Virus record (IMG/VR): IMGVR_UViG_3300005831_000025
Location: 1-31,880 of that record
Reading direction: 5' to 3' (one strand)
DNA length: 31,880 bases
Source: a virus
The position numbers were made by a program, and so were the translations under genes. The notes below the pieces were generated by a model. That model saw nothing but the letters and a program-made list of their open reading frames with translations, did not search any database and had not been told where the DNA came from. Shown here one piece after another: positions 1 to 31,880 of the stretch; position 1 is the stretch's first letter; every line of letters begins with the position of its first letter.

Positions 1-120
1 ATTATAATTGCCATTTGATATTATAAATCCATTTGTTGTAATTTCAGCACCATTCCAATTACCATTAATAGTTTTGACGCTACCGTCTGAATAATTATTC
101 CATTCAATACCTTTTATACC
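1..120. repeat. Direct terminal repeat, left copy
   Basis: These 120 bases are identical to 31761-31880. They are coding sequence of a fibre gene, not a special site. Joining the ends restores that gene, so the overlap is most simply read as the mark of a circular assembly or a circularly permuted genome rather than a biological terminal repeat. Confidence 0.97.
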
Positions 121-915
121 ACTATAAACAGTAGTTACCATACTTCGATATGATCCATTATTAGAATATAATGTAACCATTTTAGGTGTAAATCCTAAAT
201 CAATAAATCTATTATCAGCACCATTGCCTACATATGTCCCACTTATTCCACCAGACTCGGTTGGATTTTGAAGTATGAAATAAGTTCCATCATAAATCAA
301 AGTGTAAAGCCCTCCAGATTGAATGTTCCCGTCTGTTAAATCAGCAATTCCTTGACGAGTTAGTTTTTTTATAGTTTTTACTGATCCATTTATACTTAAT
401 GACGATGATCCAGAATTAGTAACATCAGCTTTCATTCTTATCGTTAAACCACTATATACACCAAAATTATAAATCATCTCATTCGATAAATTTAAGCTAT
501 AAGAGTCAGTCCCAGTATTATTAGCTTGATAGCATTCATCTCTTTTTGATGGATTTAATAATATAAAGTATGCCCCATCATATATTACTTTGTAAAGTCT
601 TCCTATTGAAATATCACCATAAAATATACTTATCAAGTTTCCTTCGATTTCCTTTTTTATAGTTTTAGCACCTAATCCATTTATATTAAGTGTCGAGTTT
701 CCTGTGTTGGTTGCATTTGCTATAAATGTCAAGCATACATTGACATCATAGTTATATTTTGAATTAGTTAGCGTCAAGCTATAATTATTACTAGAATTAT
801 TCGTAGTACCATGTTTATTGCTTAAAAACTCTAATTCATTAGATATGTTATTTAGATTTACAGCATTAATATCTGGAGATACGTCATTAGTAAATACAGT
901 TTTACTAAAACTCAT
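1..915 (-). CDS. Tail fibre / receptor-binding protein, copy B (cut by window end)
   Basis: This is the second of two tandem fibre genes. It starts at ATG 913-915 behind a strong AAGGAGGATGTGAC site. The frame is open to base 1 and, through the circular junction, runs on to a TGA at 31725-31727, giving 316 aa. It closely resembles its neighbour at 928-1884 (318 aa). The first ~225 residues align with few changes (for example LNNIS, NYSLTLTNSKYNYDV, GAKTIKKEIEG). Residues ~230-305 diverge strongly and both end in YYSAF. Each protein holds two internal ~90-aa units ending in YDGTYFxLxNP or a close variant. That layout, a conserved shaft with a variable tip, is usual for phage fibres. The role in host binding is inferred from position at the end of the tail operon and from the repeats; I recognise no enzymatic domain. 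Confidence 0.8.
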   Translation of the reverse strand, partial: MSFSKTVFTNDVSPDINAVNLNNISNELEFLSNKHGTTNNSSNNYSLTLTNSKYNYDVNVCLTFIANATNTGNSTLNINGLGAKTIKKEIEGNLISIFYGDISIGRLYKVIYDGAYFILLNPSKRDECYQANNTGTDSYSLNLSNEMIYNFGVYSGLTIRMKADVTNSGSSSLSINGSVKTIKKLTRQGIADLTDGNIQSGGLYTLIYDGTYFILQNPTESGGISGTYVGNGADNRFIDLGFTPKMVTLYSNNGSYRSMVTTVYSGIKGIEWNNYSDGSVKTINGNWNGAEITTNGFIISNGNYN

Positions 916-927
916 GTCACATCCTCC

Positions 928-1884
928 TTAAAAAGCACTATAGTATGTTGTAGTCCCAGAATTGTTAAACTCTCCACCATATGTTATAGTGAATCCATTT
1001 GTTGTAATTGAAGCTCCATTTGAATTGTTATACAACGTACTTATAATACCACCAGATGTAGTATCTAGTTTTAACCCATATAAAGCATTATTTATAGTTA
1101 TTGTCATTACTTTATAAGTACCTCTGTCTATCCATAAAATAACCATCTTTGGTGTAAATCCTAAATTTATAAATCTATCATTAGTATTATCTCCTGTAAA
1201 ACTACCAGTAATACCAAACTGTTGAGTTGGATTTTGTAATTGAAAATATGTTCCATCGTAAATCAAAGTATAAAGTCCACCAGCTTGGATATCTCCATCA
1301 GTTAAGTCAACAACTCCAGATCTAGTAACTTTTTTTATAGTTTTAGCAGTACCACTATTTACACTTAATGTTGCTGAACCAGAATTGCTAACATCAGCTT
1401 TCATCCTTACAGTTAAACCACTATATACGCCAAAATTATATATCATTTCATTGCTTAAACTTATAGCATAGCTATCATTATTATTAGAACTAGCTTGGTA
1501 ATATTCATCTCTTCGGCTTGGATTTAATAATACGAAATAAGTACCATCATATATAACAATATAAGACCTATTTATTGCAATGTCGCCATAAAAAATATCT
1601 ATTAGACTTCCTTCAATTTCTTTTTTTATAGTTTTAGCACCTAAAGAATTTACATTTAATGTAGACCCACCAGTATTAGTTGCGTTTGATGTAAATGTTA
1701 GTGGAATACCTACATCATAGTTATATTTTGAGTTAGTCAATGTTAAACTATAATTATTTCCAGAATTACTTGTAGTACCAATATTGTTGCTTAAAAATTC
1801 TAATCCATCACTAATATTATTTAAATTAACATTATTAATAGGTGGTGTAGAACCATTAACGAATGTAGTTTTAGTAAAACCCAT
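928..1884 (-). CDS. Tail fibre / receptor-binding protein, copy A
   Basis: 318 aa, ATG start behind AAAGGGGTTGATATAA. It is the upstream member of the fibre pair, 12 bp ahead of copy B. Two internal repeats are visible (residues ~45-120 and ~135-220), each with a Tyr-Asn-Tyr or Tyr-Asn-Phe start, a TNTG/SNSG-type turn, an AKTIKK segment and a closing YDGTYF-L-NP. The tip region (about 230-310) is rich in Thr, Asn and Gly and differs from copy B apart from LGFTPKM near its start and TYYSAF at the end. It is probably a trimeric fibre that carries host specificity. This rests on gene order and repeat form, not on a recognised domain. Confidence 0.8.
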   Translation of the reverse strand: MGFTKTTFVNGSTPPINNVNLNNISDGLEFLSNNIGTTSNSGNNYSLTLTNSKYNYDVGIPLTFTSNATNTGGSTLNVNSLGAKTIKKEIEGSLIDIFYGDIAINRSYIVIYDGTYFVLLNPSRRDEYYQASSNNNDSYAISLSNEMIYNFGVYSGLTVRMKADVSNSGSATLSVNSGTAKTIKKVTRSGVVDLTDGDIQAGGLYTLIYDGTYFQLQNPTQQFGITGSFTGDNTNDRFINLGFTPKMVILWIDRGTYKVMTITINNALYGLKLDTTSGGIISTLYNNSNGASITTNGFTITYGGEFNNSGTTTYYSAF

Positions 1885-1889
1885 TTATA

Positions 1890-2339
1890 TCAACCCCTTT
1901 CTAATTTATCAATTCTCTTTATGGCTAATTCTTCGCTAGATGTCTTTAAATGCGACCATAATATTCTAGATATCAAAGTACCACTATCTTTAGTAATACT
2001 AGCCGTACTACCTCCAAAAATCCCAATCTCCTCTATCTGACCATTAGACTCTGTTGATAAAACTGAAAACTCAGTTGTTATCTCGTTATATGCAGTTTGA
2101 GTTCTTGTTGCATAAGGAGTCCTAAACACTTCATTGTATAAAACACTATCAGTATTTGAAACTGGAGTGCTACTACTTCCAAAAGCAATATACTTTATTT
2201 CTAAGTCATTAGTATTTCCTAAAAAAGATCCGATCATTTGACTTAGAACAGTATTCATTACTCTATTTTTCTTAGATTCTTTCAATAAACCATTAATATA
2301 TATATCAAAATATCCATATTCATTACATTGTTCAATCAT
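1890..2339 (-). CDS. Short tail-tip/baseplate protein
   Basis: 149 aa, ATG behind AGAGAGGTATATTAT, ending 5 bp before fibre copy A. The pattern IAFGSSSTPVSNTDSVLYNEVFRTP followed in the second half by EEIGIFGG and a closing SEELAIKRIDKLERG is one I recognise from small phage tail-tip or fibre-attachment proteins that sit between the hub and the fibres. No catalytic residues are evident. It probably links the fibres to the tail tip. A copy of the recurring ACGTT motif lies 25 bp upstream, at 2364-2382. Confidence 0.6.
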   Translation of the reverse strand: MIEQCNEYGYFDIYINGLLKESKKNRVMNTVLSQMIGSFLGNTNDLEIKYIAFGSSSTPVSNTDSVLYNEVFRTPYATRTQTAYNEITTEFSVLSTESNGQIEEIGIFGGSTASITKDSGTLISRILWSHLKTSSEELAIKRIDKLERG

Positions 2340-2471
2340 ATAATATACCTCTCTTATTATAGAATAGTCTTATTTAACGTCTGCTTGCCCATATTCGAGT
2401 TTAAATGCTAAAATCGTATAATTACACCTATAAATGTTTAATTGTCTTAAATAACGTTTTAAATCATTTTA
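2340..2471. other. Intergenic gap with two ACGTT motifs
   Basis: 132 bp without a gene. On the minus strand it holds AGACGTTAAATAAGACTAT (2364-2382) followed by a TATAAT-like hexamer, and a weaker relative (AAACGTTATTTAAGACAAT) near 2440-2458. Similar motifs lie in other late-operon gaps; see findings. Confidence 0.4.
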
Positions 2472-3926
2472 TCAATCAAATAAGTTAATAGTATCTATTA
2501 GAGTTCCAGGATATAAATTATCAGCTGGATATAAGTCTTCTGCTGGAAACAAAGAATTAAATAATTGAATATCTAAAGTACAACTTGAATTATTTTGTTC
2601 ATTAAGATTAACTAATCTTATTAATACTTCATTTTCAGATATAGTAAATTTTTTATTTCCATCAAGTATTTTCTTAAAGAATTGTTCCCAACCACCAATA
2701 CTTGCACCATCCAAACACGATACACTATATTCTAAATACTCTGAATCTATAGGAGATATAGATATATCTTCTATTAAGAATGTGGATGAATTAATATTAA
2801 ATAATGGCTTATCTATAATTAACAGTTGACCAACTTTTAATCCAACTTGTTCTGTAACAAACGATATTTTATCTTCAATTTCACCATACTTTACTAATAA
2901 ACTATTTCCATAATCTATTGCTTGCAATTTTTCATCTAAGAAACTTTCTTCGGTTAATTTCTCATATATTCCACTAGTTCCTGTTTCGATAATGGCTCTA
3001 TTAGACATCTCAACACTATTATCAATAACTACAAATAAATTTCTCAATCCTGTATAAGTTATAGCTATAATATCTGTAGCTAATAATGCTGTTTGTGCAG
3101 AATCTTGAGATACTATATTAGAATCAAAAGTAAAATACCACTTCTTACCTTGATCTAATCCATTAACACCAATATCATCTGTTGATACTTCAACATTATT
3201 AATAAAAATTCTTGGTTTTTTAGCTATAGGATATCTAACTATATAACTTTTAACCTTTCCATCTGGAGTTGGTGAAGGTTTTTCCAATGATTGTTCATCT
3301 GTCTTACATCTACTACCTCTAACAAATTGTCTATTTCTATAAGTTTTCATATCATTTGTTTGATTAAAATTGTAATGTGGGATAGATGCAGATAATTCGA
3401 ATGGTGCTATATAAGTAGATCTTTCAAAAAAATTGAGTTTCTTAGTTTCATCTATGTACCATATATAAGAAGTCAAGTCTGATAACTGGTTTAAAGCATC
3501 ACTTACTTTTATATAATTAAATATTGCTTTCTTAATTACTAATTCACATTCAATATTTCCAGCTGTAACGCCCTCTTCTGCTAATATTGGTAATATTTTA
3601 TTTGTAATAATATCTTCACACTTTTCATTTTCGGCAAAATCAGCTATTATTCTTTTATCAGCCAATGCAGAATTATCTACACAATTTAACTGATAATATA
3701 TGTAATAAGGTATTGGTTCAAACTTAGTTATACTATTAATAATGCCACTAAATATAATATCAGTACCTTTAATAATCTCAATACTATTACCATTAGATAT
3801 TGTTGCATTAAGTTTGTTTGAAACTGTTATGTTTAAAGTAGATCTTGAATTCAATTTCGATGATATTGACCAACTTTTCTCACAATAAACTAATTCATCA
3901 CCAATATATATATTATTTATACTCAA
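2472..3926 (-). CDS. Baseplate hub / tail-associated protein (Tal-like)
   Basis: 484 aa. The start appears to be TTG at 3926, behind AAGGATGTGATAATAA; there is no better ATG. It comes directly after the tape measure, where siphoviruses place distal-tail and hub proteins. The N-terminal ~380 residues have the look of gp27/Tal-type hub proteins: alternating short beta strands, a segment LTSYIWYIDETKKLNFFER near residues 150-170, and DGKVKSYIVRYP. The C-terminal ~100 residues (DGNKKF..., FNSLFPAEDLYPADNLYP) form a separate small domain with a repeated LFPAED/LYPADN motif. No peptidase motif is evident. No separate distal tail protein (Dit) was found beside it. Confidence 0.65.
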   Translation of the reverse strand: MSINNIYIGDELVYCEKSWSISSKLNSRSTLNITVSNKLNATISNGNSIEIIKGTDIIFSGIINSITKFEPIPYYIYYQLNCVDNSALADKRIIADFAENEKCEDIITNKILPILAEEGVTAGNIECELVIKKAIFNYIKVSDALNQLSDLTSYIWYIDETKKLNFFERSTYIAPFELSASIPHYNFNQTNDMKTYRNRQFVRGSRCKTDEQSLEKPSPTPDGKVKSYIVRYPIAKKPRIFINNVEVSTDDIGVNGLDQGKKWYFTFDSNIVSQDSAQTALLATDIIAITYTGLRNLFVVIDNSVEMSNRAIIETGTSGIYEKLTEESFLDEKLQAIDYGNSLLVKYGEIEDKISFVTEQVGLKVGQLLIIDKPLFNINSSTFLIEDISISPIDSEYLEYSVSCLDGASIGGWEQFFKKILDGNKKFTISENEVLIRLVNLNEQNNSSCTLDIQLFNSLFPAEDLYPADNLYPGTLIDTINLFD

Positions 3927-3977
3927 TTATTATCACATCCTTAATATGGTATTATACAATCAATATGGCTACTACGC

Positions 3978-4083
3978 TCAAACGCAGTGATATCAGGCAT
4001 ACTGTTGAGCATCTACAGACAATCTGTATAAATAGTCATGTGCTTATAGGTATGTTTGTATAACTTGTCTGTAAATGCTTCAT
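3978..4083 (+). repeat. Structured repeat element, copy 1 of 3
   Basis: This begins with the box TCAAACGCAGTGATATCA, then ACTGTTGA, then a hairpin with arms GAGCATCTACAGACAA (4007-4022) and TTGTCTGTAAATGCTT (4065-4080). Near-copies lie at 17232-17337 (minus) and 31215-31320 (plus). It lies between the tape measure and the hub gene and is antisense to both. Non-coding. Confidence 0.85.
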
Positions 4084-4110
4084 ATTTTATAGTTTATACT
4101 TTTAGACATT

Positions 4111-4131
4111 AAAAATAGGCAAGAACCTATT
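4111..4131 (-). terminator. Possible weak terminator after tape measure
   Basis: Stem AATAGG/CCTATT with a 6-nt loop just past the tape-measure stop, followed on the minus strand by only a few T. The stem is short, so termination would be partial at best. Confidence 0.35.
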
Positions 4132-7100
4132 TTAATAGGAACTTACCCCTAAATTATTCAATCTTGAAACTAATACTTGACCTATTCTATCTGCATCCCT
4201 ATCATTCATAATGGTATTACCAGTTACATTGACTGTTACACCACTTGATTGTTGTCTTCTAGATTGTAAATCTGTAGGTATAGCTTTTGCAGTTATTGTT
4301 TGAGATGTATTACTACCTAAAGCAACTACTTGTTGTATACCAGTTGATTGACCAGTTATAGCAGAAACCGACCTTACAGATTCTAAAAGACTATTGATCT
4401 GAGATTTAATAGGTGCTTCCATTAACTTCAAACCTTCTAAAAGTCTTTCGCCAAAAGATTTACCTTGATTTAACCAATCTGGATTGTATGAATTTAAAAG
4501 TTTAATAATATCATCTTGACTATTATTAATCATCAAATATTGAGCTTCCATTTGAAGATTTTCTTGTTTTAATAACTCTTCCCATTTAGAAGCAGATGCT
4601 TCCTTTCTTTGGTCAGCTTTTTGTAAGTTTAATTCAAGTAATCTTTCTTCTTGTTGCTTTCTGTTTTCATATTCTAAATCAAACTGCTCTTTTCTAATTT
4701 TAGCATTGGCTTCGATATCTTTTATTGATGCTTCCAAACTAGCTATTCTTAAAGTTCTTTCTTCTAAAACCTTTTCTCTTTGAATCTCAGATAATGTATC
4801 ATCCAATTCTTGTTGCTTTTTAATCTTTTCGTCTGAATCTTTAGCTTCATCAACTTCTTTAGTCAATTTAGCAATTTTATCAGCATTAGACTTTTGTTTA
4901 GATGCACGTTCCTCTTCTTTGGTTAAATGGTTAATGCCATCAATTTCAACTTGTTTAGCAGTAATGCTATCTTTAGTTTGTTGGTCTAAATATTGGATTG
5001 ATTCATCATATATGCTTTTGTAAACTTTCATGTTTTCTTCGGATTGTTTTTTAAGATTACTTATTGATTCATCTAACCTTTTATTTTCAAGATCTCTTTC
5101 TTTTTCATACCTGTTCTTTAAAGCATTAATGATAGCATTACCCATGTCATTCATCTCATCTTTAAAGTCATCGATGTACTTTTTCTCAGCTTCTTCTTTA
5201 GCCTTGATTGATTCTTTTATTTTATTTAAGTATGTTTTTTGATTATTTATAGACTCTTCTTGAGCATTGCGTTCCTCAGTTATCAAGTAATCATTAATAT
5301 CTTTTTCAGCTTTAATCTTATCTTCATTTGTATCAGCTTTATCTCTAGCTTTAACCAACTCTGAATATCTAGCATCTTTTTCTTGTTGAGCATATATAGC
5401 TTTAGTTTCTTCGTATTGTCTTTCAAGCAATTCAATTTGTTCATCAATACTATCTTCGGTCATATTAATAATGTCATTTGATATTTGTTCAATCGAATAT
5501 AGTGCCATACCTGAGCTTTCTTGAACTCCAATAGCCAAACCTTCAACTATATTTTCACCATATTTAGTAAATACTTTAGATGGTGATGCTATTCCAAGAA
5601 GTCTTTTAAAAGTGCCTCCAATTGCATTGCCTATATTAGTTATAGCATCTTTAACAAATTGTATGGCTCCATTAATACCTTTGGATATACCACTAACAAC
5701 TGAACTTCCCCATCCAGAAGCCTTTTCGATTAAAGAAGTGAATACATCTGTTATAGTATTTATTATTCCATTAAATGCTGTTTTAATGTTATCCCAAGCA
5801 CCAGAAGCAAAATTACCAATGCTAGTAAATGCATCACTTATAAAATTTTTTATATTATTAAAGTTATTTTTTATTATACCCCAAAGAGTTCCTGCTAATT
5901 TACCAATACCATTGAATACATCTCCTACAAAATTTTTAATATTATTAAAGTGCTTTTGTATTTGAGTCCAAAGTATTCCAGCCCATTTAGTTATAGTGTC
6001 CCAATTTTTCCACAACAAAACACCTATCGCTACAAGTACTCCGATTGCTATAGCTACTAAAGCTATTGGATTCGCACTCATAGCAAGATTTAATAACCAT
6101 TGTGCTACTGTTAAACCTTCTGTAGCTAAAGTGAATGCTACCCATGCTTTTTTTGCCGCAGTGATAGCAGTAGTGACACCAGTTATAAGTGTTTGAATAC
6201 CCATCGCTACTTTATAAGCAATTAATGCAGCTGTTACACCTGCTATTACAGGTTCTAATTTTTCAAATTCATCAGATAAATCTTTTAATCCATCTATTAC
6301 ATCTTCAGCAACATCTATAGCTTTATTAAAAGCAACTTCCAATGCATCCATTGCAGTTTCAACAACTTTTTTAATGATTGGCATGTATTTATCAAAGTCA
6401 TCTTTGATTTGCTTAACTAGCGGTGCCAAATGATCTTTAATAACGTTTTTTACTTTGTTAAATGCAGTTTCTGATTTATCCATTGCATCTTTGATAGCTT
6501 CTTTTATTGCTGGCATCTTTGGAGTTATCCAATCATAAAAATCTTTTAATGCAGGCAATACATAAGTACTCAGAACGCCCCATACTTTGTTAAATGCAGT
6601 TTCTGATTTATCCATAGCCGTATTAATGATTGCTTGTATGGTAGGCATGTGAGCCGTTATCCAATCTCTAAACTCAGCTAACTTTGGAGCTACTTTTTCT
6701 TGGATTACTTGAAATATGCCAACTTCAAAACTTCTTTTAATAGATTTAATTGTTGTAGCTAAACTATCTAATTTCTTTTCATTTAGTTTATCCATTGCAG
6801 TACCTGCTATACCTAATTGATAATTAGTGTCGCCCATTGCTTTTACTACTTTTGGACCAAGATCTTCCCACGTAGTTCCAAATAATTGTACTCCAACTGC
6901 ATTTTGAGCAACTGGATCTTTCATCTCACCGAGTTTTTGCATAACAATCATAAACGAATTTTTAGCAGATTCTCCACCTTTGGCAAAACTTTGAGCCATA
7001 TCATCAGCTGATAAACCTAAAGCACTCATACCTTCTGCTGTGCTTTTAGAACCAGACTTTGATAATATAGTGAATTCTTTCATGGCATCGCCAATCTTGT

Positions 7101-7848
7101 CAATACTCCATGCTCCAGCATCCATACCAGACTTTAATATCTGAAACATTTCTTCTGCACTAAATCCCATTAATTTAAATTGTGGTGAATATTCATTAAT
7201 TGAATCTACTAAGTCGCCATTCTTATCTAAACCGTTTTGCATACCTAATGTTAATAATCCAAATGATTCATTAGATGTAGTCCCGAATTGCTTCATCATC
7301 ATATCCACTGCTCTAATGGATTCATTAGTATCTATACCGAAAGCATCTTTTAATAGTAATGCATTCTCGGTCATGCTCTTTATTACATCTACGTCTTGAT
7401 ATCCATATTGTACTATAGTAGCCATAGTTGTAGATACATCTTGCATCGATTCGCCAAAACCCATAGTATATATGTCTAACATTGCACCTTTTAAATTATT
7501 TAATTGATCTCCACTTGCAGTTGTGGTTTTTTCAAAACTTTTCAAAGCATCATTTATACCTATTACATTAGGTATTCCACCAGATAATGAATTTAATAGA
7601 TTCTTACCTAATGTCAATAATGAACTCGATGTTTTCATAGCTGTTTCGCCAATTAGTTTCATAGCACCACTAAAGGTAGAAGTAACGCTTGATGAATTCT
7701 TTAATTCTTTATTAACTTCGGAAGTATTTTTTTCAAGTTTATCAAACGATCCAGATGTTTGTTTAGATTCTTTTTCTATTGTTTGCAAATCTTTTATTAT
7801 TGAAGTATCTTTTAAGGCAACTTCACCAAATAACTTGAATATTTCCAT
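4132..7848 (-). CDS. Tail tape measure protein
   Basis: 1238 aa. I place the start at ATG 7848 (MEIFKLFGEV) because AGAGGTGATAAGTCA fits it; an upstream ATG at 7872 lacks a good site and would overlap the chaperone frame. Residues ~90-360 match the TP901-type tape-measure core (YTMGFGESMQDV, AVDMMMKQFG, VGVQLFGTTWEDLG). A hydrophobic stretch with probable membrane segments follows at ~540-640 (ANPIALVAIAIGVLVAIGVLLW). Next come W/F-spaced repeats (NFNNIKNF) and a long Glu/Lys coiled coil (~820-1110). Three ~65-aa units with AFNK(V/A) are visible at ~405-530. It sets tail length during assembly and is ejected with DNA. By the usual scaling of about 0.15 nm per residue the tail would be about 185 nm long; that is an estimate. 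Confidence 0.93.
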   Translation of the reverse strand: MEIFKLFGEVALKDTSIIKDLQTIEKESKQTSGSFDKLEKNTSEVNKELKNSSSVTSTFSGAMKLIGETAMKTSSSLLTLGKNLLNSLSGGIPNVIGINDALKSFEKTTTASGDQLNNLKGAMLDIYTMGFGESMQDVSTTMATIVQYGYQDVDVIKSMTENALLLKDAFGIDTNESIRAVDMMMKQFGTTSNESFGLLTLGMQNGLDKNGDLVDSINEYSPQFKLMGFSAEEMFQILKSGMDAGAWSIDKIGDAMKEFTILSKSGSKSTAEGMSALGLSADDMAQSFAKGGESAKNSFMIVMQKLGEMKDPVAQNAVGVQLFGTTWEDLGPKVVKAMGDTNYQLGIAGTAMDKLNEKKLDSLATTIKSIKRSFEVGIFQVIQEKVAPKLAEFRDWITAHMPTIQAIINTAMDKSETAFNKVWGVLSTYVLPALKDFYDWITPKMPAIKEAIKDAMDKSETAFNKVKNVIKDHLAPLVKQIKDDFDKYMPIIKKVVETAMDALEVAFNKAIDVAEDVIDGLKDLSDEFEKLEPVIAGVTAALIAYKVAMGIQTLITGVTTAITAAKKAWVAFTLATEGLTVAQWLLNLAMSANPIALVAIAIGVLVAIGVLLWKNWDTITKWAGILWTQIQKHFNNIKNFVGDVFNGIGKLAGTLWGIIKNNFNNIKNFISDAFTSIGNFASGAWDNIKTAFNGIINTITDVFTSLIEKASGWGSSVVSGISKGINGAIQFVKDAITNIGNAIGGTFKRLLGIASPSKVFTKYGENIVEGLAIGVQESSGMALYSIEQISNDIINMTEDSIDEQIELLERQYEETKAIYAQQEKDARYSELVKARDKADTNEDKIKAEKDINDYLITEERNAQEESINNQKTYLNKIKESIKAKEEAEKKYIDDFKDEMNDMGNAIINALKNRYEKERDLENKRLDESISNLKKQSEENMKVYKSIYDESIQYLDQQTKDSITAKQVEIDGINHLTKEEERASKQKSNADKIAKLTKEVDEAKDSDEKIKKQQELDDTLSEIQREKVLEERTLRIASLEASIKDIEANAKIRKEQFDLEYENRKQQEERLLELNLQKADQRKEASASKWEELLKQENLQMEAQYLMINNSQDDIIKLLNSYNPDWLNQGKSFGERLLEGLKLMEAPIKSQINSLLESVRSVSAITGQSTGIQQVVALGSNTSQTITAKAIPTDLQSRRQQSSGVTVNVTGNTIMNDRDADRIGQVLVSRLNNLGVSSY

Positions 7849-7855
7849 TGACTTA

Positions 7856-8143
7856 TCACCTCTTTTGGTCAATGTTTTTGATTTTATTAACTTTATCTAA
7901 CAAATCATTCTTAGACTTTGTATTCATTGGCTTTAATTTTTCTTTAGGTTTCGATTGATTTAATCCAGCTTTCCATTCTTCGAATGATTTGAAATTATCC
8001 TTTTCCATTCTATCTACCATCTTTAAATAGAATTCCCATAAATTTTTCTCGCCATCTTCATCAAATGCCTTTACGAGCATTTTGAAAGCAAAGTTGAAAG
8101 GCATCTTACCTAAATGATTTAGGTTATACCTACTTAACTTCAT
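7856..8143 (-). CDS. Tail assembly chaperone, downstream (-1) frame
   Basis: 95 aa from its own ATG, but probably made mainly as the C-terminal half of a frameshift fusion with 8161-8490. The frame is -1 relative to the upstream gene and stays open upstream as far as the T7 run at 8179-8185. The fusion would be about 211 aa. The sequence is charged and helical (NLWEFYLKMVDRMEKDNFKSFEEW), fitting the T half of G/GT-type chaperones that bind the tape measure. It ends 7 bp before the tape-measure start, and its AGAGGTGA end supplies that gene's ribosome site. No clear ribosome site precedes ATG 8143, which favours synthesis by frameshift. Confidence 0.75.
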   Translation of the reverse strand: MKLSRYNLNHLGKMPFNFAFKMLVKAFDEDGEKNLWEFYLKMVDRMEKDNFKSFEEWKAGLNQSKPKEKLKPMNTKSKNDLLDKVNKIKNIDQKR

Positions 8144-8160
8144 ATATATAGTAGGATAAT

Positions 8161-8490
8161 CTACTTGCTTTCTGATGTAAAAAAACTTTTAATATCTTTA
8201 CTATTCATAATTTCCATTATTACATCTTTAATCTCTAATATGTTCATTTTCTTAACGTCTTCAACGCTTTTTTCCATCATATTTGCAATCAATTGATTAA
8301 CTTCTTTTCGTGCTTTATATAGTTTCTTAAAGAAAGTTAATACTATCTTAGTACCATACTTTTGTTGAATACTATCAAGTTCATTCTTGCTTACTATCTT
8401 TCTATCTTGTTTGAAATCTGGCAATTCAAAGTCCATCTTGTCCATAATTTCACTGATTAAGTACATGTCATCAACTATTAAACTTCTCAT
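8161..8490 (-). CDS. Tail assembly chaperone (gpG-like)
   Basis: 109 aa, ATG behind AAGGAGAGATATTT. It is small and mostly helical (DLDELPDFKQ-type acidic start, KKLYKARKEVNQLIANMM, DVKKMNILEIKDVIMEI), and sits between the major tail protein and the tape measure, the fixed position of the G chaperone. Its last codons are AGT TTT TTT ACA, so seven T lie just ahead of the stop and offer a -1 slip into the next frame. Confidence 0.78.
   Translation of the reverse strand: MRSLIVDDMYLISEIMDKMDFELPDFKQDRKIVSKNELDSIQQKYGTKIVLTFFKKLYKARKEVNQLIANMMEKSVEDVKKMNILEIKDVIMEIMNSKDIKSFFTSESK
8179..8185 (-). promoter_or_regulatory. Programmed -1 frameshift slippery site (T7)
   Basis: Seven T on the minus strand, read T|TTT|TTT in the upstream frame. 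Slipping by -1 re-pairs Phe codons with Phe tRNA and continues TAC ATC AGA into the downstream frame, with no stop before 7856. A small stem (AGTAG/CTACT) starts about 13 nt downstream and may act as stimulator. Confidence 0.7.
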
Positions 8491-8814
8491 AAATATCTCT
8501 CCTTAAATAAATAATATTTATATTTATATATCTATCATCATATATAGTGTTCTTTGATGTCTAGATGGGTATTAAAGCTCTTTAACCATTTTTAAGGTCT
8601 AATTATACATTAAAATATTGAATCGCTTTAAACAGCCTTAAATCGTTTAGTTATATATTTACAAGCATTACTAATATTTTAAATACTATAAACATCATAT
8701 AGGTCTATTTAACGTTTCCTTGGCTATATAGGCATTATTAATATATAGTGGTACAATTATACCTTTTACACTAATAAAGCCTTATATAGCCTTAGAAACA
8801 TCAATCAACACATA
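8491..8814. other. 324-bp structured intergenic region
   Basis: No gene is visible. It contains two copies of the recurring motif (8632-8648 and 8699-8717) and a strong hairpin at 8722-8791, listed separately. It lies between the major tail protein and the chaperones, where transcript levels usually drop sharply. Confidence 0.5.
8722..8791 (-). ncRNA. Long hairpin between major tail and chaperone genes
   Basis: Arms GGCTATATAGGC (8722-8733) and GCCTTATATAGCC (8779-8791) pair over 12 bp with one bulge. Inner stems ATTATT/AATAA and AGTG/CACT continue the pairing. No T tract follows on the minus strand, so it does not look like a classical terminator. It may be a 3'-end stabiliser of the major tail mRNA or an RNase III site; the function is unknown. 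Confidence 0.5.
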
Positions 8815-9687
8815 TTAAGCAGTTGTAAAGTTGAAAGCATTAGTTGTAGCTATAGCATTGTTGTTAATATCTTTTACATTAGTAGTTACTATTACAACAT
8901 GCGCTGTTGATCCAGCCATATTACTACTTGGATTCAATGTAACAATTGTTTGTCCAGCATTATAAGTAATAGCATTAGCAACTAAAGTTCCATCTGCTTT
9001 CATTAATATAATGTTAGATGAATTAATTGTTGATGTTTTGATAGCTTCACTAAATGTCAATACTACATCAGCATCAACAGCAACTCCAGTAGCTCCATCA
9101 AGTGGAGTGCATGCAACTGTAGGTGATGTAGTATCTGGAGTCAATTTAGGGAATCTAATTTCATATGGTACAACTCTTAAATCTGATGAATCATAATGTC
9201 CAGTAAATACTACTTCTGGTACGATTTCACTCTTGTCCTCGATAGCAAATTCAATTTTACCATCTCCTAAAGCATTCTTTAATACAATAACAATATCTTC
9301 ACCGTTTAAGTTTTCCCCAACGAATGCAACATTTGTTAAGTAATCTCCAGTAACAATATCTACATTTTCAGTAACTGTATCATAGTTTGGATTAGTAGTT
9401 GTAACTGTCATTCCTGCAAAGAATTTAGAATAATTATCAGTATCAAGTTCCATTGCTTTAATTTTCATGGATGGTTGTATCTTTGACTTTCTTCTCATGC
9501 CTTTAACCATACCATAAGTTCCATCTTGACCAACTTCTCTAATTTCTCTGTCTACACTAAAAGTACTTCCACCTCTAGTTGCTCCAATTAAAGTTTCTGA
9601 TACTTCTCCATAATTAAAATAAATTGCTCCAGCTCCTAAGAATACGCAATCTTGATTAGCTGATGGTGTATATGCTGTACTACTCAT
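8815..9687 (-). CDS. Major tail protein with C-terminal Ig-like domain
   Basis: 290 aa, ATG behind GGAGAGTGATTATTA. Residues 1-~185 fit a siphovirus tail-tube protein (early GAIYFNYG, FSVDREIREVGQDGTYGMVKGMR, later VTGDYLTNVAF and a VPYEIRFPKL close). From ~188 a separate domain reads SPTVACTPLDGATGVAVDADVVLTFSE... ending NNAIATTNAFNFTTA, which is the pattern of the SbsA-type Ig-like fold (Big_5). Such domains on tail tubes project from the surface and are thought to aid weak binding to cells or mucus. Position just before the chaperones supports the call. Confidence 0.85.
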   Translation of the reverse strand: MSSTAYTPSANQDCVFLGAGAIYFNYGEVSETLIGATRGGSTFSVDREIREVGQDGTYGMVKGMRRKSKIQPSMKIKAMELDTDNYSKFFAGMTVTTTNPNYDTVTENVDIVTGDYLTNVAFVGENLNGEDIVIVLKNALGDGKIEFAIEDKSEIVPEVVFTGHYDSSDLRVVPYEIRFPKLTPDTTSPTVACTPLDGATGVAVDADVVLTFSEAIKTSTINSSNIILMKADGTLVANAITYNAGQTIVTLNPSSNMAGSTAHVVIVTTNVKDINNNAIATTNAFNFTTA

Positions 9688-9825
9688 TAATAATCACTCT
9701 CCATTTCATTTATTTGAATCGTTTTAATACTTTTAAGCAATTAAATATGATTTATTGTCATATTATAGCTTAAAATAGAATAATTCGTTATATACCCTTT
9801 AAAACGCTAAATAAAGGTATATGAC
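9688..9825. other. Intergenic gap with competing hairpins
   Basis: 138 bp. ATATACC (from about 9790)/GGTATAT flank a copy of the recurring motif (9790-9808), and an upstream GTCATAT can pair with the downstream ATATGAC that overlaps the same right arm. Two exclusive hairpins are therefore possible. No gene seen. Confidence 0.4.
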
Positions 9826-10212
9826 TTATGCTATTGTCTTATCGCTATATATAAAGTTGATACGGATACGTTTTCTAATTATGTTCTCATCTGGATCTTG
9901 TATAGATAATGTATCTATACTATTCATTTTCATACATATATATTCATCTGAATATCGATAATCTTTAAAGTCTTTCAATATAGAATCTCTAATATTATCT
10001 ATGTTAACACTATCAAATCCTATGTCCCAAATATCTATTTCAACATAATTATTGATTAAATAACCCTCATGTCTAATTGTTTGAATGCTAACATTATATA
10101 CACAGTATGGGAATACTGCTTGAGATGGTGCTTTGTATTCAAAAGTTGTACAATAAGTACTTAACTTGTTATATAATACTATCTTAAATTTATTTAGTGA
10201 AATATATATCAC
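9826..10212 (-). CDS. Tail completion / terminator protein
   Basis: 128 aa as read from GTG 10212. The start is uncertain, since GAAGGTGAT lies right at this GTG, so initiation a few codons downstream (even at a non-standard codon) is possible. It is the last of four small genes between capsid and tail tube, the slot of gp17-like tail-to-head joining proteins. The content (YKAPSQAVFPYCVYNVS, INNYVEIDIWDIGFDSVNID) is compatible with that family's beta-rich fold. The gene starts 3 bp after the previous stop, so translation is probably coupled. Confidence 0.6.
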   Translation of the reverse strand: MIYISLNKFKIVLYNKLSTYCTTFEYKAPSQAVFPYCVYNVSIQTIRHEGYLINNYVEIDIWDIGFDSVNIDNIRDSILKDFKDYRYSDEYICMKMNSIDTLSIQDPDENIIRKRIRINFIYSDKTIA

Positions 10213-10215
10213 CTT

Positions 10216-10533
10216 CTAAAGTTTCATTTTATCATTTATTAATCTTTCTATATCTTTAATACTAGATATGAATCCAGTATTTAGATGTGGTTGTGCTGGT
10301 TGTTTAGATGTACCGAACTCTACAAAATAAGCATAATCTACATTAGTACCTATCAATACTTTATCTTCGGATTCTATAACTCTATGGTTATATGAATTTC
10401 TCAAATTACCTGTGTCTACTGGGCATCTTAATTTAGTTTGACCTTCAATTATCATGCCAGCTTCTTTTAATATTGCTTTTTTATTATTAGATATACTATC
10501 AATTACTAATTTAAAGTTATTATCATATTTCAT
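10216..10533 (-). CDS. HK97 gp10-like tail/neck protein
   Basis: 105 aa. The motif CPVDTGNLRNSY (residues ~38-49) followed by YAYFVEFGTSKQPAQPHL (~68-85) is the classic signature of the HK97 gp10 family, a small protein needed for head-tail joining. The ATG overlaps the stop of the preceding gene (ATGA-type overlap), which suggests translational coupling. Length is close to the family's usual size of somewhat over 100 aa. Confidence 0.85.
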   Translation of the reverse strand: MKYDNNFKLVIDSISNNKKAILKEAGMIIEGQTKLRCPVDTGNLRNSYNHRVIESEDKVLIGTNVDYAYFVEFGTSKQPAQPHLNTGFISSIKDIERLINDKMKL

Positions 10534-10853
10534 CAGCTATCAACTCCATCTTGTAATAGATATACTTCCATGTGATGGTTGAAAACAGTATCTACAAATA
10601 ATATTCTAAATACTTTATTGTTAAAGTAAACTCTATGAGTATTATTTATATCCTTTCCAACCTCACACATTAATATATGAGATGCATTTATAGCCACCTT
10701 ATTAGCCTTTATTTGCTCTGAACCACTCATTAAGTCAATATAACCTTTTATGCTTAAATGAGTTGTCCAAGCACTAGTATAACCACCGAAGTTATTAGAT
10801 ACTTGGGTATTCTTTTGTATAGTAATTGTTTGAGTCAAATAATCATTATACAT
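10533..10853 (-). CDS. Head closure protein (gp16-like)
   Basis: 106 aa. It opens with LTQTITIQKNTQVSNNFGGYTSAWTTH and continues IKGYIDLMSGSEQIKANKVAINASHIL, the pattern of the phage head-tail joining (H_T_join / SPP1 gp16) family. The protein closes the connector after DNA packaging. The start overlaps the end of the gp6-like gene by 8 bp. Confidence comes from sequence pattern and gene order. Confidence 0.8.
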   Translation of the reverse strand: MYNDYLTQTITIQKNTQVSNNFGGYTSAWTTHLSIKGYIDLMSGSEQIKANKVAINASHILMCEVGKDINNTHRVYFNNKVFRILFVDTVFNHHMEVYLLQDGVDS

Positions 10854-11400
10854 CGTATATCCTCCGATATTTTAACAATACTTGAGTTATACTATTAGGA
10901 AATCCAGAGATATATTGACCATTCTCACTACCATAACTAACCGAATATCTTGAGAATGATTCACTCTTTACTCCAAACTTATTAGCTAAATTGAATCCAA
11001 TCATATTACTTATGCATAATTTGATGTCTTTAGGTACATTACACATAGATAGTTTGATATAGTTACTTGCAGTTTCAGTAGTTAAAGCATCTGTTATAGT
11101 TAATCTATCGCTTGCTACCGTTGATACTGTCACGAATCTATTATTATAAATACTATTTTGAATTCTATATATACCATTAACGAATCCTTTTTCAATAAAC
11201 TTACTATTAGAATCTGATATATATACTGTACTAAAAGATATTGTATTAGATTCATAACTTATATAATCTGATTCAAAGTAATTCTTTAAGAAATTAAATA
11301 CTAAATCTTCTACTAAATCAATTTGAAGTGATAATAAAGAATCTTTGGAACTATCTGTTATTCCTAACAACAACTTCAAATCGGTTAAAGAAAGTATCAT
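10846..11400 (-). CDS. Head-tail connector adaptor (gp6-like)
   Basis: 184 aa, ATG behind GAGGTGATAAT. The N-terminus LSLTDLKLLLGITDSSKDSLLSLQIDLVEDLVFNFL is typical of gp6/gp15-type adaptor proteins that bind beneath the portal. An inserted beta-rich stretch (residues ~45-110, SNTISFSTVYISDSNSKFIEKGFVNGIY) makes it longer than minimal relatives of about 100 aa. The C-terminus ITQVLLKYRRIYDV also fits the family. It is the first gene of the four-gene neck cluster. Confidence 0.78.
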   Translation of the reverse strand: MILSLTDLKLLLGITDSSKDSLLSLQIDLVEDLVFNFLKNYFESDYISYESNTISFSTVYISDSNSKFIEKGFVNGIYRIQNSIYNNRFVTVSTVASDRLTITDALTTETASNYIKLSMCNVPKDIKLCISNMIGFNLANKFGVKSESFSRYSVSYGSENGQYISGFPNSITQVLLKYRRIYDV

Positions 11401-11593
11401 ATTATCACCTCATTTATTTAATATATTCATAGTTTGGAATATTATTCATATAACTACTATATCCATTTGAATGTTACTCAAGTGACTTTTGTCACATTCA
11501 CATTTAAGCTATTAGTGAGTTTGAAGCATTTTGAGTTGAAAGTCCATTTTGAATGTTACATAACCAGTATTAAATATAAGTTTGAGTAACATA
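11401..11593. other. 193-bp gap with GTTAC inverted repeats
   Basis: No gene. It contains element 11469-11526 (listed separately), a further direct GAATGTTAC near 11552 and an inverted GAGTAACAT near 11584. The gap separates the head-fibre cassette from the neck genes. Confidence 0.4.
11469..11526 (+). repeat. GAATGT hairpin element, copy 1 of 2
   Basis: GAATGTTACTCAAGT at 11469 pairs imperfectly with TGTCACATTC (11490-11499), followed by TATTAGTGAGTTTGA. The element at 18326-18381 has the same order of blocks (GAATGTAACACAAGT, TGTCACATTC, TATTAGTGGCTTTGA). Both copies are in late-operon gaps and non-coding. Confidence 0.65.
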
Positions 11594-11782
11594 TTACATT
11601 CCATAAGGATTTTTAAACTCATCTGGAATAATTGCTAACATTTCTGATTCTGTTGCAAAAAGTAATAGTTCTGGTTGTCCTGTTGCAATCTCTTCACCCT
11701 GATTTACGAATCCATAATGCCATACATCAATTCGATTTGTTGCAACCCAATACGTGTCAGTTTCTGCTGTAATTTGAAACAT
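11594..11782 (-). CDS. Small conserved phage protein of the surface cassette
   Basis: 62 aa, ATG behind GAGGGGTGATAAC. The strong ribosome site and tight spacing to the repeat protein upstream (12 bp) support it as real. The sequence TYWVATNRIDVWHYGFVNQGEE... with a closing NPYGM resembles short proteins I know only as uncharacterised neighbours of phage fibre genes. Aromatic-rich, no signal peptide. Function unknown; perhaps a chaperone or cap for the preceding repeat protein. Confidence 0.6.
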   Translation of the reverse strand: MFQITAETDTYWVATNRIDVWHYGFVNQGEEIATGQPELLLFATESEMLAIIPDEFKNPYGM

Positions 11783-11794
11783 GTTATCACCCCT

Positions 11795-12751
11795 CTATAC
11801 TTTAGTTATTCCTGTAATACTCCACCCACGACCTGTAAGCGTTGTTACTGCTGTATCCGATGTTGATGATCTTGTTTTTCCTGTTGCTGTAAATGTTCCG
11901 TTATTTTTTGTTGTTGATGCATAATTTATAAGTGTTTGATCCATATCGTTTGTTGTTAATCCTGTGTTTGATAAAATTGTTATTGTTGGTATTCCAGCGT
12001 CAACAGGTGTATATATTCCTGTTACAAGTGTACAATTACTCAATCTTAAAGAATTAGTTATTTTACCTTGCAGATCTGCTAAACTACCTGTTACAAGTGT
12101 ACAATTACTCAAGTCTAAATAATTAGTTAATTTACCTTGCAGATCTGCTAAACTACCTGTTACAAGTGTGCAATTATATAAACTTAAGTAGTTAGTTATT
12201 TTACCTTGCAGATCTGCTAAACTACCTGTTATTTGGGTGCAATTATATAAACTTAAGTAGTTAGTTAATTTACCTTGCAGATCTGCTAAACTACCTGTTA
12301 TTTGGGTACAATTATATAAAATTAAGTAGTTAGTTATTTTACCTTGCAGATCTGCTAAACTACCTGTTATTTGGGTGCAATTACTCAAGTTTAAATAGTA
12401 AGTTAATTTACCTTGCAGATCTGCTAAACTACCTGTTACAAGTGTGCAATTACTCAAGTTTAAATAGTAAGTTAATTTACCTTGCAGGTCTTTTAATTTT
12501 CCTATATATCTTGAATCTGTTGCGTTATCATTAACTTGTACAGTACTACCATTAATTTTTTTAGCATAAAGTTTAACAGTTTCATCGCTAGCCAATGTGA
12601 ACGCAGGTCTATTTGTAAAGCTAACTCGACCATCTGGAAATACCCATTTTACAAAACATCCAGTGACCGAAAAATCAAAAAGTCCAGCATCACAAGGAAA
12701 TAAAATAGGTTTTAATTTACTTAAATTTTTATTTAAAGCTGGATTAATCAA
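11795..12751 (-). CDS. Leucine-rich-repeat surface protein
   Basis: 318 aa. The start is TTG at 12751, overlapping the previous TGA stop (TTGA) with GAGGGG upstream, so translation is coupled. Residues 1-83 form an N-terminal domain (CFVKWVFPDGRVSFTNRPAF). Residues 84-244 are seven 23-aa repeats of the form GSLADLQGKLTNYLxLxNCTxxT, a solenoid of leucine-rich type with regular Leu, Asn and Cys. Residues 245-318 form a closing domain (NTGLTTNDMDQTLINYASTTKNN..., LTGRGWSITG) that I associate with phage LRR-type proteins. It is placed among head genes rather than tail genes, so it may decorate the capsid. LRR solenoids bind proteins or glycans; the ligand is unknown. Confidence 0.75.
   Translation of the reverse strand: MINPALNKNLSKLKPILFPCDAGLFDFSVTGCFVKWVFPDGRVSFTNRPAFTLASDETVKLYAKKINGSTVQVNDNATDSRYIGKLKDLQGKLTYYLNLSNCTLVTGSLADLQGKLTYYLNLSNCTQITGSLADLQGKITNYLILYNCTQITGSLADLQGKLTNYLSLYNCTQITGSLADLQGKITNYLSLYNCTLVTGSLADLQGKLTNYLDLSNCTLVTGSLADLQGKITNSLRLSNCTLVTGIYTPVDAGIPTITILSNTGLTTNDMDQTLINYASTTKNNGTFTATGKTRSSTSDTAVTTLTGRGWSITGITKV
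12020..12502 (-). repeat. Seven in-frame 69-bp tandem repeats
   Basis: The 69-bp unit encodes 23 aa. Units share long identical stretches such as ACCTTGCAGATCTGCTAAAC, and differ mainly at LVT/QIT, KL/KI and the NLS/SLY positions. The first unit is the most diverged (GKLKDLQ). High DNA identity points to recent expansion by slippage or unequal crossing over. Confidence 0.9.
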
Positions 12752-13326
12752 AGCAACATCCCCTCTATCACAACGTCAAAGCGTTCGCCACTTTGTGGAG
12801 TATACCCGCCTGCGTCTTGCAGAGTAAAATAAATTATAGTACTTGCAGTTGCTAATTTCCCTATCCATTGCCCCGAGTCACTTACACATCTATGATTTAA
12901 GGCTGTTTGATATCCATTAGTGCAAGGTATAACTATACCTCCAGTTTGAGCAGTTGTATCATCTATACTCAATTCTGCATTATCTGCCGTATCTGTAAAT
13001 GTAGCCATAAATATCCATACATTAGCATTTAATTGAACTGATGTAGGTTTAACATTGCTTACAACTCTAACATTAGTTATTGCAAAATATTGCCCTGCTA
13101 CTGCTCCAAATGATGCCAAATCTGCACTTAATGGAGTAGTTGAACCACTTGTAATTGCATCATTCAAAGCATATTGTGTAGTGTTCGCAGGTCTTGTAAA
13201 ATTTGCAGTTGCTTTAAAACAAACTGCTCCCGACCTACCAATAAAGTTATTTGATGCACCTAAACTCAATTGACCACTACTATTAACACCTTTTTCTAAA
13301 ATCTCTGTAATTCTTGGAACACTCAT
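12748..13326 (-). CDS. Structural protein of the head-fibre cassette
   Basis: 192 aa, ATG behind AAAGAGGTGAAACA. It is rich in Ala, Thr and Asn and predicted all-beta. The segment ATANFTRPANTTQYALNDAI near residues 37-56 and the FDVVIEG close are typical of a widespread but uncharacterised phage virion protein type. It overlaps the LRR gene start and the preceding gene's end, so the three are one translationally coupled unit. Probably part of a capsid decoration or head fibre. Confidence 0.6.
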   Translation of the reverse strand: MSVPRITEILEKGVNSSGQLSLGASNNFIGRSGAVCFKATANFTRPANTTQYALNDAITSGSTTPLSADLASFGAVAGQYFAITNVRVVSNVKPTSVQLNANVWIFMATFTDTADNAELSIDDTTAQTGGIVIPCTNGYQTALNHRCVSDSGQWIGKLATASTIIYFTLQDAGGYTPQSGERFDVVIEGMLL

Positions 13327-13574
13327 TGTTTCACCTCTTTAGCGTTCATTTTCTGCTTTTTCAATGAAGATTTAGACTTAATTTCTTTAGTATCAACTTC
13401 AAGAATATCTTCCTTAATTTCCTCTTCAAATTTATAACCTAAAGATTTCATTAAATCAATTTTAAACCTGTCATCTTCATCAATAGAGCACTTTCCATTC
13501 TGAAACCTAACCAAAACTTCTTGATTTACCGGATTCAAAACAATCAAATTTTCTTTTTCACTTAAAAATATCAT
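13323..13574 (-). CDS. Small head-associated protein
   Basis: 83 aa from ATG 13574, chosen because GAGGTAATATAT precedes it; an upstream in-frame start at 13604 would overlap the previous gene. The motif VLNPVNQEVLVRFQNGKCSIDEDDRFKIDLMKSLGY resembles the 'F-NG-Y-T-D-...-L...GY' pattern of small phage proteins encoded just after capsid genes. The C-terminal third is Lys/Glu rich and probably disordered. Function not known. Confidence 0.6.
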   Translation of the reverse strand: MIFLSEKENLIVLNPVNQEVLVRFQNGKCSIDEDDRFKIDLMKSLGYKFEEEIKEDILEVDTKEIKSKSSLKKQKMNAKEVKQ

Positions 13575-13588
13575 ATATATTACCTCAT

Positions 13589-14773
13589 TTATGCACCATT
13601 CCAAAGAGTATCTGAACCTTGTTTGTCTTTTTCATAATGCTGATCTGCTGACTTCAACCATACAGATGATCCGAATGTATCCTCTGAGTGTGTTGGATCT
13701 CTAAATATTCTACACATAAACATGCTTGATTTAGTTTTACCAGTTCCAGTAATTGATCCAAAGTCAAGTATATGATTATTTTTTATACCGTCATTTGATG
13801 GAATAGTTATTTTTTTATAAATAGTTGTTGGAGTTACTGATCCAACTTCATTAATATTAGTCCATGTATATTCTAAGCCAAATCTTATATCTCCACCAGT
13901 AACATCGTTTGGAATATATAAGTGTAAATGTGTATCAATACTACTATCAGCTTTTCTTTTATGACTATGTTGAAATCCCATGTTAATTTCTTTCATTAAA
14001 GATGATCCAACAAATTCATATGCTTTTAATCCACCATTATAAACTGTAAATGAAGGTACATTAGAACCACTAGTACTAACAGTAACGCTTGAAGGTAGTA
14101 AGTCATCATAAGTTGTAGCAGTTCCAACATTAATTAATAATCCAGAACCATTAAAATATGAATAATTTCCAGTTGATACACTTCCAAACATGTAGGGTAT
14201 CTCCCTGACATTAACTAGTATCCATCCATCGGAAACATGTTCTTTAACGACTATACCTATCCAGAACCGTCTATAACCATCCACTGGTTGAGTACTTGAC
14301 CATGTTCCATTTGTTGAAGCATACAAACGTGTTCCTTCTACAATTCCTTGTGTGTTAAGTCCTCTAACAAGTCCAAATGTACATACATAACCATATTCAT
14401 TAATGCCAATATTTTCAGTTGCAAGACCTAAAACACAGTCAATGGTTAAATCTGTTGAATCAACCAACTCAATTTTAGGTCTATTACCAGTTGCACCAGC
14501 AACATGAACTACTTTACCATTTGAAATAATACTTCCTGTTTTATTTACAGCTCTTATAAGTATTTCTTGACCAACTTGCATTGTTACATCTGAATTTAAC
14601 TTTACTGACAAAGTTCCATTATCTGAATCAAAGTATGTATTACCAATCGTTGAAGCATCCGAGTTAATTGGACTTTGAGCAAAGTTAATATAGTCAAATG
14701 TTTTAGACTCTTCTAATAAATCTAATAACTCTTTTATTTTTGGAGCAACTCCAATATATTCATCGAAAGCCAT
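13589..14773 (-). CDS. Head fibre / virion surface protein
   Basis: 394 aa, ATG behind AAGGAAGTGCTTAA. Residues ~1-35 are helical (APKIKELLDLLEE) and may anchor the protein. Residues ~40-200 are beta-rich, with GLATENI, GTRLYASTNGTWSSTQP and WILVNVREIPYM, a pattern seen in phage surface proteins. The distal part (~215-394) contains a His-rich turn (FQHSHKRKADSSIDTHLHLYIP). Position between capsid and neck genes suggests a head fibre or decoration rather than a tail fibre. No enzymatic motif is seen. Confidence 0.6.
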   Translation of the reverse strand: MAFDEYIGVAPKIKELLDLLEESKTFDYINFAQSPINSDASTIGNTYFDSDNGTLSVKLNSDVTMQVGQEILIRAVNKTGSIISNGKVVHVAGATGNRPKIELVDSTDLTIDCVLGLATENIGINEYGYVCTFGLVRGLNTQGIVEGTRLYASTNGTWSSTQPVDGYRRFWIGIVVKEHVSDGWILVNVREIPYMFGSVSTGNYSYFNGSGLLINVGTATTYDDLLPSSVTVSTSGSNVPSFTVYNGGLKAYEFVGSSLMKEINMGFQHSHKRKADSSIDTHLHLYIPNDVTGGDIRFGLEYTWTNINEVGSVTPTTIYKKITIPSNDGIKNNHILDFGSITGTGKTKSSMFMCRIFRDPTHSEDTFGSSVWLKSADQHYEKDKQGSDTLWNGA

Positions 14774-14831
14774 TTAAGCACTTCCTTTATATCCTTATTA
14801 ACGTCTAGAATGTTAATGATGATCTTTAATA

Positions 14832-15245
14832 TTATCCGAATGTTTCAACACTTGTTTTAGCACCAATGGTATATCCAAGTATTGTAGCTTCGGCAACTGT
14901 TAAAGTATCAGTTTCGGTAGCTAGCCATGCATGAGCCGAACCACTAACTACAACATTAGCAACTCCATCTACAAATGTAAGTGTTGTTGAAGGTATAGTA
15001 GCTGTACCAGCTGAACTAGTATCTGCAATAGATACTCCAGATGTTACAGCTTTATTAAACCAATTATGAATTAATCCATCAGCACTTTTCAAATATACTT
15101 TTACATTTCTTGTCCAAGCACTAGTTGTTGGAGCTGTTGGAGTTACTGCTGATGGTGAGCACTCGAATACTATATCTCCAGCTAATGCCTTAAATACTTG
15201 ATTAAGTTCTCTTCTTAATTCTGGTTGAAAACCTATGTTATCCAT
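14832..15245 (-). CDS. Small Ig-like head or decoration protein
   Basis: 137 aa from ATG 15245, preceded by AGAGGGTTTATATAT; an in-frame ATG at 15314 lacks a site and would begin with an unlikely hydrophobic leader. It follows the major capsid gene by about 100 bp. Residues ~40-130 are Thr, Ser, Ala and Val rich (SAWTRNVKVYLKSADGLIHNWFN, TIPSTTLTFVDGVANVVVSGSAHAWLATETDTLTV), reading as a single Ig-like beta sandwich. This suits a capsid-decorating protein. An adhesive role is possible but not shown. Confidence 0.6.
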   Translation of the reverse strand: MDNIGFQPELRRELNQVFKALAGDIVFECSPSAVTPTAPTTSAWTRNVKVYLKSADGLIHNWFNKAVTSGVSIADTSSAGTATIPSTTLTFVDGVANVVVSGSAHAWLATETDTLTVAEATILGYTIGAKTSVETFG

Positions 15246-15344
15246 ATATATAAACCCTCTTTTCGTCATTATAATTATAGTGAGATATAATGCATATAAG
15301 CAGTTACACCCCACTATTTTATTGATATATAATATAAATATCTA

Positions 15345-16265
15345 TTAAGAATTCTTTAATCCAGTAATTGAACCGTGGAATTCTTCTGGACCATAATCTA
15401 ATCCAATTTGTGAATAGATTTGACCACTAGTAGCGGCACCAACTTTAGCTAACATTTCATCAACGATAACTAATCCATCAACTGGACAAATCATTGGTTT
15501 ACACACTGATAAATCAGCAACATATAATTCATCTGTAGGCATATATGGACAATACATAATTCCAATTTTTCCATATGGTGTTACGATTTGTTCAATAGAT
15601 ACTCCTCCAATATTTCTATCCATTGGAGCATATCCATAAATATCAGATATTTTATTCAATTGATATGAATTACATAATACCATTGGATTTGTAAATACTG
15701 CACCGTTACCAGCCATAGTCATCAATAAAGTATCAATCATTGATTTAGTTAAAGCAGCTGAACTTGCAGCAACTGTATTAGTAGCGATAGCATACTTTAA
15801 TCCTCTAGATTTAGCAGCAGTAGATGAGTTAGAAGCCGCTTGATAAGCACCTTGTAAAAATGTAAACTCAACATCAATTGCTAACTGTTGTAATGCACCA
15901 TTTCTTTGGAATGATACTTCATCAACTACAACAACTTCACCAGTTTGACTTAATCCACTGATATCATTAAAAGTTGATTTCTTAGCATAAGTAACACTAT
16001 ATTGTTTGTGGAATATTTGAACTGTGTTAGTATCTTGAGCTCTAGTATAAGATACTGCTGTTGGAGCTGTAATACTTGTAGCTTCTGAGATTGCTGGTTG
16101 AGATGCACTTGCTAAACTCCAAGGTTGAGCAACTGGAAATGCAAAAGCATTACAAATCTTTGTATTCTCTAAACCTCCAATAGCATTTAAGAAAGGTGTT
16201 TTGTTAGCACCAATTCTATATAACATTCCTAAATAATTTAAATCTTCTCTATCTGTATAAGCCAT
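15345..16265 (-). CDS. Major capsid protein (SU10-like)
   Basis: 306 aa, ATG behind AAGGAGATAGATCGTT. The start (MAYTDREDLNYLGMLYRIGANKTPFLNAIGG), the central VQIFHKQYSVTYAKKSTFNDISG and the close YSQIGLDYGPEEFHGSITGLKNS match the SU10 major capsid family (an HK97-fold protein). It lies 22 bp after the scaffold gene. No N-terminal delta domain is evident, which fits a separate scaffold protein. Confidence 0.88.
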   Translation of the reverse strand: MAYTDREDLNYLGMLYRIGANKTPFLNAIGGLENTKICNAFAFPVAQPWSLASASQPAISEATSITAPTAVSYTRAQDTNTVQIFHKQYSVTYAKKSTFNDISGLSQTGEVVVVDEVSFQRNGALQQLAIDVEFTFLQGAYQAASNSSTAAKSRGLKYAIATNTVAASSAALTKSMIDTLLMTMAGNGAVFTNPMVLCNSYQLNKISDIYGYAPMDRNIGGVSIEQIVTPYGKIGIMYCPYMPTDELYVADLSVCKPMICPVDGLVIVDEMLAKVGAATSGQIYSQIGLDYGPEEFHGSITGLKNS

Positions 16266-16287
16266 AACGATCTATCTCCTTATAAAT

Positions 16288-16899
16288 TTATTTTTCAATT
16301 GATTTTATTTGATTTTGAATAGACAACATTTCAATAGTGTTGCCTGCTTTTTCAGCATTGTTATATCTTTCAACTAATTGTTGTTTCTTACTAACAACGC
16401 TAGGTCTTTCACCTAAATCATTTATTTTAATAGGTTCAACTTGTGATTGTTGAAACATATTCGAATACTTGTCTTTTATACCAGCAATATCGAATTGAGC
16501 TTTACCATCAACTACATTAACAGCATCTAAATCTATTTGAGTTAATAGTAAGTCTGGATAAATAGCCTTTTCATTTAATAACATTTCTTTTAAAGTATTC
16601 TTTTTGATAATGTTATTGATCTCTTTATCTTTGCTTTCTATATCTTTGTTGTGCTTTTCTTGTAAAGCATTAAATTGAGCCTTTAGTTCATTGTTGCTAC
16701 CAATAATACTTTCAACATCTTTTGCATTAGTTTCAAAATGAGTAATCTTTTCTTTTAGAACCTTATTTTCTTCATTTACATTATTGAACTTACCTATTGG
16801 TATGTATGACCCATCATTTGGCAGTACTTTTATATCTCCAAGTAATTCAATAACTTTGTTATAAGAATCCTCATTTAATTTATTCTTTAAAAATTCCAT
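16288..16899 (-). CDS. Capsid scaffold protein (GP20-like)
   Basis: 203 aa, ATG behind AAGGGAGATATATTGAA. The order is a helical N-terminus (EFLKNKLNEDSYNKVIELLG), IPIGKFNNVNEENKVLKEKI, a central coiled coil (residues ~45-105, KAQFNALQEKHNKDIESKDKEI), then a C-terminal basic amphipathic region. This layout, IP.-.-KFN plus coiled coil, is that of phage minor structural protein GP20, which acts as scaffold. It directly precedes the capsid gene. Confidence 0.85.
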   Translation of the reverse strand: MEFLKNKLNEDSYNKVIELLGDIKVLPNDGSYIPIGKFNNVNEENKVLKEKITHFETNAKDVESIIGSNNELKAQFNALQEKHNKDIESKDKEINNIIKKNTLKEMLLNEKAIYPDLLLTQIDLDAVNVVDGKAQFDIAGIKDKYSNMFQQSQVEPIKINDLGERPSVVSKKQQLVERYNNAEKAGNTIEMLSIQNQIKSIEK

Positions 16900-17333
16900 T
16901 TCAATATATCTCCCTTGTTAGTTTTTAAAGTGTAACCCTCCACCTCAAGTCAATTTTGAATAGATTTGAAACTACTAAGAGTCATTGTTTATAATGTTTA
17001 GGTAATTACAACTTGAAATAAATAAAAGGCTTCAATAGCCCTTTAAACGTCAAATAGACCTATATAATAAGTCTATTAATATTGATATATAATTAAGTTA
17101 AATATATATAAAAAATATGCCTAATTTATATGGATTTTTAATGATTTATCCTCATTTGAAACCATTACAAACAGTACATTGTAGACACGCATATTTTTCA
17201 ATATTGCCATATCTGATATATATTTAGATTATCGAGCATTTACAGACAAGTTATAGAATTTAGCCTACAAGTGTATGACTTTTCTCACAGATTGGCTACA
17301 AATACTCAACAGCACCATTGATATCACTACGTT
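16900..17333. other. 434-bp structured gap between MuF and scaffold genes
   Basis: No gene. In minus-strand order it holds repeat element copy 3 (17232-17337), a hairpin AATAGAC/GTCTATT (about 17053-17077), a copy of the recurring motif (17035-17052), and a short GGCT/AGCC stem followed by TTTTATTTATTT. The last could be a weak terminator. This is the place where a step between early-assembly and capsid expression could be set. Confidence 0.45.
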
Positions 17334-17337
17334 TCAA
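17232..17337 (-). repeat. Structured repeat element, copy 3 of 3
   Basis: Read on the minus strand it begins TTGAAACGTAGTGATATCA, with the TGA stop of the MuF gene inside the first four bases. It continues to hairpin arms GAGTATTTGTAGCCAA (17292-17307) and TTGTCTGTAAATGCTC (17234-17249). It shares the box, the spacing and the arms with the copies at 3978 and 31215. Confidence 0.85.
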
Positions 17338-18236
17338 GGATTTTGATATTGTTTCGCCCAGTCTTTATATTTTGAGTATTTTATTATATCTTTAGATATA
17401 TTATCTTTTCTTTCTTTGAAGTTAACATTAACCATACTAGCTATAGTTGTACATCTACAATTTATATCTAATGAAGCAACTCCAAAATTAGATGGTGATT
17501 TAGTCTTATGACCATTGTAATGAAAGTAACCTTTATCATCTGATATTTGACCATCTAGTTTTTTATGTGCATCTCTAGTTCTATTATCTAATGTGGCTAA
17601 CCATACTTTTTTGAATTGTATTCCTAGATTCTCGGCTTCTTCATATGATCTTTCAATACCTTTGTTTCGAATTCTATTGATTTCAGTTCTTGAGATTTTC
17701 ATACTTTGATTTCTAGAAATATTTAATATATTACTAACTTCTTTAGATAACTTTTTTAAGTCTGAACCTTTAATAATGTTCTGTATTATTGATTGCTTGA
17801 TCCTAAGCAGAGAATTTGATTTATTTTTTATAATTCTATCTTTAATATATAAACTCGATATTGGTTGTTTTATAGCTTCTTCAACTTGTTCTAAAGGTAT
17901 TTGATTGAATACCAAGTCTATGTTTGCACCGTTGAGCATATTAAACATACTTAACATATATGAATTGTAGTATACTTTTATTAATGTGTTATAAATTGAG
18001 GTGTATTCCTCGGAAAAATAACTATCTAATATAGCTTTGATTTTACTTTCTATCATCACAAATCTATTATTAATTAGAATATCGTTATAAATGACTACTC
18101 CATCTTTTGCAAAAAAAATAAATATACCAGCTATCAACTGATATATTTTAGTATTCATTTCTTCATATCTCTTAATTATTTCCTGTTCAGAGTATTTATA
18201 GTATAGATCTATATTTTCATTTGAATATATATCCAT
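17334..18236 (-). CDS. Minor head protein (MuF / SPP1 gp7-like)
   Basis: 300 aa, ATG behind AAAGGGTGATGTAGTTGA. The first ~170 residues are helical. Residues ~175-265 carry the MuF domain: SRTEINRIRNKG, then VWLATLDNRTRDAHKKLDG (211-229), a spacer YFHYNGHKTKSPSNFG, and DINCRC (257-262). The protein is packaged in the head beside the portal and assists head morphogenesis and DNA ejection. There is no toxin-type C-terminal extension. It follows the portal gene after a 281-bp gap. Confidence 0.9.
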   Translation of the reverse strand: MDIYSNENIDLYYKYSEQEIIKRYEEMNTKIYQLIAGIFIFFAKDGVVIYNDILINNRFVMIESKIKAILDSYFSEEYTSIYNTLIKVYYNSYMLSMFNMLNGANIDLVFNQIPLEQVEEAIKQPISSLYIKDRIIKNKSNSLLRIKQSIIQNIIKGSDLKKLSKEVSNILNISRNQSMKISRTEINRIRNKGIERSYEEAENLGIQFKKVWLATLDNRTRDAHKKLDGQISDDKGYFHYNGHKTKSPSNFGVASLDINCRCTTIASMVNVNFKERKDNISKDIIKYSKYKDWAKQYQNP

Positions 18237-18517
18237 TCAACTACATCACCCTTTCAATATTTAATTTAATTAGTCTAAATATAATTTCCAGTTTTAAAGC
18301 ACTAAAATATATATGCTTTTATTGTGAATGTAACACAAGTACATTCTGTCACATTCGTTTTGTGAGTATTAGTGGCTTTGAGTACATTTACCAATTTTGA
18401 CCCTCGCTTTAAAAGTTATAGTGGTATCATAATTTACAGTTTTGGAAATCATCTACTAATAAATACATGGAAAATATATAATTTATTTATAAGAATTTTT
18501 TTAATTGGAAATAGATT
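18237..18517. other. 281-bp gap between portal and MuF genes
   Basis: No gene. It contains the second GAATGT hairpin element (18326-18381). On the minus strand downstream of it lies an A+T-rich segment with TATATT/TATAAT-like hexamers that could house a promoter for the MuF gene; I cannot fix one. Confidence 0.35.
18326..18381 (+). repeat. GAATGT hairpin element, copy 2 of 2
   Basis: GAATGTAACACAAGT, then TGTCACATTC (18347-18356) which pairs back with GAATGT-ACA, then TATTAGTGGCTTTGA. It matches 11469-11526 in block order and spacing. Confidence 0.65.
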
Positions 18518-20023
18518 TTATTCTTTTACATTTTCGTTTTTATCAATGCTTTTTACATCATCTAAATTCTTTTCATCATCTGACGTATTATTAGTATCAA
18601 TAGACTTATCAAAATATACGTCACTCTTTAATTCCTCTTCATAATCCATTTGAGTCATTTCTTCATCTATGTTAGTAACCCATGGATGATTAGATATAAT
18701 AGTTTTATCAGATATGATTCCTTTAGACTTCATACACATATCAACTATTTCAAGGTTATTAATAACTAAACTTCTATTATATATAACTTCGATTGCTTTA
18801 ATGTCATCTTGTGGTTTATTATTAAACTTCAAATATTCATTAGCAAACCAAAATACTTTATTTAAGAATTTAGTAACGTTTGCTTCAAAATCATTTGCTT
18901 TCAAATCTAATGCCGCATATCTATTAAGTATTACTACATTAGTAATATTGCCATCTCCAACTTTATTAATATCAACACCTTGACCGAATTCAAAGATGCT
19001 ATCTCTTAAAGTATTCTTTAATCTATCTCTAGCTTCAAAAGGTATATCATTCTTCATATACTCTACATTACCATTTTCATCTAAAGGAATTACTTTATAC
19101 TTCTTAACATATTCCATAAACTCATCTAATCTATCAGTCATTCCACCATAATTTATTAATTTCATTATAGCTTCTTGGAAATCCTCAATATTGTTTGCAA
19201 AATCAGATATTGTAATATCATAACAATCTATGAATGCTTTAATAGGTACTAGATCGGTCAATGCTTCTTTATTATTATATAGTGGTATAAATGGTACTCT
19301 ACCCCAACTATGTCCCTCAGTTGACACTAATTCACCTAATGAATAGTTATTAACATTCCAATGATATGATGGGTTAACACTTATCAATGAATCAAATATA
19401 AAATTACCTTGAATATCTTGTTCATAAAAAGTAACTGTTTTAGCATCCCAAACCTCAACTTTATATCTATTAATCTTGTTTCCATTAGTATCTACTATTG
19501 AAAATGAATAATATCTAATTACTTGCATTAAAGTATCTTGATATCTCGAATCATATATTGGGATGATCTCTTCCGAATCTATAACTAAAGTATCTAATTC
19601 ATTATTATTGTTTATAAATATATGTAACCATCCGATAGCTTTTTTACAACTCTCTTTGGCAACATCTCTAATGAAATCATTGATATTAATTACTTTAGAT
19701 ATATTATTAGCATTAGTTAATATAACTGGTTTCGAAAAGGAGTAATTAACTTTTTGATCTATTAATGTCTTTAAGAATCCATGAGGTAATTTATTGTTTG
19801 ATCTCCACTCATCTTTGATATTTCTACCATTAGTAAAGTATTCGAAGTTTCTTTCATGAATAATTGTATTATTTGAACAATAATACTTCTCTCCATCATC
19901 CATATTAATTTTCGATTGTGAAGCCGAATCGCTTTTTATAATTTCTGATATTATATCTGAATTACTTATTGTCTTTATAGAACTCAATTTAGCTTTTAAA
20001 AGATCTAAATCATATATGTACAT
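18518..20023 (-). CDS. Portal protein (SPP1 gp6-like)
   Basis: 501 aa, ATG behind GGCAGGGATATA. Size and layout fit SPP1-type portals: helical N-terminus, YYCSNNTIIHERNFEYFTNGR... NNKLPHGFLKTLIDQKVNYSFSKP (about 48-98), KKAIGWLHIFINNNNELDTLVIDSEEIIPIYD (about 129-160), a wing with WGRVPFIPLYNNKEALTDLVPIKAFIDCYD (239-270), and a C-terminal acidic Asp/Asn-rich tail. It forms the dodecameric ring through which DNA is packaged. It lies 15 bp after the lipoprotein gene. Confidence 0.9.
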   Translation of the reverse strand: MYIYDLDLLKAKLSSIKTISNSDIISEIIKSDSASQSKINMDDGEKYYCSNNTIIHERNFEYFTNGRNIKDEWRSNNKLPHGFLKTLIDQKVNYSFSKPVILTNANNISKVININDFIRDVAKESCKKAIGWLHIFINNNNELDTLVIDSEEIIPIYDSRYQDTLMQVIRYYSFSIVDTNGNKINRYKVEVWDAKTVTFYEQDIQGNFIFDSLISVNPSYHWNVNNYSLGELVSTEGHSWGRVPFIPLYNNKEALTDLVPIKAFIDCYDITISDFANNIEDFQEAIMKLINYGGMTDRLDEFMEYVKKYKVIPLDENGNVEYMKNDIPFEARDRLKNTLRDSIFEFGQGVDINKVGDGNITNVVILNRYAALDLKANDFEANVTKFLNKVFWFANEYLKFNNKPQDDIKAIEVIYNRSLVINNLEIVDMCMKSKGIISDKTIISNHPWVTNIDEEMTQMDYEEELKSDVYFDKSIDTNNTSDDEKNLDDVKSIDKNENVKE

Positions 20024-20038
20024 TATATCCCTGCCTTT

Positions 20039-20440
20039 CTATCTTTTAGATCCAACATATACTAATTTTATAGTTAGTCCACCAGATACTTTTATTTCAG
20101 AATCTATTGGAATACAAGCATTCTTATATTCTTTTATATAATCTTCGGAATTAGTACCCATCATTTCTATAAAAGATTTACATTCAACTACTCCATCACC
20201 TTTAGTTGCAATTACATTATAATATCCAGGTGTTAAGTCTTTACCAGATATATATTGACCATCTGACAAAGTTATATCATCTACTTTTATTTGAGTTTCT
20301 TCTACATTAGTTGTTATATTTTTAGTAGTTATTACTTCACCTTTATATTCATAATTTCTATCTTTGTTAATACATGAATATAAAGTCGAAAATACAATTA
20401 TTGCTATAAAGAATGTTATACATCCTTTTATTATTTTCAT
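20039..20440 (-). CDS. Membrane-anchored lipoprotein in the packaging operon
   Basis: 133 aa, ATG behind GAGGTGAAACA, a site that overlaps the terL stop, so it is coupled to terL. It has a type-II signal peptide: MKIIKGC then a hydrophobic stretch (8-20) and the lipobox LYSC (Cys23). The mature part has SDGQYISGKDLTPGYYNVIATKGDGVVE, a pattern known in secreted Bacillota proteins ('aGxY-a-G-G'), and ends with a beta-rich SGGLTIKLVYVG. It is not a virion part of any kind I know. An exported lipoprotein in phage is often a superinfection-exclusion factor; that role is inference. A host-derived cargo gene is the alternative. Confidence 0.75.
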   Translation of the reverse strand: MKIIKGCITFFIAIIVFSTLYSCINKDRNYEYKGEVITTKNITTNVEETQIKVDDITLSDGQYISGKDLTPGYYNVIATKGDGVVECKSFIEMMGTNSEDYIKEYKNACIPIDSEIKVSGGLTIKLVYVGSKR

Positions 20441-20444
20441 TGTT

Positions 20445-21710
20445 TCACCTCATAAAATTCATTGATCGCTTGAACACAATAGTATTGATAAAATACCTTT
20501 CTTCATCTTTAGTGTGGTCATGTACCTTTAAAGGCTTATCATCACCTTTATTGCTTGCTTTTTCATCCCAACAATATGATGAGAATTCTTTAAAACTATT
20601 AACACAACAATCATTAAATAAAAGTAACCCATCATTTAAAACTGATGAGTAGTTCTTTATACCTTCTAATACATTATTGTTAGCCTTAATAATCTTTGAA
20701 ATTTGCCTTTGCTTTAACTCAGCTATGAAACTTGATGCTGATGGATCTATTATTATAGCTCTTATAGGTCTATTCTTAATAAAATCAATCATGTCATTAG
20801 CATATTCTTTATCAGTCTTTTGGACTTCAGAATCTCTACCACTAAAATAATATTCATCTATCTTGTAATATTTATTGTTATATTTACCATATAGACCAAA
20901 TGCACATGGATTATAAGTGCCATAGTCAACAGATACATAATACTCGGTATATGCCCTATCTTCGGTATTAACAACATGTTTTTCATATGAAAACATATCA
21001 TATATAATTCCATCGGCTATAACCCATAATCCTAGTATAAATCGCTTATAGAATAATCCACTATATCTATTTTGATATCTTTGTTTTATAGACTCTGACA
21101 ATGTTAGATTATCATTCATAGTAAAATGAAGTTTCAACATATTCTTTTCAGTACATTTATCAATCCAATTTACTTTAAACCAATGTTGTGGAGAATCTGG
21201 ATTGCAGTTAAACCAAAATTTACTTCCATCAATTGAACATCTACCAGTTGCTTGGTTTACAAATGATTCTGGCATCAATGCAACTTCATCAAACAATATT
21301 CCTGCTAATGTTAAGCCTTGGATTAGATCTTGCGAACTCTCATCTTTACCACCAAATAAGAAGAATTTATTGGTTACACTACCTTTTGATATTGTTATCA
21401 AGTTTTCAGTCTTTACTTCATATATTTCATAACCTAAACTAATTAATGCTTGTTTAAGCCACATCCACACATTTCGCCTAAATGATCCAATTGTTTTTCC
21501 ACACATTGCGAATAGTTCATTGTTAAAGCTCGACATTGCCCAAATAACAAATGATGTTGCTAATGATAGTGTTTTGCCACTTCTAATAGCTCCATCAGCT
21601 ATAATTCCATCATAACTAGTACATAACCACCAGTTTAATACTTTCATTTGTTTATTTGAGAATTGTTTGAATTTAAAATTACTTTTATGACTTATAGATC
21701 TTTTATTCAA
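20445..21710 (-). CDS. terL: Terminase large subunit (PBSX/SPP1 type)
   Basis: 421 aa; the ATG overlaps the terS stop (ATGA). ATPase half: Walker A GAIRSGKT (40-47), Walker B ILFDE (138-142), coupling motif WFNCNPD (166-172). Nuclease half: VDYG with Asp262, IIIDPSASS with Asp322, and VHDHTKDEERY (397-406) providing the last acidic residues. All key residues are present and length is normal. The enzyme packages DNA into the prohead in a headful or cohesive-end manner; PBSX/SPP1-type relatives are mostly headful, which would agree with circular permutation. Confidence 0.95.
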   Translation of the reverse strand: MNKRSISHKSNFKFKQFSNKQMKVLNWWLCTSYDGIIADGAIRSGKTLSLATSFVIWAMSSFNNELFAMCGKTIGSFRRNVWMWLKQALISLGYEIYEVKTENLITISKGSVTNKFFLFGGKDESSQDLIQGLTLAGILFDEVALMPESFVNQATGRCSIDGSKFWFNCNPDSPQHWFKVNWIDKCTEKNMLKLHFTMNDNLTLSESIKQRYQNRYSGLFYKRFILGLWVIADGIIYDMFSYEKHVVNTEDRAYTEYYVSVDYGTYNPCAFGLYGKYNNKYYKIDEYYFSGRDSEVQKTDKEYANDMIDFIKNRPIRAIIIDPSASSFIAELKQRQISKIIKANNNVLEGIKNYSSVLNDGLLLFNDCCVNSFKEFSSYCWDEKASNKGDDKPLKVHDHTKDEERYFINTIVFKRSMNFMR

Positions 21711-22336
21711 TCTTCATCCCTCTCATTTTCATCATTCCATACGTTTAAAGTTTGCTTTAATGCATCAACGAAACCGCTATCATTATCTTCATTTTCAGTT
21801 TTAATCAACCCAAGTTTAATCTTTTCCAACATTAGCTTTTCTTTTTCAATAACTAATCTTTCTGCTTCCATATTAGACTTTATGATCTCTAATTCCAATC
21901 GTTTTAGTTGGATATCATTATAATAAGCTGTCTTTAATACTGATACACTTAAATCTTTTAATTTACTAACATTGATCTGCTTGATATCTTTTTCATCACC
22001 ATATGCACTAAGAAATTTATTGAGTTCATTCTCTAAAACATAATTAGTTGTATTCAATATGTTTCTTGATATTTCATCTATAGTAGAGTTTCTCTTGGAA
22101 ATCTTTGCAAGACCACTATTCTCTAGACTTTCAGATTTTGTAAATTCTTCTAACTTCGATGTTCCATTTGATATGTCTTTTTTGATATTATCTCTCATAA
22201 AGTATGTACTTCTAATTGAAGCGTATGTTTTATAATTAAGACCTTCTTGTTTACAAAAATCCTTCATAGTCATATTGCTTGCTATTTGTTTCTTTACTAT
22301 CTCATCCCATTCTTTTTCTGTTTTATATACTTTCAT
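21707..22336 (-). CDS. terS: Terminase small subunit
   Basis: 209 aa from ATG 22336, placed by the AAAGGTGGTGAACTA site; an in-frame ATG at 22396 has none. Residues ~5-40 form a helix-turn-helix (WDEIVKKQIASNMTMKDFCKQEGLNYKTYASIRSTYF) suited to binding the packaging site. Residues ~115-185 are long helices or coiled coil (IQLKRLELEIIKSNMEAERLVIEKEKLMLEKIKLG), the usual oligomerisation core. Overlap with terL and position decide the call, as small terminases are poorly conserved. Confidence 0.8.
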   Translation of the reverse strand: MKVYKTEKEWDEIVKKQIASNMTMKDFCKQEGLNYKTYASIRSTYFMRDNIKKDISNGTSKLEEFTKSESLENSGLAKISKRNSTIDEISRNILNTTNYVLENELNKFLSAYGDEKDIKQINVSKLKDLSVSVLKTAYYNDIQLKRLELEIIKSNMEAERLVIEKEKLMLEKIKLGLIKTENEDNDSGFVDALKQTLNVWNDENERDED

Positions 22337-22383
22337 TAGTTCACCACCTTTAATACAACTTATATATTTAATAAAGCATGCAT

Positions 22384-22413
22384 AGTATATATACATACTC
22401 TATAAGTATACAA
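22384..22413 (-). promoter_or_regulatory. Candidate promoter ahead of terS
   Basis: Minus strand: TTGTAT (22408-22413), 18-bp spacer, TATACT (22384-22389). The -35 is poor and the -10 is good. It lies just after the holin stop and about 50 bp upstream of the terS start. Confidence 0.35.
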
Positions 22414-22418
22414 ATAAT

Positions 22419-22781
22419 TTAATTTGCATTTAATAATTTATGTAATTTAGACTTTTCTTTTAATATATTTATATTGTTTAATATTTCAACACTTTCAGCT
22501 ACACAAAAGAAAAATAATGTTGCGAATTTAAATATTGAATCTCCAATAAAATAATAATCAATTGCACTACCTATAATGACCAATGTCAACATGCTAATTC
22601 TTACTAATATTGTTTGTAACACAAAGTTTACACTAACGATTTTGATTTTATATGATACAATACATTTTGTAATTAGATTTACTAACATTAACAAAATTAA
22701 TACATATAATGCAGTTTCAATTCCTTTAATTAAAATAATTAATGTTGATGCAAATGACACGGATATGATTTTTAAATTCAT
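22419..22781 (-). CDS. Phage holin
   Basis: 120 aa, ATG behind AGAAGGGAGATATTAAA. It has several hydrophobic segments (about 5-35, 48-78, 84-100) and the C-terminal pattern RISMLTLVIIGSAIDYYFIG..FKFATLFFFCVAESVEILNNINILKEK, which fits the Bacillota holin_4 family (TTM domains plus an 'E-SILEN' helix). It would permeabilise the membrane for the amidase at 25136-25885. It is 2.4 kb away from that endolysin, at the head of the packaging operon, and only 24 nt downstream of a terminator-like hairpin. Confidence 0.82.
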   Translation of the reverse strand: MNLKIISVSFASTLIILIKGIETALYVLILLMLVNLITKCIVSYKIKIVSVNFVLQTILVRISMLTLVIIGSAIDYYFIGDSIFKFATLFFFCVAESVEILNNINILKEKSKLHKLLNAN

Positions 22782-22812
22782 ATTTTAATATCTCCCTTCT
22801 TTAAAAATAAAT

Positions 22813-22851
22813 AAAAAAAAATTAGACTCTCATAATTTACATGAGAGTCTA
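22813..22851 (-). terminator. Strong intrinsic terminator upstream of holin
   Basis: Perfect 10-bp stem AGACTCTCAT/ATGAGAGTCT with a 7-nt loop, then nine T on the minus strand (A9 at 22813-22821). It lies between the repeat array and the holin ribosome site, with no room for a promoter in between. It is probably a controlled terminator or attenuator for late transcription. Confidence 0.85.
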
Positions 22852-23376
22852 TTATCGTATTAAAATAAAGGCAGGTTTATTATCTATAATATTAGGTATA
22901 GTAGTATGAAAAAATACTACTATTTTATGTCTTGTATTATGTTTATTAATTATCTAAGTGATCGAAAAATTTCTAAGTGATATTTCTAAGTGACTCAAAA
23001 TCCTAAGTGATTATTCCTAAGTGAAAATTTATTTTCTAAGTGAACCTAAGTGATTTTCTAAGTGAATAATTTTCTAAGTGATAATTTTCTACGTCGCAGA
23101 AAGTGAATTTCTAAGTGATTTTTATATAATATTTCTAAGTGAAACACCTACGTCTTAATTGATATGACTGTGTTTCAGTATTTTCTACGTCGCAGCTTTT
23201 TCTAAGTGATATTTTCTAGGTGATTTTCTAAGTGGTATAAGTGATGATTTCTAAGTGATAAACTTTTCTAAGTGTCACTTAGTAATTTTCTAAGTGATTT
23301 TCTAAGTGACACCACTTAGCTTTTCTAGGTGATATTTTCCTAAGTGACATCACATGATTTTCACTTAAAAAATGAC
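22852..23376. other. Gene-free region between two terminators
   Basis: About 525 bp with no credible ORF on either strand. Almost all of it is the CTAAGTGA array below. Because it is bounded on both sides by minus-strand terminators, any minus transcript that starts inside it would be a short non-coding RNA ending at 22813-22851. Confidence 0.55.
22954..23346 (+). repeat. Iteron-like CTAAGTGA array
   Basis: About 18 exact CTAAGTG units (for example 22954, 22973, 22986, 23003, 23017, 23036, 23046, 23074, 23111, 23202, 23302), usually in the context TTTTCTAAGTGAT. There are also variants CTACGTC (three, two followed by GCAG) and CTAGGTG (two), and inverted CACTTAG near the right end. Spacing is irregular, about 10 to 25 bp. 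Two units face inverted partners, giving hairpins CTAAGTG-T-CACTTAG (23268-23282) and CTAAGTG-ACAC-CACTTAG (23302-23319). This resembles a replication-initiator, partition or multi-site regulator target. Confidence 0.85.
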
Positions 23377-23407
23377 AAAAAAAATATAGAGAGGCTTTTG
23401 ACCTCTC
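23377..23407 (-). terminator. Terminator of the membrane-protein gene
   Basis: Stem GAGAGG/CCTCTC (23389-23394, 23402-23407), 7-nt loop, then TATATTTTTTTT on the minus strand. It begins 6 bp after the stop of 23413-24807. Confidence 0.8.
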
Positions 23408-23412
23408 CATTA

Positions 23413-24807
23413 TTATAATTCTTTTACAAATATGCTTTTATTTCTTTTAGTTGGATGTTTCATTACTACTCCCAAACTTTCCAAGTATCCATATATCTTC
23501 TTGCCTTTGTGTTCAGTTATACATATTGCATTCGATATTTTAGTAGTGCCTAAACATTCATTTTCATTGTTCAAATTATTAATCATATAGTTATAATATT
23601 CCTTTAAAGATTTATCATCTATGTTTGAATCTTTAAACATATCACTTTTTACAATATCGGTTTGATTTACTTTAATTGGTTTTTCTGCTTTCTTTATATA
23701 TGCCATTGCTGGTTTCAAATCTTCATCACTTATTATTATTTCATTTGAATCATACTTTTTAGAATCTGATTCTATCTGACTATTAATATAGTTTTCATTA
23801 TCAATAAACACTTCTGATTTATAATACTTTACTTTAGTGATTTCTTGTTTAGGTCTAGATATTATACAAACTAATAAAAATACTGCTTCGAATAACCAAT
23901 AAAATCCTTTAGTTGCAATCTCTGCGTTTGAACCAAAAGCATAATCATAAGCCGATTTTTTTTTCAATGAACTATCTGGATTTATTATTTTAGTATTTAG
24001 ATTGCTTAAATCTGTTTGTAGTTTACCAATATCGTTGGATAAAGTATCTATTCTTGATTGTATTCCACTAGCCGAATTGTTACTTTCATTTAATTTATCT
24101 CTAGATTCTATTAATTTCTTCTTGTCATTTTCTAAAGTTGATATTTCTTTTCTCAATCCAGTTATTAAAGATCCAGTTTCTTTTAATCCAGAATTTTTAT
24201 TAGCTGTTATTTGACTATTCAAACTTGATATTTTTGAATCCTTTTGTTTAACTTGAGAGTTTAAATCATCTCTCAATTTCTTATCCTCTGATGAACTATC
24301 TTTGTCACTAGTCATTGCCAATGCATAATTACTATTTTCAGTATCTAATAGTTTTGTTTTAGTATCTATTTGAGATTCAATCATTTTTTTTTCGCTTTCT
24401 AATGTCTTGTATTCTTTGGAATTTTGTATGCTCGATGTTTTACTATCTTGAACTTGTTTTAATGTATACCCAGCCATAGACATAGTTGAGTACCATAATA
24501 AAGCAATCCATACTGGTATGAATATTATCCTAGTAGGAATATTAAGCTTTTTAATTTCATTTTTAAAGTTAAATTGACCATGAATTATTCCTATTGGCAA
24601 CAATGTCTGAATAATACCCAGACCAAAGGCTCTACTTATCTGAAAAGTTTTACCAAGGTAATCGTCTGATGTTTCTGCCCAAAAAGATATGTTTATAACC
24701 ATCATTATAACTATTCCAATCCACTTTACAATTACCAATTGTAAACCATCCATATTTGAAAACTTATTCTTCAAATACTCTAATCTAGAAACTTCTACTT
24801 TATTCAT
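23413..24807 (-). CDS. Four-pass membrane protein with coiled coil and putative winged-helix tail
   Basis: 464 aa, ATG behind AAAAGGTGGTCTAAAA. Three N-terminal membrane segments (about 23-43, 60-77, 93-113) are followed by a long coiled coil (~125-275, repeated LESEKKMIES, LRKEISTLENDKKKL, IDTLSNDIGKLQTDL) and a fourth segment (~300-317, FYWLFEAVFLLVCIIS). The remaining ~145 residues are soluble. The last ~50 (TKISNAICITEHKGKKIYGYLESLGVVMKHPTKRNKSIFVKEL) read as helix, recognition-type helix and basic wing. With an inside N-terminus the parity puts the coiled coil outside and this tail in the cytoplasm. I know no named family for it. Adjacency to the CTAAGTGA array suggests it could bind that DNA; this is inference. 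A lysis or exclusion role is an alternative. Confidence 0.75.
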   Translation of the reverse strand: MNKVEVSRLEYLKNKFSNMDGLQLVIVKWIGIVIMMVINISFWAETSDDYLGKTFQISRAFGLGIIQTLLPIGIIHGQFNFKNEIKKLNIPTRIIFIPVWIALLWYSTMSMAGYTLKQVQDSKTSSIQNSKEYKTLESEKKMIESQIDTKTKLLDTENSNYALAMTSDKDSSSEDKKLRDDLNSQVKQKDSKISSLNSQITANKNSGLKETGSLITGLRKEISTLENDKKKLIESRDKLNESNNSASGIQSRIDTLSNDIGKLQTDLSNLNTKIINPDSSLKKKSAYDYAFGSNAEIATKGFYWLFEAVFLLVCIISRPKQEITKVKYYKSEVFIDNENYINSQIESDSKKYDSNEIIISDEDLKPAMAYIKKAEKPIKVNQTDIVKSDMFKDSNIDDKSLKEYYNYMINNLNNENECLGTTKISNAICITEHKGKKIYGYLESLGVVMKHPTKRNKSIFVKEL

Positions 24808-24860
24808 TTTTAGACCACCTTTTAAATTATTTTTTTGAATGTTGTCTATACATAAATAAA

Positions 24861-24905
24861 GACATGTTATTTTATTAACACGTCATTTTATGACTTGTAT
24901 ACAAG
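24861..24905 (-). terminator. Palindrome cluster / probable terminator before membrane-protein gene
   Basis: Three adjoining palindromes: CTTGTATACAAG (24894-24905), GTCAT-TTT-ATGAC (24882-24894) and GACGTGTTA/TAACATGTC (24861-24884, one wobble), the last followed on the minus strand by TTTATTTATG. It probably ends the lysis transcript; the palindromes could also be operator sites. A TATAAT-like hexamer at 24908-24913 lies just upstream. Confidence 0.5.
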
Positions 24906-24921
24906 ATATTATATCACATTA

Positions 24922-25119
24922 TTATATATTTGTATAGTACTCTTTGTTTGAGCAAAACTTATCGATTTCGCCTCTTAATGCTTCGCTTCTTGGAAATATA
25001 CATATTTTTCTCAAATGATTATCTCTATGAGATATAGTATTAATTAATGGAAATCCTTTTAACATCAAGTACCCAGCTAATCTTAAATTGAAAATAGTAA
25101 TTACTCTTGACTCACTCAT
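24922..25119 (-). CDS. DUF5659-like small protein, copy 3
   Basis: 65 aa, ATG behind AAAGGAGATTAAAACATT. The core NLRLAGYLMLKGFPLI (residues ~11-26) followed by CIFPRSEALRGEIDKF matches the pattern 'LAgyLm-kG-pL ... iF-xxexl-xxI-xy' shared with 27060-27275 and 27613-27816. I connect this pattern with the DUF5659 family of small proteins in Clostridia and their phages. Function unknown. It differs from the two plus-strand copies in lying in the lysis block, 16 bp after the amidase gene. Confidence 0.65.
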   Translation of the reverse strand: MSESRVITIFNLRLAGYLMLKGFPLINTISHRDNHLRKICIFPRSEALRGEIDKFCSNKEYYTNI

Positions 25120-25135
25120 AATGTTTTAATCTCCT

Positions 25136-25885
25136 TTAAGTATAATAGCTACCGATTCTTTTGAATATCAAATTGACTGATTCAAAATCAACCGCATTAG
25201 TCCAATTTAACCAATAGTTTTTATCATATATTATACCTTTTTCATAACAGAATTTCAATGTATCTTCGAAAGTATTTATGTTAATATTAGATGCCACAAA
25301 TCTATTCATAACAGTTCTTACATATTCATAATTATATAATGTATTGTTCAACCAATAATTATTATCAGTTGTGAACAACTCTAAACATTTTAAGTATGAA
25401 ACTATATCTTTAGGTCTATATGAACCTATTGGGTCATACTTTCTACCTTTTGAATCTAATTCATTGTGACCAATTATAGTTGAAGTATTTATTTCAAAGT
25501 TATGCATCTTTGAACAAGATTGAATCAAAGCATACAATGATAAGTATTGTTGCTTAGTTAAACTATTGCAACCCGAATTTACCATCTCTATACCTATTAA
25601 ATAGTTATTTGGATTCATCATACCATTATCAAAGTAAATCTCAGCTGTTGGAGCATTAACTACACCACAATGATAAGCAACATGATCTGAACTAACACAA
25701 TAAAATACATCTCCATTTTTCTCAATAACATAATGAGATGAAACTTTTGATTCTGGATTCTTAAACCAGTTAACAGCATTATTGTATTTAGTATCAGCTG
25801 TTACATGTAAGCATATACCTACTTTAGTTGAATATTTTTTTCTATAATTACCTAATGGAATTTGATTTTTAATATCGTATATCAT
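25136..25885 (-). CDS. Endolysin, N-acetylmuramoyl-L-alanine amidase (Amidase_2)
   Basis: 249 aa, ATG behind AGAAAGGATTGTATAAA. The catalytic domain spans ~1-165. Zinc ligands are His27 (CLHVT), His140 (IIGHNELD) and Asp151 (KYDPIG), with Glu100 in LIGIE as probable catalytic or structural partner; SSHYVIEKNGDVF (49-61) is typical of the family. Residues ~175-247 hold two ~40-aa repeats, each starting with NYWLN and ending in a V(M/I)..R or F.RI helix, probably the wall-binding part. It cuts the bond between muramic acid and the stem peptide for host lysis. No signal peptide, so release depends on the holin. Confidence 0.9.
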   Translation of the reverse strand: MIYDIKNQIPLGNYRKKYSTKVGICLHVTADTKYNNAVNWFKNPESKVSSHYVIEKNGDVFYCVSSDHVAYHCGVVNAPTAEIYFDNGMMNPNNYLIGIEMVNSGCNSLTKQQYLSLYALIQSCSKMHNFEINTSTIIGHNELDSKGRKYDPIGSYRPKDIVSYLKCLELFTTDNNYWLNNTLYNYEYVRTVMNRFVASNININTFEDTLKFCYEKGIIYDKNYWLNWTNAVDFESVNLIFKRIGSYYT

Positions 25886-25907
25886 ATTTTATACAATCCT
25901 TTCTAAA

Positions 25908-25948
25908 TAAAAAATTTTAGGCATTACATAAATTAATATGAATGCCTA
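25908..25948 (-). terminator. Terminator of the HNH gene
   Basis: Stem TAGGCATT/AATGCCTA (25918-25925, 25941-25948), then AAATTTTTTATTT on the minus strand. It separates the homing endonuclease from the amidase. Confidence 0.7.
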
Positions 25949-25957
25949 TTTTATAAA

Positions 25958-26470
25958 TTAACCTGCATTTTCTAGAATTTCCTTATCAACAATAACATGC
26001 ATTTGAGATTTAGCTTTTAGATAAGCATCCCTAGCTTCATTTTCAGTATTGAAGTATCCTAAGAACTTTAATTTATTATTTAATCTTATTTGAGCTTTAT
26101 ATTGGTTTCCAACTTTTGTATAACCTTTTACATCTCTTCTATTAAAACAATTTTCTTGTTGAGTAACCATTCTTATGTTTTCATTTGTATTATTTAATCC
26201 ATTTCCATTAATATGATCAATGCATAAATCTGATTCATTCAAGCATAATAAGAATCTATGTAAGTATAATTTGAATTTCTTACCACTACTATAGATAGTT
26301 GCATATGCATATTCAATGTTTGAATTTATTCTTTGGTGTCGCCATTCAACATCAAAGTTTATTAATAATCCTAACTTATCAATACTAACAGTTGTATAAA
26401 ATGTATCACCATTATATTTGTTTAATTGTATAATTATTTCATTACCGTTTATTTCATATTTATTTTTCAT
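25958..26470 (-). CDS. HNH homing endonuclease with AP2 domain
   Basis: 170 aa from ATG 26470, placed by GGAGGTATTTATT. HNH core: YLHRFLLCLNESDLCIDHINGNGLNNTNENIRMVTQQENCFNRR (about residues 70-115), with the H, DH-N and N residues in place. It is followed by an AP2-like DNA-binding domain (GYTKVGNQYKAQIRLNNKLKFLGYFNTENEARDAYLKAK, ~118-157). This is the standard layout of free-standing phage homing endonucleases. It carries its own terminator and sits at the start of the minus-strand lysis block, next to the divergent control region. It appears intact. Confidence 0.9.
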   Translation of the reverse strand: MKNKYEINGNEIIIQLNKYNGDTFYTTVSIDKLGLLINFDVEWRHQRINSNIEYAYATIYSSGKKFKLYLHRFLLCLNESDLCIDHINGNGLNNTNENIRMVTQQENCFNRRDVKGYTKVGNQYKAQIRLNNKLKFLGYFNTENEARDAYLKAKSQMHVIVDKEILENAG

Positions 26471-26506
26471 AATAAATACCTCCATTTTAATATATGTGTT
26501 ATTCAA

Positions 26507-26809
26507 CCCTTACATATATTAAGGAGTCCCGTTGTTAGTAAACACGCCACTTTTATGTATATTTTATATATAATTAATAGTAAAGTAAATGTTATTGATT
26601 GGCTTAATATTTACTTTGATTTATTTACCGAGTTTATTTACTTTGAGAATATTGATTTTATGTTTAGATTATATTTATTAGAAATGGTAAAGAAAACGAT
26701 CGTTTATTTTACTTTAGATTAGAAATTAAAAAATCGTATGCAAGATATATAATATATGTGATATAATAGTTTTTGCAGTCAATAACAGGCGTACTTATAA
26801 AATATCTAT
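26507..26809. promoter_or_regulatory. Divergent control region with TTTACTTT operators
   Basis: No gene. Four TTTACTTT half-sites: 26610-26617, 26637-26644, 26708-26715 on the plus strand and inverted at 26582-26589. There is also a perfect 12-bp palindrome AAACGATCGTTT (26694-26705). It lies between the divergent HNH gene and first HTH gene and is the most likely operator region for a Cro/CI-type protein encoded next to it. Confidence 0.55.
26759..26767 (+). promoter_or_regulatory. Extended -10 promoter for the early genes
   Basis: TGATATAAT, a perfect TGn-TATAAT, about 85 bp upstream of the first HTH start; the -35 side is weak. Transcription would begin near 26774 and cover the leader element at 26810-26843. 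Confidence 0.6.
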
Positions 26810-26843
26810 TCCTAATATAGTAGAAGCAATAATTTATTGGAGG
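26810..26843 (+). promoter_or_regulatory. Leader hairpin at first HTH gene
   Basis: TCCTAATATAGTAG, a spacer and TTTATTGGAGG. CC-AATA pairs with TATTGG, placing part of the GGAGG ribosome site (26839-26843) in the stem. It resembles 27967-28018 and the cores of hairpins 27482-27548 and 27816-27916. Confidence 0.5.
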
Positions 26844-26851
26844 ATATTAAA

Positions 26852-27058
26852 ATGAAATATATATCTATAAATATTAAAAACAGATTAAAATACAATAAAA
26901 TGAAAATAAAGGATCTAGAGTCTATACTTGGTATTAAGAATAGAACTTTATCAAGATACATAAATGGACATGTTATATTTAAATTAGAACATATTATAAA
27001 ACTATCAGAAGTTTTCAATTGTTCAATAGATTCATTGGTAAAAAAAGGAGATGATTGA
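26852..27058 (+). CDS. Cro/XRE-type HTH regulator 1
   Basis: 68 aa from ATG 26852, with GGAGG 8 nt upstream; a TTG at 26837 is unlikely. The sequence IKNRLKYNKMKIKDLESILGIKNRTLSRYINGHVIFKLEHIIKLSEVFNCSIDSLVKKG is a complete XRE/Cro fold: helix 2-3 KDLESILGIKNRTLSRYI, then the helix-4 LEHIIKLSEVF and 'SIDSL' end. It is the same length as 28026-28232 and about 43 % identical to it by eye. It is probably a repressor or antirepressor acting at the TTTACTTT sites upstream; which is CI-like and which Cro-like cannot be told. Confidence 0.85.
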   Translation: MKYISINIKNRLKYNKMKIKDLESILGIKNRTLSRYINGHVIFKLEHIIKLSEVFNCSIDSLVKKGDD

Positions 27059-27059
27059 T

Positions 27060-27275
27060 ATGATTCAAAAAGAATTTATACAAATATATTCAATGAAATT
27101 AGCTGGCATACTTATGATATATGGTCACCAGCTTAAAAGAATGGAACATAATCCACAAAAATTTGGTTATAAGACTTATATCTTTAAAAATACTCCAGCA
27201 CTTATACAAACTATTGCAGATTATAAAAAGAAACTTATAGATTATAAAACTGAATTAAATCAAGTATATAAGTAA
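27060..27275 (+). CDS. DUF5659-like small protein, copy 1
   Basis: 71 aa from ATG 27060; the ATG at 27051 directly abuts GGAG and cannot use it, and the start chosen matches that of copy 2. The core reads MIQKEFIQIYSMKLAGILMIYGHQLKRMEHNP, then KTYIFKNTPALIQTIADYKKKLIDY. Start and HTH stop are 1 bp apart, so the two are coupled. It is likely a small DNA- or protein-binding factor of the early region, but the family has no known function that I can cite. Confidence 0.7.
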   Translation: MIQKEFIQIYSMKLAGILMIYGHQLKRMEHNPQKFGYKTYIFKNTPALIQTIADYKKKLIDYKTELNQVYK

Positions 27276-27298
27276 TGATTATTTAGGAGTTGACGCAA

Positions 27299-27469
27299 AT
27301 GAAAATTAATTGCTTAACATGTAGTCATGGTAATCATGATTGTACTAAAAGAGATACTAGATTAGAAAATATAGAATGTGATAATTATCGACAAGTTAGG
27401 TATGAAACTATTCCAATTAAACTTAAAAATGGTAATACTAGTTATAGATTTATAGAGTTTGAAAATTAA
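27299..27469 (+). CDS. Cys-rich 56-aa protein
   Basis: ATG 27299 behind AGGAGTTGACGCAA. The sequence MKINCLTCSHGNHDCTKRD..ECDNY has Cys5, Cys8, Cys15 and Cys27 with His10 and His13 between, which suggests a small zinc knuckle. The rest is charged (IPIKLKNGNTSYRFIEFEN). It follows copy 1 of the DUF5659-like genes by 23 bp. Such tiny zinc proteins in early phage regions often target host factors, but nothing here shows which. Confidence 0.7.
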   Translation: MKINCLTCSHGNHDCTKRDTRLENIECDNYRQVRYETIPIKLKNGNTSYRFIEFEN

Positions 27470-27481
27470 AAAAGTGAAAAA

Positions 27482-27548
27482 TTGATGAATTTCCCAGACT
27501 CCTATATATAGTAGGCTATATTATATAGGAGTAGGGAGAATTCATCAA
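27482..27548 (+). ncRNA. Covarying hairpin H1
   Basis: Outer arms TTGATGAATTTCCC (27482-27495) and GGGAGAATTCATCAA (27534-27548). Inner arms ACTCCTATATA (27498-27508) and TATATAGGAGT (27522-27532). Compared with H2 (27816-27916), two outer-stem pairs change on both sides (T-A to A-T and A-T to T-A), so pairing is conserved. On the minus strand a T-rich tract follows, but no minus-strand gene ends here. Confidence 0.7.
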
Positions 27549-27612
27549 AAATGATGTAAAAATAAATATTTACATAAAAGATTATATTTTATACAAAGGA
27601 GTGACTAATATT

Positions 27613-27816
27613 ATGCAAAAAAAATACATTGCTATTTATTCAAAAAAATTGGCTGGCTTATTAATGGTTAATGGTCATCCATTAAAAAATATAGCAATTA
27701 ACCCAAAAATGTATGGTGTTGACATATACATATTTAAGAATACTGAATTGCTTAGAGAGATTATGGAAAAATATAATAAAAAGAAGTTTGATTATAGATT
27801 AAAAGCTAATATATAA
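27613..27816 (+). CDS. DUF5659-like small protein, copy 2
   Basis: 67 aa from ATG 27613 with AAAGGAG 11 nt upstream; GTG 27601 overlaps that site and is unlikely. MQKKYIAIYSKKLAGLLMVNGHPLKNIAINP, then DIYIFKNTELLREIMEKYNKKKFDY, parallels copy 1 over its whole length. It is flanked by hairpins H1 and H2, and its stop lies at the first base of H2. Confidence 0.7.
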   Translation: MQKKYIAIYSKKLAGLLMVNGHPLKNIAINPKMYGVDIYIFKNTELLREIMEKYNKKKFDYRLKANI

Positions 27817-27916
27817 TTCTCAGATGCCAAAATTGAAGATTTTCCGATACCGCTATATATAGTAGACTATATTATATAGGAGTACCCGAAAATCTTCAAA
27901 ATTTGAATCTGAGAAT
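27816..27916 (+). ncRNA. Covarying hairpin H2
   Basis: Outer arms of 29 nt (27816-27844 and 27888-27916) pair with about 25 of 29 matches. The inner 32 nt (27853-27884) match H1 at all but one position (27502-27533). The arms are homologous to H1 (TTGAAGATTTTCC against TTGATGAATTTCC) with compensating changes on the other side. Confidence 0.7.
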
Positions 27917-27966
27917 ATATATATGAAAATATTTATATATATTTAGAAAATAATTGCGTGTTTTAT

Positions 27967-28018
27967 CCTCCATACATTCCTTATATAGTGTAGGGAATAA
28001 AAATAAAATATATGGAGG
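27967..28018 (+). promoter_or_regulatory. Ribosome-site hairpin at second HTH gene (H3)
   Basis: CCTCCATA (27967-27974) is an exact complement of TATGGAGG (28011-28018), which contains the ribosome site of the gene starting at 28026. An inner ATTCC/GGGAAT pairing adds to it. If folded, it blocks initiation. The core (TTCCTTATATAGTGTAG) resembles the other leader elements. Confidence 0.65.
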
Positions 28019-28025
28019 TTTCATT

Positions 28026-28232
28026 ATGAAACATATTGGTAAAAAAATCAAAGCTAAATTAAGAGCAAACAAAATTAAGATTAAAACTTTGTTACCACTT
28101 TTAGGAATCAAAGAAAGGCAACTTTCAAATTGTATGAATAACCATGCAGAATTTAAATTAAGAGATATAGTAATAATAGCAGGATTATTAAATTGCACAG
28201 TCGATGAACTAATTAATGAAATGGAGGGTTAA
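28026..28232 (+). CDS. Cro/XRE-type HTH regulator 2
   Basis: 68 aa from ATG 28026, 7 nt after GGAGG; longer readings back to 27954 run through hairpin H3 and are rejected. IKAKLRANKIKIKTLLPLLGIKERQLSNCMNNHAEFKLRDIVIIAGLLNCTVDELI aligns without gaps to regulator 1. Turn and recognition residues differ (ERQLSNCMNNHAEF against NRTLSRYINGHVIF), so operator choice is likely to differ. It ends 4 bp before the helicase start and is co-transcribed with it. Confidence 0.82.
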   Translation: MKHIGKKIKAKLRANKIKIKTLLPLLGIKERQLSNCMNNHAEFKLRDIVIIAGLLNCTVDELINEMEG

Positions 28233-28236
28233 ACAT

Positions 28237-31071
28237 ATGAAAAACTTACAAATTAAGTGTTCTTTGGACACTGTAAAATACGAAAGTAAACCATGTTCAA
28301 ATGATATAATGAAGATTAATCAAAGAATGGCTCAAAATTCTAATGATTATAGTAAATATTCATTACCATATAATAAATTACCAGAATTGATTGGTGAAAA
28401 AGGACATACATTTTGCGGTGCAATATTTAATGGTGCTAAACAAGTAGTTAACTTCAAAGCACAACAAATGTTTGGATTAGATTTCGATAATGGAATAACA
28501 TTTGATGAAGTTGTAAAAAGATGTGAAAAGTATGATTTACCAATATCATTTGCATATGAAACTTTTAGTTCTGTTAATTGTAGTAAGTTTAGAGTAGTAA
28601 TGTTACATTCATTCAATATTATAGATACTCAAGTTGCATCATTAATTCAATTAGCTTTAATGACAATATTTCCAGAATGCGATAAAGCCTGTAAAGATGT
28701 ATCAAGATTATTCTTTGGTGGTAATAAGAAATGTATATATGTAAATGAAGATATTGATAATGCATGTTTTACAGTTGATAAGTTGATGTTTAGTTTATAC
28801 TCATACTTAAGATATTCAGATGAAGTAAATCTTGCTAGAAATATAAAAAACTTTGCTTCAAATACTGGTATAGAGTTAATTAACAATATGCCATTTATAA
28901 GTATTGTTGGAGATAATGAAGTTATAGAATCAAATGAAGATCCGTCAAAAACTACTTATGTATATGAGTGCGACGATTTGAATTATATTATAACAATGTC
29001 TAATAATGTATCAAAAGGATGCAAAAATTTAAATAATCCAAAATATGATTATAGTAATACTAAAATGAATTTTGATAATATCCAAAAATTTAACTTCAAA
29101 ACATTATCTGAGAAATGTAAATTATTTAATGAATTTGAAAATGGTTCAGAGTGGTTATATCATCAAGAATTATTTGGATTGGCTCAAAACCTTTGTTGCA
29201 TAAAAGGCGGTAAAGAATTATTCTTAAATATATTATATAGTGATAAAAATTCAGAATATCCAAGTTATAGAGATAAGAATTGGAATTACTATACTGATTA
29301 TGTAAGAAAGAACTATAATCCATGTAGATGCGATGGATTTTGCAAATATAAAGATACTTGTAGCCATGGTAAAAATTTAATCGGTCAAGTATATCAATCA
29401 AACAATACTATCGAAGTAGTATCTAAAGTTGAAACTATTACATTAGAAGAAACTGAAAAGAGATTAGTTGAAGCTTTCAACACTATAAGAAATGGTGAAA
29501 AAGGAAAAGTGTATTGTTTAAAATCTAGCGTTGGAGTTGGCAAAACTCACCAAATGATTGAGCTTGGTAAAAATAAAAATATAATGTATGCATTACCTAC
29601 ACATAAATTAAAAGATGAAGTTTATAATAGAGCAATTGAAAATGGATTGGATATCAAATCTACTCCAATGATACCAATATTAGAAGATTTAGAATTGAGT
29701 TCAAAAGTAAATAAATTTTATAACAATGGAAATTTCAAGTTGGCTAGAAACGAAATGTATAAATATGTACAAAACCACAACAATGATGATGCAAAAAAAA
29801 TAAATGAATACTTTGCTAATGAAGAAGATGCTTTGAACTTTAAGGGTTCATTGGCAACTACACATAAGAAAGCAGTTCATTTAGAAAACGTTTACCAAGA
29901 TATAGTTATATACGACGAAGATATAACTAACTCAGTTATAGAAATTAAAAGCATTTCTATAAAAAATTTAATTGACTTACAAGATAGAATTTCTTTTAGT
30001 AATAACGATGAATCAATACAATTTGCCAACGAATTGATTCAAATAATTAACAATAGCGATGTTTATACTACTTGTACATTAGATGTAGACTCTAAGAAAT
30101 TAAAATCTTTCATCAAATTAAATAATAGTACTTTAAACTTTTCAGTAGATTCACCAATATTAGGCTTTTTAAATGCTGACTTTTTCATCAAAGTACCAAT
30201 TGTATCAGAAGATGAAACAACTTATGCTATTTATTTTGTTGAAAAGTTCGAATTAAATAAGTCTGTTATCAATGTTATTCTATCTGCTACTTTAGATTAT
30301 AATATATGTAATAAGCTTTTTCAAGACCGTTTAGTTTGGATAGATATTGGTGAAACTGAAAATGCTGGTAATCTATACCAAGATATTAGTTATTCTTGCA
30401 GTAGAAGTAGTTTATCAAATAAAAGCACTGAGTCTAAAATTAAAGAATTCATAAAATCAAAAGAAATTGATAATGTAATAACTTTTAAAGCATCTGAATC
30501 AGAATACAATGCATCATTACACTTTGGAAATGTTGAAGGCTTCGACTTCATGAGTGGTAAAGACTTAGTTGTAGTAGGTACTCCACATTATTCAAACATT
30601 AAGTATTTATTATTAGCATCTGCTTTAGGTTATAAAGTAAATTCAAATAATACAGAGTTTAAACCTCAAAACGTTGAATACAATGGATTCAAGTTTAAGT
30701 TTAATACTTTTAGTGATGTTACTTTAAGACAAATACAATTATGGACTATAGAATCAGAGTTGGTTCAATCTATTGGTAGAGCTAGATTAACTAGAAATGA
30801 TTGCAATGTTTACTTATTGTCTAACTTTCCATTAAAGCAGGCTTCATTCATTAAAGAAGTTTCTAAAATAGAAGTTGTTGAAAAGGTTGAAGATATAATT
30901 AAAGAAATTCCAGAACAAGAAGTGTTTGAATATGTATATGCTGATATTGAAGATATTATAAAAGAAATTGATATTATGGAACATCAAGTTATAGAAATGT
31001 TAATAAACGATGGAGTATATTTTGATATATTTGAAGTTGATTGCAATGAAAATTTTTTTAGAGCATCATAA
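28237..31071 (+). CDS. Primase-like / SF2 helicase fusion, replication protein
   Basis: 944 aa from ATG 28237, behind GGAGGGTTAAACAT; an earlier in-frame ATG at 28216 overlaps the previous gene. N-terminal part (~45-195): GLDFDNGITFDEV (80-92), YETFSS, KFRVVM (117-122), FPECDKACKDVSRLFFGG (145-162), a pattern I recognise from archaeo-eukaryotic-primase-like domains of phage and plasmid replication proteins. A Cys cluster follows (Cys363, 365, 369, 375, His377), a probable zinc site. Helicase part: Walker A VGVGKT (432-437), ALPTHKL (452-458), DEAD-like VIYDED (557-562), and motif VI QSIGRARLTR (~844-853). It probably unwinds and primes phage DNA. No phage DNA polymerase is present, so host polymerase is needed. 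Confidence 0.85.
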   Translation: MKNLQIKCSLDTVKYESKPCSNDIMKINQRMAQNSNDYSKYSLPYNKLPELIGEKGHTFCGAIFNGAKQVVNFKAQQMFGLDFDNGITFDEVVKRCEKYDLPISFAYETFSSVNCSKFRVVMLHSFNIIDTQVASLIQLALMTIFPECDKACKDVSRLFFGGNKKCIYVNEDIDNACFTVDKLMFSLYSYLRYSDEVNLARNIKNFASNTGIELINNMPFISIVGDNEVIESNEDPSKTTYVYECDDLNYIITMSNNVSKGCKNLNNPKYDYSNTKMNFDNIQKFNFKTLSEKCKLFNEFENGSEWLYHQELFGLAQNLCCIKGGKELFLNILYSDKNSEYPSYRDKNWNYYTDYVRKNYNPCRCDGFCKYKDTCSHGKNLIGQVYQSNNTIEVVSKVETITLEETEKRLVEAFNTIRNGEKGKVYCLKSSVGVGKTHQMIELGKNKNIMYALPTHKLKDEVYNRAIENGLDIKSTPMIPILEDLELSSKVNKFYNNGNFKLARNEMYKYVQNHNNDDAKKINEYFANEEDALNFKGSLATTHKKAVHLENVYQDIVIYDEDITNSVIEIKSISIKNLIDLQDRISFSNNDESIQFANELIQIINNSDVYTTCTLDVDSKKLKSFIKLNNSTLNFSVDSPILGFLNADFFIKVPIVSEDETTYAIYFVEKFELNKSVINVILSATLDYNICNKLFQDRLVWIDIGETENAGNLYQDISYSCSRSSLSNKSTESKIKEFIKSKEIDNVITFKASESEYNASLHFGNVEGFDFMSGKDLVVVGTPHYSNIKYLLLASALGYKVNSNNTEFKPQNVEYNGFKFKFNTFSDVTLRQIQLWTIESELVQSIGRARLTRNDCNVYLLSNFPLKQASFIKEVSKIEVVEKVEDIIKEIPEQEVFEYVYADIEDIIKEIDIMEHQVIEMLINDGVYFDIFEVDCNENFFRAS

Positions 31072-31102
31072 CTTATATTTAGTAAAACTTGTATGATTAT
31101 TT

Positions 31103-31168
31103 ATGTTTACATATTATATGTTTACATTATGTATCTTATATAATTGTACAAGTTTACAATGTAAACAT
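31103..31168. repeat. ATGTTTACAT repeats with inverted partner
   Basis: ATGTTTACAT occurs at 31103-31112 and 31118-31127, and AATGTAAACAT at 31158-31168 is its inverse, giving an 11-bp stem. It lies 30 to 100 bp past the helicase stop. No T tract follows on the plus strand, so it could be a weak terminator or a protein-binding site. Confidence 0.5.
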
Positions 31169-31214
31169 ACTATTTTCAATTTATAAAGATCAAAAGTCAA
31201 ATATCTATATTCCG

Positions 31215-31320
31215 TCAAACGCAGTCATATCAATAGACTTGTTGACCATTTGTAGACAATCTGTACAAATTGACCTACACATATATAACTTTTATTATAA
31301 GTTGTCTGTAGATGCTCGAT
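31215..31320 (+). repeat. Structured repeat element, copy 2 of 3
   Basis: TCAAACGCAGTCATATCA box, then TTGTTGA, then arms GACCATTTGTAGACAA (31244-31259) and TTGTCTGTAGATGCTC (31302-31317). Three stem positions are G-U pairs in this orientation. It shares about three quarters of its positions with copies 1 and 3 by eye. Confidence 0.85.
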
Positions 31321-31579
31321 ATTATAAAACAATAAGAATTAATTGACATTTGCACTCATATATAATATAGAATAAGTATTAAAGTAAATATACTATATCA
31401 TTACTTATAATTACATAATTGGAATATCGCAAGCCATAATATTATAGTAATTGGTCAATAATAATTGGTAAATGGCTAGAACTCGCTAATAGCTTAATAG
31501 CTTATTACACGAAATAATTATTTCGTTCAATTAGAATTATTATGAATATTTATTTACAAATATTGTAGTGCTTATGAAT

Positions 31580-31644
31580 AAAAAAAATGGTTAGTATTCT
31601 TAATAAAGAAATTTAATGAAATCTTTAATATAAAAATACTAACC
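31580..31644 (-). terminator. Terminator of the late structural operon
   Basis: GGTTAGTATT (31589-31598) pairs with AATACTAACC (31635-31644), and an inner TAATAAAGAAATTT/AAATCTTTAATA stem continues it. On the minus strand ATTTTTTTTATT follows (A run 31580-31587). It lies about 80 bp after the fibre stop. Confidence 0.8.
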
Positions 31645-31724
31645 CAATATTAGAGAGATATTATATTTATATAAACATAATGATTTTACACATTATGATA
31701 TATGCTTTATATATGGACAATATA

Positions 31725-31880
31725 TCAGAATGCTGAATAATAAGTAGAAACACCGCTCGAATTATAATTGCCATTTGATATTATAAATCCATTTGTTGTA
31801 ATTTCAGCACCATTCCAATTACCATTAATAGTTTTGACGCTACCGTCTGAATAATTATTCCATTCAATACCTTTTATACC
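31725..31880 (-). CDS. 3' end of tail fibre copy B (other side of the junction)
   Basis: This is the same gene as 1-915, seen at the other window end. Bases 31761-31880 duplicate 1-120; bases 31725-31760 supply the missing last 11 residues, ending SSGVSTYYSAF, and the TGA stop (31725-31727). The close matches the TYYSAF end of copy A, which confirms that the ends belong together. Confidence 0.85.
   Translation of the reverse strand, partial: GIKGIEWNNYSDGSVKTINGNWNGAEITTNGFIISNGNYNSSGVSTYYSAF
31761..31880. repeat. Direct terminal repeat, right copy
   Basis: Identical to bases 1-120. After removal of one copy the circle measures 31,760 bp. Confidence 0.97.

Follow-up and report, generated by a model that had tools for sequence, protein, structure and literature searches.

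A dispersed box-and-hairpin element in the genome of a low-GC tailed phage, probably a constrained site of two parts

Three similar stretches of DNA lie far apart in one phage genome, each with a short box and a long hairpin. The question raised by this locus is whether they form a real element and, if so, whether it acts as a site in the DNA, as a structured RNA or as a mobile element. We analyzed the whole 31,880-nt IMG/VR record (hereafter the window), which begins and ends with the same 120 bp, the match extending no further. Given this exact end repeat, the record is probably a complete genome of ~31.76 kb. It is that of a low-GC tailed phage encoding a terminase (20445-21710; at most 62% identity to the phage collection), a portal, a major head protein, a tape measure, a holin-like protein and an amidase, along with XRE regulators (repressor-like) and three DUF5659 genes. 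The N-terminal part of its 951-aa replication-like protein matches Staphylococcus plasmid proteins at 24-29%, and we infer an extrachromosomal, phage-plasmid lifestyle. Separately, a gene of the virion region (11949-12572) contains seven in-gene repeats of 69 bp (23 aa, LADLQGKLTNYL...), as does its relative in the phage locus L189 (16528-17208; see below).

An earlier note on this DNA had placed the copies at 3978-4083 (+), 17232-17337 (-) and 31215-31320 (+) and had given them a common 5' box, a TGTTGA block and a 16-bp stem; it had suggested a structured RNA, a replication or packaging site, or a non-autonomous mobile element. Positions and strands were verified and all three parts are present, and the conserved unit reaches ~10 bp beyond the stem (GATAnTnTA), further than that note had it (Table 1). 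The three hairpin-bearing copies are noncoding and intergenic, with inverted-repeat arms of 16-20 bp and a pairwise identity of 71-74% (106 columns). BLAST connects them within the genome at E = 8.2e-15 and 6.4e-13, and within the intergenic set at E = 7.6e-20, 6.0e-18 and 1.4e-19. The box of copy 2 starts at the final base of the stop codon of the Mu F-like gene (17334-17336). Orientation had been described as independent of transcription; of the three, only copy 1 opposes its neighbors, and copies 2 and 3 have the same sense as the gene that precedes them.

Table 1. Positions in the window of the element, the repeat array and other intergenic hairpin families, with the dispersed repeats of the closest phage (own coordinates).
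Feature	Position	Strand	Remarks
Element, copy 1	3978-4089	+	Between minus-strand genes, inverted relative to them
Parts of copy 1	box 3980-3995; TGTTGA 4003-4008; long inverted repeat 4007-4079		Followed by an A/T-rich tail
Element, copy 2	17225-17337	-	Gap between Mu F-like (17334-18236) and scaffold-like (16288-16899) genes
Element, copy 3	31215-31326	+	3' of the 951-aa replication-like gene (28216-31071)
Solo box (AAACACAGTCATATCAAT)	23158-23175	-	17 of 18 bases as in copy 3; long hairpin absent
Iteron-like array	22950-23346	-	~20 CACTTAGAAAA-type repeats; encloses the solo box
Hairpin family B (ATAGGTCTATTTAACGTTT...)	2364-2463, 8541-8605, 8695-8810, 9705-9824, 17003-17108		One copy terminator-like
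Hairpin family C (GAATGT...ACATTC, then TATTAGTGAGTTTGA-like stretch)	11465-11531, 18318-18381; partial 31470-31497		
Hairpin family D	27478-27550, 27829-27901		Paired changes in both arms
~50-bp repeats of G297 (L189/L194)	near 639, 6047, 12628, 30256, 34763, 38776		Partly readable as ...FLFDEDK...

Divergence among the copies is uneven. Invariant columns make up 51/64 (80%) of the box, TGTTGA block and stem vs. 10/29 (34%) of the loop, in line with the earlier description of the loops as differing; the associated Fisher p of 4e-5 is optimistic, as block edges were partly chosen from conservation, although the loop was defined by the fold. As judged from the alignment, this blocky conservation suggests selection, and because the divergence is uneven we favor constraint over plain decay. 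The possibility that the element is a coding remnant (frame LKRSDIN...VEHL) was rejected: copies 2 and 3 carry stops in this frame, the changes show no excess at third codon positions, and there is no protein family or phage match.

A search of the window with the 18-mer AAACGCAGTCATATCAAT, allowing up to three mismatches, returned exactly four boxes, compared to 0.02 expected by chance. The fourth, a solo box that had been overlooked before, sits inside an iteron-like array of short repeats (Table 1). The box is asymmetric, ~17 bp long and of the CAAACGCAGTGATATCA type, and it is a separable, independent unit, because in the array it occurs without the hairpin. All four boxes are intergenic; with intergenic DNA making up ~13% of the genome, the chance of this is ~3e-4 if the boxes are independent. 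None falls within 26507-26836, the divergent early control region and the expected place of a repressor operator. The array lies downstream of an ORF of 464 aa (23413-24807), the product of which has, by eye, a membrane-bound and coiled-coil look; its predicted structure had a mean pLDDT of 49, too low to use. Given the position of the solo box inside an iteron-like array, we link the box to arrays of the replication or partition type, a link between element and array that depends on this single box. From position, the array may well belong to the same system as the element.

The element is real and phage-specific, and probably a constrained site of two parts. The reading that we tentatively prefer is that of a DNA site, in which a protein-binding box and an inverted repeat would serve in replication or segregation of an extrachromosomal phage genome. 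A DNA-binding protein of the phage or its host would recognize the asymmetric box, and the inverted repeat would add another site or form a hairpin, extruded or single-stranded. Candidate settings are replication-start, segregation or packaging sites of a circular genome, with the repeat array presumably providing the connection to replication or segregation. Consistent with a DNA site, the box occurs in both orientations relative to transcription, as expected in duplex DNA. Counting against it are the G-U pairs on the plus strand of the element, the early control region without a box and the lack of a copy in the closest phage. A more specific version, which we regard as quite unlikely, is a multi-site replication or segregation system in an extrachromosomal phage, with the array box as the main site and the three box-plus-hairpin copies as satellites for the same protein.

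The main rival, itself rather doubtful, is that the element is an RNA hairpin in intergenic mRNA involved in processing, stability, attenuation or antitermination. The transcribed strand would fold into the long stem, and the box would lie within the RNA or in a small adjacent hairpin. In favor of this, the plus strand of the element pairs far better than its complement: the RNAalifold energy is -21.97 kcal/mol, where column shuffles average -4.31 (z -8.2), vs. -9.24 kcal/mol (z -2.6) for the opposite strand. The G-U pairs reported for the stems of copies 2 and 3 are there (each has three, plus one mismatch), while copy 1 has one G-U and one A-C. The resulting excess of G-U over A-C (7 vs. 1 across the three stems) also hints at an RNA, and corresponds to ~5 vs. 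1 independent events (one-sided p ~0.11, not significant). The right arm is nearly invariant and changes in the left arm mostly retain pairing via G-U. Moreover, the gene-sense strand is foldable in every copy, inverted copy 1 included (-26.9 kcal/mol for copy 1, minus strand; -26.1 for copy 2, minus; -19.7 for copy 3, plus).

However, the main stem contains no double compensatory change, a negative of low power with three sequences only. One such change was found in a helix of the loop that does not stay intact in another copy. The box may also be enclosed by a small hairpin, formed by CTCAA/TTGAG in copy 1 and by GTCAA/TTGAC in copy 3; one compensatory change from C-G to G-C separates the two, but the hairpin is no better than shuffles (z -0.66). 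The box of copy 1 is inverted to transcription, there is no Rfam match, and none of the three element hairpins scores as an intrinsic terminator with a U-tract. A separate terminator-like site was seen at 17045-17023 (-). Promoters or terminators at the elements were rejected, their counts being the same as in shuffles. On the whole, the solo box in the array leans toward a DNA site and the strand-biased G-U pairs toward an RNA.

We then consider the distribution of the element. It had been called undescribed, and this is true for the collections searched (Rfam, phage and plasmid records, IMG/VR, and species genomes); the model search for further copies in phages and bacterial genomes that the earlier note had proposed turned up none. 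That note would have given up the element if there were neither covariation nor further copies, and both are largely the case: the stem lacks a double change and the relatives lack copies. Rfam gave 0 matches in the window and, around the copies, chance-level matches far below gathering only, and blastn against phage and plasmid records found no relative. The model R1, which finds the three copies as well as the solo box within the window, was applied to the IMG/VR loci resulting from three more specific patterns, again with no relative. In 84,980 species genomes, a pattern of box and TGTTGA yielded 13 stretches, about the number expected by chance, with R1 scores of at most 21.5 bits. R1 detected no element in 80 PBSX-type phage loci and 44 whole records, and none in 291, 394, and 296 whole genomes near loci of Clostridia/Tenericutes type, the latter being weak negatives from a limited first look. 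A search for related loci using the replication-like and Mu F proteins identified no relatives. Two sets of candidates were discarded. Matches to an IMG/VR box pattern of 14 fixed bases (at least 119 stretches) were not above the estimated chance number, and among those read none had the hairpin and several were starts of repressor-like genes (ATGACTACGTTTGA). The weak R1 match in G1112 (20.2 bits) coincides with the beginning of an XRE-like repressor gene.

The closest phage (locus L189 of genome G297; 38.9 kb, terminase 77%, same gene order) has no copy of the element, and its intergenic DNA at the matching gap is fully diverged from the window. G297 has dispersed repeats of its own, ~50 bp long and present in six copies in gaps between called ORFs (Table 1). 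One lies in the same gap between the Mu F and scaffold genes and one beside a repeat array; this array, of a different type (GTGACA), adjoins the 28%-identical G297 homologue of the 464-aa protein, in the same place as the array of the window. We rejected homology of these repeats with the element: their profile misses the boxes of the window, and their sequence is unrelated and partly coding-like. That both occur in the Mu F/scaffold gap is a parallel in position at most. In the same gap, just upstream of the scaffold-like gene, we observed a leader (16940-17010, minus strand) that is conserved at L189 12750-12815 (AGTTTCAAATCT...AGGTGG-GGGTTACACT...AAAAACTAA), whereas the rest of the gap is not. 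Elsewhere, this leader had a chance-level match only.

Intergenic self-comparison revealed at least three further dispersed hairpin families in this genome (Table 1), and the element is less surprising as one member of this genome-wide pattern. In family D, two near-perfect hairpins of ~73 bp each follow a DUF5659 gene, forming a gene-plus-hairpin cassette that looks duplicated. The other hairpin families, together with several noncoding intergenic copies that have an inverted repeat and mixed orientation, could also suggest a non-autonomous mobile element, MITE-like or derived from IS200/IS605, that spread within this phage lineage. We consider this unlikely. By eye, the flanks have no target-site duplication, direct repeats or shared target, and the inverted repeat is not terminal, as 26-30 conserved bp extend beyond it on one side only. 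Furthermore, the solo box lacks a hairpin, divergence is blocky and not uniform, and no genome searched has copies. Finally, old duplications of a single intergenic region, functionless now and slowly decaying, would fit the low identity of just three copies, the lack of relatives and the abundance of other intergenic repeats in the genome, but are improbable in view of the uneven conservation, the pairing kept on one strand and the nearly identical solo box, which argue for constraint. After the DNA site, the most likely order is the RNA hairpin, the MITE-like element and functionless duplication.

If functional, the element would be a new dispersed, phage-specific cis-element with separable box and hairpin, one copy of which is tied to an iteron-like array, and it would offer an entry point to the replication or maintenance of small circular phage genomes. 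If functionless, it would illustrate how families of intergenic hairpins build up within one phage genome. In both cases, the RNA and genome collections searched contain nothing that matches it.

Several known systems resemble the element in part. The replication or partition loci of plasmids comprise iteron-type arrays of short direct repeats. Similarly, one of the boxes lies within ~20 short direct repeats; in contrast to such loci, the hairpin-bearing boxes are kilobases away and an initiator or centromere-binding protein is only putative. REP and REPIN sequences and palindromic repeats related to IS200/IS605 are extragenic and without coding content, as is the element. They are found in bacterial chromosomes in high copy number and measure 20-40 bp (PMC2817692, PMC3116915, PMC3733652), whereas the element is ~110 bp long, occurs three times in a phage that has no transposase among the genes examined, and has no relatives in the collections searched. 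The stoperators of mycobacteriophages are likewise asymmetric sites scattered over a phage genome; they are binding sites of the immunity repressor, and transcription elongation stops at them (PMC9283540). Compared to stoperators, there are only four boxes, none in the early region, one opposing transcription and three with a long hairpin.

The nearest described kind is the SAS/ESAS of Cluster K mycobacteriophages, dispersed noncoding sequences with an asymmetric box and imperfect 17-bp inverted repeats separated by a variable spacer (PMC3203893). SAS number 11-19 copies, which are located at translation starts and almost all point the same way; their box is preceded by the inverted repeats (PMC3203893). 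The association with start codons is not seen here: the boxes lie 3' of genes or in the array, and the start codon downstream of copy 2 is >300 bp away. The element also differs in its 3+1 copies, its mixed orientation and an inverted repeat that follows the box instead of preceding it. What the two have in common is a phage-specific, dispersed box with associated inverted repeats; the element is new in sequence and make-up, and its general kind is already known.

Follow-up and report, generated by a model that had tools for sequence, protein, structure and literature searches.

For many small phages and integrated elements whose initiators are PrimPol-like, no replication origin is known to us. 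Lambda-type origins are situated within the gene of their own initiator, between its domains, and are built of iterons, not of a hairpin. In the Sulfolobus plasmid pRN1, a 100-bp stem-loop beside the PrimPol-helicase gene is necessary for replication (PMC4234260, PMC3869888). This stem-loop is movable, and relatives keep the structure and not the sequence, while a like stem-loop has been suggested 3' of rep in the Bordetella phage BIP-1 (PMC4234260). In pRN1 the loop is needed and is long, a single copy lies downstream of rep, and the helicase belongs to SF3. The RSF1010 primase RepB' binds hairpin DNA directly, with one ssi per strand in opposite orientation and a GTG primer start 3' of the hairpin (PMC4434180). 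In the SCCmec set Cch2/CCPol-MP, Cch2 binding depends on direct repeats (PMC7581432). These descriptions follow the portions of the cited papers that were available to us.

The DNA considered here (the window) is a complete IMG/VR virus record of 31,880 bases, which may be a fragment. Its terminase has its nearest relatives in Streptococcus, thermophilic Bacillus-type and Psychrobacillus phages. Most of the window consists of leftward genes, and a rightward gene set begins at about 26.85 kb, in the order HTH, DUF5659a, a small CxxC ORF, H1, DUF5659b, H2, a second HTH and rep. A preliminary description of this DNA had placed two homologous hairpins around a DUF5659-like gene, and we observed both of them there, H1 and H2. 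The features are as follows.

26852–27058, plus strand: HTH gene (HTH1), first of the rightward set (domain search)
27060–27275, plus strand: DUF5659 gene a, a paralogue with 49% identity to gene b (Pfam and sequence comparison)
27299–27469, plus strand: small CxxC ORF upstream of H1 (ORF list)
27482–27548, no strand assigned: H1, 67 nt, 12 nt from the stop of the small CxxC ORF (inverted repeat, folding)
27502–27533, no strand assigned: conserved AT-rich core of H1, 32 nt, 31 of them shared with H2 (alignment)
27613–27816, plus strand: DUF5659 gene b, between H1 and H2 (PF18903, 30.3 bits over a cut-off of 23.6)
27816–27916, no strand assigned: H2 with an extra outer stem, 44-nt arms, 82% complementary (sequence comparison; no such stem was seen in H1)
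27833–27899, no strand assigned: H2, 67 nt, homologous to H1, 16 nt past the DUF5659b stop (inverted repeat, folding)
27853–27884, no strand assigned: AT-rich core of H2, 32 nt (alignment)
28026–28232, plus strand: small Cro/C1-type HTH gene (HTH2), immediately upstream of rep (phrog_4583)
28237–31071, plus strand: rep, 944 aa, with a predicted AEP primase domain and a putative SF2-like helicase (predicted fold, motifs)

HTH2 matched phrog_4583, a transcriptional repressor family, at E 2.9e-6 (its Pfam matches were under the cut-off), and the small CxxC ORF matched neither Pfam nor PHROG at E values up to 0.1. A third, weaker hairpin at 27967–28019 (z −2.5) has its 3' arm over the ribosome site of HTH2, and may serve translational control. 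Directly after rep, 31102–31169 holds repeated TGTTTACAT motifs and an imperfect palindrome. Elsewhere, a tandem repeat at 11949–12500 (period 69 nt, seven overlapping 138-nt copies) lies within a minus-strand gene and encodes LTGSLADLQGK-type repeats. The membrane proteins of the window (23413–24807, minus strand) and of the related locus L046 (1775–3091) are alike by eye, and are perhaps segregation proteins. When the right third of the window was compared with phages by megablast there was no match, and distant blastn gave nothing beyond short matches covering 2–13% of the query. The terminase search led to another record, L004 (77%), in which neither Rep nor DUF5659b was found; the examined part of that record has other replication-type genes.

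We searched the entire window for inverted repeats (at least 24 nt, arms within 150 nt) and obtained four pairs, with H2 and then H1 at the top of the list. As RNA, H1 folded with z −6.2 on the plus and −9.6 on the minus strand, and H2 with −10.4 on both; as DNA the z values were −8.5 to −9.4. In none of the eight folds (H1 and H2, both strands, RNA and DNA) did any of 200 shuffles fold equally well. The hairpins are 81% identical over 73 nt, and their cores, which were identical at 31 of 32 positions, are direct repeats in the same orientation. With up to three mismatches the core pattern occurred at H1 and H2 only (0 expected), so that no third copy was found in the window at this threshold; the exact core patterns gave no match in viral contigs. 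The window had no Rfam match reaching the gathering score. Intrinsic terminators were dropped as an explanation since none was scored at H1 or H2. By eye, the minus strand of H1 does have TTTTT after the stem. The minus strands of both hairpins (27520–27548 and 27871–27899) carry a promoter-like TTGA[T/A]G-17 nt-TATAAT; the AT-rich region has 89 such sites against 91.4 in shuffles, which is no excess. In integron attC sites the ends are conserved and the centre varies; H1 and H2 show the reverse pattern (fixed centre, varying ends), and attC was rejected. IS200/IS605 ends were also rejected, as no transposase was seen between H1 and H2.

The compensating double changes that had been reported in the outer stem are indeed there, as two compensated pairs, with a third further in. 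Outside the core, therefore, three pairs have changed on both sides with pairing kept. Two further pairs vary only to G.U on the minus-strand reading. In plus-strand letters there are six one-sided changes, of which three lose and three gain a Watson-Crick pair, and one more one-sided change falls at a position unpaired in both copies; the preliminary description does not mention these. The covariation values observed between H1 and H2 were reached by 54 of 500 shuffles. Covariation from two sequences is weak, and the two copies alone are insufficient to prove selection on pairing, as had been claimed from them. At the right edge of the core GGAGTA is kept while its partner strand partly is not, indicating that part of the element is conserved as sequence.

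At the level of the family, selection on pairing is supported. Eight hairpins from one Rep subfamily had 80% Watson-Crick pairs in the outer ten pairs, compared with 51.5% (sd 6.4) when the 3' arms were permuted, and only 2 of 20000 permutations were as high. These hairpins (from L063, three from L064, two from L067, L072 and L073) were picked after hairpins had been seen; L064 and L072 belong to the same cluster, and we excluded L074 and L075, which duplicate L073, along with the weaker internal hairpin of L063.

The protein encoded downstream, Rep (P0002, 944 residues), had one PHROG family match, of unknown function, and no Pfam match up to E 0.1. We modelled its first 330 residues with AlphaFold2 from an alignment of 23 sequences (pLDDT 82.8, pTM 0.75). 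The model matched the AEP domain of the cyanophage S-2L PrimPol (Foldseek E 2.4e-4; Z 10.7, rmsd 2.9 over 139 residues for S-2L PrimPol (VIA)), the CAPP PrimPol (Z 8.3) and RSF1010 RepB' 3h20 (Z 7.5, 149 residues, rmsd 5.8). The N-terminus is thus predicted to be an archaeo-eukaryotic-type (AEP) primase domain. AEPs carry a motif-II histidine; it was not seen in the window's Rep. In the C-terminal half, the motifs GVGKT, YDED, SAT and QSIGRAR could be picked out by eye, and the homologues from L044 and L032 matched DEAD at 1.3e-4 and 5.8e-4 (below cut-off), which together suggest an SF2-like helicase. No close relatives of Rep were found in viral contigs or genome contigs. An alignment search in viral contigs gave 38 loci. 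Relatives were also present in 12 of 391 genomes of the class of genome G005 (an uncultured Oscillospiraceae), which we take to be Clostridia; the closest Rep by E-value in whole genomes was that of L109 (39%). No further Rep locus came from genome searches that covered the families around G335, G206 and G1078.

When we scanned for strong hairpins around each rep (GC-corrected), an unexpected pattern was seen: a long hairpin, often in two parts and AT-rich at its tip, lay about 550–760 nt into rep, directly after the primase domain, in the most variable linker of the protein. The first scan took in all loci with near-duplicates, and the counts use one locus per 80% cluster (35 clusters, the window among them). 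For 13 of the 35 clusters, the region's strongest hairpin fell in the bin +520..+759 (expectation 1.5, binomial 1e-9), and for 22 this bin had a hairpin among the top three. The bin ranked seventh or lower in ten (L029, L034, L037, L038, L039, L046, L068, L070, L072 and the window); in the window's own rep, where it ranked 8 of 28, there is no strong internal hairpin. Two hairpins of L029 with related cores in opposite orientation lie downstream of rep (about 5420–5453 and 6069–6150), and this locus has no internal hairpin.

Since the bin had been chosen after the first scan, 13 new loci were fetched. The strongest hairpin lay at +653..+815 of rep in six of them (0.7 expected), or in five of 12 if L118, which carries the exact L055 hairpin, is set aside. 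In L090, the rep-internal hairpin was the second strongest, and L110, L111, L112, L113, L086 and L117 had none in the top four. Six named phage or plasmid records (L080–L085; Staphylococcus, cyanophage and cyanobacterial) had none in the cluster bin in the top four, the open frame of L080 not being settable; the Staphylococcus plasmids L082 and L083 have a strong hairpin 0.96 and 1.5 kb upstream. A fixed protein reading was rejected as the cause of the internal hairpins, since their centres fall in all six half-codon phases (8, 6, 5, 3, 2 and 2 among 26 clusters). A P-I-I reading is nevertheless common to several full-length Reps.

To relate H1 and H2 to the rep-internal hairpins, a covariance model built from H1 and H2 alone (R1) was searched up to E 10 in 53 loci. 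It found 24 distinct places outside the window, of which 12 were rep-internal, against an expectation of 3.7%, the rep-internal share of the bases; these 12 come from six clusters. E exceeds 0.1 at 18 of the 24 places, and the best match, which lies upstream of rep, was in L046 (E 0.002). Among the loci fetched later, R1 matched the rep-internal hairpins of L115 (E 1.4e-4) and L109 (E 5e-4).

The cores were also compared directly, against 68 other hairpins of the loci ('elsewhere' hairpins being drawn from the top three per locus). The cores of seven first-set internal hairpins from full-length Reps resembled the H1/H2 core more (mean z 2.4 vs 0.2, p 2e-5), and with L109 and L100 added the nine hairpins gave a mean z of 2.8 (p 1.2e-5). 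This figure leaves out L115, whose rep is truncated where the contig ends, and L090, whose rep has an in-frame stop; when these are also counted, p is 1.2e-6. The new set of seven includes L118, with the L055 hairpin, and both L090 and L100 from one genome. The internal hairpins of 19 other clusters were less like the H1/H2 core (mean z 1.0, p 0.0015).

The L046 hairpin core had a z of 3.8 against the H1/H2 core. The two hairpins of this locus share the same 32-nt core without a difference and are separated by 4.3 kb, in a layout as in the window, and one of them sits between two DUF5659-like ORFs immediately upstream of rep. The two copies (227–295 and 4560–4628) have their internal-loop arms on swapped sides, as if the core had been flipped by recombination between the arms. 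Same-core copies within one locus also occur in L064 and L067, inside rep and at or after its end, and in L029, L037, L070 and L071 there are hairpin pairs that match better inverted than direct. On these sequence comparisons, H1 and H2 are matched to the rep-internal class by core and context, not by position.

The flanked gene is DUF5659-like, as had been proposed: P0001 is a member of PF18903 at 30.3 bits, and P0003 (31.6) and P0004 (25.4) also exceed the cut-off of 23.6. We scanned small ORFs upstream of rep in 14 loci, picked by eye or by tblastn. A DUF5659 match was seen in nine (L042, L044, L046, L055, L061, L063, L067, L072 and L109), at 13.5 to 30.7 bits, above the cut-off in L055 and L109 only, and was absent in the other five (L054, L056, L081, L082 and L083). 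In L109, two ORFs with about three DUF5659-like stretches, two of them matched within one ORF, lie in a row directly upstream of rep (7933–8509, minus strand); in the window the second HTH gene stands between DUF5659b and rep. Of the two L046 ORFs, the first is without a Pfam match, but its DNA repeats the second at 70%. Weak DUF5659 tblastn matches were seen in L116 and L118. In L011, the 8 kb around DUF5659 has inverted repeats, more than 1 kb away. A tblastn search of phages with DUF5659b gave no match, close relatives of it were not found in viral contigs, and the DUF5659 alignment gave no match there. We found no paper on DUF5659 in a literature search. The distribution suggests that DUF5659 is tied to this kind of Rep, and that the DUF5659 gene flanked here may be part of a wider pattern.

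We consider it somewhat better than an even chance that H1 and H2 are DNA-level replication signals (origin or primer-start hairpins) of the phage's own initiator, Rep; they would more probably help to start replication of the phage genome than act as RNA switches. In negatively supercoiled or unwound DNA, the palindromes would be extruded, giving hairpins whose tip is AT-rich. Rep, possibly assisted by a small DUF5659 or HTH protein, would recognise the core together with the form of the stem, open the AT-rich tip and lay the first primers there. The stems would drift by compensated changes while the core stays, because they only need to pair. A like element lies in the variable rep linker after the primase domain in many relatives, and upstream in two copies in this phage and L046. 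The preliminary description had also offered binding sites of an early protein, which would fit if that protein is Rep. The cumulative GC skew of the window has its minimum at about 26–28 kb, as would be expected of an origin at this place, but gene direction switches there too.

The same description had suggested RNase III sites or small RNAs, and there is a small but real probability that H1 and H2 are RNA elements of the early transcript, that is, RNase III sites or mRNA-stability or regulatory hairpins between small genes. Each hairpin lies 12–16 nt past a stop codon and ahead of the next ribosome site, the RNA folds are very stable, and the stems gain G.U pairs on the minus-strand reading. 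That strand, however, is antisense to the genes, the like element lies inside a coding gene in many relatives, and neither a terminator nor an Rfam family was found at H1 and H2. On the sense strand, the rep-internal stems (33 hairpins) had 22 G.T against 34 A.C, which taken alone is not uneven (p 0.14), while 69 other first-set hairpins had 81 against 46 (Fisher p 0.003 between the two); an earlier strand test gave 14 against 26 internally and 83 against 49 elsewhere (Fisher p 0.003). The RNase III and small-RNA proposals are thus less likely. Together, the subfamily covariation, the lack of a sense-strand G.U excess and the unfixed codon phase favour selection on DNA structure. A DNA-level role could also be that of palindromic double-stranded operators at which HTH1, HTH2 or DUF5659 would control the early genes. 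The region has an HTH gene on either side, and both hairpins carry the promoter-like site on the minus strand; such sites are no commoner than in shuffles, however, and a dimer operator requires fixed half-sites, whereas in H1 and H2 it is the centre that is fixed and the arms that vary. As the association in relatives is with rep, and also inside rep, we regard operators as quite unlikely.

The iteron-like array of TTTCTAAGTGA at 22951–23371 is a good rival candidate for the replication origin, with H1 and H2 then serving another step. It has 20 sites with at most one mismatch in 421 bp (18 plus, 2 minus), where 1.65 would be expected in the entire window, both strands included. AAGTG iterons are required by the SCCmec helicase Cch2, according to the available part of PMC7581432. 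The sites are irregularly spaced, directly after a terminator-like site beyond a membrane-protein gene. However, the array is about 5 kb from rep, past that gene, and could equally be a partition site; it was searched for in the window, and the family link to Rep belongs to H1 and H2. We therefore think it unlikely that the array is the origin. That the hairpins are small mobile palindromic elements, which copy themselves to sites in and near rep and serve no function for the phage, appears very improbable. Same-core copies are multiple in the window, L046, L064 and L067, and the internal-loop arms are swapped between the L046 copies, but there is no third core copy in the window, and Reps that have diverged very far show the hairpin at a recurring position, just past the primase domain, which random insertion would not give.

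Taking H1 and H2 as replication signals of Rep, the locus resembles pRN1/ORF904 in having an AEP-type primase-helicase initiator with a long stem-loop adjoining its gene (PMC4234260, PMC3869888, in the parts available), and in that the structure is kept while the stem sequence drifts, though not in every relative here. Unlike in pRN1, there are two upstream copies here, the element is inside rep in relatives, a short AT-rich core is kept, the helicase motifs seem by eye to be SF2-like and a DUF5659 gene is a neighbour. By analogy, the simplest reading would be that H1 and H2 work for this Rep like the essential pRN1 stem-loop. RSF1010 ssiA/ssiB are similar in that an AEP-fold primase recognises single-stranded DNA hairpins there, and the Rep domain aligns to RepB' (PMC4434180, available part). 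In contrast to the opposed ssi sites, the H1 and H2 cores point the same way, and by eye no GTG was seen within about 30 nt 3' of either hairpin on either strand. As in lambda-type origins the element lies inside the initiator gene in relatives, although it is a hairpin and not iterons, and the proteins are different. The SCCmec Cch2/CCPol-MP system is alike in being a primase-helicase set of a mobile element, with a small protein as partner and a putative origin nearby (PMC7581432, available part). Among the papers listed in a literature search (in one case the first 20 of 77), with subscription papers mostly outside its scope, the titles and abstract openings gave no in-gene stem-loop origins of this kind.

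We tentatively propose, at rather less than an even chance, a widespread and undescribed class of origin, in which AT-cored, covarying DNA hairpins lie in the coding sequence of AEP primase-helicases of phages and integrated elements, are upstream or duplicated in some, and have DUF5659 as a small, dedicated partner protein that helps recognition by Rep. The hosts of such elements would, by inference, be mostly Firmicutes. If a hairpin that computation can find beside rep or within it marks the origin, dozens of uncultured elements would gain an origin that can be tested. Such a hairpin would also be a case of DNA structure conserved within protein-coding sequence, and would place DUF5659 in a functional context.
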